Source: Kaistia adipata DSM 17808 (GTDB lineage Bacteria; Pseudomonadota; Alphaproteobacteria; Rhizobiales; Kaistiaceae). From it: a stretch of 64,000 nt of DNA. The stretch lies in contig NZ_KE383991.1 of the NCBI RefSeq assembly GCF_000423225.1, positions 816,217-880,216 of the forward strand, read 5' to 3'. Positions 1 to 64,000 of this stretch are shown in pieces (the stretch's first letter is position 1; every line of letters begins with the position of its first letter). The notes below the pieces were generated by a model. It was not told the DNA's origin and made no database searches. It was given only the letters and a program-made list of their open reading frames with translations. Both the position numbers and the translations under genes were made by a program.

Positions 1-621
1 ATCCGCATCGTCATTCCCGAGGGCTCGATGCTGGCGCCGCGCTATCCGGCCGCCGTCGTCGCCGGCAATGTCGAGACCAGCCAACAGGTGACCAACGCGC
101 TGTTCGGCGTCTTCGGCGCGCTCGCCGCGTCTGAGGGCACGATGAACAACCTGACCTTCGGCAACCAGACCTACCAGTATTACGAGACGCTCTGCTCCGG
201 CGCGCCGGCCGGCATCCTCAATGACGGCACCGGCTTCGACGGCGCCGACGGCGTGCATGTGCACATGACCAATTCGCGCCTGACCGATCCGGAAGTGCTG
301 GAGTTCCGCTTCCCCGTGCTGCTGGAGGATTTCCACATCCGCCAAGGATCGGGCGGGCGTGGAAAATGGTCGGCCGGCGGCGGCACCAAGCGGACGATCC
401 GGTTTCTCGAAGCGATGGAATGCGCCATCCTCGCCTCGCATCGAAGCATCGCGCCGCACGGCCTCGACGGCGGCGAGCCCGGCCAGCTCGGCCGGACCGA
501 GGTGCGCCGCAACGACGGCACGATCGAGACGCTAAGGGGCTGCGACCAGACCGTGCTCGCCGCCGGCGAGGCCGTGATCGTCACGACACCCACCGGCGGC
601 GGATTCGGGAGGGCGGGCTGA
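1..621 (+). CDS. Hydantoinase B/oxoprolinase family protein, C-terminal part (5' end outside window)
   Basis: The frame is open from base 1 and ends at the TGA at 619-621, giving about 206 C-terminal residues of a protein that normally has over 500. The stretch carrying DGADGVHVHMTNSRLTDPE, then RQGSGGRGKWSAGGG and the terminal TPTGGGFG is typical of HyuB / N-methylhydantoinase B / 5-oxoprolinase beta subunits, which hydrolyse hydantoin or 5-oxoproline rings with ATP together with a HyuA partner. HyuA is presumably upstream, outside the window. The substrate cannot be told from this fragment. The internal ATG at 28 is not the start, because homologous residues precede it. Confidence 0.85.
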   Translation: MRIVIPEGSMLAPRYPAAVVAGNVETSQQVTNALFGVFGALAASEGTMNNLTFGNQTYQYYETLCSGAPAGILNDGTGFDGADGVHVHMTNSRLTDPEVLEFRFPVLLEDFHIRQGSGGRGKWSAGGGTKRTIRFLEAMECAILASHRSIAPHGLDGGEPGQLGRTEVRRNDGTIETLRGCDQTVLAAGEAVIVTTPTGGGFGRAG

Positions 622-623
622 GA

Positions 624-753
624 CCTTCACCTCTCCCATCGGGAGAGGTCGACGGCCGAAGGCCGGCGGGTGAGGGGTTCAGGCCTCACTGGAGAGATCC
701 CATCCCCTCACCCGGAGCTTCGCTCCGACCTCTCCCTCTGGGAGAGGTGAAGG
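624..753. repeat. Palindromic intergenic element with 14-bp terminal inverted repeats
   Basis: CCTTCACCTCTCCC at 624-637 is exactly inverted at 740-753 (GGGAGAGGTGAAGG). Each end also folds into its own hairpin (CTCTCCC...GGGAGAG). The middle holds GGTGAGGGG/CCCCTCACC pairs. It lies just after the hydantoinase stop and before the convergent oxidoreductase stop. Short palindromes of this CTCTCCC/GGGAGAG type are common between genes in Hyphomicrobiales. It may act as a bidirectional terminator or be a mobile palindromic unit; no coding potential was seen. Confidence 0.7.
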
Positions 754-763
754 AGTGCCCCCC

Positions 764-1771
764 CTACCAGCCCTCGACCACCGTCTTGCCGATCGAGCGG
801 CCGCTTTCGACGAGCTGATGCACGTCGCGCAGCGTCGCCGCGTTGATCGGCCTGACGCGGTTGGTCAGCGTCGTGCGGATCTTGCCCGCCTCGACGAGCC
901 CCGCCACCTCGTTCAGCAGCTTGTGCTGCTCGATCATGTCGGCCGTCTGGTGCACGGGCCGGGTGAACATCGATTCCCAATGGATGCCGACGGCCTTGCC
1001 CTTGAACGGCACGATGTCGAGCGCCGGCATGTCGTCGATGACGCCGACACGGCCCTGCGGCGCGACCAGCTTCTGGATCGCCGGCCAGTGGTGAATGGTC
1101 TGGGTCAGCGCCAGCACGATGTCGACGGCCGGGACGCCGATCCGCGCCACCTCCTCGGCGAGCGGCTTCCTGTGGTCGACGACGTGATGCGCGCCGAGGC
1201 CCTTCACCCAGTCGACCGTCTCCGGCCGCGAGGCGGTGGCGATGACCGTCAGGTCGGTCAGGGCGCGGGCGAGCTGGATCGCCATCGAACCGACGCCGCC
1301 GGCGCCGCCGACGACGAGCAGCGAGCGCTGGTCCGCGCCCTTGCCCTTCCGCACGCCGATCCGGTCGAACAGCAGCTCGTAGGCCGTGATGGTGGTGAGC
1401 GGCAGCGCGGCTGCCTCGGCGAAATCGAGCGTCGCCGGCATGCGGCCGACGATGCGCTCGTCGACCAGATGGTATTCGGCATTGGTGCCGGGCCGGTCGA
1501 TGGTGCCGGCGTAGTAGACGCGGTCACCCGGCTTGAACAGGGTCACCGCCGTGCCGACGGCGTCGACGATGCCGGCGGCGTCGTAGCCGAGCACGCGCGG
1601 CGTGTCGGATCCGGCTCGGGCGCGGACCTTGGTATCGACCGGATTGACCGACACCGCCTCGACGCGGACGCGCAGGTCGCGCGGCCCGGGCTCCGGCAGG
1701 GGTAGCGTCAGGTCGACGAGCGCATTGGGGTCGGTGGCGGGAAGCGAGGCGGTGAAGGCGATGGCGCGCAT
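764..1771 (-). CDS. Zinc-type alcohol dehydrogenase-like (MDR) NAD(P)H:quinone oxidoreductase
   Basis: The 335-residue protein starts MRAIAFTASLPATDPNALVD. This start fits the family; the longer frame upstream adds 43 unsupported residues. The GroES-like N-terminal half is followed by a Rossmann half with GGAGGVGSMAIQLAR, the NADPH-binding motif of quinone oxidoreductase-like MDR proteins. The catalytic zinc ligands of true alcohol dehydrogenases are not evident, so an NADPH-dependent quinone/enone reductase of the YhfP/ZTA1-like class is likely. It is divergent from an HxlR regulator gene across 127 bp holding a candidate operator, a common pairing in which the regulator senses electrophiles or quinones and controls the reductase. 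Confidence 0.88.
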   Translation of the reverse strand: MRAIAFTASLPATDPNALVDLTLPLPEPGPRDLRVRVEAVSVNPVDTKVRARAGSDTPRVLGYDAAGIVDAVGTAVTLFKPGDRVYYAGTIDRPGTNAEYHLVDERIVGRMPATLDFAEAAALPLTTITAYELLFDRIGVRKGKGADQRSLLVVGGAGGVGSMAIQLARALTDLTVIATASRPETVDWVKGLGAHHVVDHRKPLAEEVARIGVPAVDIVLALTQTIHHWPAIQKLVAPQGRVGVIDDMPALDIVPFKGKAVGIHWESMFTRPVHQTADMIEQHKLLNEVAGLVEAGKIRTTLTNRVRPINAATLRDVHQLVESGRSIGKTVVEGW

Positions 1772-1862
1772 GGCGGGCTCCGTTTTCTGGACCCGCGCGT
1801 GGCGGGCTGAAACATCGCATTTCGGCCATATTGACGCCCGGCGCAAGAATGCACAATTTGGG

Positions 1863-1890
1863 CCCATAGTGACCGTTTGGATACTATTGG
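1863..1890. promoter_or_regulatory. Candidate HxlR operator (inverted repeat) in divergent promoter region
   Basis: CCCATAGT at 1863-1870 and ACTATTGG at 1883-1890 form an 8-bp inverted repeat with one mismatch and a 12-bp spacer. The site ends 8 bp before the HxlR start codon and lies 92 bp upstream of the oxidoreductase start, so binding could control both genes. The assignment rests on position and symmetry only. Confidence 0.5.
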
Positions 1891-1898
1891 AGAGAGCC

Positions 1899-2249
1899 AT
1901 GAGCCCGGAGACGCCGGCGGACTACGAGAAATGCGCCGTCGAGACGACGCTGGAGCTGATCGACGGCAAGTGGAAGGGCGTGGTGCTGTTCCATCTGCTC
2001 GACGCCACGCTGCGCTTCAACGAGCTGCGCCGTCGCGCGCCCGGCGCCACCCAGCGCGTGCTGACCAAGCAATTGCGCGAGCTCGAGGCCGACGGGCTGG
2101 TCATCCGCACCGTCTATGCCGAGGTGCCGCCGCGCGTGGAATATCGCCTGTCGCCGCTCGGCGAGACGCTCCGGCCGATCATCGTGGCGCTGAAGAGCTG
2201 GGGCACCGCCTACAAGGAGCGCCAGCTCGGCGAGCGCGCGGCGGCCTGA
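1899..2249 (+). CDS. HxlR-family winged-helix transcriptional regulator
   Basis: The 116-residue protein begins MSPETPADYEKC. The ATG at 1899 is preceded by GGAGAG at 1889-1894; the upstream in-frame extension is discarded. The HxlR fold is clear: KCAVETTLELIDGKWKGVVL near residues 11-30, the recognition region around RFNELRRRAPGATQRVLTKQL (39-59), and the wing ending VEYRLSPLGETL. Cys12, just before the first helix, matches the conserved redox/aldehyde-sensing cysteine of HypR/QorR/YodB-type members. With the divergent quinone-reductase-like gene this suggests electrophile-responsive control; the inducer itself is inferred. Confidence 0.9.
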   Translation: MSPETPADYEKCAVETTLELIDGKWKGVVLFHLLDATLRFNELRRRAPGATQRVLTKQLRELEADGLVIRTVYAEVPPRVEYRLSPLGETLRPIIVALKSWGTAYKERQLGERAAA

Positions 2250-2317
2250 GCCGCCGCGACGTCTTCCCACGCGCCGGTTCTCGACGCGCGCCAGGAGTTC
2301 GGCCCCCCTCACCGCCC

Positions 2318-2433
2318 AACATCCTGAGGAGGCTTTCGAAGAAAGCCGTCTCGAAGGACGCACGGCGTGAGGGCCGCTGACCGGCGCCCCTCTGCGTGCT
2401 TCGAGACGGCCCTCCGGGCCTCCTCAGCATGTT
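2318..2433. repeat. Long imperfect hairpin element (RIME-like rhizobial repeat)
   Basis: The outer arms AACATCCTGAGGAGGC (2318-2333) and GCCTCCTCAGCATGTT (2418-2433) pair at 15 of 16 positions. Inside, GCCGTCTCGAAGGACGCA pairs with TGCGTGCTTCGAGACGGC at 17 of 18. The result is a cruciform-forming element of about 116 bp between convergent genes. The motifs (CTGAGGAGG, TCTCGAAGGA) resemble the rhizobial intergenic mosaic elements common in this order. It could terminate both neighbouring transcripts; no gene was found within it. Confidence 0.7.
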
Positions 2434-2489
2434 GAGGATCGTGGTGGCGCCGAGCCTCCTCGGAGGGTTCGACGCCTTTCAGCCCCGCC

Positions 2490-3191
2490 CTACGCCGCGA
2501 CGGCGAGCGCGCGCTCGAGGGCCTGCCAGTCGGCGGGCGTCAGCACGGGCTTGACGCCCATGTCGACGATCGCCGCGAACACCGGCACCGGCATCGCCGC
2601 CTTCATGCCGCCGAGCATGCCGAGGCGCTCGGCCGGGTTCATCGCCGGGATCATGATGCGGATGAATTCCATCATCATGTCGGGCTCGACCGAGCCGACG
2701 ATGTTGCCCTCGATGGTGGCGAGCTCGGCATCGCTGAACAGGCGGTGCAGCAGCGACAGCGTCTCCGTCTCCTCCTCGATCATGTGCTCGAAATCATGCG
2801 CCAGGAAGGCCGTGTAGCGCAGATAGAGCGCGCGCAGCAGCGGTGAGCGCGCGGCCGGCGCGGTCGCCTCGATCCGGGCGAGCATCGCCTCGATCGCCTG
2901 GAACTCGCGCTCGTGCTCGTCATGGTCATCCGCCAGGCGGGACGACGAGCCGACGCTGCGCTTCTCGATCTCGGTGTGGATGTAGGTGTTCTCGTGGGCG
3001 AGGTGCTTGCGGCCCATCGAGATCATCAGCCGCAGGTCCTTGATCAGCTGCGCGACATCCTCGGCGCTCAGTGGATCGATGGCGCCGAGCCGGGTCATCA
3101 ATTGCCCCTGCGCGCGCCGCAGTCCCTTGTGAATGGATGCATAGAGATTGTAGCGCGTCTCATCGACGTAAACGGCTGTGTGGGCAGTCAT
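2490..3191 (-). CDS. Hemerythrin-domain (HHE) protein
   Basis: The protein has about 233 residues. Two ATG codons are adjacent (3194, 3191); the second is better spaced from GAGGAG. The N-terminal two thirds is a four-helix HHE bundle with iron-ligand-like positions in HKGLRR, GRKHLAHENTYIH, DDHDEHERE and HDFEHMIEEE. The C-terminal ~60 residues (MMMEFIRIMIPAMNPAERLGM) form an amphipathic helical extension seen in many alphaproteobacterial members. Such proteins bind a diiron centre and may sense or bind O2, NO or peroxide; the precise role is unknown. A possible Crp/Fnr box lies 59 bp upstream. Confidence 0.85.
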   Translation of the reverse strand: MTAHTAVYVDETRYNLYASIHKGLRRAQGQLMTRLGAIDPLSAEDVAQLIKDLRLMISMGRKHLAHENTYIHTEIEKRSVGSSSRLADDHDEHEREFQAIEAMLARIEATAPAARSPLLRALYLRYTAFLAHDFEHMIEEETETLSLLHRLFSDAELATIEGNIVGSVEPDMMMEFIRIMIPAMNPAERLGMLGGMKAAMPVPVFAAIVDMGVKPVLTPADWQALERALAVAA

Positions 3192-3249
3192 CATTGTCTC
3201 CTCGAAACCCCAAGAGGGACGGCGGATACAACATGACGTTAGCGGAAGC

Positions 3250-3265
3250 TGTGACGCAAGTCATA
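3250..3265 (-). promoter_or_regulatory. Possible Crp/Fnr-family box upstream of the hemerythrin gene
   Basis: TGTGA-N6-TCATA at 3250-3265 matches the CRP-type dyad TGTGA-N6-TCACA at 9 of 10 positions. Its centre is about 67 bp upstream of the hemerythrin start codon. Crp/Fnr-type control of an O2/NO-binding protein would make sense, but one half-site is imperfect and no transcription start is known. Confidence 0.3.
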
Positions 3266-3288
3266 GGCACGGGTCCGCGCCGTCGCGA

Positions 3289-4221
3289 CTAGGGCGCGTA
3301 GGAAAGCGGAATGCTGGCCGGCGGCGTATAGGGCCCGGAAGGCGGCACGGCCGGCACTTGGCCGGAGAGGACCGGGTCGCCCGGCTGCGTGCCCATGCCA
3401 TCGGGTTGGCCGGCATTCTCGTCCAGGCGATAGGTGAAGGTCCGCGGCTCCAGGCTTTCCGGCCCGGGTGCCTGGGGCGCCTGCGGCAGCGAGGCCATCG
3501 GCATGTTGGCATAGGGATCGAGCGGCGTCGGCGCCGGCATGTCGAGCTTCGGCCGGCAGTAATGCGAGCCGCCCTTCTTGCCGTGTCGGGCGAGGTCGAT
3601 GTGGATGTGGTCCTCGTGCTGGCGGTTCGCGCCCGGCCCCAGCACAGTGGTGAAATAGGTGCAGGCGGTGATCAGCGTCTCGCGCAGGAAGGCCTGCGCC
3701 GCCGGATCACCACGGCGCCAGTCGCTCTTCACGCGGATCGTGCGGCCATCCGCGAGCCGAAAGCCGGCGACGTCGAAGGCGTTCGCATAGGCGTGTTCGG
3801 ACATCTTGGCACGATGCTGGTTGTTGCGGGTCCGGCAGGCATAGGTGCCCATGGTCAGGACCTCGGTGACCGGCATGCCGAAGCGCGCCTGGGCGGCCGG
3901 CTGCACGCCCTCGCGCATCCAGCGTTCCATCGCCTGGGTCATCATGCAGCCGAGCAGAACGTCGCCGCCCGTCACCGCCACGATGCCCTGCGCGAAGGCG
4001 TTGACCTTCAGAGGCTTCTCGATGCCGCAGGTTCCCTTTCCTTCCACTTCCCTAGCCGGGCGCTGGAAATAGGAGGGAACGACGAGCTTTTGCGCAAGAC
4101 AGGCTCGCTCCGTCGCATCTCGCCAGGTCTCCCTTTCCTCCCCAAGGAAGTTCAGGGCGCACCCGGCGAGCGAGACGAGAGCGAGCACAGACGCGGTACG
4201 CAACGCTACGCAACAGAACAT
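3289..4221 (-). CDS. Extensin-like C-terminal domain lipoprotein
   Basis: The 310-residue protein has a lipoprotein signal (hydrophobic VLALVSLAGC, lipobox Cys at about 21). The extensin-like C-terminal domain (PF06904 type) follows, with CGIEKPLKV, the metal-ligand motif SEHAYANAFDVAGF and a second motif HEDHIHIDLARHG. These H-x6-D and H-x-H arrangements resemble M15/VanX-type peptidoglycan peptidases. The last ~70 residues are a proline-rich tail likely to extend into the periplasm or cell wall. It is probably exported, membrane-anchored and active on peptidoglycan, though activity of this family is little tested. The gene appears monocistronic. Confidence 0.85.
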   Translation of the reverse strand: MFCCVALRTASVLALVSLAGCALNFLGEERETWRDATERACLAQKLVVPSYFQRPAREVEGKGTCGIEKPLKVNAFAQGIVAVTGGDVLLGCMMTQAMERWMREGVQPAAQARFGMPVTEVLTMGTYACRTRNNQHRAKMSEHAYANAFDVAGFRLADGRTIRVKSDWRRGDPAAQAFLRETLITACTYFTTVLGPGANRQHEDHIHIDLARHGKKGGSHYCRPKLDMPAPTPLDPYANMPMASLPQAPQAPGPESLEPRTFTYRLDENAGQPDGMGTQPGDPVLSGQVPAVPPSGPYTPPASIPLSYAP

Positions 4222-4256
4222 GCCGCGAGCATGCGCCCGAAGCTCTTAAGGAAAGG

Positions 4257-4850
4257 TCAACCATGATTTCGCGGGGACGTTGCACGCATCCGCTGCAGCG
4301 CAGCTCCGGTTGCCGAAAGCCGGTAGCCGGTCGCCAGGCTCTCCGTCAGCCCCATCGCCTTCAGTCGACGAACCCGCGCCTTGAAGTCCAGCGTCTCGAA
4401 GCCCGCCAGCCCGGCGAGGTCCGCCGCCCGCCTTCCGGGCTGCTCGCCGATCAGTTCCAGGAAACGCCAGGCCCACGGCGCGCTCCTGGCCGCCGCATCC
4501 ATGGCGTCCAGGCGACCGCCGAGGCGCTGGAGGCCGTCCTCGGCAAGCGACGCCGGATCGCGCAGGGCCAGACGCTCGTCCTCGCCGGCGAAGCGCAGAT
4601 CGATCCGATAGAGCGTTCCGTCCGGCGCGAGATCCGCGACAAGTGCCGCGCGCGACGAGAAGCCGGCGGCGGCGGCATCGGCGTCGCCAATATCCGCCTC
4701 CTCGACCGGAGTGACCGAGAGGATGCTGACGACGCCGGCGGCCGTATGCAGCGATCCGCCCGCCTTGACCGTCGGGCGACGCCAGCGCCGGAACGCCACG
4801 GAGACACGCCCTTCGGCGATCCCGGCCAGGAACGGCGCGCGAAACAGCAT
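4257..4850 (-). CDS. ASCH-like domain protein with winged-helix-like C-terminus
   Basis: This 197-residue protein begins MLFRAPFLAGIAEGRVSVAF. The first ~65 residues (RVSVAFRRWRRPTVKAGGSL, then GVVSILSVTPVEEADIGDADA) resemble ASCH/PUA-type RNA-binding folds. The C-terminal part (WRFLELIGEQPGRRAADLA, VRRLKAMGLTESLATGYRLS) reads like a winged helix with a MarR-style wing, so the protein may bind nucleic acid at both ends. Its start codon lies 3 bp beyond the stop of the upstream decarboxylase gene, so the two are surely cotranscribed. The function is not known; a translational or regulatory role is inference. Confidence 0.6.
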   Translation of the reverse strand: MLFRAPFLAGIAEGRVSVAFRRWRRPTVKAGGSLHTAAGVVSILSVTPVEEADIGDADAAAAGFSSRAALVADLAPDGTLYRIDLRFAGEDERLALRDPASLAEDGLQRLGGRLDAMDAAARSAPWAWRFLELIGEQPGRRAADLAGLAGFETLDFKARVRRLKAMGLTESLATGYRLSATGAALQRMRATSPRNHG

Positions 4851-4853
4851 CGC

Positions 4854-6074
4854 CTATTCTCCCATCGTCTCGACGGTGGCGAAGCCCTCGACCGGCCCGG
4901 CCGCCTCGAAGGGCGTCGTCACCTCGACGAAGGTGTCCGGATAGAAGCCGTTGAAATGGGTGCGTAGCGACAGCGAATAGGCGCCGATATGGCCGATCTC
5001 GATCCAGTCGCCGACGCCGATATTCTCCGGCAGGTAGAACGGTCGCGACAGGATGTCGACGGAATCGCAGGTCGCGCCGCAGACCCGGAACGGCACCACC
5101 GCGTCGCCATTGACGCCGCGCCGGCGCCGCGCCGGATCCGGCAGGTGACGCGCCGGCAGCGTGATCTTGCCTGTCCAGGAGTCGGAGAGCGACGACCAGA
5201 TGCCGTCATTGATGTAGAGCCGCCTTCCCTTCTTCAGGAGCACACGGACGACGACCGACAGGCAGCGCGCGACGATCACCCGGCCGGGCTCCGCCACCAG
5301 CGGCAGGTCGCCGAAACCCCATTCCTCGGCATCGCGGACGATGTCGGCAACCAGCGCCGCAGTTTCCGGGCGCACGATAGGCTTGCGCTTGGGATCGCCG
5401 CCATAGGGCGCGGGAAAGCCGCCGCCGATGTCGAGCGCCGCCAGCTCCGCATTGGCGCGCGACCGCACCCAGGCCGCCGAGGCGAGCGCGCGCTCATAGG
5501 TGCCCGTGTCCTCGACCTGGCTGCCGACATGGAAACAGAGCCCGACCTTGAAGCCGAGCGCGGCGATCCGCTCCACCAGCTCCACGGCATGGCCGGGCGC
5601 CGCGCCGAACTTCTTGGAGAGCTCGTAGGCGGCATGGCCGCGCGTGGCGAGGCGGACGAACAGCGTGATCTCTTCGGGATCGAGATCCAGCGCCCGCACG
5701 ATGCGGACGATCTTGGCGATCTCGTCCTCGTGGTCCACGGCGATGACGCGGATGCCGTAGGTCTCGAGCGCAAGGCGGATGTCGGACTGCGCCTTGACCG
5801 GGTGCATGTAGAGCAGCTCGGCATCGGGCGCGACGGCGCGGGCGGCGGCGAACTCGGCCGGCGAGGCGACGTCGAAGCAGTCGACGCCGGCCTCGGCGAG
5901 GGTCCTGAGCACCAGCGGCTCGCCATTCGTCTTCACGGCATAGGCCATGCGGCCGGGAAAGGCCTCTTTGAACGCCAGCGCGTCGGCCCGGAGCACCTCG
6001 GGCCGGAAGCAGTAGAGCGGCTGGTCCGGACGGAGCTTGTAGGCTGCGTCGCGGGCGGTCTCGAAGCGATCCAT
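4854..6074 (-). CDS. Type III PLP-dependent decarboxylase (ornithine/lysine decarboxylase-like)
   Basis: The 406-residue alanine-racemase-fold decarboxylase carries the PLP lysine in YAVKTN (Lys48), the HVGSQ motif, the phosphate-binding GGGFP loop, EPGR and the C-terminal catalytic CGATCDSVDIL. The CGxTCDxxD form fits ornithine/lysine decarboxylases; diaminopimelate decarboxylases have SCGPxCE-type motifs. It would make putrescine or cadaverine in the cytoplasm. The substrate-specificity helix cannot be decided by eye, and carboxynorspermidine-type activity is a less likely alternative. The RBS (AGGACG) is close to the ATG. It forms an operon with the ASCH-like gene downstream. Confidence 0.85.
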   Translation of the reverse strand: MDRFETARDAAYKLRPDQPLYCFRPEVLRADALAFKEAFPGRMAYAVKTNGEPLVLRTLAEAGVDCFDVASPAEFAAARAVAPDAELLYMHPVKAQSDIRLALETYGIRVIAVDHEDEIAKIVRIVRALDLDPEEITLFVRLATRGHAAYELSKKFGAAPGHAVELVERIAALGFKVGLCFHVGSQVEDTGTYERALASAAWVRSRANAELAALDIGGGFPAPYGGDPKRKPIVRPETAALVADIVRDAEEWGFGDLPLVAEPGRVIVARCLSVVVRVLLKKGRRLYINDGIWSSLSDSWTGKITLPARHLPDPARRRRGVNGDAVVPFRVCGATCDSVDILSRPFYLPENIGVGDWIEIGHIGAYSLSLRTHFNGFYPDTFVEVTTPFEAAGPVEGFATVETMGE

Positions 6075-6175
6075 CGTCCTGACCCGTCTGACCGTGGCAA
6101 GGCGAGGCTATCAGCGCCGCGCCATCGCGAAAACCCCGCCGACCCAATGCGAGCGGAGCCGGCCGGTTGCAGACG

Positions 6176-7234
6176 TCAGCCGGTCGGTTCCTGCGACACG
6201 GGGAGGTTGGCGAGGAAGGCGGCGCCGTGCCGGGCGCGCAGGAAGCGCAGCGTGCGGGCGACGTCCTCGGCCGTCAGCGCCTCATAGGCCCGCACCAGCG
6301 TCTCGACCGTCTCGCTCCCCTGCCCGTGCCGGCGGCCACGGATGGCGGCGATGGCGGCGAAGGTCTCGACCGAGACACCGGCCGCCTTGCAGAGCACCGC
6401 GAGCGGCATGGTGTCGGGCTTGGCGATCATCCGGCGGACCATGTCGACCGGCAGGCCGGCGAAGGCGGCGAGCAGGCCCGCGACCTCGAGCATGCGATCG
6501 CCCGAGGCGACGGTGGCGATGACGGTGGCGACCGGGCTGGCGCCGGCGGCGGCGGCGTCCGGCTCCTGCGGCGGGCATGTGGCTGCCGGCAGCGGAATGA
6601 TGGCGCCGGCGCCCGCCGACGCCGCCAGCGCGCGGCGGGCCGCGCCGCGCGTCGCCTGCGCCGGGAAGGCGATGATCTGCCCGCGCACGCCGTCATCGGC
6701 GCCGGTCCGGGCCTCCGCCCGGCGCTGGGCCAGCATCTGCTCCGCCTCGCTGACGAGGATGGCGAGGCCGTGCTGCGAGAAGCGGGCACCGGGATTGTGG
6801 GCAAGCAGGCGGAGCACGGCGCGGTCGCCACGATCGAGCAGCGCGTCGGACACCGATTCCGAAACCCAGGCCCGGCCGGCCATGGCGCAGAGACGGTCAT
6901 GCGGCAGCGTCGCCGCGAGCGCGACGAGGCTCCCGTCGTCGAAGGCGACCGAGTGGCGCAGCACCGGCTCGGCCGTGTCACTCGAATGGGTCGCGAAATG
7001 ACGGAGGATCGCCGCCGGCGCGTTGGGCAAAAGCGCGACCCGGTCGGCGAGCGCCGCCTGCTCGCTCCCGGTCAGCGCGTCAAAAACGCCGAGCACGATC
7101 TCGCTGTAGAGCGCGGCGGTCTGCGGCGTCACGGCATGGCCGGCATGGCCGTAGAGATCGGTGATCGACGCGAGCAGCGCGGCGCGTCGTCCCGACGGCA
7201 CCGCGACATCGGTTCCGATCCGGTGGTCATCCAT
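6176..7234 (-). CDS. DUF2336 domain-containing protein
   Basis: The 352-residue protein is rich in Ala/Leu helices in the HEAT-like pattern of DUF2336 (ALYSEIVLGVFDALTG, AILRHFATHSSDTAEPVLRHS, SVSDALLDRGDRAVLRLLAHN). The repeats span roughly residues 20-190. A low-complexity Ala-rich linker with APAGA-type runs follows, and then a second helical block. DUF2336 proteins are typical of Alphaproteobacteria and some have been linked to general stress or cell-cycle signalling, but no biochemical role is established. No signal peptide or membrane segment was seen. It appears monocistronic. Confidence 0.8.
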   Translation of the reverse strand: MDDHRIGTDVAVPSGRRAALLASITDLYGHAGHAVTPQTAALYSEIVLGVFDALTGSEQAALADRVALLPNAPAAILRHFATHSSDTAEPVLRHSVAFDDGSLVALAATLPHDRLCAMAGRAWVSESVSDALLDRGDRAVLRLLAHNPGARFSQHGLAILVSEAEQMLAQRRAEARTGADDGVRGQIIAFPAQATRGAARRALAASAGAGAIIPLPAATCPPQEPDAAAAGASPVATVIATVASGDRMLEVAGLLAAFAGLPVDMVRRMIAKPDTMPLAVLCKAAGVSVETFAAIAAIRGRRHGQGSETVETLVRAYEALTAEDVARTLRFLRARHGAAFLANLPVSQEPTG

Positions 7235-7580
7235 GCGCGTCGTCCGGCGTGGTTGTCATCCGGGAACGGTCGCAGCCAAACCATAAGAAACGATTGAGGC
7301 GCGGGGTTTCCGGAACGTTACCACGAGGGTAACAAACCGACCGTTCGGCGGCGGAATCATGGTGAACGCGCGTTGACGATTGCGGCAGCGGGCGCGCGGA
7401 ATAATGACGCTGCGATGGCGGATTTTCACAGGAGGATTTGGGAGATTATTCCACGGCTTACCGAAAAAACGGCGCGATTCCGCGCTCCATGCGACCGAAC
7501 CGGCAATTTCTCCCCTTGCCGCCGGCGCCGATCCCGTTAGTATTTGCGGTGGAAGTTGGGCGTGAAGAGAGACCCGGGAG
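7235..7580. other. 346-bp non-coding region with a 17-bp inverted repeat
   Basis: This region separates the DUF2336 gene (minus) from the small peptide gene (plus). GTTACC-ACGAG-GGTAAC at 7317-7333 is a perfect 6-bp inverted repeat about 85 bp upstream of the DUF2336 start. A TTGACG hexamer at about 7374 could serve as a -35 for the peptide gene. A minus-strand open frame crosses the region but has no recognisable protein features. Confidence 0.4.
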
Positions 7581-7670
7581 ATGTCCATGAGCCTCGCTAA
7601 ACCGTTCCATCTGCTGGCCGTCAGTGCCGCTTTTGTGTTCGTCGCGGCAATCGTATTCGGAGCGATCTGA
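7581..7670 (+). CDS. Small single-span membrane peptide (29 residues)
   Basis: The reading frame MSMSLAKPFHLLAVSAAFVF...GAI encodes a positively charged N-terminus and one hydrophobic helix from about residue 10 to the end. GGGAG ends directly before the first ATG; a second ATG at 7587 would be better spaced, so the true start may be two codons later. Tiny single-span peptides with a similar SLAKPFHLLAV start occur widely in Hyphomicrobiales, but I know of no function for them. It is probably an inner-membrane peptide. Confidence 0.6.
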   Translation: MSMSLAKPFHLLAVSAAFVFVAAIVFGAI

Positions 7671-7837
7671 TTCCTCCGCCGGCCTTTTAGGAGCACGCGT
7701 TCCCGACAGCGTATCTGGCAGACCCGACCGGATTTTTCCGGCGGGAGTAGTCTTCGCAGGCAGCTCCGGACGGACGAGCCAGGCGAGGCCTGGACTGCAA
7801 GATCAGGCTGCGGCCGGCCAAGGGCCGGGATCGCCTC

Positions 7838-8158
7838 TCACATACCCACGCCGGCGCGCCAGGCCGCCACCACCGCCATGCCAGCGAAAGCCGCCACAAT
7901 GTCGTTGCGCCGCCAGTAATAGACGGCGATCGTCGCCGCGAACCCCGCAAATTCGGCCAGCCCGCCATGCGCCACGATCGGCCCCAGGATCGCGCCCATG
8001 ATGGCGAGCGGCAGCGCCTTCAGCCAGGTCTCGACGCGCGGCGTCACCGCGACGAAGCGCATCAGGAAGAAGCCGGCGATCCGCGTCAGATAGGCCGCCA
8101 CCGTCATGACGGCGATGACGATCGCGAAGCCGGCCGTCGTGTTGGGATCAATACCCAT
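7838..8158 (-). CDS. azlD: AzlD family branched-chain amino acid export subunit
   Basis: This small hydrophobic protein of 106 residues has four predicted membrane segments and the AzlD signature YLTRIAGFFLM near residue 24. AzlD is the small partner of the AzlC permease, and the pair (BrnFE in corynebacteria) exports leucine, isoleucine, valine or analogues. The gene overlaps the end of azlC by 11 bp, which implies translational coupling. The assignment is sound for family; the exported substrate is inferred. Confidence 0.88.
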   Translation of the reverse strand: MGIDPNTTAGFAIVIAVMTVAAYLTRIAGFFLMRFVAVTPRVETWLKALPLAIMGAILGPIVAHGGLAEFAGFAATIAVYYWRRNDIVAAFAGMAVVAAWRAGVGM

Positions 8159-8870
8159 CGCGCGCGCCTCCGTCCGCGGAAGCCGTCGCGCGCGGCATGA
8201 AGGCGGCCGTCAGGCTGCCGGCGAGCCCGCCCGCGAGCACATGCATCGAGCCGCCGACATAGCGCTCGAACACGATCGCCACGCCGCCGCCGATGACCAG
8301 CGGCAGCACGTCCGCCCTGCCCTTCCAGAAGCCGCAGGCGAGCGATAGGAAGAAGGCCGGCAGGAAGAAATCGAGGCCGAAGCGGCGCGTGTCGCCCAGC
8401 ATCTGGCCGAAGCCGGCGCCGGCGATGGTGCCGGCGACCCAGCCGACCATGCAGCCGAGCCCCATGCCGACGAAGACACCGACGTCGCGCCGGCCCTGGT
8501 CGCGCTCCTGCATCGCCGTCGCCCAGTTGGCGTCGACGAGGACATACATGGACGCATAGGCGATCCAGGGCGGCAGACCGCGCATCCAGGGCTGCATCGC
8601 GGCGCCGAACAGCACGTAGCGGGCATTCATCGCCACAACGGCGACGAAGACGGCGAAGAGCAGATCGGGCGCGTTCCAGGCATGCAGCGCCAGCAGCTGC
8701 GCCGTGCCGGCATAGACGATGACGCTCATCGCGGTGGCGCCGAGGACCGAGATACCGACCTGCGCCGCCAGCACGCCGAACACCATGCCGAACGCGATCA
8801 TGCCGGGCAGAAGCGCCAGGCCTTCGAGAAAGCCCCGACGAAATCCGGCGGCGGTGAATGAAGCCGACAT
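8148..8870 (-). CDS. azlC: AzlC family branched-chain amino acid permease
   Basis: The 240-residue membrane protein has six to seven hydrophobic segments. Its start MSASFTAAGFRRGFLEGLAL and the following PGMIAFGMVFGVLA are typical of AzlC/YgaZ/BrnF permeases. With AzlD it should export branched-chain amino acids across the inner membrane. It is the first gene of the azlCD operon. About 130 bp of apparently non-coding sequence separates it from the metH gene that ends upstream. Confidence 0.88.
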   Translation of the reverse strand: MSASFTAAGFRRGFLEGLALLPGMIAFGMVFGVLAAQVGISVLGATAMSVIVYAGTAQLLALHAWNAPDLLFAVFVAVVAMNARYVLFGAAMQPWMRGLPPWIAYASMYVLVDANWATAMQERDQGRRDVGVFVGMGLGCMVGWVAGTIAGAGFGQMLGDTRRFGLDFFLPAFFLSLACGFWKGRADVLPLVIGGGVAIVFERYVGGSMHVLAGGLAGSLTAAFMPRATASADGGARDGY

Positions 8871-8963
8871 GTGGGGCTTTTCTGACGTAATCGGGGGACC
8901 TGTGAAACTTCGCTGTCCCTAGCGGATTCCGCTTCGGCCTGCCAGAGCCAATCGGCCGGAGCC

Positions 8964-8993
8964 GCCTCCTGCCACACAAGGGCGGCAGGAGGC
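8964..8993 (-). terminator. GC-rich hairpin after the methionine operon
   Basis: GCCTCCTGCC (8964-8973) and GGCAGGAGGC (8984-8993) form a perfect 10-bp stem with a 10-nt loop just beyond the stop of the last metH gene. No T-run follows on the minus strand, so it is either a weak intrinsic terminator or a 3'-end-protecting structure. Confidence 0.4.
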
Positions 8994-9001
8994 GCGCAAA
9001 A

Positions 9002-11673
<2,672 letters not shown>

Positions 11674-11677
<4 letters not shown>

Positions 11678-12735
11678 GAGGCGATTTCAAACGGTTCGAG
11701 GCCGGAAAGGCGCATTTTCGGAGCGATGGCAGGCAGGGCGCGCGGAGTAACGCCCTCGACCACCTCGGCGATGGCACGGATGTGGTCCGGCGTGGTGCCG
11801 CAGCAGCCGCCGACGACGTTGACGAGGCCGGACTTGGCGAATTCGCCGACCAGCACGGCCATCGCCTCGGGGCTCTCGTCATACTCGCCGAATTCGTTCG
11901 GCAGGCCGGCGTTCGGATAGGCGCAGACAAGCGTATCGGCGATGCGGGAGATCTCGTCGATATGGGCGCGCATCTCGCGGGCGCCGAGCGCGCAGTTCAG
12001 TCCGATCGAGAATGGCTGCGCATGGCGCAGCGAATACCAGAACGCCGTCGGCGTCTGGCCGGAGAGCGTCCGGCCCGAGAGATCGGTAATCGTGCCGGAG
12101 ATCATCACCGGTAGCGTGACGCCCTTCTCGTCGAACACATCCTCGACGGCAGCGACCGCCGCCTTGGCGTTCAGCGTGTCGAAGATCGTCTCGATCAGGA
12201 TGATGTCCGAACCGCCGTCGATCAGGCCACGCGTGGCATCCGCGTAGGCGTCGCGCAGCTCGTCGAAGGTGACGGCGCGAAAACCCGGATTGTTGACATC
12301 AGGCGAGATCGAGGCGGTGCGGTTGGTCGGTCCGATGGCGCCGGCGACGAAACGCGGCCGGCCCGTCGCGGCGGCGACCGTGTCCGCCGCCCGCTTGGCC
12401 ACGCGCGCGCCTTCGAGGTTGAGCTCGTAAGCAAGCGCTTCCATGCCGTAATCAGCCTGGGCGATGGTCGTCGAGGAGAATGTGTTGGTCTCGACGATGT
12501 CGGCGCCGGCCTCGAAATACTGGCGGTGGATCGCCTCGATCGCATCCGGCTTCGTGATGACGAGCAGGTCGTTGTTGCCCTTGAGGTCGCGATGCCAGTC
12601 TTTGAAGCGCTCGCCGCGGAAATCCGCTTCGGAGAGTTTCAGGCGCTGGATCATCGTGCCCATGGCGCCGTCGAGCACGAGGATGCGCTGCGCCGCGGCG
12701 CGCTTCAGATCGGTGGTGGAGGCTGAGATCGTCAT
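11674..12735 (-). CDS. Homocysteine S-methyltransferase domain protein (N-terminal module of split MetH)
   Basis: The 353-residue protein matches only domain 1 of Met[21 protein letters not shown] near residue 18, and zinc-binding cysteines in GLNCALG and [11 protein letters not shown]. It ends [10 protein letters not shown], exactly at the linker where single-chain MetH continues into the pterin domain. The next gene begins in an ATGA overlap. The start at 12735 gives a leader similar in length to E. coli MetH; an ATG at 12753 is an alternative. It should bind zinc and homocysteine and act with the large MetH fragment. metF lies 40 bp upstream. Confidence 0.9.
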
Positions 12736-12775
12736 GATGTGCTCTTTCGCCATTCGATTCCGATGAGCAAGGCCC

Positions 12776-13717
12776 TCACCCGACCTTCTCCCCGAGGGAG
12801 AGCGCTTCCGTCGTCGCGGCCTGCGCCGGCCGCATGCCGAGCAGGTGGCAGATCGCATAGACCAGATCGGCGCGGTTCATCGTGTAGAAATGGAACTCGT
12901 TGACGCCCCGGTCGACCAGGTCGAACACCTGTTCGGCGCAGACGGCGGCGGCGACCAGCTGCCGCGTCGTCGCGTCTTCCTCAAGGCCCTCGAAGCGGGC
13001 CGCGAACCAGGATGGAATGCTGGCGCCGGCCTTTTCGGCGAACTTCGCCGTCTGCGTGAAATTCTGTACCGGCACGATGCCGGGCACGATCGGGATGTCG
13101 ATGCCCGCCGCGGCGACGCGGTCGAGGAAGGCCGAATAGAGATCGTTGTCGAAGAAGAACTGGGTGATCGCCCGCGTCGCGCCGGCATCGACCTTGCGCT
13201 TCAGATTGTCCAGCTCGGTCTGCCAATCGCGGCTTTCGGGATGGCGCTCGGCATAGGCCGACACGGAGACCTCGATCTCCGGGTGACGGCTGCGGATGGC
13301 GCTGACGAGATCGGACGCCTGCGCATAACCCTCCGGATGCGGCCGGTAGACCGCGCCGATGCCTTCGACCGGATCGCCCCGCAAGCCGACGATGTGGCGC
13401 ACGCCGAGCTCCGCGTAGCCGTCGACCACGGCGTCGATCTCCGCCTTGCTGGCGCCGACACAGGTCAGGTGCGCCGCCGGCTTCAGCGCCGTTTCGGTCA
13501 GGATGCGCGACACAGTGGCGTGGGTGCGCTCGCGGGTGGATCCGCCCGCGCCATAGGTGACCGACACGAAGGACGGCGCGAGCGGCGCCAGCCGCTCGAT
13601 CGAGGCCCAGAGCGTCTCCTCCATCGCGGGTGTCTTCGGCGGGAAGAACTCGAACGACACCTTCAGTGCCGAAGCCCCTGCCCCGTTGCGGCTCGCCCGA
13701 TCGATCGTCTCACGCAT
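12776..13717 (-). CDS. metF: 5,10-methylenetetrahydrofolate reductase
   Basis: This 313-residue FAD-dependent TIM-barrel enzyme carries [46 protein letters not shown] and [10 protein letters not shown], all conserved MetF motifs. It reduces methylene-THF to 5-methyl-THF, the methyl donor used by the MetH proteins encoded downstream. Its ATG overlaps the stop of the ArsR-methyltransferase gene by one base (TGATG), so the two are translationally coupled. The longer upstream frame is only a shadow of that regulator gene. Confidence 0.95.
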
Positions 13718-14721
13718 CACGCGGTCTCCAACCCCTTCGCAGCCCCGGCGACGATGAAGCGCGGATCCCGCGCCAGCCAGAGCGTGACTGTCAATTGTTC
13801 CGTGGCGGACGCGGCCGCCAGATCGATCGCCTCGTCCAGCACGAGGCCGGCCTGGTCGATCCAGGCCCGCATCGTCTCGTGCGAGAAGCCGAGCCGGCGA
13901 TGCGCATGGCGCTCGCGCAGGAATTCGAGGCCATGCGGCGCGAAATCCACCACCAGCAGCCGGCCGTCCGGCCGCAGCACGCGCGCGGCCTCCGCCAGCG
14001 CTACCGCCGGATCGTCGAGATAGTGCAGCACCTGATGGATGGCCACGAGATCGAAACTGTCGCGCGGCATCGGCAACTTCATGATGTCGCCGTGCCGGAC
14101 CTGCGCATGCGCGATGCCGGCCTTGTCGAGATTGGCGCGCGCCACCGCCAGCATGGCCGTCGAGGCGTCGATGCCGACCGCCTTCTGGTAGAGCGGCGCG
14201 AACAGCTCCAGCATCCGGCCGGTGCCGGTGCCGATATCGAGGAAGGCGCCGATCGGCCGCGTGCCGACGATCTTGAGCATCGCGGCCTCGACGGCGGCGT
14301 CGGGCACGTGCAGCGAACGAATGGTGTCCCACTCGGCGGCGTTTTCCGTGAAATAGCGCGCCGCGACCTGCGCATGCTCGCGCTTGACGCCGGCGAGCCA
14401 TTCGCGGTCCCGCGCCAGCGTCGCGTCGTCGGTGGCGGCGAGCCCGACCAGGTCCTGGACGAGGCGTCGCTCGGCGGCCGATTCGGAGAGCCGGTAGTAG
14501 ACCCACGCCCCTTCCGGATAGCGCTCGATCAGCCCCGCCTCGGTGAGCAGCTTCAGATGGCGCGAGATGCGCGGCTGCGACTGGCCGAGGATCGAGGTCA
14601 GGTCCTTGACCGACAGCTCGCCGGCCGCGAGCAGCGCCAGAATGCGGTAGCGCGTCGCCTCGCCGGCCGCCTTGAGCGCCGCGATGATCGCATCCGTCGA
14701 AAGAGCTGCCTGACCCGCCAT
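13717..14721 (-). CDS. ArsR-family regulator fused to SAM-dependent methyltransferase domain (SahR-like)
   Basis: This is a 334-residue two-domain protein. Residues ~8-95 form an ArsR winged helix (RYRILALLAAGELSVKDLTS, then QSQPRISRHLKLLTEAGLIER). Residues ~150-320 form a class I methyltransferase fold with the SAM motif FLDIGTGTGRMLELF, then RHGDIMKLPMPRDSFDLV and VLRPDGRLLVVD. Fusions of this kind upstream of methionine-cycle genes in Alphaproteobacteria belong to the SahR group, which responds to S-adenosylhomocysteine. Heading metF-metH1-metH2 and lying next to a perfect palindrome, it very likely autoregulates this operon. Whether the methyltransferase fold is catalytic or only a ligand sensor is open. 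Confidence 0.85.
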   Translation of the reverse strand: MAGQAALSTDAIIAALKAAGEATRYRILALLAAGELSVKDLTSILGQSQPRISRHLKLLTEAGLIERYPEGAWVYYRLSESAAERRLVQDLVGLAATDDATLARDREWLAGVKREHAQVAARYFTENAAEWDTIRSLHVPDAAVEAAMLKIVGTRPIGAFLDIGTGTGRMLELFAPLYQKAVGIDASTAMLAVARANLDKAGIAHAQVRHGDIMKLPMPRDSFDLVAIHQVLHYLDDPAVALAEAARVLRPDGRLLVVDFAPHGLEFLRERHAHRRLGFSHETMRAWIDQAGLVLDEAIDLAAASATEQLTVTLWLARDPRFIVAGAAKGLETA

Positions 14722-14771
14722 CGTGAAACTCCAGCCTCGCGGCGCGCCATCGACGCCTTCGAGTTCGGAGT

Positions 14772-14795
14772 AGATATAAAGATATCTTTATATCT
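14772..14795 (-). promoter_or_regulatory. Perfect 24-bp palindrome, likely operator of the ArsR/SahR-like regulator
   Basis: The half-site AGATATAAAGAT at 14772-14783 is followed immediately by its exact inverse at 14784-14795. It lies 50 bp upstream of the regulator start codon in an AT-rich island within GC-rich DNA. ArsR-type regulators bind such ATA-rich dyads. The B3/B4 gene stop is only 11 bp away, so the site serves the methionine operon alone. Confidence 0.75.
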
Positions 14796-14806
14796 GTAAA
14801 GAGCCT

Positions 14807-15523
14807 TCAGGCGATGGTCACAACCGGCGCGGCGCTGCTGGCAACAGCGACCCGGGCGCTGCCGCCCGTGAAGCGCTCGATCAGCTGCAGCAGATCGGCG
14901 ATCGCGGCGTCGAGGTCCCCCACGCCATTCGCCTGCAGCGTGACGATCGCGCGGCGGCTCTCCGGCGTCACCAGCGAGCGCCCGTCCTGACGCCAGTTCC
15001 AGCGCCGGCACAGCACCTTCTCATCATCCGCATAGACGACCTCGCCGTCCTTCGGCGGGTCTTCGGCCGGACCGGCCGAACCGTCCTCACCACTGGCCAT
15101 GTCGAAGAAGCTGTCGCCCGGCCGCGCATAGCGGAAGGCGAGATCGCCGGAAACGCGGTCGAGATCGTCGGCGCCGAGCGGCAGCACATGCGTCAGCGAA
15201 ACGGAGTTGTAGGCGTCGACAAAGCTGTTGATGACGGGCAGCGGCCGGTCGGCGAGCACGTTCCTCACCAGCCGCTCGACGGAGGAGCGGTAGCTCGTCT
15301 TCCTGATACCGAAGGCGCGATAGGCCTTCCGCCAGGCGGCGACACCCGGAATCTCCGAAAGCTCGGTGCCGTTCCAGACCCGTCGCGTCTCCGCCTCGCG
15401 GGCCTCGATCAGCGCGGCAAGCTCGTCCGGGCGCTCCGGCCGGACCGCAAGGCCCTCAACGACGACGGCGGCGACGCGAAAATCGGGAAAGGCGGCGGCG
15501 AGTTCGGAAATGTCGAGGCGCAT
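14807..15523 (-). CDS. B3/B4 domain-containing protein (PheT editing-domain-like)
   Basis: This 238-residue protein matches the stand-alone B3/B4 domain related to the editing module of phenylalanyl-tRNA synthetase beta: WRKAYRAFGIRKTSYRSSVE, LPVINSFVDAYNSVSLTHVLP and a late metal-/tRNA-like loop, with a C-terminal TLQANGVGDLDAA. Proteins of this family are thought to deacylate mischarged tRNA or to bind nucleotides, but few have been tested. An acidic insert EDGSAGPAEDPPKDGE sits around residue 150. The gene stands between katA and the methionine operon with its own short leader, so no pathway link is implied. Confidence 0.8.
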   Translation of the reverse strand: MRLDISELAAAFPDFRVAAVVVEGLAVRPERPDELAALIEAREAETRRVWNGTELSEIPGVAAWRKAYRAFGIRKTSYRSSVERLVRNVLADRPLPVINSFVDAYNSVSLTHVLPLGADDLDRVSGDLAFRYARPGDSFFDMASGEDGSAGPAEDPPKDGEVVYADDEKVLCRRWNWRQDGRSLVTPESRRAIVTLQANGVGDLDAAIADLLQLIERFTGGSARVAVASSAAPVVTIA

Positions 15524-15610
15524 CGGATGGTCCTGCGGATGTCGGTTCTCTCTGCCCGATGCCGGCTGAGCCTGGAAGGCATCGACTTGCGCGATCGGGA
15601 CCGGAATCGA

Positions 15611-15637
15611 AAAGGCGGCGCCCGGGGCGCCGCCTTT
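15611..15637 (-). terminator. Intrinsic terminator of katA
   Basis: GGCGGCGCC (15614-15622) and GGCGCCGCC (15626-15634) form a 9-bp stem, extended by AAA/TTT pairs. On the minus strand the stem is followed by TTTTCG. It lies 18 bp after the katA stop codon. Confidence 0.75.
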
Positions 15638-15654
15638 CTGTCTGTCTCCAGGCC

Positions 15655-17115
15655 TTACTCCGCCGCGGCGGCGAGGCCCTCGGTCGGCAGGCCGAGCTTG
15701 GTGGCGACGCCGATGCCGTATTGCGGATCGGCGCGGTAGAAGTGCACCAGCTGGCGGTTGATGATCTCGACCGGCACGCCCTGCATGGCGGCGGCGAGGT
15801 TGCTGAACAGGCGATCCTTCTGCTCGGCGTTGAACAGGCGGAACAGATTGCCGGCCTGGGTGTAGTCGTCATTGCCGAGGCGATGATCGTAGCGGTCGGC
15901 GTCGCCCTTGATCTTCAGCGGCGGCTCCTTGACCGACGGATCCTGCTTCGGGCCGTTGAAGGAGTTCGGCTCGTAATAGGCGTCGTTGTTGGTCGCCGGC
16001 GGGAAGAAGCGCATGGCTCCGTCCTTGTGATAGTTGTGCACCGGCACCTTCGGCGCGTTGACCGGCAGCGCCTCGTAATGCGTGCCGAGACGGTAACGAT
16101 GCGCGTCGGCATAGGAGAAGATGCGCGCCTGCAGCATCTTGTCCGGCGAAAAGCCGATGCCGGGGACGATGTTCGACGGCGAGAAGGCGACCTGCTCGAT
16201 CTCGGCGAAATAGTTCTCCGGATTGCGGTTCAGTTCGAGGATGCCGACGTCGATCGGCGGATACTCGGCATGCGGCCACACCTTGGTCAGGTCGAACGGG
16301 TTGTACGACGTCTTGTCGGCGTCCGTCTCCGGCATGACCTGGACCTGCACCTTCCACTTCGGGAACTCGTTGCGCTCAATGGCGCCGAACAGGTCTTCCT
16401 GCGTCGACTCACGCGTCTTGCCGACGACGTCGGCGGCTTCCGCGTTGGTCCAGTGCTCGTGGCCCTGCAGAGTCTTGAAGTGGAACTTGACCCAGAAACG
16501 CTCGTTCGCGGCGTTGATGAACGAGTAGGTGTGCGAGCCGTAGCCGTTCATCTTGCGCACCGACGTCGGCAGGCCGCGGTCGGAGAACAGGATCGTGACC
16601 TGGTGCAGGCTTTCCGGCGACAGCGACCAGAAATCCCACATCGCCGTCGGCGAGCGAAGATTGGTCTTCGGATGGCGCTTCTGCGTATGGATGAAGTCCG
16701 GGAACTTCAGCGGATCGCGGACGAAGAACACCGGCGTGTTGTTGCCGACGAGATCCCAGTTGCCGTCTTCCGTGTAGAACTTCAGCGCGAAGCCGCGCAC
16801 GTCGCGCTCGGCATCGGCCGCGCCGAGTTCGCCGGCGACCGTCGAGAAGCGGGCGATCATCGGCGTCTTGGCGCCGGGCTGCAGCGCCTTGGCCTTGGTG
16901 TATTTCGAGATGTCGCCGGTAACCGTCAGCGTGCCGTAGGCGCCCCAGCCCTTGGCGTGGACGACGCGCTCCGGAATGCGCTCGCGATTCTGATGGGCGA
17001 GCTTCTCGACAAGCTGCCAGTCCTGCAGCAGGACGGGGCCGCGCTCGCCGGCGGTCTGGGAGTTCTGGTTGTCGGCGACCGGCGCGCCGGCCGTCGTCGT
17101 GAGTTTGTCTGTCAT
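15655..17115 (-). CDS. katA: Monofunctional heme catalase
   Basis: This 486-residue clade-3 (small-subunit) catalase has the catalytic His in [12 protein letters not shown] (His53), the distal Asn in [16 protein letters not shown] and the heme-tyrosine motif [14 protein letters not shown]. It breaks down H2O2 to water and O2. The start at 17115 is chosen because GGAGG stands 5 bases before it; two upstream ATGs (17130 and 17145) lack such a site. The gene is divergent from oxyR, with a strong inverted repeat between them, so it should be induced by peroxide. A terminator follows directly. Confidence 0.95.
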
Positions 17116-17217
17116 GGCGCCCTCCATGTTGTTGCGTGGCGACATGCGAGCCGCCCTTCGACATGGCGCTAAGATGCCACGCGTTTAGATCAGTTCCAAT
17201 CATATTGATTACGACGT

Positions 17218-17238
17218 TCGATAAGAATAACTTATCGA
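17218..17238. promoter_or_regulatory. Candidate OxyR operator between katA and oxyR
   Basis: TCGATAAG (17218-17225) and CTTATCGA (17231-17238) form a perfect 8-bp inverted repeat with spacer AATAA. The ATAAG/CTTAT core and dyad symmetry fit a LysR/OxyR recognition half. It lies 35 bp before the oxyR GTG and 103 bp upstream of the katA ATG, so one bound regulator could serve both promoters. Confidence 0.65.
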
Positions 17239-17272
17239 CCATGATCCAGACCCGTTCCAAACGGCAAACGCC

Positions 17273-18190
17273 GTGATCACGCTCCGCCAGCTCCGCTATT
17301 TCGAGGCCGTGACGCGGCACCTGCATTTTGGTCGCGCCGCCGACGAATGCGCCGTGACGCAGCCGGCGCTCTCGCAGCAGATCCAGGATCTCGAGGCGAC
17401 GCTCGGCGTCGCGCTGCTGGAGCGCGGCACACGCAAAATCACGGTGACGCCGAAGGGCGAGGAGATCGCCCGCCGCGCCGTGCGCATTCTGGGCGAGGTG
17501 CGCGACCTGACCGACTATGCGCTGCATGGCGGCGACACGCTGACCGGCCCGTTGCGCCTCGGCGTGATTCCCTCGATCGCGCCCTACCTGCTGCCGAAGG
17601 CCCTGCCGCTGGTGCAGAGCACCTATCCCCGCCTCGAGCTCAACCTGCGCGAGACGCAGACCAACGCGCTCGTCGACGAACTCGCCCAGGGCAAGCTCGA
17701 TGTCGTGCTGATGGCGCTGCCGATGCGCGACCCGAATTTCGACAGCATGCCGCTGTTCGTCGACCGCTTCCTGCTGGCGACCAAGGCCGGCGCCGGTGCC
17801 GAGGCTCCCGCCTTCGCCAGCCCCGAGATGATCCCGCCGGACCGACTGCTGCTGCTGGAGGAAGGCCACTGCCTGCGCGACCAGGCGCTGACCTATTGCC
17901 GGATCCCGCGCTCGGAGAAGATGAGCGGCTTCGGCGCGGCCAGCCTCTCCACCATCATGCAGATGGTGGCGAACGGCTATGGCGTGACGCTGCTGCCGGA
18001 AATGTGCGTGTCGATCGAGGCGCGCGACGAGCGCATCGCGCTGTCGCGCTTCAGCGCGCCGGAGCCGGAGCGCGAGATCGGTCTGGTCTGGCGCCGCTCG
18101 TCGCCACGCCGCGCCGATTTCGAGGCGCTCGGCCACCTGCTGCTGACGGCGTCAACTGAGACGCCGGTCGCGCAACCGCAGCCGGCCTGA
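17273..18190 (+). CDS. oxyR: Hydrogen-peroxide-responsive LysR-family regulator OxyR
   Basis: The 305-residue protein starts at a GTG (17273). It has a LysR helix-turn-helix (RYFEAVTRHLHFGRAADECAV) and an effector domain. The redox pair is visible in LLEEGHCLRDQALTYC, spaced eight residues apart as in the E. coli Cys199/Cys208 pair. It should form a disulfide under peroxide and activate katA, which is divergent. The end of the gene converges on tam. The assignment is firm because of both the cysteines and the katA context. Confidence 0.93.
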   Translation: MITLRQLRYFEAVTRHLHFGRAADECAVTQPALSQQIQDLEATLGVALLERGTRKITVTPKGEEIARRAVRILGEVRDLTDYALHGGDTLTGPLRLGVIPSIAPYLLPKALPLVQSTYPRLELNLRETQTNALVDELAQGKLDVVLMALPMRDPNFDSMPLFVDRFLLATKAGAGAEAPAFASPEMIPPDRLLLLEEGHCLRDQALTYCRIPRSEKMSGFGAASLSTIMQMVANGYGVTLLPEMCVSIEARDERIALSRFSAPEPEREIGLVWRRSSPRRADFEALGHLLLTASTETPVAQPQPA

Positions 18191-18226
18191 TCAAGACGGA
18201 ACCCGTCCGGGACATCCTGCGTCGCG

Positions 18227-19006
18227 TCAGGCCTTGACCGCGACGAGGAAGAGCCGCGGGAAGCGGAGCAGCACGCGCCCATCGGCGAGCGGCGGATAGA
18301 GCGCGGTGATCCGCTCGAGATAGGCCTCGAGGAAGGCTTCGCGAAGCTCCGGATCGATCACTTCGAGATAGCGCCGGAGCCCGGTCCCCTTCACCCATTC
18401 GACGATCGCCGCCGCATCGGCCAAGGGGTGATTGTAGATCGTGTGCCAGACGTCCAGGCGGGCCGATTTCGGGCCGAGCGTCTCGAAATAGGTCGTCGGC
18501 TCCGGCAAGAGCTGCCGCCGGGTGTTGCGGTTGGCGAAGGCGGACGCCCAGGGGCCGGCATGGGCCACCTCTTCCATCAGCATATGCGTCGGCTCGCCCA
18601 GATTGTCGGGCATCTGCACGGCCAGCACGCCGCCCGGCCGCAGGCAGTCCATCAGCCGCGCGAGCACGGCGAGATGATCCGGGATCCACTGGAAGAGCGC
18701 GTTGGCGAACAAAAGATCGACGGGCTCCGCCGGCGCCCAGCTGGCGACGTCGGCCTCGATGAAGGTCAGGTTCGGCAGGCGCTTGCGAGCGGCGACCAGC
18801 ATGTCCGGCGCCGTATCGATACCGAGGATCTCGGCCTTCGGATAGCGCTCCGCCAGCAGCTCGGTCGAATTGCCGGGCCCGCAACCGAGATCGATGATGC
18901 TGCGGGCCTCCGCCAGCGGCACCTGCGCCAGCAGATCGCGGGCCGGCCGCGTGCGCTCGTCCTCGAACTTCACATATTGGCTCGCCGACCACGCCAGCTG
19001 ATCCAT
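18227..19006 (-). CDS. tam: Trans-aconitate 2-methyltransferase
   Basis: The 259-residue SAM-dependent methyltransferase begins [21 protein letters not shown], with GAGGGG just before the ATG. The match to Tam is close along its length: [19 protein letters not shown] (SAM motif I), [34 protein letters not shown], and the end [14 protein letters not shown]. Tam methylates trans-aconitate, an inhibitor of aconitase formed spontaneously from cis-aconitate. The longer open frame upstream is not needed. It appears monocistronic. Confidence 0.93.
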
Positions 19007-19618
19007 CTGCCCCTCATTCTGCTTGCGATCCCTCTTCCCACCGCCGCTGAGGAGATAGGTTCGCCTGCCTCCCAGCATAGACCCGACCGCCGACATTTCG
19101 ATGACCGCGACGAACGCGCTGGGCACCCTGACCGTGTGATCCCCTTCACAGACACTTGCCGCCCCGCATGGCATCGTCAACCCAAGTCAGGCAGCCCAAT
19201 CGACCGGCAGCCAAGAGCAAGGGCCAGCCAAGGGAGGAGATGGCCATGACCAGCGAGCCTCCATCGAACTTCCGGCACGGCCCGCGCGAGGCAATCCATC
19301 GCGCGCCGCCACGCGGACGCGTCGCCAACCGCATCCCGAGACCCTCGTCCCTTCGGGGTTGAGGAAGGGCGAGTGGTCCTGCCCCTGCCCCCCAAGACCC
19401 AGGCAGGGCCGCTCGCCGAATATTCGCCCGGTCATCGCGGATCGGGTCAATCGCCAAACCGGCGGGGCCGGTGGGGCGGCGGACGGTTCCAGCTCGCTGC
19501 GCCGCAGAGCGCGGGCTGGACCGTCCGTTGTTGTCTGGCGTGACCGTTGAATGCGCCTGGCATGGCCGGCGCGATTCATTTGATCGACTTTCCCGCCAGA
19601 CTTGCTACGACCGTAGCG
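19007..19618. other. Non-coding or uncertain region of about 610 bp
   Basis: The region lies between the tam start (minus) and the kinase-like gene (plus). It contains CCCTCGTCCCTTCGGGGTTGAGGAAGGG-type self-complementary GC-rich sequence near 19340-19370. The open frames in it have low-complexity Arg/Pro-rich translations with no recognisable domain. The kinase-like gene may begin earlier, at ATG 19562. Nothing else is supported. Confidence 0.35.
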
Positions 19619-20317
19619 ATGAGCGCACGAATCCAGCCCCTGCCGCCGGTCCTGGTCGACTATCTCGACGCCGTCGAGCCGGGTCGGACGACGCTGTTCC
19701 AGCATGACGGGCTCGACGGATCGCCCTTCGCAAGCTGCTCGGCCTATCCTGCCGCCAAGATCGCCTATTATCAGGATCCGGACACGTCCGTCCTCTACGA
19801 GATCCATTTCGACCAGCAATCCAGCTCGACCGTGCGGATCGACCTCAACCATTTCGAGGTTCACAAGAAGCTCGGCCGCTTCAGCGAGCATGGCATCGAG
19901 GCGCGCGAAATCCGCTGGCTCGGGGCGATGGAGAGCTCGAGGCTCGTGCCGCGCCTGCTCGGCCACACGCCGGGCCTGCTGCGCATGAACTATGTCGGCG
20001 AGCCGACGCGGCACTACAATCTGCCGGCCGACTGGCGCGACCAGGCGGAAGCCATCCTCGCCGCGCTGGCGGTCGTCGGCTGCTGCCACAACGACATCAA
20101 GTGCGACAATCTGATGGTGCGCGACGGCAGGATCACGCTGGTCGATTTCGGCTGGGCGACGGCCAGGGGCGACGCGATTCCGACTCACTGGCCGCAGGGA
20201 ATCGGCCGCCAGCACCGGCTCGGCATCCACCGATTCGACGATCGCCACGCCATCCACGCGGCCCTCGCCTCGGCCGAGCGCGACGAGGTCGACCGCTCGA
20301 TCATCCTGCCGGCGTGA
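19619..20317 (+). CDS. Protein-kinase-like (RIO/aminoglycoside-kinase fold) protein
   Basis: The protein has about 232 residues from ATG 19619; ATG 19562 or TTG 19547 are possible longer starts, and no start has a good RBS. The C-lobe carries CHNDIKCDNLMVRDG (catalytic H-x-D-x4-N) followed by ITLVDFGWA (DFG metal motif), as in eukaryotic-like and small-molecule kinases. The N-lobe lacks a glycine-rich P-loop, but FEVHKKLGRFSEHGIEAREI could hold the ATP lysine and helix C. After the DFG motif only ~45 residues remain, so the C-lobe is much reduced. No neighbour suggests the substrate. Confidence 0.6.
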   Translation: MSARIQPLPPVLVDYLDAVEPGRTTLFQHDGLDGSPFASCSAYPAAKIAYYQDPDTSVLYEIHFDQQSSSTVRIDLNHFEVHKKLGRFSEHGIEAREIRWLGAMESSRLVPRLLGHTPGLLRMNYVGEPTRHYNLPADWRDQAEAILAALAVVGCCHNDIKCDNLMVRDGRITLVDFGWATARGDAIPTHWPQGIGRQHRLGIHRFDDRHAIHAALASAERDEVDRSIILPA

Positions 20318-20324
20318 AGGACGC

Positions 20325-21029
20325 TCAATCGGCGCGGAGCGCCCGCTCGACCGCCGCCTCGGCATGGATCGTCGTCGTGTCGTAGAGCGGCACCGCGCTG
20401 TCCTCGGGGCGGACCAGCAGCATGATCTCGGTGCAGCCCAGGATGATCGCCTCGGCGCCGCGCTCGACGAGCCGCGCCATCACGCCCCGATAGATCTCGC
20501 GCGACGACGGCTCGACACGGCCCTGCACCAGCTCGTCATAGATGATCCGGTGCACGTCGGCGCGGTCGGCGTCGTCCGGCACGAGGACCTCGAGGCCGTG
20601 CTCGCGCGCGAGCCGGCCCTTGTAGAAATCCTGTTCCATGGTGAAGGCGGTGCCGAGCAGGCCGACGCGGGTGACGCCCGCCGCCTTGATCCGCTCCGCC
20701 GTCGGGTCGGCGATGTGGACGAGCTGGATGCCGGTCGCCGCCTGCACGTCTTCGGCCATCCGGTGCATGGTGTTCGAGCCGATGAGGATGAAATCGGCGC
20801 CGCCGCGCTCGAGCCGTCGCGCCGCGTCGATCATGAGCTCCGTCGCCTCGTCCCAGCGGCCGCTCGCCTGCAGCGCCTCGATCTCGGCGAAGTCGAACGA
20901 CCACATCAGCACGCGCGCCGAGGCGAGCCCGCCGAGCCGGGCGCGGACCGCCTCGTTGAGGATCCGATAATATTCGGCCGAGCTTTCCCAGCTCAGCCCG
21001 CCGATCAGCCCGATCACCTTCTGCGTCAT
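20325..21029 (-). CDS. Aspartate/glutamate racemase family protein (YgeA-like amino acid racemase)
   Basis: The 234-residue protein from MTQKVIGLIGGLSWESSAEYY matches E. coli YgeA over its full length, including TAFTMEQDFYKGRL. The second catalytic motif GCTEIMLL keeps its cysteine. The first motif reads ILIGSNTMHRM: where YgeA has Cys-Thr before NTMH, this protein has Gly-Ser. YgeA itself is reported to use Thr/Cys rather than Cys/Cys, so Ser may play the Thr role here. It converts L/D acidic or broader amino acids without PLP. It converges on the kinase-like gene with a 7-bp gap. Confidence 0.82.
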   Translation of the reverse strand: MTQKVIGLIGGLSWESSAEYYRILNEAVRARLGGLASARVLMWSFDFAEIEALQASGRWDEATELMIDAARRLERGGADFILIGSNTMHRMAEDVQAATGIQLVHIADPTAERIKAAGVTRVGLLGTAFTMEQDFYKGRLAREHGLEVLVPDDADRADVHRIIYDELVQGRVEPSSREIYRGVMARLVERGAEAIILGCTEIMLLVRPEDSAVPLYDTTTIHAEAAVERALRAD

Positions 21030-21063
21030 GCAGCCCCTCCGCATTCTCCAGCCCCAAACGAAA

Positions 21064-21105
21064 CGGGCGGACCCGCCTCCCATCAAGGGAAAGCTGGTCC
21101 GCCCG
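21064..21105 (-). terminator. Hairpin between ettA and the racemase gene
   Basis: CGGGCGGACC (21064-21073) and GGTCCGCCCG (21096-21105) form a perfect 10-bp stem enclosing 22 nt. It follows the ettA stop by 22 bp on the minus strand. No T-run follows, so termination would be factor-assisted or partial. Confidence 0.4.
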
Positions 21106-21127
21106 CGCAAGCCTGAAGGCGAGACGC

Positions 21128-22780
<1,653 letters not shown>

Positions 22781-22969
22781 GAATTCGCTCCGAAAGCCCT
22801 CTTCGTCGAAAGGGCTGGATGATGGGAATTGGGTTGCCGCTCTTCTAGTCGAAGCATCGGCCAGGGGCAACGCGGCGCGACGGCGCCGGGCGGAGACGGC
22901 GGGTTCCCCGCCCCGAAAGCCGGCGCCGCGATGCGCCGGCCAGCTTGACCGGAACTGCCCGACCGGGAC

Positions 22970-24415
22970 TCAGCCCGCCCGCAGGTGGATTTCGGCACCG
23001 CCGGACGCAGCTGCGCCGCCGCGCTGGCCGGTCGGCGTCGATTGGGCACCATTCGCGACGGGCGCGCCGGATGACGCCTGCATCAGGCTCAGCAGTCGGG
23101 TGGCGAAGGCCATTTCGGACGTCGGGCGATAGCGGGCGGCGATCGTCGCGCGCAGGAGGGCAAGCCACGCGTCGTCGGTCGACGCGCGCTCGACGGCGGC
23201 ACACCAGCCGTCGAAATCGTCGGCCGGGGTCACCGGCATCAGGCGCTGCGTCGCCTCGGCCAGCGCCTCGGCGTCCGAGATCAGCACCGGCAGGCCGAAA
23301 TCAAGGCATTCGGCGGCGCCGAGCCCCCAGCCCTCGACATGCGACGGAAACACCCCGAAGCGCGCATTGCCATAGAGCCAGGCAAGCTGCGCATCGCTGA
23401 TCCCGGTCAGGAACACCACCTTCTGGCCGATCTCGGGATGCGCCGCGAGGAACTGCCGGACCTCGCCAACCTTCCAGCCCCAGCGGCCGCACAGGACCAG
23501 CATGGGCAACCGGCCGCCGAGGATCGGCATCAGTTTTTGCCAGACCCGCAGCAGCATAATGTGGTTCTTGCGGGCCTCGATGGTCGAGCAATAGACCGCG
23601 AACGGCTTGTCAACGAGACCGTCGAGCGGCTCGTCGCCCTGCTCCGCGATGCCCTCGCGCAGGAAGGAACCGAGCGGATTGACACAGATCGTCGCCTGGT
23701 TGTCGATCTCCGCAGCGTCGATATAGGCCCGCGCACGACACGCCGTCCACTCCGAGACGCCAACGACTTTGCGGCAGTTCAAGAACATCCAATCGAGATC
23801 GCGCCTGAACTTGTCGACATGACTGGCCTCGAAATAGTCGGGCTGATCGACGGGAATGATGTCGTGCAGGATCGCCGTAACCGAGGCGGCAATGGCATCG
23901 GATCGATTCGCCGCGATCCGATGCATGCTGAGTTTCGACAGGAAACAATAGACGTCGGGATCGCTGAGCGGGTCCGCCGATACTGGGGCGCGGCCGCGCG
24001 CTCCCCACGAGGTCAACCTCGCCGCGCGAACGAGAGCCTTGGTCAACTCGAAGCGCGTACCGTTCCGCTCGGATCTTGCGACATAGGCCGCCACGGCGCG
24101 ATCGAACTCGCGACCCGACATATGCCCTCCAGACCGGATGACGTTCAACACCCGAGCGAGTCTCCGCCAATAGCTCGCCTCGCCATCCCCCTCAATGATC
24201 GGCAGACGGTTCTCGAGCATGTCGCTCAAGTAACGACGCTCGCTGGAGCTCAGCAGTCGCCCCCGGCCGCTGCGTTCAACCAGGAATAGCGTAACCGGAA
24301 CCTGGTCCTGACGCATCGCCTGCCGAACTATTGCGTTCTCCACCCTTGGAATACCAACGGGCGGCAGCGGACCCCACTGTAGTGGCTGCGTAACGTCAAC
24401 GTAGATTGCGGTCAT
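22970..24415 (-). CDS. Glycosyltransferase family 4 protein
   Basis: The 481-residue protein begins MTAIYVDVTQPLQWG. The C-terminal Rossmann half has CSTIEARKNHIMLLRVWQ and the GT4 donor-binding region FPSHVEGWGLGAAECLDFGLPV, with the EGWGLGAAE glutamate motif. The N-terminal half holds HDIIPVDQPDYF and VVGVSEWTA, common in mannosyl- or rhamnosyl-transferases of polysaccharide clusters. It probably uses a nucleotide sugar at the cytoplasmic membrane for surface polysaccharide. It lies alone here; rhamnose-nucleotide genes occur 38 kb away. Its codon use looks a little less GC-biased than that of its neighbours, which may hint at transfer. Confidence 0.85.
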   Translation of the reverse strand: MTAIYVDVTQPLQWGPLPPVGIPRVENAIVRQAMRQDQVPVTLFLVERSGRGRLLSSSERRYLSDMLENRLPIIEGDGEASYWRRLARVLNVIRSGGHMSGREFDRAVAAYVARSERNGTRFELTKALVRAARLTSWGARGRAPVSADPLSDPDVYCFLSKLSMHRIAANRSDAIAASVTAILHDIIPVDQPDYFEASHVDKFRRDLDWMFLNCRKVVGVSEWTACRARAYIDAAEIDNQATICVNPLGSFLREGIAEQGDEPLDGLVDKPFAVYCSTIEARKNHIMLLRVWQKLMPILGGRLPMLVLCGRWGWKVGEVRQFLAAHPEIGQKVVFLTGISDAQLAWLYGNARFGVFPSHVEGWGLGAAECLDFGLPVLISDAEALAEATQRLMPVTPADDFDGWCAAVERASTDDAWLALLRATIAARYRPTSEMAFATRLLSLMQASSGAPVANGAQSTPTGQRGGAAASGGAEIHLRAG

Positions 24416-24654
24416 TCAGCACGCACACCTGGGGGATGGTACGAGTTTCAAAGTAGAATTCAGCATGACCGACCAAGTGGGCAAAAATTAGGCTGGCGTA
24501 GACTGGATCCAATTGGAATACGACTCACGCCTTGCATGCCTGTAGGATCGCGAAATACACAACCTAGAATCCAAAAATCGGATAGCGTCCGACAACGACA
24601 AATCGCGGCGCCCCCTGCGGAATGAGCGCTGGACAGTTCGCATCCAATGCATAT

Positions 24655-24670
24655 ATGTATCTGCATACAT
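24655..24670. promoter_or_regulatory. Candidate MarR operator
   Basis: ATGTAT (24655-24660) and ATACAT (24665-24670) form a perfect inverted repeat with spacer CTGC, inside a longer AT-rich patch. It ends 17 bp before the MarR start codon. The position suggests autoregulation of the efflux operon; no experimental motif is known to me. Confidence 0.5.
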
Positions 24671-24687
24671 TGTACGGAGCGACCGAT

Positions 24688-25161
24688 ATGGTAACCCACG
24701 ACAATCGCCCAAAGACGTTTCTGGGACGCCTGTCTCAGGTGAGCCGTGCCGTCCGCACCCATTTCGACGCCGAACTGAAGCAGGTCGACCTGACGCTGGC
24801 GCGCGGCCGGCTGATGCTGCATCTGATCCGCGCCGAGCACACCGTCACCCAGGCAGAGCTCTCCGACGTGCTCGAGGTAGAACACCCGACGGTCGTCCGC
24901 CTGCTCGACGGCCTCGAACAGTCGAACCATGTCGAGCGCCAGCCCCTGCCCGGCGACCGGCGGGCCAAGGCGGTGGTGCTGACCGAGGAGGGACGCGTCA
25001 TCGGCCGGCGCGTGCTGCGCCTCACGGACACGATCAGCAACACGCTGCTTCAAGGCGTCAACCCGGACGACCTGGCCGTCACCGAGCGCGTGCTGCAGAC
25101 GCTTTCGGACAATCTGTGCCGCCTGGCGGCCGAACGCGCGGAACAAGCGTCGACATCATGA
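24688..25161 (+). CDS. MarR-family transcriptional regulator of an efflux operon
   Basis: The 157-residue protein starts MVTHDNRPKTFLGRLSQVSR, with GGAG 8 bases before the ATG. The winged helix is seen in VTQAELSDVLEVEHPTVVRLLDGLEQ and the wing ERQPLPGDRRAKAVVLTEEG. The residues between helix 1 and the wing fit SlyA/EmrR-type MarR proteins. Its stop overlaps the MFS start (ATGA), so it is cotranscribed with the MFS pump and the HlyD adaptor and probably represses them until a lipophilic inducer binds. Confidence 0.9.
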   Translation: MVTHDNRPKTFLGRLSQVSRAVRTHFDAELKQVDLTLARGRLMLHLIRAEHTVTQAELSDVLEVEHPTVVRLLDGLEQSNHVERQPLPGDRRAKAVVLTEEGRVIGRRVLRLTDTISNTLLQGVNPDDLAVTERVLQTLSDNLCRLAAERAEQASTS

Positions 25162-26846
25162 GCACGGCTCTCGCCCTTACCAAGGAGCCCGACGCGCCAG
25201 CACCGGATGCGGCGGCGACCGCCCCGGCCCCGGTCGTCGCCGCCCCGCCCGCCCCTGCCGTGCCGACGCCCCCGGCCTTCGTGCCCATGCCACCATTGCG
25301 CGCCGCGATCTATGCAGGATCTTCGTTGCTGCTCGGCCTGACCCAGGGCCTCGGCCTCAATCTGGTCTCCGCCAACCTGACCGGCCTGCAGGGCGCGCTG
25401 CACGCGACCCAGATCGAGATCAACTGGCTGACCGCCGCCTATATGGCGACCAACATCACCGGCACGCTCTTCCTCTACAAGGTGCGCACCCAGTTCGGCC
25501 TGCGCCGCTTCGCCGAAATCGGCCTCGTCATCTATGCGCTGGTCACGCTGGCCCATCTCTTCAGCAACGATCTGCGCTCGGCCATCGCCGTCCGCGCCGT
25601 GATGGGCATCGCTGCCGCCCCGCTGTCGACGCTCGCCTTCTACTACATGCTCGAATGGCTGCCGCCGGCCCGAAGGCTGACGATCGGCATCGCCTTCGGC
25701 GTGCTCGGCGCCCAGCTGGCCTCCCCCCTCGCCCGAGTGATCTCGCCCGACCTGCTGCAGATCGGCGACTGGCACGGCCTCTACTGGCTGGAAGCCGGGC
25801 TGGCGATGCTGAGCCTCGCCGTCATCTTCGTCCTGCCGATCACCCATCCGCCGCGCGTCAAGATCTTCGACCTCGAGGACTTCATCAGCTTCCCGCTGAT
25901 CGCGGTCGGCTTCGGGTCGATCGCCATCGTTCTTTCCGTCGGGCGGCTCTACTGGTGGCTCGATACCGACTGGATCGGCTGGCTCACCGTCGTCGGCATC
26001 GCGGCGATCACGCTGCTCGTGGTCATCGAGCTGCATCGCAGCCATCCGATCATCAACCTGCGCTGGTTCCTGTCCTATGACATGCTCACCATCACCGGTT
26101 CGCTGCTCCTGTTCCGCTTCCTGCTTTCCGAGCAGACCCTCAGCGTCGGCCTCTTCAATGTGCTCGGCCTGCAGAACGACCAAATGATCCCGCTCTTCAC
26201 GGTCATCCTGGTCGCCACCCTGCTCGGCTACATCTTCACCGCGTCGGTGATGACGATGGAAAACGGCGCCAAGCTGCATCTCGCCGCGCTGGTCCTGATC
26301 GCGGCCGGCGCCTGGATGGATTCGCGCGTCACCAATCTGACGCGGCCCGAGCAGTTCTTTGTCAGCCAGGCCATGATCGCCTTTGCCGGCGCCATGTTCC
26401 TGCCGCCCGCGCTCGCCTCCGGCTTCCTGAAGGCGATCAAGGGCGGACCGTCCTTCATCTTGAGCTTCCTCGTCGTCTTCCTCGGGACGCAGAGCATGGG
26501 CGGCGTTCTGGCATCGGCGATCCTGGGAACCTTCCAGACCATCCGGGAGAAGTTCCATTCCAGTTTGCTGACGGAACACCTGTCGCTGCTCGACCCGCTC
26601 GTCGCGCAGCGCGTCAAGGCCTACGGCGCCGCCTACGCCAAGGTCCTGCCGGACGGAGCGCTGCAGAACGCCGAGGGTGTCGTCACGCTCGGCAGGCTCG
26701 CCACGCAGGAAGCCAATGTTCTCGCCTACCAGGACACGTTCCTGGTCATTTTCTACACCGCCCTCGCCGCCCTCGTCCTGCTCGGGCTGCACACCCTCTA
26801 TGTCCGCGCGCGCGCCGCCCGACCGGCGATCGCCGCCGCGGCCTGA
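25158..26846 (+). CDS. DHA2-type MFS multidrug efflux pump (EmrB-like)
   Basis: The 562-residue inner-membrane protein starts in an ATGA overlap with the MarR gene. It has a long Ala/Pro-rich cytoplasmic N-terminus (about 45 residues) and then about 14 hydrophobic segments. INWLTAAYMATNITG matches the first-helix region of EmrB-like transporters. A late periplasmic-looking segment near HLSLLDPLVAQRVKAYG is typical of DHA2 pumps that work with an HlyD/EmrA adaptor. It is expected to drive H+-coupled export of hydrophobic compounds with the next gene product and an outer-membrane channel encoded elsewhere. Confidence 0.88.
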   Translation: MSTALALTKEPDAPAPDAAATAPAPVVAAPPAPAVPTPPAFVPMPPLRAAIYAGSSLLLGLTQGLGLNLVSANLTGLQGALHATQIEINWLTAAYMATNITGTLFLYKVRTQFGLRRFAEIGLVIYALVTLAHLFSNDLRSAIAVRAVMGIAAAPLSTLAFYYMLEWLPPARRLTIGIAFGVLGAQLASPLARVISPDLLQIGDWHGLYWLEAGLAMLSLAVIFVLPITHPPRVKIFDLEDFISFPLIAVGFGSIAIVLSVGRLYWWLDTDWIGWLTVVGIAAITLLVVIELHRSHPIINLRWFLSYDMLTITGSLLLFRFLLSEQTLSVGLFNVLGLQNDQMIPLFTVILVATLLGYIFTASVMTMENGAKLHLAALVLIAAGAWMDSRVTNLTRPEQFFVSQAMIAFAGAMFLPPALASGFLKAIKGGPSFILSFLVVFLGTQSMGGVLASAILGTFQTIREKFHSSLLTEHLSLLDPLVAQRVKAYGAAYAKVLPDGALQNAEGVVTLGRLATQEANVLAYQDTFLVIFYTALAALVLLGLHTLYVRARAARPAIAAAA

Positions 26847-26875
26847 ACAGTACCTTTGATCCGAGACGCGCCATC

Positions 26876-27946
26876 ATGCAGATCAGACAGCACCTCAAAT
26901 CCGGCATCACGCTCACCGCGCTCGCGGTCGGCATTGCCGGTATCTTCGTCGTCCTCTACGCGTGGCAGCTGCCGCCGTTCCGCACCTCGGTCGAAACGAC
27001 CAACAACGCCTATGTGAAAGGCCAGGTCACGCTGCTCAGCCCGCAGATTCCCGGCTATGTCGTTGCCGTCCCGGTGCAGGACTACATGACCGTCAAGAAG
27101 GGCGACCTGCTCGTCCAGATCGACGATCGCATCTATCGCCAGCAATTGGCTCAGGCGCAGGCGACGCTGCAGCAGCAGCAATCGACGCTGTCGAACTTCG
27201 CCGAGAACCGTCTCGCCAAGCAGGCGAGCCTCGATCTCGCCAAGGCGCAGCTGTCGAGCGCCGAGGCGGGCCTCGAAAAGGCCGAGCTCGACGACAAGCG
27301 CACGGGCACCCTGGTCGATCGTGGCTTCTCGACCCAGTCCTCGGGCGACCAGACCCGCATCGCGCTCGAACAGGCGCGGTCGACCGTCGCGCAGGGCGAG
27401 GCGAATGTGACGATCGCCGAACAGAACCTTGCCCTGGTCGACGCCGGCAAGCCCGCGCTCGAGGCTGCGGTCGCCAGCGCCGAGGCCTCGGTCAAGCTCG
27501 CCGAGATCAATCTCGACAACACCCGCATCGTCGCGCCGGTCGACGGCCGGCTCGGCGAGGTGGCGGCCCATGTCGGTCAGTATGCGGCGGCCGGCACGCA
27601 ACTGACCTCGATCACGCCCGCGACCGTCTGGGTCATCGCCAACTTCAAGGAGACGCAGCTTACCCACGTCAGGGCCGGCCTGCCTGTCACCTTCCGGGTC
27701 GACGGCCTCGGCGACGTCGAACTGACCGGCCGGGTCAGCCGCATTTCGCCGGCCGCGGGTTCGGAGTTCAGCGTGCTGAAGCCCGACAATGCGACCGGCA
27801 ACTTCACCAAGATCGCGCAGCGCATCCCGCTCCGGATCGAGATCGATCCCGGCCAGCCCGAGGCGACGGAACTGCGGCCCGGCATGTCGGTGGTCGTGCG
27901 GATCGATACGGCCGACAGGCCGGCGCCGGCCGTCGCGGCGCTCTAG
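26876..27946 (+). CDS. HlyD/EmrA-family membrane fusion protein
   Basis: The 356-residue protein has one N-terminal membrane anchor (LTALAVGIAGIFVVLYAW), a biotinyl-lipoyl-like hairpin domain (NAYVKGQVTLLSPQIPGYV), a long coiled coil around residues 85-210 rich in Gln/Ala, and a beta-barrel domain with ATVWVIANFKETQL. The stretch SEFSVLKPDNATGNFTKIAQR is the EmrA signature. It bridges the MFS pump and an outer-membrane TolC-type channel through the periplasm. It lies 29 bp after the pump gene in the same operon. Confidence 0.92.
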   Translation: MQIRQHLKSGITLTALAVGIAGIFVVLYAWQLPPFRTSVETTNNAYVKGQVTLLSPQIPGYVVAVPVQDYMTVKKGDLLVQIDDRIYRQQLAQAQATLQQQQSTLSNFAENRLAKQASLDLAKAQLSSAEAGLEKAELDDKRTGTLVDRGFSTQSSGDQTRIALEQARSTVAQGEANVTIAEQNLALVDAGKPALEAAVASAEASVKLAEINLDNTRIVAPVDGRLGEVAAHVGQYAAAGTQLTSITPATVWVIANFKETQLTHVRAGLPVTFRVDGLGDVELTGRVSRISPAAGSEFSVLKPDNATGNFTKIAQRIPLRIEIDPGQPEATELRPGMSVVVRIDTADRPAPAVAAL

Positions 27947-27960
27947 GGGCGCGATCGTCC

Positions 27961-29076
27961 TCAGCACACGGTGACCGGGACCACCTGCACCATGTTGTTG
28001 CCGACGCCGATCCAGTTCCAGTTCTGCTCGAGCGGCTGGGCCTGGCCGCTGGCGTCGGTCGCGCGACAGGAGAGGATGTGCTCGCCCGGCTTCGCCTCCC
28101 AGCCGCAGGACCAGCGCCGCCAGGCATAAGGCCCCTGCGGCGAATCGAGATCGGCCTCGATCCAGTCGCCATCCACGCCGAGCACAACGCGCTCGATCGG
28201 CGCCTCGCCGGACCAGGCCCGTCCCTCGATCCGGCAGGGTCCGGCAGGGACACTCCGCTTCCGCGTCAGGAAATCGGGGAAGCCCGGCGGCACCATCAGG
28301 GCGCGCGGACGGATGCGGCGGACCGGTTGGCCCGGATCATCCGGCCCGGAGCGGTAGTGATAATTGCCAAGCTGGTAGTAGCCGTCGAAGGGTTTCGTCA
28401 CGGCCTCGATCCGCGTCAGCCATTTGACGCTCGCCATGCCGTACCAGCCCGGCACCAGCAGGCGCAGCGGATGGCCATGCTGCGGCAATAGCGGCTGGCC
28501 GTTCATCTCATAGGCGAGCAGCACCTCCTCCCGGCGCGCGTCGGCGATCGACAGGCTGCGCGCATAATCTAGCTCCAGCCCCTTCTCCAGACCGTGGTCC
28601 GCCCCGGTGAAGACGATCTCGACGGCATCCGGATCGAGCCCCGCCTCGTCGAGCAGCCCGACCAGCGGCGTCCCGGTCCAGAGCCCGGTGCCGACCGCTT
28701 CCGTCACCCAGGGTTGGCTGACAGGCCGAGGAAAGAGCCGCGAGCGACCGTTGCCGGCGCATTCGAGCGTAACCGGCATGGTCACGCGCGGCCGAGCGCG
28801 GATCGCCTCCAGCGTCAGCTCACGCGGGCGTGCGACGTCGCCGCCGATCGCAAGCCGCCAGTCGACGGTCTCGATCATCGGAATATCGAAATGGATCAGC
28901 AGATAATGCAGGCCGAGCGGCGTGACGTCGTAGCGCAGCGCCTCGAGCGGCATCGAATGGTTGCGGGCCGAGAGCTGCAACTCCTCGGGTGTGAGCGGCC
29001 CTTCGGTCGGCCCGCGCAGGGGCAGTTTGCCGGCCGGCGGCGCGGCGGTCCTTCTCGATACCTCGATCTCGGACAT
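27961..29076 (-). CDS. Sulfite-oxidase-family molybdenum cofactor enzyme
   Basis: The 371-residue protein from MSEIEVSRR (GGGG 8 bases upstream) has the oxidoreductase molybdopterin-binding domain. The Mo-ligand cysteine lies in TLECAGNGRSRLFP near residue 110. The pterin-contacting HGHPLRLLVPGWYGMASVKWL and the C-terminal Mo-co dimerisation domain (WRRWSCGWEAKPGEHIL) follow. It lacks a twin-arginine signal and a heme domain, so it would be a cytoplasmic sulfite oxidase-like dehydrogenase with unknown electron acceptor. Its neighbours (HlyD converging; flavoprotein 100 bp upstream on the same strand) give no clear partner, although the flavoprotein could be one. Confidence 0.85.
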   Translation of the reverse strand: MSEIEVSRRTAAPPAGKLPLRGPTEGPLTPEELQLSARNHSMPLEALRYDVTPLGLHYLLIHFDIPMIETVDWRLAIGGDVARPRELTLEAIRARPRVTMPVTLECAGNGRSRLFPRPVSQPWVTEAVGTGLWTGTPLVGLLDEAGLDPDAVEIVFTGADHGLEKGLELDYARSLSIADARREEVLLAYEMNGQPLLPQHGHPLRLLVPGWYGMASVKWLTRIEAVTKPFDGYYQLGNYHYRSGPDDPGQPVRRIRPRALMVPPGFPDFLTRKRSVPAGPCRIEGRAWSGEAPIERVVLGVDGDWIEADLDSPQGPYAWRRWSCGWEAKPGEHILSCRATDASGQAQPLEQNWNWIGVGNNMVQVVPVTVC

Positions 29077-29182
29077 GCGGAACCCCATGCGTCGGAACGA
29101 AGCGCCTGGACAAGGCCCAAGGCACAAAGCCTAGCATGGAAGCGGCGCGGCGTCAGGCGCCGCGCCTTCGGAAACGCCAGTC

Positions 29183-30406
29183 TCAGCCGGCGGCGGTGAG
29201 GAGCTTCTTCAGGTCCGCGCCCTCATCCGCGACCACCGCCTTGTCCGGCGAGATCCCCATGCCGAGCAGCCGGCGGCCGAGCATGTGGTCGGCGGCGCGG
29301 TTGACCGAGTCGATCGCCACCAGCTGATCGCCGCGATAGTGGAACACGGAGAAGGAGCCATCCTCCGGCCGGCCGCGCAGCACGCTCGAATCGGCGTCGT
29401 TGGAGAGGCCGACCATCTGCAGCTTGGCGTCGCCCTGGTCCGACCAGAACCACGGCACGGCGCGATAGGGCTCGACCTTGCCGAGCAGGGTCGCGACGCC
29501 GGTCTTGGCCTGGTCGACGGCGTTCTGCACGCTTTCGAGCCGCACGGGACGGCCGAGCGCCCAATGGTGGAACGACACGGCGTCGCCGGCCGCGACGATG
29601 TTGGGATCCGACGTCCGCATCGCCTCGTCGACGACGATGCCGTTCGAGATGGCGAGCCCGGCGGCCTCGGCGAGCTCGACATTCGGAACCACGCCGACCC
29701 CGATGATCACCGTGTCGGCAGGGATCCGCTCGCCCGAGAGCGTCTCGACCGCGACGGCGCGGCCGTTCTCCCCGAGGATGCCCTGCACCGGCGTCTCCAG
29801 CCGCACGGTCGTGCCCATGGCGCGGTGCAGGTCGAGGAAATGGCTCGAGATCGCCGGTGCGACGACACGGCCCATCAGCCGCGGCGCGGCTTCGAGCACG
29901 GTGACGGTCTTGCCGAGAACCCGCGCAGTCGCGGCGAGTTCGAGGCCGATGAAGCCACCACCGACGACGACGACGTCCCTGGCGAGCGCAAAGCGCTGCT
30001 TCAGCCGGCGCGCATCCTGGGCGGTGCGCAGCAGGAAGACGTTTTCGAGATCGACGCCCGGAACGGGCGGCACGCGGACGCGGGCTCCAGTCGCCAGGAT
30101 CAGCCCGTCATAGGGCAGCGAATCTCCGCCGATCCGGATCCGCGACGCGTCACGATCGATGGCCGTCACCTCGGCGCCGAGCACCAGTTCGACGGCGTTC
30201 TTCTCGTAGAAGGCGGCCGGGCGCAGTTCCTGCAGCTCGTCGAGTTCGGCCTTGATGAAGCCCTTCGACAGCGGCGGCCGGTGATAGGGAATCTCGCGTT
30301 CGGCCGAGACGAGCGTGACCTTGCCGTCGAAGCCGTCCGAGCGCAGGCTCGCCGCTGCCTGCGCGCCGGCGTGGCCGCCACCGATAATGATGATGTTCTT
30401 GCTCAT
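29183..30406 (-). CDS. FAD-dependent NAD(P)H:ferredoxin reductase-type oxidoreductase
   Basis: The 407-residue protein starts MSKNIIIIGGGHAGAQAAAS. It has the FAD Rossmann motif GGGHAG at the start, an NAD motif VVVGGGFIGLELAATARVLG near residue 150, and the FAD C-terminal motif VAAGDAVSFHH. A C-terminal reductase domain containing GDAKLQMVGLS is also present. This is the rubredoxin/putidaredoxin reductase (BphA4) class, which passes electrons from NAD(P)H to a small iron-sulfur protein in monooxygenase systems. No ferredoxin or oxygenase gene is adjacent. Confidence 0.9.
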   Translation of the reverse strand: MSKNIIIIGGGHAGAQAAASLRSDGFDGKVTLVSAEREIPYHRPPLSKGFIKAELDELQELRPAAFYEKNAVELVLGAEVTAIDRDASRIRIGGDSLPYDGLILATGARVRVPPVPGVDLENVFLLRTAQDARRLKQRFALARDVVVVGGGFIGLELAATARVLGKTVTVLEAAPRLMGRVVAPAISSHFLDLHRAMGTTVRLETPVQGILGENGRAVAVETLSGERIPADTVIIGVGVVPNVELAEAAGLAISNGIVVDEAMRTSDPNIVAAGDAVSFHHWALGRPVRLESVQNAVDQAKTGVATLLGKVEPYRAVPWFWSDQGDAKLQMVGLSNDADSSVLRGRPEDGSFSVFHYRGDQLVAIDSVNRAADHMLGRRLLGMGISPDKAVVADEGADLKKLLTAAG

Positions 30407-30490
30407 GTCGCCCGCCTGTCCAAATGCGGCGCGACACTCGCACCCGCGACGGGCCTCATGCAAGGGCCGATCGAGCCCAAGTCAGGACGA

Positions 30491-31489
<999 letters not shown>

Positions 31490-31598
31490 GGGCTTTATCC
31501 TTCGTGATCTTGGGGAGGCGTCTTCCCGGGCGAGGCGAAGCGGAACCCCGGGATGACGGCTGAGCGTTGGCCCAGGAGGATGGTGGCGGAACGAGCGG

Positions 31599-32651
31599 TC
31601 AAAGCTTCACCACCCTGCCCTCGCGCATGCTCGTCTCGGCGGCGAGCGCGATCTCGAGGGAGGTGATGGCGTCCTGCATGTGGCGCGTGAGGTCGACATC
31701 CTCGCGGATCGCCTTCAGCAGATAGGCCTGCTCGCGATCGCAGAGCGCCTGGTGGCCCGGCTCGTCCTCGGTCGAGAACCAGCTGTCGGCCTTGGCGAAG
31801 CTGCCATCGGCCTTGAGCGCGGCATGGTGGACGCGAATGCGCGCCGTCTTGGTGTGGGTGTCGACGTCGTCGGACTTCGCGGCCTCGTCCATGACGATCG
31901 AGACGGCGCCGTTCGGGCTCATCACGTCCTTCACGAAGAAGGCGGCCTCGGAGATCATCGGTCCCCAGCCGGCCTCGTACCAGCCGACCGAGCCGTCCTC
32001 GAAAATCACCTGCAGATGGCCGTAATTGACCTGGGTCGGCGCGATCTCGTCGGAAAGCCGCACGCCCATGCCGCGCACCTCGACCGGCCTGGCGTCGGTG
32101 ATCTGGCACATGACGTCGACATAGTGGACGCCGCAATCGACCAGCGGCGAGGTCGTCTGCATCAACTGCTTGTGGATGTTCCAGCTCGCGCCGGACGACT
32201 GCTGATTGAGGTTCATCCGCATGACGAAGGGCGGGCCCAGCTCGCGCGCCTTGGCGATGAACTCGATCCAGGACGGGTGGTGGCGCAGGATGTAGCCGAT
32301 GACGAGCTTCCTACTCGTGCGCTTCGCCGCCTCGACCACCGAGCGTGCGTCCGCGGCATTGGCGGCGAGCGGCTTCTCGACGAAGACATGCGCGCCCGCC
32401 TCCATCGCCGCGATGGCGAAGGGCGCGTGGCTGTCGGTGTAGGTGTTGATCGAGACGACGTCCGGCTTCAGCGCCAGCCCCGCCTCGAAGCTGTCGACGC
32501 GCGGATAGGCCTTCAGCTCGTCCGGCAGGTCGACCTCGGAGCGGTTGAACAGGCCGACGATCTCGAAGCCGGGATTGGCGTGATAGGCGAGCGCATGGCT
32601 GCGCCCCATCTGGCCAAGGCCGGCGACGAAGACACGGAGGGGACTAGTCAT
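31599..32651 (-). CDS. Gfo/Idh/MocA family NAD(P)-dependent oxidoreductase
   Basis: The 350-residue protein begins with a Rossmann motif [18 protein letters not shown]. It carries the family's EKP motif ([14 protein letters not shown], near residue 95) and a C-terminal alpha/beta catalytic domain with [13 protein letters not shown], where the His is the likely acid/base. Family members oxidise or reduce sugars, inositols and amino-sugar derivatives. It sits inside a sugar-import cluster linked to MurQ- and Nag-type genes, so an amino sugar or sugar acid substrate is plausible. About 50 bp separate it from the upstream permease gene. Confidence 0.88.
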
Positions 32652-32701
32652 GGATCAGCAACCTGCAATCGTAGATGACGGACCGGGCTTCGGCGCGAAA
32701 A

Positions 32702-33541
32702 TCACTTCACCGCGCCCGCGGTGATGCCGCGGATCAGCTGGCGCGAGAAGATCAGGTAGAGGACGAGCACCGGCATGATCGCCAGCGACAGGGTCGAGAG
32801 CACGGCGTTCCAGTTGGTGACGTACTGGCCGATGAACATCTGCGCGCCCAGCGTCACCGTCTTGGTCGCCTCGCCCGGCGCCAGGATCAGCGGGAACCAG
32901 AGGTCGTTCCAGATCGGGATCATGGTGAAGACCGCGACCGTCGCCATCGCCGGCCGGACGAGCGGCAGCACCAGGCGGAAGAAGATCGTGTATTCCGACA
33001 GCCCGTCGACGCGGCCGGCATTCTTCAGATCGTCCGAGACCTGCCGCATGAACTCCGACAGGATGAAGACCGCGAGCGGCAGCCCCTGCGCCGTATAGAC
33101 GAGGATCAGCGCCATCAGCGTGTTGACGAGGCCGGTCGCCACCATGCCCTGCAGGATCGCCACGGTGCCGAGGCGGATCGGGATCATGATGCCGAGCGCC
33201 AGGTAGAGCGCCATCATCGTGTTGCCGCGGAAGCGATATTCGGAGAGCGCGAAGGCCGCCATGGCGCCGAACAGCAGCACGAAGAAGATCGACGCGACGG
33301 TGACGATCAGGCTGTTCTGGAAATAGACGAGGAAATCGCCCTGCTTCAACACCGTCTCGTAGCCGATCAGGCTGAACGTCTTGGCGCTGGGAAGCTGGAG
33401 CGGCGTCGAGAAGATGCCGGCGCGTGTCTTGAACGAATTGACCAGCACCAGGAAGATCGGGAACAGCGCCAGCAGCGTATAGGCGCCGAGCGCCAGATGG
33501 ACGAGGCCGGTGCGGGCGACGGACGAGCGTGCTTTCGACAT
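32702..33541 (-). CDS. Carbohydrate ABC transporter permease (MalG/UgpE type)
   Basis: The 279-residue inner-membrane protein from MSKARSSVARTG has six hydrophobic segments. The EAA loop appears as KNAGRVDGLSEYTIFFRLVLP and contacts the ATPase. It pairs with the MalF-type permease encoded 8 bp upstream. In the open frame the upstream 113 residues are the shifted end of that permease gene and are rejected. Confidence 0.92.
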   Translation of the reverse strand: MSKARSSVARTGLVHLALGAYTLLALFPIFLVLVNSFKTRAGIFSTPLQLPSAKTFSLIGYETVLKQGDFLVYFQNSLIVTVASIFFVLLFGAMAAFALSEYRFRGNTMMALYLALGIMIPIRLGTVAILQGMVATGLVNTLMALILVYTAQGLPLAVFILSEFMRQVSDDLKNAGRVDGLSEYTIFFRLVLPLVRPAMATVAVFTMIPIWNDLWFPLILAPGEATKTVTLGAQMFIGQYVTNWNAVLSTLSLAIMPVLVLYLIFSRQLIRGITAGAVK

Positions 33542-33549
33542 GGCCTGCC

Positions 33550-34497
33550 TCAGAACTGGTAGCGGCGGATGCGCCGCTGGATGACGAAGAGATAGAGGCA
33601 GACGCCGGCGAGGATGATGAAGAACATCGCCGTCGCGATCGCCGCGCCCATATTGGGATCTCCGAGCTGCAGCTGGAAACCGAAGAAGGTGCGGTAGAGC
33701 AGCGTGCCCAGGATGTCGGTCGAGTAGTTGGGCCCGGCGATGGCGCCCTGCATGGTGTAGATCAGGTCGAAGGCGTTGAAATTGCCGACGAAAGTCAGGA
33801 TCGACACGATGCCGATCGTCGGCAGGATCAGCGGCAGCTTGATCTTGAAGAACTGGCTCCAGCCGGTGACGCCGTCGCATTCGGCCGCCTCGAGCACCTC
33901 GTCCGGAATGGAGAGCAGCGCGGCATAGATCAGCATCATCGGGATGCCGATGTTCTGCCAGACCGAGACCAGCGAAACCGTGATCAGCGCGCTGCCGGGC
34001 CGGCCGAGCCAGGGCGCGAAGAACGCCTTCATGCCGACGATGTCGAGCAGGAAGGGCGCGATGCCCCAGATCGGCGACAGGATCAGCTTCCAGACGAAGC
34101 CGACGATGACGAAGGACAGGATGGTCGGCAGGAAGATCGCCGTCCGGTAGAAGCTGCGGAACCGCAGCACCGGCAGCGACAGCAGCGCCGCGAGCGCGAT
34201 GCCGATCGGGTTCTGCACGACCATGTGGATCAGGAAGAAAACGAGGTTGTTGCGCAGCGCGTTCCAGAAGCTGGCCGCCCAGAGCGGGTCGCCGAACACG
34301 GTGCGGAAATTGTCGAGCCCGACGAACACCGACTGGCCGTCGACGATGCGGAACAGCGACAGCCGCAGCGTATCGAACAGCGGGATGATCATCACCGCCG
34401 TGTAGACCAGAACCGCCGGCAGCAGGAAGATGGCGATGTGCCAGCGGATGGGCCGCTTCGCGACGACGTCCCGTTCAGCAGTGTCGAGCGTGGTCAT
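33550..34497 (-). CDS. Carbohydrate ABC transporter permease (MalF/UgpA type)
   Basis: This 315-residue inner-membrane protein has an N-terminal membrane segment (IAIFLLPAVLVYTAVMIIP) and about five more, with the EAA loop EAAECDGVTGWSQFFKIKLPLI. It follows the binding-protein gene after 196 bp that contain a strong hairpin. It forms the translocation channel with the MalG-type partner. Confidence 0.92.
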   Translation of the reverse strand: MTTLDTAERDVVAKRPIRWHIAIFLLPAVLVYTAVMIIPLFDTLRLSLFRIVDGQSVFVGLDNFRTVFGDPLWAASFWNALRNNLVFFLIHMVVQNPIGIALAALLSLPVLRFRSFYRTAIFLPTILSFVIVGFVWKLILSPIWGIAPFLLDIVGMKAFFAPWLGRPGSALITVSLVSVWQNIGIPMMLIYAALLSIPDEVLEAAECDGVTGWSQFFKIKLPLILPTIGIVSILTFVGNFNAFDLIYTMQGAIAGPNYSTDILGTLLYRTFFGFQLQLGDPNMGAAIATAMFFIILAGVCLYLFVIQRRIRRYQF

Positions 34498-34656
34498 CCG
34501 GAACCTGTCTTCGTCGTTGAAAGAGCGCCACGATCATCCGTGCCGCCACGCGAGATCCTAGCTTGCCCGGGACCATGGCCGCGGGCGGAGAATGCCGCCG
34601 TCACCCGGGAACCGAGCCCTCCGGACTGAAGGACCGTCTCCTGGGCGGAACGAAGA

Positions 34657-34678
34657 CCTCTCCCCGCGAGGGGAGAGG
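34657..34678. terminator. Perfect 9-bp hairpin between binding-protein and permease genes
   Basis: CCTCTCCCC (34657-34665), loop GCGA, GGGGAGAGG (34670-34678), followed on the plus strand by CTTTTT. On the minus (transcribed) strand the hairpin lies 16 bp after the binding-protein stop. It likely acts as a partial terminator or 3' stabiliser that makes binding-protein mRNA exceed permease mRNA. Confidence 0.55.
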
Positions 34679-34693
34679 CTTTTTCGTCATCGG

Positions 34694-35962
34694 CTACTGC
34701 GCGGCCGGCTTGTACCAGCTGTCGAGGCCCTTCTGCAGGCGCTCGCCGGCCTGCTGCGGGGTTTCAGTGCCGTTGATCACGTTGGCCGAGGAGATCCAGG
34801 TTTCCGTGTCGAGGTTCGGCGTGCCGCGCGACAGGATCTGGTTGTTCGAGCGGATCGTCGACTTGCACTTGGCTCGCCAGCTCAGGAACTCCTGGGCGAC
34901 CGGATCCTGCAGGGTGATCGGCGCGGAAGACAGGCTGAAGAAGCCCGGCAGCGCGTTCGAGTAGAGATCCGCGAACTCCGGCGAGGCGACCCATTCGAGG
35001 AACTTCTTGGTCTCCTCGGGATGCTTCGACTTGGCGTTGGCGCCGAGGCCGATATCCGTGTGGTCGGAGATGAAGCACTCATCACCGGCCTTGCGGACCG
35101 GCGGCGGGAACGCGCCCATCTCGAAGGTCGCCTGCGCGCGGAACGGCGCGATTTCCCACGAGCCGGCCGGGTAGATGGCGGCGCGGCCGAGCGTGAACAG
35201 GTTCTGGCTGTCGGGGTAGGTCTGCGCCTCGAAGCCGTCACCCATATAAGGGCCCCACTTGGCGAGCGTCGCGAACGGCTCGACCCACTCCGGATCGGTC
35301 AGCTTCTGCTTGCCGGCGATCAGCGCCAGGCGGCCCTCTTCGCCCCTCCAGTAGGTTGGACCGATGTTCTGGTAGCCCATGGTCGAGGCTTCCCACTGGT
35401 CCTTCGTGCCCATGGCGAGCGGAACATAGGTGCCGTCGGCCTTGATCTTCTCGAGCGCCGCGAAGAACTCGTCCTCGGTCGTCGGGACGGCGATGCCGAG
35501 CTTCTCGAAGGCTTCCTTGTTGTAGATGAAGCCGTGGATCACCGAGGCCATCGGCACGCAGAAGGTCGTCTTGCCGTCGTCGGTCTGCCAGGCCGACTTG
35601 GCGACCGGGCTGAAGTTCTCCATGCCGGCGAGGCCGTCGACCGCGGTCAGCTGGCCCTTCTGGTACATGGCGAGCGAGAGGTCGAATGGACGGCAGGTGA
35701 TGAGGTCACCGGCCGAGCCCGCGTCGAGCTTGGCGTTGATCGCGGCGTTATACTCGGTCGGCGCCAGCGGCGAGAACACGACCTTGATGCCGGGATTCTT
35801 CGCTTCGAAGGCCGGGATCAGCTTCTCCTGCCAGATCGACAGGTCGTCGTTGCGCCAGCTCTCGATGGTGAGCGTCACGTCCTCGGCGAATGCCGGGGCA
35901 ATTCCAGACGAGAGTGCAGCGACGGCCGTCGCCAGCATCATCCGCTTCATGGTGGTGTTCAT
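34694..35962 (-). CDS. Extracellular sugar-binding protein of ABC importer
   Basis: The 422-residue protein has a clear Sec signal peptide (MLATAVAALSSGIAPAFA, cleaved near residue 26). The mature chain follows the family-1 solute-binding fold: LTIESWRNDDLSIW, FEAKNPGIKVVFSPL, FCVPMASVIHGFIYN, and YPAGSWEIAPF. GGAG lies 7 bases before the ATG. It is periplasmic and delivers a mono- or oligosaccharide to the two permeases that follow. With MurQ-like and Nag-type genes adjacent, an amino sugar or muramyl sugar is the likely ligand. Confidence 0.93.
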   Translation of the reverse strand: MNTTMKRMMLATAVAALSSGIAPAFAEDVTLTIESWRNDDLSIWQEKLIPAFEAKNPGIKVVFSPLAPTEYNAAINAKLDAGSAGDLITCRPFDLSLAMYQKGQLTAVDGLAGMENFSPVAKSAWQTDDGKTTFCVPMASVIHGFIYNKEAFEKLGIAVPTTEDEFFAALEKIKADGTYVPLAMGTKDQWEASTMGYQNIGPTYWRGEEGRLALIAGKQKLTDPEWVEPFATLAKWGPYMGDGFEAQTYPDSQNLFTLGRAAIYPAGSWEIAPFRAQATFEMGAFPPPVRKAGDECFISDHTDIGLGANAKSKHPEETKKFLEWVASPEFADLYSNALPGFFSLSSAPITLQDPVAQEFLSWRAKCKSTIRSNNQILSRGTPNLDTETWISSANVINGTETPQQAGERLQKGLDSWYKPAAQ

Positions 35963-36013
35963 GTCAGGCTCCTCTCTGAACCGTGCGACCGCACCGCCGC
36001 GGCCGCATCGGCA

Positions 36014-36934
36014 TTATCGAACGCCGGCCCCGGCGATCGCCGCCAGCGCCTTGCGCACGTTCCCATTGTTCTGGTTGAGCATTTCGCCCGCCGCGGCCAG
36101 GTCCTTCGCCCCGGCTGCGATCAGGATCGCGGGCTTCACGTGACCGCCCGCCGTTTCGAGCGCCGTCCGGGCGCTGGCCTCGTCGACGCCGGCGACATTG
36201 GCGATGATGCGGGCGGCCCGCGCGCGCAGCTTGCCGTTATCGGCCCGGACGTTGACCATCAGCCCGTCATAGACGTGGCCGAGATGGATCGCCGTCATCG
36301 TCGAGAGCATGTTGAGCGCGGCCTTCTGCGCGGTGCCGGCGCCCATCCGCGTCGATCCGGCGATGACTTCCGGCCCGGAATCGAGATGAACGGTCACGTC
36401 GGCGCCCTCGAAGAGCGGCGCGTTGGCGTTGCTGGCGATGGCGACGCTGGCGGCGCCGGCGGCGATCGCTGCCTGCAACCCAGCCACCGTAAAGGGCGTC
36501 GAGCCGCTCGCCGAGATCGCGACGACGCAATCCTGCGGTCCAACGCCGTAGGCCGCGACGTCGAGGCGCGCCTGCACGGGATCATCTTCCTGCAGGCCCG
36601 AGAAATTGTGGATCAGGTCGAGCCCGCCGGCCAGGATGGTGACGATGCGATCATCGGGAACGCCATAGGTCTGCGGGATCTCGAGCGCGTCGCTGAGCGC
36701 GAGCAGCGCCGGGCTGCCCGAGGCGAGATAGACGAGGCGGCCACCCGCCGCGAGCTTGTCAGCCGCGAGCCGAGCCGCCTTCGCCAGCGCGGGGATCGCC
36801 GCCTCGACCGAGGCGACGGCGCGCGCATGGCCGGCCTGCAGCGCGGAGAGGACATCCTCGTCGCGCCAGGTATCGAGCCCGCGATAGCGCGGATCGGCGA
36901 TTTCGGTCGACGGCGAAGACTTGGTCACGGTCAT
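36014..36934 (-). CDS. MurQ-like SIS-domain protein (N-acetylmuramic acid 6-phosphate etherase family, divergent)
   Basis: The 306-residue SIS-domain protein aligns along its length with MurQ. Conserved are the catalytic-Glu region DALEIPQTYGV (Glu83 equivalent kept), GPEVIAGSTRMGAGTAQKAALNMLST and the UBA-like helical end with NNGNVRKAL. Two sugar-phosphate contacts differ: the GTSGR loop of E. coli MurQ reads GSPAL here, and the region of Glu114 reads SGLQEDD instead of EGAED. MurQ cleaves the lactyl ether of MurNAc-6P to GlcNAc-6P and D-lactate. This protein may do so with altered contacts, or may act on another sugar phosphate. It starts in an ATGA overlap with the ceramidase-like gene. 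Confidence 0.75.
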   Translation of the reverse strand: MTVTKSSPSTEIADPRYRGLDTWRDEDVLSALQAGHARAVASVEAAIPALAKAARLAADKLAAGGRLVYLASGSPALLALSDALEIPQTYGVPDDRIVTILAGGLDLIHNFSGLQEDDPVQARLDVAAYGVGPQDCVVAISASGSTPFTVAGLQAAIAAGAASVAIASNANAPLFEGADVTVHLDSGPEVIAGSTRMGAGTAQKAALNMLSTMTAIHLGHVYDGLMVNVRADNGKLRARAARIIANVAGVDEASARTALETAGGHVKPAILIAAGAKDLAAAGEMLNQNNGNVRKALAAIAGAGVR

Positions 36935-38283
36935 GCTCTCTTCTCGATGTCTGCGGCCTCGCCGGCGAGCGTCGCGGCAAGGGTTGCGGCCGTTTGCACG
37001 AGCCGTTCGGCCGAGCCGGGCGCGAAGGCCCCGGGCATGCCGTAGTAGCGATGCGCCTCGTCGACCTCGTAGCCGCCGAAGCGGTATTCCTCGGCCGGCG
37101 GGATATAGCCCGGCACGCCGTCGGCGAAGCAGAAGACGAAGGAGCGGCCGCCGACGGGCATGCCGTCGATGGCCTGGCGGATCTGCCGCGCCGTCGCGGC
37201 GAAGATCTCGCCCGGCAGCGCCACGAGGCGAACCCCGCCCCAGTCGAACACCGTGACGCGAAGCGGACATGGCGCGAGCGGTTCGCGCGCGGCGGTGTCG
37301 GCCCAATCGGCCCAGCTTTCATAGAGCGCCGCCCAGGCCGGCGCGGCGGTCTGGCTGTCCACGCGCCATTGCGCGCCAAGCGCGTCGAGCTGGTCCTGCT
37401 CCGGCCGCACCAGATCCAGTGCGATCGGCGCCGACGCGGCCCGGAAATCGCCGGAAATGGACGCCTGCGGAGCGGCGAGCGCGGCCGCGGCGATGCGCTG
37501 GCCGAGGCGCTCGGCATTGGCGAAGCTGCGAAAATCGGAAGGGGCCGTGCTGATCGAGCCATGCGGCGTGTCGCCGATGCCGGCGTCGCCGGCACAGCCG
37601 GTCAGGAACAGGGCGACCGCGCCGGGGTGAACCGCCTCGATCGCCGAACGGACGGCGCCGGGATAGTCGGCCGTCCAGAGCGTGTTGTCCGCGCCGAGCA
37701 CGACCGGGTGGCAGGCATAGGACAGCACCACGGCGATCCAGCCGCCCTCCTCGCCGCGAATACGCAGTACCGGCAATTGCGGATCGGTGACGCCGCCTTC
37801 GTGACGACGGTTCCGCGCCACTTCCGGATCGGCGCCGTTGCCGAACGTGATCCGCGCGGGCCGCCGATTGGCGAGCGCGGCCTCGATCGCCGCGACGCAG
37901 GCGTCTTCGAGACGGGCCAGATAGCCGGCGTCCGGCGCACCGCCGACGCGGCCCGGCACGGCGCGCGGACCGCCATGCGTATGCAGCGCGGTGATGACGA
38001 CATGATCGTCGGCGAGCGGAACCCGGGCGCGGATCCGCCGGCAGGTATCCTCATGCAAGCCGATGACGTCGACGGAGACCAGGACCGTATCGCCGACGAC
38101 GACGGCGCGGACGGTCAGGGGATCATGCGTACCGGTCGCAGGCGAAAGACGCGCAGCGTAACCCGCCATCGCCAGGCCGGACGGCGGCGTGATGTCGACA
38201 ATGGCAGCCCCGGCGAGGACGACAGCGCCCGCACCCACTCCGCCCGGCTCTCCCGCCCTTGCGTCAATGCTGGTTTCCGGCAT
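36931..38283 (-). CDS. Neutral/alkaline ceramidase-like amidohydrolase (cytoplasmic)
   Basis: The 450-residue protein from MPETSIDARAGEPG (GGAAGAG upstream) resembles the N-terminal catalytic domain of neutral ceramidases. It starts with AAIVDITPPSGLAMAGYAAR, followed by the zinc-ligand-like VVITALHTHGGPRAVPG, LSYACHPVVLGADN and FLTGCAGDAG, and ends around LVALPGEIFAATARQI, FCFADGVPGYIP and EYRFGGYE. There is no signal peptide and no C-terminal Ig-like domain, unlike secreted ceramidases. It is cotranscribed with the MurQ-like gene (4-bp overlap) and divergent from the amino-sugar kinase gene, so hydrolysis of an N-acyl amino sugar is an attractive inference. It has not been tested. Confidence 0.75.
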   Translation of the reverse strand: MPETSIDARAGEPGGVGAGAVVLAGAAIVDITPPSGLAMAGYAARLSPATGTHDPLTVRAVVVGDTVLVSVDVIGLHEDTCRRIRARVPLADDHVVITALHTHGGPRAVPGRVGGAPDAGYLARLEDACVAAIEAALANRRPARITFGNGADPEVARNRRHEGGVTDPQLPVLRIRGEEGGWIAVVLSYACHPVVLGADNTLWTADYPGAVRSAIEAVHPGAVALFLTGCAGDAGIGDTPHGSISTAPSDFRSFANAERLGQRIAAAALAAPQASISGDFRAASAPIALDLVRPEQDQLDALGAQWRVDSQTAAPAWAALYESWADWADTAAREPLAPCPLRVTVFDWGGVRLVALPGEIFAATARQIRQAIDGMPVGGRSFVFCFADGVPGYIPPAEEYRFGGYEVDEAHRYYGMPGAFAPGSAERLVQTAATLAATLAGEAADIEKRA

Positions 38284-38317
38284 CGAGCAACTCTTCCCTG
38301 CTTGATTGGGAAGGACG

Positions 38318-38334
38318 ATACCAACGAAATACCA
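38318..38334 (-). promoter_or_regulatory. Operator-like element 1 (TGGTAT direct repeat), ceramidase side
   Basis: Read on the minus strand the site is TGGTAT-TTCGT-TGGTAT, two identical hexamers repeating at 11 bp, one helical turn. It lies 34 bp upstream of the ceramidase-like gene start. A near copy in the same orientation relative to its gene is found before the kinase gene. The GntR-family regulator at 39,497 is the likely ligand. Confidence 0.55.
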
Positions 38335-38495
38335 GTCCGTCCAGACACCTAAATCAGAGGATCGAAAATATACCGGCCGCCTTGGGGACAAGACCCCATA
38401 ACTGTTTTAGATCAGCACCTTAATGAAGCAGATCTCACAAAAGACTACGAGCCAAGACCGAACAGGCCGCGCTCGCCGCATATTTCCTTCCCAAT

Positions 38496-38512
38496 TGGAT
38501 TTCGTTTGGTAT
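38496..38512 (+). promoter_or_regulatory. Operator-like element 2 (TGGTAT direct repeat), kinase side
   Basis: TGGATT-TCGTT-TGGTAT on the plus strand shares the core ATTTCGTT and the terminal TGGTAT with element 1. It has the same 17-bp length and 11-bp periodicity. It lies 70 bp upstream of the kinase start codon. The region between the two elements (about 160 bp) is AT-rich and should hold both promoters. Confidence 0.55.
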
Positions 38513-38582
38513 TATCCCCTCACAGATTGCCGGCGGCACCCGATCCGGCCATCCAGCAATACGGCAGACGGTGAAGGACGAC

Positions 38583-39500
38583 ATGACGGGCAGCTCTGAT
38601 GGTCTTCGGACGCATGCGCGGGACATCATCCTGGTCGGGATCGACGGTGGCGGCACACGCTGCCGGGCCCGCGCCCGCTACGCGGATGGTAGCCCGATCG
38701 GCGAATGCATCACGGGCACCGCCAACATCCTCGCCGGCATCCCCGAGGCGCGCGACAACATCGTCGCCGCCGTCGAGGGCGCACTGGTCGCCGGCGGCCT
38801 GACGACGGCCGATCTCGGCCGCTGCCATATCGGCCTCGGCCTTGCCGGCGCCAACATCCCGGATCTCGCCGAGCGCTTCCTCGCCTCCGGCCTCCCCTTC
38901 GCCAGGATCGCGCTGGAGATGGATGCCTGGATCGCCTGCCGCGGCGCCCATCCCGAAGGCAATGGCGCGATCGCGATCCTCGGCACCGGCACCGCCTATG
39001 TCGTGCAGGCGGGCGGCGGCTTCACGACCGTCGGCGGCTGGGGCTTCCTGCTCGGCGACCAGGGCAGCGGCGCGTGGCTCGGGCATCAGGCGATGCGGCG
39101 CTCCGTGCTGGCCCATGACGGCATCCTGCCCGCCACGACCTTCTCGCGCGCGATAATGGCGCGCTTCGACGACAAGCCGGACCAGATGGTCACCTTCTGC
39201 AAGACGGCGCTGCCGCGCGACTACGGCGAACTGGCGCCGCTCGTCTTCGACGCGGCCGCCGCCGGCGACCCGCTCGCCGAAGCCATCCTGGCCGAGGCGA
39301 CCGCCGACATCGAGGCGGCGCTCGGCCGCCTCGTCGAACTCGGCGCCGAACGGATCAGCCTGCTCGGCGGCCTGGCGCCGCTCTATCAGGCGCGCCTGGC
39401 GCCCGCCATCGCCGCCCGCATCGTGACGCCGGCCGGCGATCCGCTCGAGGGCGCGCTGGCGCTGGCCGCCACGCTCGCCCCGGCCGAGTTCGCGCGATGA
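38583..39500 (+). CDS. BadF/BadG/BcrA/BcrD-type N-acetyl-hexosamine kinase
   Basis: The 305-residue ASKHA-fold kinase has the phosphate-1 motif VGIDGGGTRCRARA near residue 20, AILGTGTAYVV (phosphate-2) and LLGDQGSGAWLG, typical of eukaryote-like GlcNAc kinases and of MurNAc/GlcNAc kinases such as MurK. ATG 38583 is preferred over GTG 38571 because AAGGA precedes it. It should phosphorylate imported amino sugar at C6, feeding the MurQ-like and NagA steps. It overlaps the GntR gene by 4 bp (ATGA). Confidence 0.88.
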   Translation: MTGSSDGLRTHARDIILVGIDGGGTRCRARARYADGSPIGECITGTANILAGIPEARDNIVAAVEGALVAGGLTTADLGRCHIGLGLAGANIPDLAERFLASGLPFARIALEMDAWIACRGAHPEGNGAIAILGTGTAYVVQAGGGFTTVGGWGFLLGDQGSGAWLGHQAMRRSVLAHDGILPATTFSRAIMARFDDKPDQMVTFCKTALPRDYGELAPLVFDAAAAGDPLAEAILAEATADIEAALGRLVELGAERISLLGGLAPLYQARLAPAIAARIVTPAGDPLEGALALAATLAPAEFAR

Positions 39501-40261
39501 CCGAGCTTTTCCTGACGCCGGAGCGGCTGACGGACGAGGAAGGCGGACCGCTCTATGTCCGCCTCCAGGGCCTGATCCGCGACGCCATCGGCGACGGCCG
39601 GCTGCGCCCGAATGACGCCCTCCCCGCCGAGCGCGAAATGGCGGCTTCCCTCGGCGTCTCGCGCGTCACCGTTCGCAAGGCGATCCAGGGCCTCGTCGCC
39701 GAAGGCGTGCTGCGCCAGCGCCATGGCTCCGGCACGTTCGTGTCGCGCGGCGGCGGACGCGTCGAGCAGCCGCTGTCCCGGCTGACCTCCTTCACCGAGG
39801 ACATGCGCAGTCGCGGCCTGGTGCCGACGGCGAACTGGATCGAACGTTCGGTTGGCATGCCGACCTCGGCCGAGGCGATGATCCTCGGGCTTTCGCCGAC
39901 CGATCGCGTTTCCCGCCTGCATCGCCTGCGGCTCGCCAACAACGAGCCGATGGCAATCGAGCGCGCGGTCGTGCCGGCCCGCATCCTGCCCGATCCGTCG
40001 ATCGTCGACGTTTCGCTCTACGACGCGCTGACCGCGATCGGCATGCGACCGGTGCGCGCCGTGCAACGGCTGAATGCCGAGAATGTCAGCAGCGCCGACG
40101 CCGCCCTGCTCGGCATCGCGCCCGGCTCCGCCGCGCTCGCCATCGAGCGCATCTCCTATTTGCCGGATGGCCGCGTCGTCGAGTTCACGCGCTCGCACTA
40201 TCGCGGCGATGCCTATGATTTCGTTGCTGAATTGAACCTGACGGAAGCGTCTCCCCGCTAG
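39497..40261 (+). CDS. GntR/HutC-family transcriptional regulator (NagR/NagQ-like)
   Basis: This 254-residue protein has a GntR winged helix (LYVRLQGLIRDAIGDGRLRP, then LPAEREMAASLGVSRVTVRK and RQRHGSGTFV) and a C-terminal UTRA ligand domain (LTSFTEDMRSRGLVPTANWI, and FTRSHYRGDAYDFVAEL at the end). UTRA members often sense sugar phosphates such as GlcNAc-6P. Its place inside the amino-sugar operon and the two TGGTAT elements nearby make it the probable repressor of both divergent arms. The TAG stop is the first part of a dispersed repeat. Confidence 0.9.
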   Translation: MTELFLTPERLTDEEGGPLYVRLQGLIRDAIGDGRLRPNDALPAEREMAASLGVSRVTVRKAIQGLVAEGVLRQRHGSGTFVSRGGGRVEQPLSRLTSFTEDMRSRGLVPTANWIERSVGMPTSAEAMILGLSPTDRVSRLHRLRLANNEPMAIERAVVPARILPDPSIVDVSLYDALTAIGMRPVRAVQRLNAENVSSADAALLGIAPGSAALAIERISYLPDGRVVEFTRSHYRGDAYDFVAELNLTEASPR

Positions 40262-40363
40262 AGCGTTTTCGAGCGAAGTGGATACCGGTTCGCGTGAAGA
40301 AACGCGATCAAACAAAGAGCTGGAGCGCTTCATCGCCTCGCGGGAACGATGAAACGCTTCGGC
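40258..40363. repeat. Dispersed intergenic repeat of Hyphomicrobiales
   Basis: The sequence beginning TAGAGCGTTTTCGAGCGAAG and continuing with GTGGATACCGGTTCGCGTGA is one I recognise as a short multicopy intergenic repeat in many rhizobial genomes. A second hairpin-like part (GCGCTTCATCG...CGATGAAACGC) follows. It sits between the GntR gene and the deaminase gene and starts at the GntR stop codon. It may separate expression of the two. No other copy was noticed in this window. Confidence 0.65.
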
Positions 40364-40385
40364 GTCGGAATGGAGGATTGAGACC

Positions 40386-41411
40386 ATGACCACCACGTTG
40401 ATGCGCGCCGAGATCGACGAAGCGCCGGCCGCCGTCCGTCGCCTGCTCGACCAGTCGCGCGACGCCATCACCGAGGCTGGCGCACGGCTGCGCGCCGTCG
40501 ATCCGAATGTGATCGTGACGGTCGCGCGCGGCTCGTCCGACCATGCCAGCGCCTTCTTCAAATATGCCTGCGAGATCACGACCGGCGTCCCTGTCGCCTC
40601 GCTCGGCCCTTCGATCGCCTCCATCTTCGGCGCGCCGCTGCATCTTCGCGGCGCCGCCGCGCTCGCTATCTCGCAGTCGGGCAAGAGCCCCGACCTGCTC
40701 GCCATGATCGAGGCCGCCAAGAAGGGCGGTGCCGCCACCCTGGCGCTCGTCAATGTCGAGGATGCGCCGCTCGCCGGTCTCGCCGACGTCTTCGTGCCGC
40801 TGCGCGCGGGCCCGGAGAAGAGCGTCGCCTCGACCAAGTCCTACATCACCTCCGTCGTCGCCGGCCTCGCCATCATCGCCGCGTGGCGGGAGGACAAGGC
40901 GCTTCAGGCGGCGATCGCCGCCCTGCCGGACAAGCTCGACGCTGCGCTCGAATGCGACTGGAGCGAGGCACGCGACACCGTCGTCGGCGCCGCCTCGCTC
41001 TACACGCTCGGCCGAGGCCCCGGCTTCGCCATCGCCCAGGAAGCGGCGCTGAAGCTCAAGGAAACCTCGATCCTGCACGCCGAAGCCTATTCGGGCGCGG
41101 AGCTGCAGCACGGCCCGGTCTCGCTGGTCGACGAGCACTTCCCGCTGCTCGCCTTCATCCCCAACGACGCGGCGGCGCCGAGCATGGTCGCGACCGTCTC
41201 GGCGCTGCATGCGCGCGGCGCCAAAGTCTTCACCGCGACGGCGGCGGACATTCCCGGCCCCCGCCTGCCCGTCGCCCCGACGGGCCACGCCCTGACGGAT
41301 CCGATCTCGATCGCGCTCTCCTTCTACCGCTTCGCCGAAGCGGTCGCGGTCGCGCGCGGCTACAATCCCGACAAGCCGCGCGGCCTCAACAAGGTGACGC
41401 AGACCGTCTAG
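40386..41411 (+). CDS. nagB-II: SIS-domain glucosamine-6-phosphate deaminase (NagB-II type)
   Basis: The 341-residue protein has two SIS domains and no glutaminase domain: VARGSSDHASAFFKYACE and SQSGKSPDLLAMIEAAKKGG in the first, LGRGPGFAIAQEAALKLKE and SGAELQHGPVSLVDE in the second. It is the GlmS-like isomerase half that functions as an alternative GlcN-6P deaminase (NagB-II, AgaS-related) and releases ammonia and fructose-6P. Its setting before nagA and nagK fits this well. The alternative, GlmS-type synthesis, is excluded by the missing N-terminal amidotransferase. Confidence 0.88.
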   Translation: MTTTLMRAEIDEAPAAVRRLLDQSRDAITEAGARLRAVDPNVIVTVARGSSDHASAFFKYACEITTGVPVASLGPSIASIFGAPLHLRGAAALAISQSGKSPDLLAMIEAAKKGGAATLALVNVEDAPLAGLADVFVPLRAGPEKSVASTKSYITSVVAGLAIIAAWREDKALQAAIAALPDKLDAALECDWSEARDTVVGAASLYTLGRGPGFAIAQEAALKLKETSILHAEAYSGAELQHGPVSLVDEHFPLLAFIPNDAAAPSMVATVSALHARGAKVFTATAADIPGPRLPVAPTGHALTDPISIALSFYRFAEAVAVARGYNPDKPRGLNKVTQTV

Positions 41412-41527
41412 TCGCGTTTCTGTGCTTCGCCTCTCCGCGGGAGAGGACAAGCCTTTCAAGCCTGGCGCGGGCCCATCGGAAGCGCTCGCGCCAGGCCACA
41501 GCCACTCCGTTCCAGGGATGAGCCCCT

Positions 41528-42691
41528 ATGTCGAAGCTGACAGCCTATCTGGTCGCCGACCTGTTCGACGGCGCCACGCGCCGCCGCGATGTCGCCGTTC
41601 TGGTCGATGGCGACACCATTCGCGGCGTGGTCGAGCCCGGCGGCCTGCCCGAGGGCGTCGCGACCATCGAGCTAGCGACCGGGCTGCTCGCACCGGGCTT
41701 CATCGACCTCCAGGTGAACGGCGGCGGTGGCGCGCTGCTGAACAGCGCCGCCACGCTCGACGGCATCCGTGCCATCTGCACGGCGCATGCCCGCTATGGC
41801 ACGACGGCTCTGCTGCCGACGCTGATCACCGACACGCCGGAGGTCACGACGGCGGCGATCACGGCCGTCCGTGACGCCATCGCGGCCGGCGTCCCCGGCT
41901 GCCTCGGCATCCATATCGAGGGTCCGCACCTGTCGGTCGCCCGCAAGGGCGCGCACAATCCCGGCTACATCCGGCCGATGGACGAAGCCGACTTCCAGCG
42001 CCTTGTCTCGACCGGCATCGACCACGTGATCACGACCGTCGCCGCCGAGACGGTGCCGCCGGAGCAGATCGCGCGTCTCACCGCCGCCGGCGTCACGGTT
42101 GCGATCGGCCACTCCGATGCGCCCTACGAGATGGCGATGGCGGCGTTCAACGCCGGCGCGCGCGGCGTCACCCATCTCTTCAACGCGATGAGCCAGCTCG
42201 GCCATCGCAGCCCCGGTGTCGTCGGCGCAGCGCTCGACAGCCCCGACGCCTGGTGCGGCATCATCCCAGACGGCCTGCACGTCCACCCCGCCGCGATCGC
42301 CAACGCGCTGCGCGCCAAGCGCGCGCCGGGGCGCATCTACATCGTGACCGATGCCATGTCGACGATCGGCACGACGATGACAGAGTTCGAGCTGAACGGC
42401 CGCGTCATCCAGCGCGCCGGCGGCAAGCTCACCCTCGACGACGGAACGCTGGCCGGCTCCGACCTCGACATGATCGGCGCAGTCCGCTTCATGACAGGGA
42501 CGGTCGGCATCGGGCTCGAGGAAACGCTGCGCATGGCCTCGCTGTATCCGGCGCAATTCCTGGGCATCGACCGCACGCATGGCCGCATCGCGCCGGGCGC
42601 CCGCGCCGACTTCGTGCATCTTTCCGACGCGCTCGACGTCGAAGGCGTCTATATCGGCGGCGAGCGCCAGCATTTCGCGCCGCTCGGCTGA
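41528..42691 (+). CDS. nagA: N-acetylglucosamine-6-phosphate deacetylase
   Basis: The 387-residue amidohydrolase has GFIDLQVNGGGG, the metal-ligand Glu in GIHIEGPHLSVARKGAHNP, histidines in AIGHSDAPYE and GVTHLFNAMSQL, and the catalytic Asp in VTDAMSTIG. It removes acetate from GlcNAc-6P to give GlcN-6P. It comes 116 bp after the deaminase gene; the 41,412-41,527 interval has no obvious feature. nagK follows after 14 bp. Confidence 0.95.
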   Translation: MSKLTAYLVADLFDGATRRRDVAVLVDGDTIRGVVEPGGLPEGVATIELATGLLAPGFIDLQVNGGGGALLNSAATLDGIRAICTAHARYGTTALLPTLITDTPEVTTAAITAVRDAIAAGVPGCLGIHIEGPHLSVARKGAHNPGYIRPMDEADFQRLVSTGIDHVITTVAAETVPPEQIARLTAAGVTVAIGHSDAPYEMAMAAFNAGARGVTHLFNAMSQLGHRSPGVVGAALDSPDAWCGIIPDGLHVHPAAIANALRAKRAPGRIYIVTDAMSTIGTTMTEFELNGRVIQRAGGKLTLDDGTLAGSDLDMIGAVRFMTGTVGIGLEETLRMASLYPAQFLGIDRTHGRIAPGARADFVHLSDALDVEGVYIGGERQHFAPLG

Positions 42692-42705
42692 ACGGACAAA
42701 CGACC

Positions 42706-43617
42706 ATGGCGACGCCCGGAACGGCGGCCTTCGACATCGGCGGCTCGAAGATGGAGTTCGCCCGCGTGGCGCGCGACGGCACGGTGACCAACCGCGCCAC
42801 CCTGCCGACGCCGCACACGAACTGGGATGACTTCATCACGGCGCTCGGCCGCCTGGTCGAGACCGATGGCGGCGCGACGCGCATCGGCATCTCGATCGCC
42901 GGCACCACCGACCGCGCCACCGGCATAGCCCTAGCCGCCAACGTCCCGGTCGTCACCGGCCACCGCATCGAGAGTGAAATCGCCGAAGCACTCGGCATCC
43001 CCGTCCGGGTCGGCAACGACGCGGACTGCTTCGCCTTGGCCGAGGCGATGGTTGGAGCCGGCAAGGGCCAGCCGATCGTCTTCGGCGCCATTCTCGGCAC
43101 CGGCGTCGGCGGCGGGCTGGTGATCGATGGCCGCATGGTGCGCGGCGCCAACGGCGTGACCGGCGAATGGGGCCACGGCCCCCTCCTCGCCGAAGCCGTC
43201 GCGGCGCGCGGCATCCCTGTGGTGCGCTGCGGATGCGGCCAGGTCGGTTGCCTCGACAGCTACGGTTCGGCGCGCGGGCTGGAACGCATCCATACGGCCC
43301 TCTCCAGCGAGGCGCGGACGAGCCAGGCGATCACCGCCGCCTGGCATGCCGGCGACGAGACGGCAACGCGCAGCATCGAGACCTTCGTCGAGCTGATCGC
43401 CGGGCCGCTCTCGATGATCGTCAACACGATCGGTCCCTCGGTCATCCCGGTCGGCGGCGGACTGTCCGCCGATGCGGCGCTCCTGGCGCAAATCGACCGA
43501 GCCGTGCGCGGCCGCGTGCTCGGCCGCTACGAGGCGCCGCTGGTCGTGCCGGGCCTGACGCGCGGCGCGAGTGGCCTGATCGGCGCAGCCATGCTGGCGG
43601 AACAGGCGCCGGCGTGA
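42706..43617 (+). CDS. nagK: ROK-family N-acetylglucosamine kinase
   Basis: The 303-residue ROK protein has the ATP motif AFDIGGSKMEFAR, catalytic NDADCFALAEA, ILGTGVGGGLVIDG and the zinc/ROK signature GEWGHGPLL followed by CGCGQVGCLDSYGSARGL, where His and three Cys bind zinc. Its length equals that of E. coli NagK, and it phosphorylates free GlcNAc. The cluster therefore holds two unrelated hexosamine kinases, this one and the BadF type, which may serve different sugars or import routes. Confidence 0.9.
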   Translation: MATPGTAAFDIGGSKMEFARVARDGTVTNRATLPTPHTNWDDFITALGRLVETDGGATRIGISIAGTTDRATGIALAANVPVVTGHRIESEIAEALGIPVRVGNDADCFALAEAMVGAGKGQPIVFGAILGTGVGGGLVIDGRMVRGANGVTGEWGHGPLLAEAVAARGIPVVRCGCGQVGCLDSYGSARGLERIHTALSSEARTSQAITAAWHAGDETATRSIETFVELIAGPLSMIVNTIGPSVIPVGGGLSADAALLAQIDRAVRGRVLGRYEAPLVVPGLTRGASGLIGAAMLAEQAPA

Positions 43618-43630
43618 TCATACTGCGCCC

Positions 43631-44389
43631 ATGAACCAGCGCACGCCCGGCCGAATCAAGCTTGAGATCTGCGTCGACACCGCCGACGGGCTGGAGGCGG
43701 CGATCCGCGGCGGCGCCGACCGCATCGAGCTCTGCAGCGCCCTCTCCCTCGGCGGGCTGACGCCGACCTTTGGTCTGATGAAGCTCGCAGCGAAGACGGG
43801 CGTGCCGATCTACGCCATGATCCGGCCGCGCGAGGGCGACTTCGTCTTCACGCCGGGCGAGCTCGACCAGATGCGCCGCGACATCGACGCCGCCCGGTCC
43901 GCCGGCCTCGCCGGGGTCGTGCTCGGCGCTTCCGAGCCGCGCGGCAGGCTCGACGCGGAGGCGCTCTTCCGCCTGCGCGGCCATGCCGGCCCCTTGGGCG
44001 CCGCGCTGCACCGCGCCTTCGACCTCGTGCCCGACCGCGCCGACGCGCTGGAGACGGCGATCGCGCTCGGCTTCGAGCGCATCCTGACCTCCGGCGGCGC
44101 CAAGCACGCCGTCGACGGGCTGGACGCGCTCGCCGCCCTGGTGACGCGCGCCGGCGACCGCATCGCCGTGATGCCCGGTTCCGGCATCCGTCCCGACAAC
44201 GCCCCCGCGATCCTCGCTGCCACCGGCGCGCAGGAGATCCACGCGTCCTGCCGCAGCGGCCGGCAGACCGTGGCGCCGGAGGCCGTGGCGCTCGGCTTCG
44301 CGTCGGATTCGCTGCGCGACGTCACCTCCGCCGAGACCGTCGCGGAGCTCGTCCGCGCGATCCGCGTCTTCGAGGACCCAACCGCCTGA
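43631..44389 (+). CDS. cutC: CutC family protein
   Basis: This 252-residue TIM-barrel protein has the CutC signatures LEICVDTADGLEAAIRGGAD, RIELCSALSLGGLTP, IYAMIRPREGDFVF and LTSGGAKHAVDGLDAL. CutC was named for copper homeostasis in E. coli, but that role is now doubtful. In many genomes it neighbours amino-sugar genes as here, so a role in sugar-phosphate metabolism is possible. It lies 13 bp after nagK with no clear RBS, within the operon. Confidence 0.92.
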   Translation: MNQRTPGRIKLEICVDTADGLEAAIRGGADRIELCSALSLGGLTPTFGLMKLAAKTGVPIYAMIRPREGDFVFTPGELDQMRRDIDAARSAGLAGVVLGASEPRGRLDAEALFRLRGHAGPLGAALHRAFDLVPDRADALETAIALGFERILTSGGAKHAVDGLDALAALVTRAGDRIAVMPGSGIRPDNAPAILAATGAQEIHASCRSGRQTVAPEAVALGFASDSLRDVTSAETVAELVRAIRVFEDPTA

Positions 44390-44506
44390 GGCCGTCCGGA
44401 CAGCGAGCAGAAACCGCGCCGAAACGGTTGAATTTCCAGCCATCTTCCGCTTTGACAGCCGCTCCCTGGGCATGGCACGCTGCAGTGTTCCAACGAGGAA
44501 ATGGCC

Positions 44507-45673
44507 ATGGCCGAAATCGTCTTTGAGCGGGTGACGAAACGCTACGATGATGGCCACCTGGCCGTCGACGCACTCGATCTCCGGATCGAGGATGGCGAGT
44601 TCCTGGTGCTGGTCGGCCCCTCGGGCTGCGGCAAGTCGACGGCGCTGCGGATGATCGCCGGACTGGAGGAAATCTCGGACGGCGCGCTCGTCATCGACGG
44701 CTCGGTGGCGAACGACCTGTCGCCGCGCGATCGCAACATCGCCATGGTGTTCCAGTCCTACGCGCTCTACCCCCATCTCTCCGTCGCCGACAACATCGGC
44801 TTCGGCCTCAAGGTGCGCGGCTCCGACAAGGCCGCGATCCGCGCCAAGGTCGAGGAGACGGCGCGGCTGCTGGAACTCTCCGAGCTGCTCGACCGCAAGC
44901 CGGGTCGCCTCTCCGGCGGCCAGCGCCAGCGCGTCGCCATGGGGCGCGCCCTGGTGCGCTCGCCCAAGGCCTTCCTGATGGACGAACCGCTCTCCAATCT
45001 CGACGCGCGGCTGCGCGGGCAGATGCGCGCCGAAATCGCGCATCTGCAAAAGATGACGGGCGTCACCACCGTCTATGTGACGCATGACCAGGTCGAGGCG
45101 ATGACCATGGGCGACCGCGTCGCGGTGATGAACAAGGGCGTGCTGCAGCAGCTCGACGCGCCGCGCATGCTCTATGACGCGCCGGCCAATCTCTTCGTCG
45201 CCGGCTTCATCGGCTCGCCGCCGATGAACCTCCTCACGGGTACCGTCACCGGCGTGGGCGAGAGCTTGGCGCTCCAGCTCGGCGCGCTCTCCATCCCACT
45301 CGATGCGGCCGCGCTCGACGCTCGCCCCGGCGTGGCCCGCTATGTCGGCAAGGAGATCATCGCCGGCATCCGGCCCGAGGCGCTCGTCCTGGCGCCGAAT
45401 GCCACCCCTGCCCCTGGCCGGCTCGACGGCAAGGTCGCCTTCGTCGAGGATCTCGGCGCCAATCTGCTCGTGCATGTCGACCTTGCCGGCGCGGCGGTCG
45501 TCGCGGCCGGCGTGTCCGAGGATGGCGAGGAGCTGCAATCAGCGCGGACGCGGTTGCGCGCCGTGCTCGACGGCACACTGCCGGTCCGGAAGAGCGATCC
45601 AATCTGCCTGACCGTCGACCCGGCCCGCATCCATCTGTTCGATGCTCGCACCGAGCAGGCCGTCCTGGCCTGA
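44507..45673 (+). CDS. Sugar ABC transporter ATP-binding protein (UgpC/MsmK type)
   Basis: The 388-residue ATPase has [50 protein letters not shown] and [15 protein letters not shown]-terminal TOBE region (AGIRPEALVLA) reaches ~100 residues beyond the ATPase core. The ATG at 44507 is better spaced from GAGG than 44501. It has its own 117-bp leader after cutC. The binding protein and permeases of a CUT1 system lie just downstream on the other strand (46,112-49,369) without an ATPase, so this protein probably energises them or several importers. Confidence 0.92.
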   Translation: MAEIVFERVTKRYDDGHLAVDALDLRIEDGEFLVLVGPSGCGKSTALRMIAGLEEISDGALVIDGSVANDLSPRDRNIAMVFQSYALYPHLSVADNIGFGLKVRGSDKAAIRAKVEETARLLELSELLDRKPGRLSGGQRQRVAMGRALVRSPKAFLMDEPLSNLDARLRGQMRAEIAHLQKMTGVTTVYVTHDQVEAMTMGDRVAVMNKGVLQQLDAPRMLYDAPANLFVAGFIGSPPMNLLTGTVTGVGESLALQLGALSIPLDAAALDARPGVARYVGKEIIAGIRPEALVLAPNATPAPGRLDGKVAFVEDLGANLLVHVDLAGAAVVAAGVSEDGEELQSARTRLRAVLDGTLPVRKSDPICLTVDPARIHLFDARTEQAVLA

Positions 45674-45703
45674 TCAAGCGGCCGCGCATCATCGGCATCC
45701 TGT

Positions 45704-45717
45704 TTGATCCGGATCAA
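45704..45717 (+). promoter_or_regulatory. Perfect FNR/FixK-type anaerobox (TTGAT-N4-ATCAA)
   Basis: TTGATCCGGATCAA is an exact match to the consensus for FNR, FnrN and FixK proteins. It lies 54 bp upstream of the start codon of the 49-residue peptide gene and 30 bp after the ABC ATPase stop, so it most likely controls the peptide gene under low oxygen. Confidence 0.7.
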
Positions 45718-45771
45718 GGCGGCGGCTGCGGATTCGCCGGAAAGTGGGCTCGTCAGCAAACGGAGTCCATC

Positions 45772-45921
45772 ATGTCCGCCGCCGCCGTCATCGCCATCAC
45801 CGCCATCGTTGCTGCCTTCGCGCTGTTCATGCTCAGCCTTGCCTATGCCGAGCGCCAGACGCGCAACCTGACGCCGCAGGCCGCGCCGGTTCGTGCCGCC
45901 GTGCGCGCCGCCCGGCCATAG
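45772..45921 (+). CDS. Small single-span membrane peptide (49 residues)
   Basis: MSAAAVIAITAIVAAFALFM begins a peptide with one membrane helix (residues ~4-24), followed by a short basic tail with AERQTRNLTPQAAP. GGAG stands 7 bases before the ATG, and a terminator follows 22 bp after the stop, so this looks like a discrete transcription unit. The perfect FNR/FixK box upstream suggests expression at low oxygen. I know similar tiny proteins ending with an RQTRNL-type tail in this order, but no function. It could associate with a terminal oxidase or another membrane complex; that is inference. Confidence 0.65.
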   Translation: MSAAAVIAITAIVAAFALFMLSLAYAERQTRNLTPQAAPVRAAVRAARP

Positions 45922-45943
45922 GGCTTCAGAGACAGAGGCGATT

Positions 45944-45969
45944 GCGCCCCGACGAAAACGGCGGGGCGC
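45944..45969 (+). terminator. Terminator of the small peptide gene
   Basis: GCGCCCCG (45944-45951) and CGGGGCGC (45962-45969) form an 8-bp GC stem with a 10-nt loop containing AAAA, followed by CCTTTCC. It is the expected distance after the stop at 45921. Confidence 0.55.
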
Positions 45970-46111
45970 CCTTTCCATCAGAACAAGGCGCGGCGGGTGG
46001 TGCCCTTTCGGGGGAGAGCGCGCCGAACGACCTCCACCGGCATCCCGCTGGAATGCCCGTGTCCGAGGTGACCCGTCGCGTCTTGCCCACCTGCCGACGT
46101 CCCGGCGATCG

Positions 46112-46930
46112 CTACTGCACGCCCCGCGTCAAGCCCTGGACGAAATAGCGGTTCAGGAACAGCGCCATCAGCACGATCGGCACGGTCGAGAAATGCGCCA
46201 GCGCGCCGAGCGTGCCCCAGGTGATGTCCTTGGTGCCGAAGGCCGCCAGCAGCGCCACGGAGAGCGGCTTGGTGTCCGGCCCTGTCAGGAACATCGGCGT
46301 CAGGAAGTCGTTCCACGAGAACATGATGCAGAACAGCGCGCTGGCGATGATGCCGGGAACGACCATGGGCAACGCCACGCGATAGAACGCGCCCCAGAGC
46401 GTGCAGCCGTCGGTCAGCGCCGCCTCCTCCATGTCGCGCGGCAGGGCGCGGAAATAGGAGAACATCATCCAGGTGACGAAGGCGCAGTTCAACGTCGTGT
46501 TGATCAGCACGACGGCCCACCAGGTGCCGAGCAGGCCGATATCGCGCATCATCAGGTAGAACGGGATCAGCGTCGCGATGATCGGCACGGTGCGGATCGC
46601 CAGGAAGAAATAGGCGACCGCGATGGCATAGCGCCATTTCGCCCGCGCCAGCGCATAGCCGGCCGGCACGCCGAACAGGAGCGACAGCACCGTCGTGCCA
46701 AGGCTGATGATGAGGCTCGACTTCAGCAGCGCCCAGACGTCGAACATCTCGAAGATGCGCTGGAAATTGAACAGCGTCGGCGTGAAGGCGAAGGTCGGCG
46801 GCGAGGAGAAGATCTCGCGCGGCGGCTTGTAGGCCGTCGTCACCAGCCACAGCACCGGCAGCAGCCAGACGACGAGGATGGCGAGGAGCGCCGTGCGCTC
46901 GAGGGTGACCTGGCGGGGACGGGCTCTCAT
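46112..46930 (-). CDS. Carbohydrate ABC transporter permease (MalG type), second system
   Basis: The 272-residue membrane protein from MRARPRQVTLERTALL has six hydrophobic segments. The EAA loop is MEEAALTDGCTLWGAFYRVALP. Its ATG overlaps the stop of the MalF-type gene (ATGA). With that gene and the binding-protein gene it forms a second CUT1 sugar importer without its own ATPase. Confidence 0.92.
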   Translation of the reverse strand: MRARPRQVTLERTALLAILVVWLLPVLWLVTTAYKPPREIFSSPPTFAFTPTLFNFQRIFEMFDVWALLKSSLIISLGTTVLSLLFGVPAGYALARAKWRYAIAVAYFFLAIRTVPIIATLIPFYLMMRDIGLLGTWWAVVLINTTLNCAFVTWMMFSYFRALPRDMEEAALTDGCTLWGAFYRVALPMVVPGIIASALFCIMFSWNDFLTPMFLTGPDTKPLSVALLAAFGTKDITWGTLGALAHFSTVPIVLMALFLNRYFVQGLTRGVQ

Positions 46931-47883
46931 CGTTCGTTGGCCCTCACATCGGCCCGGCGGATCAGCAGCGTGAACACGGCGCACATCAGCGCGATGCAGA
47001 GGATGGCGAGATTACCGATCGCCGACGCGAAGCCGATGTTGAAGAATTCGAGGCCCTGCTTCACGCCGTAGAGCATCAGAGATGTCGTCGCGTCGGCCGG
47101 GCCGCCTCCCGTCGTCACGAAAATGATGTCGAAGACGCGGAACGCGTCCATCACGCGCAGCACCAGCGCCAGGAACACGGTCGGCAGCAGGAGCGGCAGC
47201 ACCACCATGCGGAAGCGCTGCCAGGCCGTTGCGCCGTCGGCGGCGGCCGCCTCCAGAATGTCGGTCGGCAGCGACTTCAGGCCGGCGAGCAGGATCAACG
47301 CCACCAGCGGCGTCCATTCCCAGACGTCGATCAGGATGATGACGGGAAGCGCGGTCGACGTGTTGGCGAGAAAACCGCGCGGGCCGGAGATCCCCCATTC
47401 GGCGAGAAAGTAGCCGAGGAAGCCATAGTCGACAGCGAGCAGCGCGCGGAAGATCAGGCCGACGACGATCGGCGTAATGGTGACGGGGATGAGCAGGAAG
47501 GCGAGGCAGATGCGGTTGAAGCGGCCGTCGCGCCAGAGCAGCAATGCCAGGCCCAGGCCGACCAGGAACTCCAGCGCCACCGCGGCGAAGGTGAAGATGA
47601 ACGTGTTGACCACCGCACGCCGCGCCGTCGCGTCGGTCCATAGTGCGACGTAGTTGTCGAATCCGGCGAAGGTCCGCCGCCCGCCGCCACGCAGCAGGTT
47701 GTAGTCGAAGAACGAGTACCAGATGCCCTGCGCCAGCGGCCACACGGCGACCAGCACGACATAGACGATGGCCGGCAGGGCGAGGCAGAGCAGGAAGAGC
47801 TTGCGTCGGTCCGAGAAACGGAGGGACGACGACTGGCGGCGAGGCGACGCGATCGAACCGGCGGAGGTGATGGTCAAGAACAT
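46927..47883 (-). CDS. Carbohydrate ABC transporter permease (MalF type), second system
   Basis: The 318-residue membrane protein has a Ser/Arg-rich cytoplasmic N-terminus (about 28 residues), then LFLLCLALPAIVYVVLVAVW and further hydrophobic segments. The EAA loop is EAAAADGATAWQRFRMVVLPL. It is translationally coupled to the MalG-type gene. A GC hairpin region of about 200 bp separates it from the binding-protein gene upstream. Confidence 0.92.
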   Translation of the reverse strand: MFLTITSAGSIASPRRQSSSLRFSDRRKLFLLCLALPAIVYVVLVAVWPLAQGIWYSFFDYNLLRGGGRRTFAGFDNYVALWTDATARRAVVNTFIFTFAAVALEFLVGLGLALLLWRDGRFNRICLAFLLIPVTITPIVVGLIFRALLAVDYGFLGYFLAEWGISGPRGFLANTSTALPVIILIDVWEWTPLVALILLAGLKSLPTDILEAAAADGATAWQRFRMVVLPLLLPTVFLALVLRVMDAFRVFDIIFVTTGGGPADATTSLMLYGVKQGLEFFNIGFASAIGNLAILCIALMCAVFTLLIRRADVRANER

Positions 47884-48036
47884 GTCCTCGATCGAGGCGG
47901 ATGGCCCGCGGGGGCATCGGCCTGTCCCCTCCCCACACAGGGAGGGCCAGGGAGGGGCAGCGGCTGGATCTTATCCGGAATCGGACAGCAGCCCAACGCC
48001 AACCTCCCGGCGTCCGCGCTGACACCCCCTCCCCAA

Positions 48037-48057
48037 CCCTCCCCGCAAGGGGGAGGG
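48037..48057 (-). terminator. Hairpin after the second binding-protein gene
   Basis: CCCTCCCC (48037-48044), loop GCAAG, GGGGAGGG (48050-48057). It sits between the binding-protein gene (stop at 48089) and the permease gene, the same arrangement as in the first importer. A second CTCCC/GGGAG palindromic stretch lies at about 47,929-47,960. These are likely attenuating or mRNA-protecting structures. Confidence 0.45.
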
Positions 48058-48088
48058 AGAAGAGCGGGTGCCATTGTCGGCTATCGGC

Positions 48089-49369
48089 TCAGAACAGCTT
48101 CTCGGCCTTGGTCTGGACTTCGTCGAGCGCTGCCTTCGGGTCGACGTCGCCGACCAGCACGGCGTTGACCGCGGTGCCGAGCAGATCCTGGATTTCCGGA
48201 TACTGCGGAATGCGCGGGCGATAATCACCATCGGCATTCTCGAACGACTTGGCGAGCACCGGCAGGTAGGGGAACTTCTTGTTCAGGTCCGGATCGGCCA
48301 CCGTCGACTTGCGGATATAGCTACCGGCACCCTCGAGGTTCATCTCCTTCTGGATCTCGGGGCTGGTCAGCCACTTGATGAACTGCCAGGCGGCCTCCTG
48401 CTGGGCCGGGTCGATGTCGGCATTGATGCCCATGCCCCAGCCGCCGAGGCCATACTTGACCGGCAGGCCCTTGGCGACCGGCGTCGTCGTGATGGCGACG
48501 CCGTCGACGATCTTCGACATGGACGGGTCGTAGTAGCCCGGTGCACCGACCGACCAGGTCTCCATCATGGCGACCAGACCCTGGCGGAAGCTCTCCTCGC
48601 GGCCGCCCCAGTCATAGTCGACAGCGCCCGGAGGGGCCGCCTTGTCGAAGAGCTGCTTGTAGATCTTCAGGCTGTTGACGTTGGCGTCCGAGTTGATGGC
48701 GGGCTTGCCGTCCGGCCCGAGCACCGAACCGCCGAGCTGGGCGTTGTACTGCAGCCAGTCCTGCGCCACGGCAGGTCCCTTCTGGCCGTTGGCGACGAAG
48801 CCATAGGTCTTCTTGTCGGGATTGGTCAGCTTGATCGCCGTCTCGACGAACTCCTCGGCCGTCTCGGGCGCCTTCAGGCCGGCCGCATCGAGCAGATCCT
48901 TGCGATAGGCAAGCACCGCCGCATAGCCGGCGAACGGAAAGGCGACCTGCTTACCGTCATACTGGCCGATATATTGGATCATCGCCGGATAGATGTCGTC
49001 GAGCTGGATCTCGGCCGCGTCGCGCTTGATCCAGTCGGTCAGATCGACCGTGTATTTGTTGTCGGCGTATTGGCCGGCCCAGACGATGTCCATCGTCACG
49101 AGGTCGTAGCTCTTGGTGTCGCCGACGAAATCGGCCTGGGTCTTGGTCAGCAGCGAGCCGTAGTCGAGGATGTCGACCTTGACCTTGGCGCCCGTCGCCT
49201 CCTCGAACTTGGGCGCGAGCTTGGCGATCACCGGCGCGAACTGGTCGTTCTGCGAGGCGACCGTCAGCGTGATGCCGTCGAGCGGCTTGCCGGCGGCAAA
49301 CGCGGCAGCCGCGAGGCTCACATAGACCAGCCCGGCCGCGCCGAGCTTCCAGAAAGACGTCTTAATCAT
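48089..49369 (-). CDS. Extracellular sugar-binding protein, second importer
   Basis: The 426-residue protein has a signal peptide (LGAAGLVYVSLAAAAFAAG, cleaved near residue 26). The family-1 binding-protein fold follows: ITLTVASQNDQFAPV, FEEATGAKVKVDILDYG, LVTMDIVWAGQYADNKY and WGMGINADIDPAQQEAAW. It is periplasmic and presents a carbohydrate to the two permeases downstream. The ligand is unknown. The start codon is followed by a second Met-less basic stretch IKTSFWK, as expected for Sec export. Confidence 0.92.
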   Translation of the reverse strand: MIKTSFWKLGAAGLVYVSLAAAAFAAGKPLDGITLTVASQNDQFAPVIAKLAPKFEEATGAKVKVDILDYGSLLTKTQADFVGDTKSYDLVTMDIVWAGQYADNKYTVDLTDWIKRDAAEIQLDDIYPAMIQYIGQYDGKQVAFPFAGYAAVLAYRKDLLDAAGLKAPETAEEFVETAIKLTNPDKKTYGFVANGQKGPAVAQDWLQYNAQLGGSVLGPDGKPAINSDANVNSLKIYKQLFDKAAPPGAVDYDWGGREESFRQGLVAMMETWSVGAPGYYDPSMSKIVDGVAITTTPVAKGLPVKYGLGGWGMGINADIDPAQQEAAWQFIKWLTSPEIQKEMNLEGAGSYIRKSTVADPDLNKKFPYLPVLAKSFENADGDYRPRIPQYPEIQDLLGTAVNAVLVGDVDPKAALDEVQTKAEKLF

Positions 49370-49870
49370 CGTTAGGACTCTCTTCCGTTGTGATAAATGC
49401 GCGAACTAGAGTATATCTCAAACAACATGACACTCAATAAGCTCGCATTCCTTCGCGGTACGTACAAATAACCCGAAGAAGCGAGCACCGAATGGAACAG
49501 CATTGGCCGAAAACGGCCGATTTCGAAGACTTCGCATGTTAAACGCGTGACACCAACTATGTTCGATTGCGCAAAACCGGCTCAGATCCCCACGACTGAA
49601 GGGCACGACGGCGCGCCGACCCTTCGTCGGCATGATGACAGAGCCGCCGGTGATTGGGGAGCGTGCAATTGCGGCAGACTGGGTGAAAACGCGCCGGTGG
49701 CAGTCGGGATGCGGGCCCATGCCGTGGCACCGCCGATGCGCCGTCGCCATATTGAAGAGGACCGCATCTCCGTTCGAGGGCGGCGGGCCTTTCCATCGAT
49801 GATGCGGATCTGCACTATGCGGGATGGATCCGTACTGGCACGCTTGAGATCGCACTAGCGGAGGAACGTC
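49370..49870. other. Non-coding region of 501 bp between divergent units
   Basis: The first ~170 bp next to the binding-protein gene are relatively AT-rich (GATAAATGCG, AGAGTATATCTCAAAC) and should hold its promoter and regulatory sites. The repeated motif GGCCGAAAACGGCC near 49,505 is a short perfect dyad. Open frames between 49,547 and 49,858 give translations with no recognisable domain. Nothing more is supported. Confidence 0.4.
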
Positions 49871-50914
49871 ATGGCCCTTGCGCCACGGACAGAGCCGGAT
49901 ACCGTCGACGAGTTGCTCGTCGAAGGACGGCTCTACAGCGCCGAGTTTCCAGTCCTGCTCGCCAACCACCTGCCGATGATGATGGTCGCGCTCGACCAAC
50001 TCGGCGCGTCGAGCGAGCGGCTGCGTCAGTACTTCGACAATTATCGTACCACGAGCGGCCTGGTTCCGACGCCACCGCCCGTGGCGCCGATCCAGCGCGA
50101 GCACTGGACCGATGCCCTCGGCGACCGCTCGCGGGAATATGATTATCGTGCCTTCTTCGAGGGCGAGGTCCGTCGGCTTGGCATCGATGCGACGGTGCAG
50201 ACCTACCTGCCCACCCTGATTCCCGGCATCGGCGCCAGCGCGCTGCACGGCATGATGCGGACGGCCTATGGCCTCCTGCGCATGGATCCGGCCGAGGTCG
50301 GCACCGCGATCGGCTACTGGGCCGCCACCTATCTGCCGATGCCGCCATCGACCGGCGCCGCGCCGATCACCGAGGATCCCGGCGAGGTCCTGGCCCGCGC
50401 CTGCGCCCTCCCCGGGCTGCACGGACTCGTCCCCGAGACCGACCTGCTCTGGCACAACATCCGCGTGGCCGGGGCGGCGCCGGATTTCGCGCCGGTCGTC
50501 GACTGGCTCGCCATCGGCCCCGATACCGGCCGCCGCATCGCGGCGACGTCGCTCGCCCTCTTCGCCGCGACGATGGATTTCTCCTCGCTGCACGCGCTGA
50601 CCGGATCGCACTGGATCCGGCTGATCGGGCCGCATCTCGCCGAGGCCGACCGGCCGGCGCTGCAACGCCATTTCTGGCAGATCATCGCCTCGCTGGTGCC
50701 GAAGATCGGCTTCCCCGAATTGCCAAGCGCCGAGACGCTCGATGCCTGGCGCCATCTGCCGGCGCCGGGCTGGCCGGAGATCGCGGCGGCGGCGGTGCAG
50801 TCCGAGGACGAGCACGACATCAGTCTCGTCTTCTCGGCCCGCGAGGAGGAGAAGATCTATGGCGACCGGCTCTACCGCGTCGTCGCGGCGCGCCGCATGG
50901 CCCTGATGGACTAA
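49871..50914 (+). CDS. Questin oxidase-like protein
   Basis: The 347-residue protein has an overall pattern matching the questin-oxidase-like family (PF14027 type): LLVEGRLYSAEFPVLLANHL, QYFDNYRTTSGLVPTP, a central YLPTLIPGIGASALHGMMRTAYGLL, and a late DEHDISLVFSAREEEKIYGDR. The family is named after a fungal enzyme (GedK/AN-type) that opens an anthraquinone ring by cofactor-free Baeyer-Villiger-like oxidation. Conserved His residues are in NHLPMMM and LHGMMR. The bacterial substrate is unknown. It lies 11 bp before an amidohydrolase gene, so the two form an operon. Confidence 0.75.
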   Translation: MALAPRTEPDTVDELLVEGRLYSAEFPVLLANHLPMMMVALDQLGASSERLRQYFDNYRTTSGLVPTPPPVAPIQREHWTDALGDRSREYDYRAFFEGEVRRLGIDATVQTYLPTLIPGIGASALHGMMRTAYGLLRMDPAEVGTAIGYWAATYLPMPPSTGAAPITEDPGEVLARACALPGLHGLVPETDLLWHNIRVAGAAPDFAPVVDWLAIGPDTGRRIAATSLALFAATMDFSSLHALTGSHWIRLIGPHLAEADRPALQRHFWQIIASLVPKIGFPELPSAETLDAWRHLPAPGWPEIAAAAVQSEDEHDISLVFSAREEEKIYGDRLYRVVAARRMALMD

Positions 50915-50925
50915 CGGAGCCACAC

Positions 50926-52134
50926 GTGACGGAAGACATGCAGCCGAGCCTCGTCGTCGCCGGCGCCAGGACGGCGGGAGGCCATACGGTCGACATCGTC
51001 ATCGCCGGCGAGACGATCGCCGCCATCCTGCCGGCCGGCGAAGGCCCGGACGATTGCGACCGCATCGATGCGACCGACCGGATCGTCGCGCCCTCCTTCG
51101 TCGAGGGTCACATCCATCTCGACAAGACGCTGCTGGGCCTACCCTTCATCCCGCATTTGCCGGGCGACACGGTGGCGCTTCGGATCGAGGCCGAGAAGGC
51201 ACTGCGCCGAACCTTAGCGCTGCCCATCGAGGAGCGCGGCGGCCGGCTGATCGAGCAGGTCGCGGCCTTCGGCACCGGCAGCCTCCGGAGCCATGTCGAC
51301 ATCGACACGGAAGTCGGCCTCGACGGGCTGCACGCCCTGCTCCGCCTCAAGGAGCGCTACTGGGACCTGGTCGACATCCAGTTCGTCGCCTTCCCGCAGA
51401 GCGGCGTCATCACCGATCCCGGCACGGCGGACCTGCTCGACGCGGCGATCCGCGAGGGGGCCGACCTCGTCGGCGGGCTCGACCCGGCCGGCATCGACCA
51501 GGACGTCACCGGCCATCTCGACACGATCTTCGCCATCGCCGAGCGGCACGGCGTCGGCCTCGATATCCATCTGCATGATTCCGGCCCGCTCGGCGCGTTC
51601 GAACTGCGCCAGATCGCCGCCCGGACCATCGCGCTCGGCCTCGAGGGCAAGGTCGCCGTCAGCCACGCCTTCGCGCTCGGCCAGGTCGACGCGTTCGAGT
51701 TCGGCCGCACGGCCGAGGCGCTCGCCAGCGCGCGCGTCGCCATCATGACCAACGGCCCCGGCCCGGTCGCCATGCCGCCGGTGCGCCGGCTGAGCGAGGC
51801 CGGCGTCACCGTCTTCGCCGGCTCGGACAACATCCGCGACGCCTGGTCGCCCTATGGCGATGGCGACCTGCTGCGGCGCGCCATGATCATCGGCTACCGG
51901 CAGGATTTCCTCGCCGACGCCGACCTCGCCCATGCCTTCGCGATGGTGACCGAGATCCCGGCCGCGGTGCTCGGCATCGACCATTACGGCCTGGCGCCGG
52001 GCAAGCGGGCGGACCTCGTCCTGCTCGCCGCCGACTCGCTGCCGGAGGCGGTCGCCGGCGCGCCGCAGGACCGCACGGTGCTGAAGCGGGGCCGGCTGGT
52101 GGCGCGCAGCGGCGTGCTGACGCCGCGCGACTGA
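50926..52134 (+). CDS. Metal-dependent amidohydrolase (cytosine-deaminase/CodA-like)
   Basis: The 402-residue protein starts at GTG 50926, with GGAG 6 bases before it. The amidohydrolase motifs are FVEGHIHLDKTLLG (metal HxH), GLDIHLHDSGPLGAFEL, KVAVSHAFALGQVD and FAGSDNIRDAWSPYGDGDLL, close to the cytosine/creatinine deaminase group. It could deaminate or hydrolyse a cyclic C-N bond in a nitrogenous compound. The pairing with a questin-oxidase-like protein and a downstream MFS gene suggests a small catabolic unit for an imported heterocycle; that is inference. Confidence 0.85.
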   Translation: MTEDMQPSLVVAGARTAGGHTVDIVIAGETIAAILPAGEGPDDCDRIDATDRIVAPSFVEGHIHLDKTLLGLPFIPHLPGDTVALRIEAEKALRRTLALPIEERGGRLIEQVAAFGTGSLRSHVDIDTEVGLDGLHALLRLKERYWDLVDIQFVAFPQSGVITDPGTADLLDAAIREGADLVGGLDPAGIDQDVTGHLDTIFAIAERHGVGLDIHLHDSGPLGAFELRQIAARTIALGLEGKVAVSHAFALGQVDAFEFGRTAEALASARVAIMTNGPGPVAMPPVRRLSEAGVTVFAGSDNIRDAWSPYGDGDLLRRAMIIGYRQDFLADADLAHAFAMVTEIPAAVLGIDHYGLAPGKRADLVLLAADSLPEAVAGAPQDRTVLKRGRLVARSGVLTPRD

Positions 52135-52260
52135 CGATCGGCGGGGCTCGCCGGCGCGCATGATGGAGAGGGGCGCTCGCGGCCGGCGGTTGGCTTTGTC
52201 GCCGAAAGCGGGCATGTGTGCCGCCCCTCCCCCTTCGCCGCCGATCGGCCCGTGTGCTTC

Positions 52261-53478
52261 ATGCGACCTCCTCATTCCAAGGGTAACGGCCCGGCGCCGC
52301 TGCCCGTGACCATCACCACGCCGCTGACGATCCTGATGGCCGCCGCCTGCGGCGCGATCGCCGCGAACCTCTATTACGCCCAGCCCCTGATCGCGCTGAT
52401 CGGCCCGGATATCGGCCTGTCGCCCACGCTCGCCAGCCTGGTCGTCACCCTGACGCAGCTCGGCTACGGCCTCGGCCTGATCCTGCTGGTGCCGCTCGCC
52501 GACATTCTCGAGAACCGCATGCTCGTGCTGGCCGCCGTCGCGGTCACCGCCTTCGCGCTGCTTCTGGCGGCGATCGCGCCGAGCGCGCTGCCATTCCTCG
52601 GTGCGGTGCTGTTCGTCGGCGCCTGCGCCAGCGTCGCGCAGATCCTGGTGCCGATGGCGGCCCACATGGCCGACGACGCCACGCGTGGCCGCACCGTCGG
52701 CAATGTGATGGGCGGCCTGATGATCGGCATCATGTTCTCCCGCCCGCTCGCCGGCCTGCTGGCCGATCTGTTCGGCTGGCGCGGCGTCTTCATCGCCTCG
52801 TCGGGGCTGATGCTGGCGCTGACGCTGCTTCTGGCGCGCTTCCTGCCGCGCCGGACGCCGAATTCCGGCTATTCCTACGGCGCGGTGCTCGCCTCGCTCT
52901 GGCCGATCCTGCGCGATACGCCGGAGCTGCAGCGGCGCGCATTCTACCAATTCTGCCTGTTCGCCTGCTTCAGCCTGTTCTGGACCAGCGTGCCGCTGGA
53001 GCTCGCCGGCGCGCCGTTTCACCTGTCGCAGTCGCAGATCGCGCTGTTCGCCGTCGTCGGCGCGGCCGGCGCGCTGTCTGCGCCGCTCGCGGGACGCCTC
53101 GCCGACCGGGGCTATGTGCGGGTGGGAACCGGCGTGGTGATCGTCGGCACGTTCCTGGCCTTCGCCCTGTCGGGCCTGGCGGCGATCGGCTCGATCGCGG
53201 CGCTGCTGATCGCGGCGATCACGATCGATTTCTTCGTGCAGGGCAACACGGTGTTCGGGCAGCGCGTGCTCTACATGCTGGCGCCGGCGATCCGCGGCCG
53301 GCTGAGCGGCCTCTATGTCGCGATCTTCTTCATGGGCGGCGCGTTCGGCTCCGCCATCGCCAGCCCGCTCTACGAGAATTTCGGCTGGAACGGCGTGCTG
53401 GTGGCGGGGCTCACCTTCCCGCTGCTGGCCTTCTGCGCCTATGTGACGGAATTCACCGCGCCCGGCCGGCCGCGGTGA
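52261..53478 (+). CDS. MFS transporter (12-TM)
   Basis: The 405-residue membrane protein starts MRPPHSKGNGPAP; an ATG/GTG further upstream would add 15 residues without support. Twelve hydrophobic segments are seen, with LGYGLGLILLVPLADILENR (motif A) and PMAAHMADDATRGRTVGNVM, typical of the YgaY/arabinose-type MFS group, which are mostly efflux proteins. It stands 126 bp after the amidohydrolase gene, so it may be separately transcribed. The substrate is unknown. Confidence 0.85.
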   Translation: MRPPHSKGNGPAPLPVTITTPLTILMAAACGAIAANLYYAQPLIALIGPDIGLSPTLASLVVTLTQLGYGLGLILLVPLADILENRMLVLAAVAVTAFALLLAAIAPSALPFLGAVLFVGACASVAQILVPMAAHMADDATRGRTVGNVMGGLMIGIMFSRPLAGLLADLFGWRGVFIASSGLMLALTLLLARFLPRRTPNSGYSYGAVLASLWPILRDTPELQRRAFYQFCLFACFSLFWTSVPLELAGAPFHLSQSQIALFAVVGAAGALSAPLAGRLADRGYVRVGTGVVIVGTFLAFALSGLAAIGSIAALLIAAITIDFFVQGNTVFGQRVLYMLAPAIRGRLSGLYVAIFFMGGAFGSAIASPLYENFGWNGVLVAGLTFPLLAFCAYVTEFTAPGRPR

Positions 53479-53543
53479 ATTCGACTTTCTTCCATCCGGA
53501 CCGGTCCCGGATCGCGTGACGCTCGCGCGATCCGGCGCCGGCA

Positions 53544-54326
53544 TCAGTCCATGCGGACGCCGCCGGTGACGTTGATGCCCTGACCGGTCATGAAGCGCGC
53601 CGCCTCGGAGGCGAGGAACACCACGACGTCGGCGACATCCTCCGGCTCCTCGATGCGGCCGAGCGGCGTCAGCGAGACATATTCGGCGCGGACCGCCTCG
53701 GGGGTCATGCCGCGCAGTTCGGCCTCCCACAGGATCTCGCGCTCCTGCATCGACGTCTTGACGAAGCCCGGGCAGACGCAGTTGACGCGGATGCCCTTCG
53801 GCGCCATCTCGCGCGCCAGCGCCTGGGTCCAGCCGAACACGGCGAACTTCGAGGCGGAATAGTGCGCGAGCAGCGGCGCGCCGACCTTGGCGGCGAGCGA
53901 GGCCGTGTTGACGATCACGCCCTTGGTGTCCGAGGCCAGGAAGCGCCGGCAGGCGATCTGGTTGGCGAGGAAGACGCCGCGCGCGTTGACGTCGAAGTTG
54001 AAGTCCCACTCCTCGTCGGTGATGTCGACCGCCGGCCGCATGGTCGAGACGCCGGCATTGGCGCAGAGCAGGTCGAAGCCGCCGATGCTCTCGGTCGCCT
54101 TGTCGATCGCCCGCTCGACCGAATCGCGCTTGGTCACATCGACCTCGACCGCGAAACCGCCATTCTCCAGTCCCGCCACGACGGCCTGCGCGGCCATCAC
54201 GTCGAGATCGGCGATCGCGACCGTCGCGCCGGCCTTGTCGAGGGCCCGCGCGATTGCCGCGCCGATGCCCTTCGAGCCACCGGTGACGATCGCCTTGCGT
54301 CCGGAAAGGTCGAAAATGCCCGCCAT
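53544..54326 (-). CDS. Short-chain dehydrogenase/reductase (SDR)
   Basis: The 260-residue classical SDR from MAGIFDLSGRKAIVTGG has the cofactor motif TGGSKGIG, NAG in LLCANAGVS, catalytic Ser in NTASLAA, YSASK (Tyr/Lys) and the end GQGINVTGGVRMD. ADLD after the second strand fits NAD(H) use. It is a polyol or sugar dehydrogenase in its context: divergent from a DeoR regulator and near an FGGY sugar kinase. The upstream 14 residues of the open frame are discarded. Confidence 0.9.
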   Translation of the reverse strand: MAGIFDLSGRKAIVTGGSKGIGAAIARALDKAGATVAIADLDVMAAQAVVAGLENGGFAVEVDVTKRDSVERAIDKATESIGGFDLLCANAGVSTMRPAVDITDEEWDFNFDVNARGVFLANQIACRRFLASDTKGVIVNTASLAAKVGAPLLAHYSASKFAVFGWTQALAREMAPKGIRVNCVCPGFVKTSMQEREILWEAELRGMTPEAVRAEYVSLTPLGRIEEPEDVADVVVFLASEAARFMTGQGINVTGGVRMD

Positions 54327-54370
54327 TCGTTTGTCCTCAGTTGTTTGATACCCGCCACCAAATCGCAAAA

Positions 54371-54420
54371 CCGAACACTTTACAACGTCGACCAGCCGGA
54401 TAATGTTTGGTTATGTTCGA
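54371..54420. promoter_or_regulatory. Candidate DeoR-family operator half-sites
   Basis: Three related half-sites lie in the divergent region: CCGAACACTT at 54371-54380 on the plus strand, and its inverse forms ATGTTTGG (54403-54410) and ATGTTCGA (54413-54420). The last two repeat at exactly 10 bp. RAACAY-type half-sites with helical spacing are usual for DeoR-type sugar regulators. They lie between the SDR and DeoR genes and could serve both. Confidence 0.5.
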
Positions 54421-54453
54421 AATTCTCGTTGCCGCGTCCGGAAGGAGCCTGTG

Positions 54454-55338
54454 ATGCCAGCCGACCAGATGCCGGTCCACGAATTCGCTCCCCCGTCGCC
54501 GGACCCTTCCGAATGGAATGGCCGCGATTTCGCCCGCATGCCGGCCGGCGCGCGGCAGGCGCTGATTCTCGACGTCATCGCCACCAACGGCTTCGTCTCC
54601 GTCTCGAAATTCGCGGGCGATCTCGGCGTCTCCGAAATGACGATCCGGCGTGATCTGGTCATGCTGTCGGATCGCGGCCTGCTCGCCCGGACCCATGGCG
54701 GCGCCGTCTCCTCCGCCATCGATCCGCGCGAGATCTTCGTCGCCGAGGAGCCTGCCTTCAAGAGCCGGCGCCATCGCAACGCCCGCGAGAAATCGGCGAT
54801 CGCCATCACCGCGGCGACGCTGATCGGCCCCGGCGAGACGATCGGCATCGACGTCGGCACCTCGACGCTGACGCTTGCGGAAGCCGTCGTCGAGCGTTCG
54901 GATCTCCGCGTCTTCACCAACAGCCTGCGCGCCGCCATGACGCTGTCGGCCTCGAAGAGCCCCGTCTATGTGCTCGGCGGCGAAGTGCGCAATCCCGAAC
55001 AATCGGTGGTCGGCTCCCGCGCCGTCGGTGAACTGCAGAACTACAATATCGACCGGGTATTCATCGGCGTCTCCGGCCTGATCGAGGCCGGCTTCTTCGA
55101 CTATTCGGTCGAGGACACGGAGGTGAAGCGCGCCTTCATCGCCCGCGCCGACCAGGTCGTCATCCTCTGCGATTCCTCCAAGTTCGATCATCGCTCGCTG
55201 GCGCGTGTCTGCGAGCTCTCCGGGGCCGATATCCTCGTCACCGACGCCCCGCCACCTCCGCATCTCGCCCGCGCGCTCGCCGCCGCCGAGATCGAAGTCG
55301 TCATCGCCGGCCGGGAAAGCGACCGCAGCCTCGAGTAG
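54454..55338 (+). CDS. DeoR-family transcriptional regulator
   Basis: The 294-residue protein starts MPADQMPVHEFAPPSP, with AAGGAG upstream. The helix-turn-helix is RQALILDVIATNGFVSVSKF then LGVSEMTIRRDLVMLSDRGL and the HGGA motif. The DeoRC sugar-phosphate-sensing domain (DVGTSTLTLAEAV, VYVLGGEVRNPEQSVVG, LCDSSKFDH) follows. A longer acidic/Pro-rich N-tail of about 35 residues is unusual. It presumably controls the SDR and kinase genes on either side. Confidence 0.92.
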   Translation: MPADQMPVHEFAPPSPDPSEWNGRDFARMPAGARQALILDVIATNGFVSVSKFAGDLGVSEMTIRRDLVMLSDRGLLARTHGGAVSSAIDPREIFVAEEPAFKSRRHRNAREKSAIAITAATLIGPGETIGIDVGTSTLTLAEAVVERSDLRVFTNSLRAAMTLSASKSPVYVLGGEVRNPEQSVVGSRAVGELQNYNIDRVFIGVSGLIEAGFFDYSVEDTEVKRAFIARADQVVILCDSSKFDHRSLARVCELSGADILVTDAPPPPHLARALAAAEIEVVIAGRESDRSLE

Positions 55339-55392
55339 GCGACGCCGCTGCCACCGTCCCTCCCGCCCTTCCAACAAGCTGGAACATCCTGG

Positions 55393-56910
55393 ATGCCTGC
55401 CCCCAAGACGACCGCGCCGAAGACGACCGTCATCGGCCTCGATATCGGCACGACGTCGACCATCGCCATCGCCGTGCGCGTTCCCGACGAGATCCTGCAC
55501 ATGGCCTCGCGGCCCGTCGCCCTCTCGTCGCCGAAGCCGGGCTGGGCGGAAGAGGATCCGGCCGAATGGTGGGCCAACACCTGCGCCGTCCTGCGCGAGA
55601 CGATTGCGGCGCTGCCGGACGGGCTGGACTCCCTCGCCGGCATCTGTGTGACCGGCATGCTGCCGGCCATCGTGCTGCTCGACGCCGAGGGTACGGTACT
55701 ACGCCCCAGCATCCAGCAGAGCGACGGCCGCTGCGGCGCCGAGGTCGAAGGGCTGAAGCGCGAGCTCGACGAGGCCGCCTTCCTGAAGCGCACCGGCAAT
55801 GGCGTGAACCAGCAGCTGGTCGCCGCCAAGCTGCGCTGGATCGCGAAGCACGAGCCGGACGTCTTCGGCCGCATCGCCACCGTGTTCGGATCCTACGATT
55901 ATGTGAACTGGCGCCTGACGGGCCGGCGCGCCGTGGAGCAGAACTGGGCGCTGGAAGCCGGCTTCACCGAAGTCGCGACCGACCGGATCGCCGACGACCT
56001 GGTGGCACTCGCCGGAATCCCTCGAAGCGCCGTGCCGGACCGCACCGTCACGCATGAGGAAATGGGCCGCGTTTCGGCCGAGGCGGCTGCCGCGACCGGT
56101 CTCCCCGAGGGCCTGCCGGTCTTCGGCGGCGCGGCCGACCACATCGCCTCGGCGCTCGCCGCCGGCATCGCCTCATCCGGCGACGTGCTGCTCAAGTTCG
56201 GCGGCGCCGGCGATATCGTCGTGGCAGCCGACCGCGCCATGCCGGATGCGCGCCTCTATCTCGACTATCACCTCGTGCCCGGGCTCTACGCGCCGAACGG
56301 CTGCATGGCGGCGTCGGGGTCCGCGCTCAACTGGCTGGCCGGGCTGCTCGGCGACGCAAACGGCGAGGAAAGGCCGCATGTCGCGCTCGACAGGCTGGCG
56401 GGTTCCGTCGCCGCCGGCAGCGACGGCGTGCTGTGCCTGCCCTATTTCCTCGGCGAGAAGACCCCGATCCACGATCCGCTGGCGCGCGGCACCTTCATCG
56501 GCCTCACCCTCGGCAACGGCAAGGGTCACATCTGGCGCGCGCTGCTCGAGGGCATCGCCTACGGCTTCCGCCACCATATCGACGTGCTCGCCGACATGGG
56601 CCATGCCCCGAGCCGCTTCTTCGCCTCGGACGGCGGCACCAAGAGCCGGGTCTGGATGCAGATCATGGCCGACGTGATCGGAGCGCCGGTGCAGCTGCTC
56701 GACAATCCCTACGGCTCGTCGGTCGGCGCCGCCTGGGTGGCGGCGATCGGCACCGGCCTCGCCTCCGACTGGAACGGCATTTCGAGCCTCGCGACCCGCG
56801 GCGCGTTGATCGAGCCGAACCCGGAGAACCGCACCGTCTACGACAATGGCTATGCGCGATATCGCGCCACCTACGAGGCGCTGAAGCCCGTCTTCGCCAT
56901 GCCGGTGTAG
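55393..56910 (+). CDS. FGGY-family carbohydrate kinase (xylulokinase-like)
   Basis: The 505-residue kinase has the phosphate-1 motif VIGLDIGTTSTIAIA, the family sequences GICVTGMLPAIVLLD and IQQSDGRCGAEV, catalytic-type GGAADHIASALAAGI and the C-terminal SDGGTKSRVWMQIMADV with NPYGSSVGAAWVA. FGGY kinases phosphorylate pentuloses, polyols or related sugars. The SDR, DeoR and kinase genes together suggest oxidation of a polyol to a ketose and its phosphorylation. The specific sugar is unknown. A short leader of 54 bp follows the DeoR gene. Confidence 0.9.
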   Translation: MPAPKTTAPKTTVIGLDIGTTSTIAIAVRVPDEILHMASRPVALSSPKPGWAEEDPAEWWANTCAVLRETIAALPDGLDSLAGICVTGMLPAIVLLDAEGTVLRPSIQQSDGRCGAEVEGLKRELDEAAFLKRTGNGVNQQLVAAKLRWIAKHEPDVFGRIATVFGSYDYVNWRLTGRRAVEQNWALEAGFTEVATDRIADDLVALAGIPRSAVPDRTVTHEEMGRVSAEAAAATGLPEGLPVFGGAADHIASALAAGIASSGDVLLKFGGAGDIVVAADRAMPDARLYLDYHLVPGLYAPNGCMAASGSALNWLAGLLGDANGEERPHVALDRLAGSVAAGSDGVLCLPYFLGEKTPIHDPLARGTFIGLTLGNGKGHIWRALLEGIAYGFRHHIDVLADMGHAPSRFFASDGGTKSRVWMQIMADVIGAPVQLLDNPYGSSVGAAWVAAIGTGLASDWNGISSLATRGALIEPNPENRTVYDNGYARYRATYEALKPVFAMPV

Positions 56911-56931
56911 GGGAGCCGATACCCGAAAAAT

Positions 56932-56957
56932 GCCCCCGCGACACAGATCGCGGGGGC
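56932..56957 (-). terminator. Bidirectional-looking terminator
   Basis: GCCCCCGCGA (56932-56941), loop CACAGA, TCGCGGGGGC (56948-56957) form a perfect 10-bp stem. On the minus strand it is followed by ATTTTTC, so it should end the transcript of the small gene at 57,049. It also lies 22 bp after the kinase stop on the plus strand. Confidence 0.75.
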
Positions 56958-57048
56958 CAGATAGCGCGCTTGTCGCGCCCGGGAGGTCTCTGAATGGGAC
57001 CACGTCCGAACCGGTGCGCCATCCCGGACGGAGATCAAGCCCCGACCG

Positions 57049-57273
57049 CTAGTGGACCCGCTTGGCCTTCTCCTTCGCGAGCTGCGAGGGAGACAATTGC
57101 GACGGCCGGACCTCGGCGCCGGTGATGCCGGAACCCGGCTGAACCATGCCCGGCGGATCGCTGGTCGGGAATGTTTCCTTCAGTTCCTTGTCGAGGCGCT
57201 TGTTCGCCTCCTTGCGGGCATGCCGCGCGGCATGGCCCGGCACCATCGATCTCAGCAGCTCCTTGACAGCCAT
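57049..57273 (-). CDS. Small conserved hypothetical protein (74 aa)
   Basis: This highly charged soluble protein starts MAVKELLRSMVPGHAARHAR. It has a Lys/Glu helix (KEANKRLDKELKETFPTSDP), where the phrase ETFPxSDPP is a small-protein signature that recurs in alphaproteobacterial genomes. There is no membrane segment or signal. The function is unknown to me. It forms a single-gene unit with the terminator at 56,932-56,957. Confidence 0.7.
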   Translation of the reverse strand: MAVKELLRSMVPGHAARHARKEANKRLDKELKETFPTSDPPGMVQPGSGITGAEVRPSQLSPSQLAKEKAKRVH

Positions 57274-57434
57274 GGATACCCTCCTGCCATCCGTCTACTC
57301 CGAATAGACAAGGCACGACGGCTGTTTTCGTTCCTGACGGCGTTCTAGACTTGCGCGGGACGGAGGGTCGTCTCCGCAACGTGTCGCGACGCCCGCCTCG
57401 AGCGGAACCGCCGCGGGAAAGGCAGGATGACGTG

Positions 57435-57875
57435 ATGGCCTATGATCTGAGCCGCATGCCCGTCCTCAGGCGCTGGCGACCGGAGCTTCTGTCGCTGCTG
57501 CGCATCGTCACGGCGCTCGTCTATCTCCAGTACGGCACGGCGAAGCTGCTCGGTTTCCCCCATTCCGAGGCGCTTTCTTCCCTGCCGCCCTTCTCGATCT
57601 TCTGGATTGCCGGCTGGTTCGAGCTGATCGGCGCGCCGCTGCTGCTGATCGGCTTTCTCACCGGCCCCGTCGCCTTCCTGCTCTCCGGCGAGATGGCGAT
57701 CGCCTATTTCTGGATCCACCTGCCGGAGAATTTCTTCCCGCTGCTGAACGGCGGCATCGAGGCGATCCTGTTCTGCTTCATCTTCCTCTACATCGCCGCC
57801 GCCGGCCCGGGCGCATGGAGCGTCGATGGCTGGCTGGCGCGCCGACGCCAGCCCGTCCCGACAAAGCCTGGTTAG
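57435..57875 (+). CDS. DoxX family membrane protein
   Basis: The 146-residue protein begins MAYDLSRMPVLRRW. Four hydrophobic segments and the motif RIVTALVYLQYGTAKLLGFP place it in the DoxX family, together with WFELIGAPLLLIGFLTGPVA. DoxX-like proteins are inner-membrane proteins with loosely defined roles in redox or quinol-linked processes. It is not associated with another recognised gene. Confidence 0.85.
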   Translation: MAYDLSRMPVLRRWRPELLSLLRIVTALVYLQYGTAKLLGFPHSEALSSLPPFSIFWIAGWFELIGAPLLLIGFLTGPVAFLLSGEMAIAYFWIHLPENFFPLLNGGIEAILFCFIFLYIAAAGPGAWSVDGWLARRRQPVPTKPG

Positions 57876-57959
57876 GAGAAGGCGAGAAGCGCGACGCAGA
57901 CGCTGCGCGGCGGCAACCGAAGTTGCCCCGCATGGCTCGGCGGGCCGCCACGCTCGGCG

Positions 57960-58268
57960 CTATTCGCCGTCGCTCGTCAGCGCCATCACGCCGATGAACC
58001 TGCCCTTCGCATCGAACTGGCATTCGAAGGCCTTGATACCCTCGCTGCCCTTGTCGACGGTGCCCCGGATCGTCGTGCTGCCGTCCTTGGCCCGCTTCGG
58101 CTTCGCCGTCTTCACATACATCGGCTTGGTACCGTACTGGCCGGAAACCTCGCCACGGCAATAGGCCGGCATGTTGCCACGACTCACCGCCATGACGTCG
58201 AGCGGCAGCATCAGCATGCAACTGGCGGACAGAGAGAGAATTGCAGAAGACAGAAGACCGGACTTCAT
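57960..58268 (-). CDS. Small secreted hypothetical protein (102 aa)
   Basis: The protein has an apparent Sec signal peptide (LLSSAILSLSASCMLMLPLDVMA). The mature part is ~75 residues with a probable cysteine pair in PAYCRGEVSGQYGTKP and KAFECQFDAKGRFIGV. Cys/Tyr-rich folds with a GxYGTxPMYV pattern are met in alphaproteobacterial periplasmic proteins of unknown role. It converges with the DoxX gene. Confidence 0.65.
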   Translation of the reverse strand: MKSGLLSSAILSLSASCMLMLPLDVMAVSRGNMPAYCRGEVSGQYGTKPMYVKTAKPKRAKDGSTTIRGTVDKGSEGIKAFECQFDAKGRFIGVMALTSDGE

Positions 58269-58434
58269 GATGAAGGATCCCTGCTCATCCGAGGCCGAGA
58301 CACCTGCGTCCCAGCCCCGGAATTAGAGCATATCGGCGACACCATGGCTATTCGGGCCAGCAGGGCCGCGAAGAGCGACACGGGCTCCATGAACGGCGAA
58401 CCGGCCGGGCGACCGGTTCAAGCCGCTCCCGGTC

Positions 58435-58632
58435 TCAGGCCTGGACGCTCGGATAGCCGGCTTCGTCCAGCGCCGCGACGATCGCCGCATTGTCCACCGA
58501 GCCGTCGACATGGACGGTCTTCGCCGCCAGGTTGATCTCGATCCGCGCGCCGGCGTCGACGTCCTTCACGGTCTTCTCGATCGTCGCCGCGCAATGGCCG
58601 CAGGACATGTCCTTCACCTTCAGAACCAGCAT
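58435..58632 (-). CDS. copZ: Heavy-metal-associated (CopZ-type) copper chaperone
   Basis: This 65-residue ferredoxin-like HMA protein carries the Cu(I)-binding motif VKDMSCGHCAATIEK (Cys about 10 and 13). It should pass copper to the CopA ATPase encoded divergently 184 bp away. The start at 58632 has GAGAAAG upstream. Its promoter has a CueR-like architecture. Confidence 0.9.
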   Translation of the reverse strand: MLVLKVKDMSCGHCAATIEKTVKDVDAGARIEINLAAKTVHVDGSVDNAAIVAALDEAGYPSVQA

Positions 58633-58706
58633 TTCGCTTTCTCCTTCAAGAGGTTGATCGGAACGATGAGCCCCGCCCCACGGCGGCAGTCTCATGCGAT
58701 GAAGCG

Positions 58707-58737
58707 AATATGGAGTTTCCAATCATGGTAAGGTCAA
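58707..58737 (-). promoter_or_regulatory. CueR-type promoter of copZ (19-bp spacer)
   Basis: On the minus strand, TTGACC (58737-58732) is followed by a 19-bp spacer and CATATT (58712-58707). The overlong spacer is a hallmark of MerR-family controlled promoters. The spacer carries a degenerate CCTTACCAT-ATTGGAAA dyad like the better one on the copA side. Confidence 0.65.
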
Positions 58738-58752
58738 GGCCCAGAATGCCCC

Positions 58753-58783
58753 TTGACCTTCCAATGATTGGAAGCTTTACCTA
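58753..58783 (+). promoter_or_regulatory. CueR-type promoter of copA with operator
   Basis: TTGACC (58753-58758), a 19-bp spacer, then TACCTA (58778-58783). The spacer holds CTTCCAAT-G-ATTGGAAG (58758-58774), a perfect 8-bp inverted repeat matching the ACCTTCC...GGAAGGT style of copper-sensing MerR sites. cueR lies directly downstream of copA, so the loop is closed. Confidence 0.8.
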
Positions 58784-58816
58784 TATCGTCATCACGCCGA
58801 ACGAAGGGCTTTTTCG

Positions 58817-61096
58817 ATGACCAGCATGCCATCCCCTCAGACCATCGCGCCGGACCGCGAACTCGACCTCGCGATCGAGGGCATGACCTGCGCGTCGTGC
58901 GTCTCGCGAGTCGAGAAGGCGCTGAAGAAGGTGCCGGGCGTCTCGAATGCCAGCGTCAACCTCGCCACCGAGCGAGCGACCATCTGGGCGCCGGCCGGCC
59001 TCGTGCCGGCAGAGGCGCTGGAAGCCGCCGTGCGCACCGCCGGCTATGAAGCGCACACCGTCACGGCGACCGACGAGACCGAGGACATTTCCGAGAAGCG
59101 TGACGCCGAGGCGAGCGCGCTGGCGCGCTCGCTCGCCATCGCGGCGCTACTGACGCTGCCGGTCTTCGCGCTCGAGATGGGCTCGCACCTGATCCCGGCG
59201 CTGCATCACTGGGTGCAGATGACACTGGGCCCCTGGAACGCCTATCTCCAGTTCGCGCTGACGTCGCTGGTGCTGCTCGGCCCGGGTCTCGTCTTCTTCC
59301 GCAAGGGACTGCCGGCCCTGTTCCGCCTTGCGCCCGACATGAACGCGCTCGTCGCGATCGGCGCCGGCGCGGCCTATCTCTATTCCACGGTCGCCACCTT
59401 CCTGCCCGGCCTGCTGCCGGCAGGCACCGGCTTCGTCTATTTCGAGGCGGCGGCGGTGATCGTCACCCTCGTGCTGTTCGGTCGCATGCTGGAGGCCCGC
59501 GCCAAGGGCCGTACCGGCGCGGCCATCCGCAAGCTGGTCAAGCTTCGCCCCAAGACCGCGCGCATCCTGCGTGACGGTCAGCCCGTCGAGGTCGAACTCG
59601 ACACGGTCAAGGTCGGTGACATCCTGCTCGTCCGCCCCGGCGACCAGATCGCCGTCGACGGCGTCGTCACCGAAGGCGCCTCCTTTGTCGACGAGGCGAT
59701 GATCACCGGCGAGCCGGTGCCGGTCGAAAAGGGCGTCGGCGCCGCCGTCGTCGGCGGCACCATCAACAAGACCGGCAGCTTCTCCTTCCGGGCCGAGAAG
59801 GTCGGCGCCGACACGGTGCTGGCCCAGATCATCCGCATGGTCGAGAGCGCCCAGGGCGCCAAGCTGCCGATCCAGGCGCTCGTCGACAAGGTGACCGCCT
59901 GGTTCGTGCCGGCGGTGATGCTGGCGGCCGCCGCCACCTTCCTCGTCTGGCTGATCTTTGGCCCCGAGCCCGCCCTCTCCTTCGCGCTCGTCAACGCCGT
60001 TGCGGTGCTGATCATCGCCTGCCCGTGTGCCATGGGCCTCGCCACGCCGACCTCGATCATGGTGGCGACCGGCCGCGCCGCCGAGTTCGGCGTGCTGTTC
60101 CGCAAGGGCGACGCGCTGCAGACGCTCCGCGACGCCAGCGTCGTCGCCTTCGACAAGACCGGGACGCTAACAGAAGGGCGTCCGACGTTAACGGACCTCG
60201 TCGCTGTTAACCCCGCCGAACGCGACACCGTCCTGCGCCTCGCCGCCGCCGTCGAGAGCCGCTCCGAGCATCCGATCGGCCTCGCCCTCGCCACCGCCGC
60301 GCGCGAAGCCGGCCTCGACCTTCCTGCCATCACCGGCTTCGAGGCGGTCCCCGGCCACGGCGTCCGCGCCACGGCCGACGGCCATGCGATCGCGGTCGGC
60401 GCCGCGCGCTTCATGACGAAGCTCGGCATCGACATCGCCCGCTTCGCCGACGAGGCCGCCCGCCTCGGTGCCGAAGGCCGCTCGCCGCTCTATGTGGCGA
60501 TCGACGGCGAACTCGCCGCCATTCTCGCCGTCGCCGATCCCGTCAAGCCGGGCTCGGCCGCCGCGATCGCGGCGCTGCGCAAGCTCGGGCGCCGGGTCGT
60601 CATGGTGACGGGCGACAACCGCGCGACCGCCGAGGCGATCGCCGCCAAGCTCGGCATCGACGAGGTCCGCGCCGAAGTCCTGCCCGACGGCAAGGTCGCG
60701 GTCGTGGAAGCGCTCCGGCGGGACGGCGCCAAGACCGCCTTCGTCGGCGACGGCATCAACGACGCGCCGGCGCTCGCCGCCGCCGATGTCGGCATCGCCA
60801 TCGGCACGGGCACCGACGTCGCGATCGAGAGCGCCGACGTGGTGCTGATGTCCGGCGATGTCGGCGGCGTGGTCAAGGCGATCGGCCTGTCCGAGGCGAC
60901 GATCCGCAACATCAAGGAAAACCTGTTCTGGGCGTTCGCCTACAACACGGCCCTGATCCCGATCGCCGCCGGCGCGCTCTATCCGGCCTTCGGCCTGCTG
61001 CTCTCGCCGATGCTGGCGGCCGGCGCGATGGCGATGTCCAGTGTCTTCGTTATCGGCAATGCGCTTCGGCTGAAGCGCTACCGGCCCGCCGCGTGA
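58817..61096 (+). CDS. copA: Copper-translocating P1B-type ATPase
   Basis: The 759-residue protein has one N-terminal HMA domain (GMTCASC, Cys25 and Cys28), eight hydrophobic segments, the intramembrane CPC motif near residue 400 ([11 protein letters not shown]), DKTGTLTEG near 445, ITGEP, the SEHPIG histidine and GDGINDAP. It exports Cu(I) from the cytoplasm at the cost of ATP. It lies between copZ (divergent) and cueR (11 bp downstream), a complete efflux module. Confidence 0.95.
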
Positions 61097-61107
61097 AGGA
61101 GGTCAGT

Positions 61108-61554
61108 ATGAACATCGGAGAAGCTTCCACCGCGTCCGGCGTCTCGTCCAAGATGATCCGCTACTACGAGCAGATCGGCCTGATCCGCGCCGCGGCCCGG
61201 ACCGAGTCGGGCTATCGGGTCTATTCGCCGACGGATGTCGAGACGCTCCGCTTCATCCGCCGCGCCCGCGACCTCGGCTTCTCGGTCGAGGAGATGGGCA
61301 CGCTGCTGGCGCTCTGGCAGGACAAGGGCCGCGAGAGCGCCGACGTGAAGCGCGTCGCCCTCCAGCATGTCGCCGAGATCGAGAAGCGGATCCACGAGCT
61401 GGAAGGGATGGCGCGCACACTGCGCCACCTCGCCGGCCATTGCCACGGCGACGACCGGCCGGACTGCCCCATCCTAGACGATCTCGCGGCGGTTCCGGAG
61501 CCGAGCGCCAAAAAGCGCCCCGCCCGGCGCCCGGCCCTGCAGAACGGGCCCTGA
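61108..61554 (+). CDS. cueR: Cu(I)-responsive MerR-family regulator CueR
   Basis: The 148-residue protein starts MNIGEASTASGVSSKMIRYY with GGAGG before the ATG. The MerR winged helix is followed by a dimerisation helix and the metal loop CHGDDRPDC. Its cysteines fall at about residues 112 and 120, the positions of CueR of E. coli. A basic tail of ~20 residues (KKRPARRPA) is extra. It should activate the two 19-bp-spacer promoters at 58.7 kb. Confidence 0.93.
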   Translation: MNIGEASTASGVSSKMIRYYEQIGLIRAAARTESGYRVYSPTDVETLRFIRRARDLGFSVEEMGTLLALWQDKGRESADVKRVALQHVAEIEKRIHELEGMARTLRHLAGHCHGDDRPDCPILDDLAAVPEPSAKKRPARRPALQNGP

Positions 61555-61558
61555 CCGC

Positions 61559-62164
61559 TCAGCGACAGACGCCGAGCAAGCCGTTGAGCTGGTAAGCGAT
61601 CCGCTCGATGACGTGCTCGGCGCCCAGCTCGAAACCATGGAATATGGCGATCAGGACGACCGGTCCCGCGAACAGCCAGATCCAGCGCAGCCGGACCGGC
61701 CCGACGAACAGGTCCCGCCGGCTCAGCAGGACGAGCGGCGCGATCAGGCCGATGAGCGTGCCGAGGATCGTCTCCGGCACGGTGTGGGCGCCGATCACCA
61801 CGCGGGTCACCGCGATCGCCAGTGCCAGCAGAACCCCGGAACCGACCACCAGCAGGCGCAGAGGCGGGCTCGCGGCCAATCGCGCCATCAGGACACCCAA
61901 TCCACCATAGACTGCCATCGCCGCGCCGGCGTGGCCGCTCGGGCTGCGCAGGCCGGACACGGGCAGGTAATCGCCACAGGGAATGAAGGCGATCTTGGCG
62001 ACGAGCAGGAGCCCCAGCACCAGCGCCACGGAGAACGCCCACCAGAACGCCGCCCGCCTCTGCCCGGCGACAAGCAGCGTCAGGGTCACCAGCACGAGGA
62101 TCGGCAGGATCACGGCCTGGCCGCCGAAGCTCGTGACGAGGATCGTGAAGGGGCGAAGCGACAT
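61559..62164 (-). CDS. PAP2 superfamily phosphatase
   Basis: The 201-residue membrane protein starts MSLRPFTILVTSFGG and has about five hydrophobic segments. PAP2 motifs are present but partly altered: LRSPSGHAGAAMA (motif 2) and TRVVIGAHTVPETILG (motif 3, where the usual Asp after His is Glu-type). The first motif (KIAFIPCGDYL) is degenerate. PAP2 enzymes remove phosphate from undecaprenyl diphosphate, phosphatidate or similar lipids. It converges with cueR. Confidence 0.8.
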   Translation of the reverse strand: MSLRPFTILVTSFGGQAVILPILVLVTLTLLVAGQRRAAFWWAFSVALVLGLLLVAKIAFIPCGDYLPVSGLRSPSGHAGAAMAVYGGLGVLMARLAASPPLRLLVVGSGVLLALAIAVTRVVIGAHTVPETILGTLIGLIAPLVLLSRRDLFVGPVRLRWIWLFAGPVVLIAIFHGFELGAEHVIERIAYQLNGLLGVCR

Positions 62165-62365
62165 CAAGGTTCCGGTCCAATGAAGGGGGCGCCCGCCTCC
62201 GGAGAAACGACGCAGCGCGACGAGCCGATTCGTCGCCGCCCGCACGCGCACGCCACCATGAAGGCCCAGATACGGCCTGTCCATGCGCGGGCCGGGCCCT
62301 GTCTTGCACGGGACCTCGCCTGCCGCCAAGGTGCCGCCGAACTCCAACCGGAATCACTTCTTCGC

Positions 62366-62917
62366 ATGACCGACATCCAGCGTTTCGCCATAGACGGCCT
62401 CGCCCTCCTCCGCCCGAAGGTGCATGGCGACGATCGCGGCTATTTCTTCGAGGCCTTCCGGCAGGACGTCTTCGAACGCGAAGTCGCCCCCGGCGTCGTC
62501 TTCGTGCAGGACAACCAGTCGCTCTCGCGCCAGGTCGGCACGGTGCGCGGCCTGCATTTCCAGCTCGCCCCGCGCGCCCAGGCCAAGCTGGTGCGCGTGC
62601 TGCGCGGCGCCATCCTCGACGTCGCCGTCGACATCCGTCCCGACTCGCCCAGCTTCGGCCAGCACATCGCAGTCCGACTCTCGGCCGAGGACAAGAATCA
62701 GCTCTACGTGCCCGCCGGCTTCGCGCACGGCTTCTGCACGCTCGAGCCGGACAGCGAGATCCACTACAAGACCTCGGACTTCTACAGCCCCGAGCATGAC
62801 CGCGGCCTCGCCTGGGACGATCCGGCGCTCGGCATCGAATGGGGGGTCTCGCCGGCCGATGCGATCCTGTCGGAACGCGACCGCCGGCATCCTCGCCTCA
62901 CGGACCTGTCGCTCTGA
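62366..62917 (+). CDS. rfbC: dTDP-4-dehydrorhamnose 3,5-epimerase
   Basis: The 183-residue cupin-type epimerase starts MTDIQRFAIDGLALLRPKVH. It has DDRGYFFEAFRQDVF, the catalytic His in GTVRGLHFQ, RVLRGAILDVAVDIR, and FAHGFCTL and YKTSDFYSPEHDRGL (catalytic Tyr). It makes dTDP-4-keto-L-rhamnose. It converges on rfbA with a 3-bp gap, so the rhamnose genes are split between strands here. Confidence 0.95.
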   Translation: MTDIQRFAIDGLALLRPKVHGDDRGYFFEAFRQDVFEREVAPGVVFVQDNQSLSRQVGTVRGLHFQLAPRAQAKLVRVLRGAILDVAVDIRPDSPSFGQHIAVRLSAEDKNQLYVPAGFAHGFCTLEPDSEIHYKTSDFYSPEHDRGLAWDDPALGIEWGVSPADAILSERDRRHPRLTDLSL

Positions 62918-62920
62918 CCC

Positions 62921-63793
62921 TCAGCGCTCCGCCATCACCACCTCGAGCAGGTAGCGGCCATAGCCGCTCCTGCCGAGCGCGGCGCCGAGCCGCTCGAGCT
63001 CTGCGGCGTCGATGAACCCCATCAGATAGGCGATCTCTTCCGGACAGCAGATCTTCAGGCCCTGCCGCTTCTCGAAGGTGCGCACGAACTCCGACGCCTC
63101 GATCAGGCTGTCAGGCGTACCGGTGTCGAGCCAAGCATAGCCGCGCCCCATCTTCTCGACATGAAGCGCGCCGCGCTCGAGATAGACGCTGTTGACGTCG
63201 GTGATCTCCAGTTCGCCCCGCGCCGAGGGCTTGAGGTCGGCCGCGATATCGACCACCGCCTCGTCGTAGAAATAGAGGCCGGTCACCGCCCAGTTCGAGC
63301 GCGGCGCCTTCGGCTTCTCCTCGATGGAGACGGCGCGGCGATCGCCGTCGAAGGCGACGACGCCGTAGCGCTCCGGATCCTGCACGTGATAGGCGAATAC
63401 GGTCGCGCCCTCGGTCCGAGCCCGAGCCTCGGCGAGCAGCGCCGTCAGGCCGTGACCGAAGAAGATGTTATCACCGAGGATCAGCGCCGAGCGCTGGCCG
63501 GCGACGAAATCGGCGCCGATGCGATAGGCCTGCGCCAATCCCTCGGGCTTCGGCTGCTCGGCATAGGAGAGCGCGATGCCCCATTGCGAGCCGTCGCCGA
63601 GCAGGGCCTGGAACTGCAGCAGGTCCTGCGGCGTCGAGATGACAAGGATGTCGCGGATCCCCGCCAGCATCAGCGTCGACAGCGGATAGTAGATCATCGG
63701 CTTGTCGTAGACCGGCAGCAGCTGCTTGCTCGTCACGAGCGTCATCGGATGCAGCCGCGTGCCGGCGCCGCCGGCAAGCACGATGCCCTTCAT
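62921..63793 (-). CDS. rfbA: Glucose-1-phosphate thymidylyltransferase
   Basis: The 290-residue nucleotidyltransferase starts [20 protein letters not shown]. It has [53 protein letters not shown] and YLLEVV at the end. It makes dTDP-glucose from glucose-1-phosphate and dTTP. It is translationally coupled to rfbD (ATGA). Confidence 0.96.
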
Positions 63794-64000
63794 CGGGTAG
63801 TCTCCTGCTGTTCCAGAATGGCGGAAACGGCGACACCGGCGCTCGCGCGCCACCCCGGCAGTCGCACGCCAAAGGTCTGTGCCGCCAGCGAGCAATCGAG
63901 CCGGGAATCGCGCGGCCGCGCGGCGGCCGCGACATAGGCGTCGCCCGAGATCGGCGAAAGCTCCGGCACGCGGCGCCCCGCTGCGGCGAGGCTCCCCATC
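63790..64000 (-). CDS. rfbD: dTDP-4-dehydrorhamnose reductase, C-terminal part (5' end beyond window)
   Basis: About 69 codons are visible, ending in the rfbA overlap. [24 protein letters not shown] is the RfbD C-terminal signature (RPxxSxLD) that follows the substrate-binding region. The complete enzyme reduces dTDP-4-keto-L-rhamnose to dTDP-L-rhamnose. The rest of the gene, and perhaps rfbB, lies beyond position 64,000. Confidence 0.88.

Follow-up and report, generated by a model that had tools for sequence, protein, structure and literature searches.

The locus described here belongs to Kaistia adipata DSM 17808, and all positions are those of the window, by which we mean the whole stretch of DNA that was analyzed, 64,000 nucleotides in length (contig NZ_KE383991.1, positions 816,217 to 880,216). 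The features, as identified through open reading frames and profile searches, are as follows.

30491 to 34497, minus strand: two permeases, a Gfo/Idh oxidoreductase and an ABC ATPase, after the binding protein (open reading frames and Pfam)
34694 to 35962, minus strand: sugar-binding protein of an ABC importer, 3' of MurQ (SBP_bac_1; a weak NgcE-type match, below the cut-off)
36014 to 36934, minus strand: MurQ-like MurNAc-6-phosphate etherase, SIS domain, with a variant first motif (NF003915, 310 bits; matches to MurQ structures in the PDB)
36931 to 38283, minus strand: Cer, a protein of the neutral-ceramidase fold and predicted zinc amidohydrolase, 450 aa (Pfam PF04734; profile and model matches to 2zws)
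38284 to 38570, no strand: divergent promoter region containing repeats that resemble operators (ATACCAA at 38318, ATACCA at 38329, inverted TTGGTAT at 38506)
38571 to 39500, plus strand: BadF-family N-acetylhexosamine kinase, NagK-like (PF01869, BcrAD_BadFG, 107.5 bits; NF046058, 219 bits, below the cut-off of 370)
39497 to 40261, plus strand: GntR/UTRA regulator (Pfam GntR and UTRA)
40386 to 41411, plus strand: NagB-II-like SIS glucosamine-6-phosphate deaminase (NF046059, 315 bits, below the cut-off of 430)
41528 to 42691, plus strand: NagA GlcNAc-6-phosphate deacetylase (TIGR00221, 306.5 bits, above the cut-off of 225.65)
42691 to 43617, plus strand: ROK kinase, GlcNAc kinase-like, start assumed (best NCBIfam model below its cut-off)

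All four open reading frames of the preliminary description, those for MurQ, Cer, the kinase and the GntR regulator, were found in place, along with the 4-bp overlap between cer and the MurQ-like gene (36931-36934), their divergence from the kinase and regulator genes, and the adjoining sugar importer. The MurQ-like gene is followed by genes for the binding protein, the permeases, the Gfo/Idh protein and the ABC ATPase, an order that is identical, by synteny, in genomes G003, G011, G012, G002, and G010. On the other side the locus extends beyond its first description, with the GntR gene followed by genes for the NagB-II-like deaminase, NagA, the ROK kinase, CutC, and an ABC ATPase. Both ATACCAA and TTGGTAT are present in all seven Kaistia spacers examined, whether cer is present or absent, and the GntR/UTRA protein is likely the regulator of its own locus. 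As a whole, the locus shares MurQ, a sugar kinase, NagA, a NagB-II-like enzyme, an importer and a regulator with the MurQ/MurK loci for MurNAc salvage (murRQP of E. coli, MurTQK of Tannerella), and AnmK is also encoded in the Kaistia genome, outside the locus. It differs from these loci in the presence of cer directly upstream of murQ, in its ABC importer and in the variant MurQ motif.

As to the Cer protein, it matches the Pfam family Ceramidase_alk (PF04734) with 50.2 bits, against a cut-off of 32.1, over the N-terminal half only, and its profile matches include the neutral ceramidases of Pseudomonas (2zws) and human (4wgk). The AlphaFold model (pLDDT 80, pTM 0.84) has the neutral-ceramidase catalytic fold, all four Foldseek matches with E of 0.001 or lower being neutral ceramidases (E from 5e-20, for 2zws, to 1.4e-18; TM 0.68-0.70 by query length). 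In the alignment, H194, H196, R257, Y579, and Y591 of the human enzyme correspond to H101, H103, R159, Y393, and Y405 of Cer, and H97, H204, E411, and Y448 of the Pseudomonas enzyme correspond to H101, H192, E359, and Y393 (Cer residues being counted by hand). These seven Cer residues, which cover the zinc ligands and the catalytic His, Arg and Tyr of the ceramidases as far as these could be aligned, are invariant in all 19 alignment rows. PMC6952831 names H196, R257, Y579, and Y591 of the human enzyme as critical, and places the active-site Ser354 within a GDVSP motif. This helper serine, unlike the other residues, is absent from Cer, the motif (placed by eye) being GD-x-N in the majority of the rows and GD-A-G in those of Kaistia, and the loop carrying the motif, residues 231-241, is poorly predicted in the model. 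Also in contrast to the neutral ceramidases, Cer shows no signal peptide on inspection by eye and, at 450 aa versus the 630-672 residues of the Foldseek targets, stops after the catalytic domain, with no C-terminal Ig-like domain, both absences having been noted before. Cer evolves under purifying selection, with a dN/dS of 0.108 between the window and Kaistia granuli, the value for MurQ being 0.106.

The MurQ-like protein, the sole match above the family cut-off in the window's genome, passes the NCBIfam MurNAc-6-phosphate etherase subfamily model (PRK05441/NF003915) against a cut-off of 168 bits, but misses the stricter equivalog TIGR00274 (215.6 bits, cut-off 302), and thus its original designation as a divergent MurQ is fair. 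The two catalytic Glu residues of E. coli MurQ have both been kept in the Kaistia rows, as aligned by eye. The variant MurQ co-occurs with Cer, or with a relic of it, in all three such Kaistia loci, and the ordinary Kaistia MurQ in none of four.

Within Kaistia, cer is present in two of 14 genomes, with a deletion relic in a third (G011), and the spacer between the MurQ and BadF genes measures 1637 bp where cer is present, 604 bp where the relic lies, and 248-282 bp where there is no cer. Of the five further Kaistia MurQ loci that were read, four are without cer, and the fifth, that of G011, is the one with the remnant only. MurQ is present in 21 of 101 relatives; beyond the window, G003, and G011, ten of the remaining 18 MurQ loci were read, and cer is absent from all ten, the spacers of 20-282 bp running from MurQ to BadF, except in L083 and L088, where they end at GntR. 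A general pathway joining Cer, MurQ and BadF is therefore rejected, since the combination was seen in two Kaistia genomes only and the other MurQ loci read are without cer; the link to MurQ first described is real but local. As the Kaistia species without cer retain the salvage genes, Cer must be dispensable for the use of MurNAc or GlcNAc.

Outside Kaistia, reading of neighborhoods by tblastn synteny uncovers a different, conserved operon, which we consider the home of Cer, with genes for a LacI regulator, a NagB-like enzyme, a NagS-like SIS protein, a NagA-like enzyme, Cer, an importer of either the ABC or the sodium-symporter type, and an AGE-type epimerase. The conserved neighborhood anticipated for Cer thus exists in distant bacteria as far as amino-sugar genes are concerned, and the amino-sugar setting first proposed stands, but it does not include MurQ or BadF. 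The SIS gene is part of the operon at 24 of the 25 non-Kaistia loci readable upstream, and it is absent at the Cer locus L017, though the NagA-like and NagB-like genes are present there. In a sister clade, the SIS and cer genes overlap in five of five cases. In most home operons, it is the NagA-like gene, rather than the SIS gene, that adjoins cer, being immediately 5' of it in 12 of 16 loci on genome contigs, with two more cut by contig ends, and in all seven close plasmid orthologues. Variable components are a fructuronate-reductase-like gene (nine of the 22 neighborhoods readable downstream) and UxuA (seven of 22), neither of which occurs in the five sister-clade neighborhoods, and the four reductase-like proteins tested all score below the model cut-offs. 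Such genes are shared with glucuronate catabolism (UxuB/UxuA), but the home operon joins them to NagA-like and NagB-like genes, and none of the genes identified is a uronate isomerase. That the Kaistia genome also retains the home operon at another site was considered and rejected: the sole SIS2-family gene above the cut-off sits in a separate locus, shares 32% identity with the SIS type of the operon and carries SHSGTN where the latter has NAYGIN, and the closest Kaistia match to the home-operon NagA-like protein is the NagA of the Cer locus itself (32%).

The best solved-structure match of the home-operon SIS protein is NagS (SCO4393), a GlcNAc-6-phosphate dehydratase that acts on the N-acetylated substrate, true NagS being reported only in Streptomycetaceae, with three distant homologues inactive (PMC12680351). 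Equivalents of the essential H53, R64, E94, and D179 and of the important N228 are kept, with their motifs in 23 of 23 rows by script (numbering mapped by eye). The phosphate-contacting Ser119 and Ser121, on the other hand, are replaced (NAYGIN in 29 of 29), and Ser91 reads Met, by eye. In NagS, the S119A and S121A mutants remained active, and S91A cut activity 40-fold (PMC12680351); with Met at this last position, NagS chemistry is not obligatory for the operon proteins. Both the NagB-like and the SIS enzymes of the home operon have lost phosphate-contacting residues. Together with the lack of any annotated kinase and with the reductase and UxuA genes of some operons, this gives a hint of a route by which amino-sugar acids are broken down without phosphate, against which counts the retention of phosphate-contacting residues, Arg227 and His251 in the alignment, by the NagA-like enzymes.

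Overall, we lean, with moderate confidence, toward Cer being a zinc amidase that serves amino-sugar catabolism in the cytoplasm as the partner of a SIS enzyme, with MurQ taking the SIS slot in Kaistia; the amidase activity, the catabolic role, the direction of transfer and the co-regulation are what we infer. Built on the neutral-ceramidase catalytic domain, Cer would hydrolyze an amide in a zinc-dependent manner, and its partner would strip the C3 substituent from an N-acetyl amino sugar. From its home among NagS-like, NagA-like and NagB-like enzymes, cer would have been relocated, in a Kaistia sublineage, to a place next to the GntR gene and upstream of MurQ in the locus for MurNAc/GlcNAc salvage. 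An N-acyl amino sugar or a muramyl derivative is a possible substrate. As to the exact amide, our guess, a tentative one, is that it lies on the C3 substituent, where in Kaistia it would link the lactyl group to the peptide in a muramyl peptide or in the 6-phosphate of one; once it is cut, MurQ would eliminate lactate, and NagA and NagB-II would complete the breakdown. In Kaistia, muramyl peptides are a plausible substrate, but they do not account for the presence of fructuronate-type genes in some home operons, and because of these reductase and UxuA genes, reading the home operon as one for plain GlcNAc or MurNAc, while possible, was set aside. It is conceivable, if doubtful, that the home operon encodes a pathway, as yet undescribed, in which N-acetylated amino-sugar acids are degraded without a kinase (these being hexosaminuronates that may carry a 3-substituent or be amidated), with Cer recruited to muramyl-peptide salvage in Kaistia. 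A C6 carboxylate would then stand in for the 6-phosphate, and the AGE epimerase, the Cer amidase, the NagS-like SIS eliminase, the NagA-like deacetylase and the NagB-like deaminase would act in this order to yield fructuronate, which the reductase and UxuA would convert to KDG.

The retained amide-hydrolase catalytic set would also suit an N-deacylase that removes 2-N-acyl (or 3-N-acyl) groups beyond the reach of NagA, for instance from N-glycolyl amino sugars, from those with longer acyl chains or from diacetamido-uronic acids. N-acyl amides are what neutral ceramidase itself cleaves, and Cer shares its home operon with a second deacetylase, as though two distinct amides need cutting. We nevertheless consider this rather improbable: MurQ acts on MurNAc-6-phosphate and NagS on N-acetylated GlcNAc-6-phosphate, so that prior removal of the 2-N-acyl group would block the SIS step, and the sequence does not point to any particular acyl group. 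Less probable still is a hydrolase for another bond of the same pathway (an ester, a lactone or the carboxamide of a sugar acid). With the helper serine lost and its loop poorly predicted, the specificity of Cer may indeed have changed, and the wider PF04734 relatives occupy varied gene contexts; however, each of the four residues called critical in the human ceramidase has an invariant equivalent in Cer.

The spotty occurrence of cer in Kaistia, two genomes and one relic, could suggest that it has hitch-hiked into the locus and is functionally unlinked to MurQ. This appears unlikely, given its placement, flanked by the divergent promoter region on one side and on the other by murQ, which it overlaps by 4 bp, a dN/dS that matches that of MurQ, and a home operon that is likewise of the amino-sugar type. 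That Cer is a true ceramidase in an accidental position, as its Pfam name and fold would have it, we find very hard to believe, with the Ig-like domain, a visible signal peptide and the helper serine all missing, and with the amino-sugar context recurring in unrelated bacteria.

In the open-licence part of PubMed Central, no paper was found that connects a ceramidase to operons or other gene clusters for amino sugars, and none that, by title, covers hexosaminuronate catabolism of the proposed kind. If it does act on sugars, Cer would be, to our knowledge, the first such amidase with the neutral-ceramidase fold. The annotation "neutral ceramidase" is read as that of a lipid enzyme, and yet this subfamily has an operon of its own in several bacterial groups, and its pairing with two distinct SIS-domain proteins, NagS-like and MurQ, offers a natural handle on its substrate. 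A cytoplasmic Cer in an otherwise ordinary locus for cell-wall-sugar salvage, and in a different amino-sugar operon in other bacteria, suggests an unexpected role for the ceramidase family, and a role on sugars, if true, would correct the annotation and possibly indicate an uncharted bacterial route for amino-sugar acids.

The four genes that the preliminary description had named at this locus are indeed present at these positions, as judged from the sequence and from family profiles:

36014-36934, minus strand, MurQ-like gene
36931..38283, minus strand, Cer, a 450-aa neutral-ceramidase-fold protein, predicted to be a zinc amidohydrolase
38284..38570, Cer-BadF divergent promoter region with operator-like repeats
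38571-39500, plus strand, BadF gene
39497-40261, plus strand, GntR gene

The nearest named relative of Cer is a Kaistia granuli protein (90% identity), and Cer is the sole PF04734 match in the window's genome. Profile searches with Cer matched only Pseudomonas and human neutral ceramidases, and the AlphaFold model (mean pLDDT 80, pTM 0.84, from a 13-row alignment) returned four Foldseek matches at E <= 0.001, every one a neutral ceramidase. In alignments numbered by hand, Cer H101, H103, R159, Y393, and Y405 correspond to human H194, H196, R257, Y579, and Y591, and H101, H192, E359, and Y393 to Pseudomonas H97, H204, E411, and Y448; the zinc ligands of ceramidases are among these residues. All seven Cer residues are invariant in 19/19 rows. 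For the human enzyme, H196, R257, Y579, and Y591 are described as critical, with Ser354 supporting R257 (PMC6952831). The position of the GDVSP-motif serine, placed by eye, is mostly Asn in the Cer rows, and Gly in Kaistia, and the Ig-like domain of neutral ceramidases is missing from Cer. Cer thus retains an amide-hydrolase catalytic core and lacks both one hallmark of ceramidases and their Ig-like domain.

Outside Kaistia, Cer has a different home. In 12 of 16 genome-contig loci a NagA-like gene lies immediately 5' of Cer, frequently with a 4-bp overlap; of the remainder, L013 and L023 end at contig edges, L008 is K. granuli, with MurQ, and L010 is Pelagicoccus, with the order SIS-Cer-AGE-symporter. 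Seven close orthologues on plasmids (48-57% identity) all share the gene set LacI, NagB-like, SIS-domain, NagA-like, Cer, binding protein, and two permeases; UgpC is present in 6/7, and an AGE-type (epimerase) gene in 7/7 (on the opposite strand in L028), a label that in such ABC-type operons rests on one record's annotation and similarity, two tested copies having no Pfam match, and in L009, L010, and L017 on PF07221. No sugar kinase is annotated within the seven plasmid operons, whose gene tables are incomplete, so that absence is unproven; in L025 a ROK gene lies in a divergent cluster adjoining the operon. A sodium:solute symporter takes the place of the ABC importer in Inquilinus, Pelagicoccus, and Actinobacteria.

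The SIS-domain partner of Cer is MurQ in Kaistia and NagS-like (NagS being a GlcNAc-6P dehydratase) in 24 of the 25 other loci readable upstream, L017 being the exception and L013, L020, and L023 being cut. NagS was the best solved match for the two operon SIS proteins tested, and motifs equivalent to its His, Arg, Glu, Asp, and Asn are present in 23/23; the position of Ser91, judged by eye, is Met. NAYGIN replaces the phosphate-contacting Ser119/Ser121 region in 29/29 sequences (23 from the home operon, five from an actinobacterial sister clade, and L117); as the NagS mutants S119A and S121A are described as still active, and S91A as 40-fold reduced (PMC12680351), this substitution should not be over-read. 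In that clade the SIS gene overlaps Cer in 5/5, and no NagA-like or NagB-like match adjoins the pair. The gene row there (L112-L116) is an unassigned 550-645-aa protein, NagS-like SIS, and Cer; in L113, the one locus covered by Pfam, the row is preceded by a DegT-type aminotransferase gene and an ABC importer of oligopeptide type.

As to the chemistry of the home operon, some features hint at a route that uses no phosphate. The NagB-like proteins retain E. coli NagB Asp72, His143, and Lys208 in 22/22 aligned rows, while in all 22 Asp141 is changed to Asn, Glu148 to Asp, and Arg172 to Gln, and the T-G-G-T-P loop is absent, phosphate-contacting residues being among those lost. (Two rows are from one genome; L021, an over-long ORF, and L076, a divergent copy with ATGASQ, were dropped.) The NagA-like proteins retain the aligned metal and catalytic residues in 25/25 rows, along with Arg227 and His251, whose retention does not favor a loss of phosphate. 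By-eye counts over the 22 neighborhoods readable downstream (Kaistia not counted; L013-L016, L020, L072, and L074 cut and left out) gave a mannitol-dehydrogenase-family gene in nine and UxuA in seven; neither was found in the sister clade (0/5). Fructuronate reductase was the top NCBIfam model for three of four reductases tested, all below the cut-off. The Streptomyces sp. ODS25 locus continues with a nickel-epimerase homologue, its nearest model being a putative hexonate epimerase (165 bits versus a cut-off of 500). For that group PMC7583248 describes hexonate activity as hypothesized, and two related groups as epimerizing D-mannonate. Taken together, the NagB-like changes, the reductase and UxuA genes, and the epimerase homologue suggest that deamination of an amino-sugar acid may give fructuronate. 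At L118 (6237-7502), the gene 3' of Cer and a mannitol-dehydrogenase-family gene encodes a lactate-racemase-family protein nearest the putative hexonate epimerase model.

At E <= 1e-60, the Cer subfamily is found in 8/397 genomes of the order, in 1/398 of the phylum (the window's own), and in 7/296 of one actinobacterial class, five of these (G862, G943, G960, G969, and G986) being the more distant sister clade. Such patchiness is as expected of a mobile operon. More distant PF04734-like proteins occur in other settings (L032, L031, and L033): the Haladaptatus gene neighbors Gfo/Idh and heparinase genes, and those on Agrobacterium and Klebsiella plasmids adjoin prolyl-oligopeptidase genes. In G066 (L103, 5076-9897) a distant Cer-like gene (26%) lies <2 kb from a NagA homologue and close to a NagB-like homologue, on the opposite strand.

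Within the genus Kaistia, 2/14 genomes possess Cer. Four relatives (G012, G002, G010, and G009) carry the MurQ/BadF/GntR/NagB-II/NagA/ROK/CutC set without it, and importer genes looked for beside MurQ in G009 were not found. MurQ and BadF are 1637 bp apart where Cer is present and 248-282 bp apart in these four. The G011 spacer measures 604 bp and retains stretches matching both ends of Cer, for example 136 bp at 82% covering the murQ start and the 3' end of Cer. We read these stretches (L078, 10561-11290) as an apparent deletion relic, in a Kaistia still carrying a variant MurQ. The variant is common to the three genomes with Cer or the relic (clade support 100/100), and between these and the other four MurQ is 57-61% identical versus 72-93% for the remaining locus genes, suggesting, from a small sample, that MurQ may have been acquired or altered along with Cer. 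ATACCAA and TTGGTAT flank the divergent promoter in 7/7 Kaistia examined, and, with Cer directly 3' of one repeat, control by GntR is plausible. Only the MurQ-like gene passes the PRK05441 cut-off in the window's genome, and AnmK, encoded outside the locus, is the likely source of MurNAc-6P through cell-wall recycling. BadF-type proteins are among the kinases of MurNAc and muramyl dipeptide, the latter reportedly phosphorylated by human GlcNAc kinase (PMC9477735). Phosphorylation of MurNAc by Tannerella MurK is described in PMC10465942. A CutC-family protein (43631-44389) lies inside the NagB-II/NagA/ROK gene row, a position kept in the Kaistia loci read, and a separate ROK, GntR, and SIS2-family locus (motif SHSGTN) lies on contig 5 of the window's genome (L102, ~7391-9856), near two ABC importer gene sets.

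The preliminary description had tied Cer, through its MurQ and BadF neighbors, to amino-sugar metabolism; the amino-sugar direction stands, and its scope was wrong, MurQ/BadF being a local arrangement. Covering no particular amide, our commitment is to Cer as a predicted amide hydrolase of amino-sugar catabolism.
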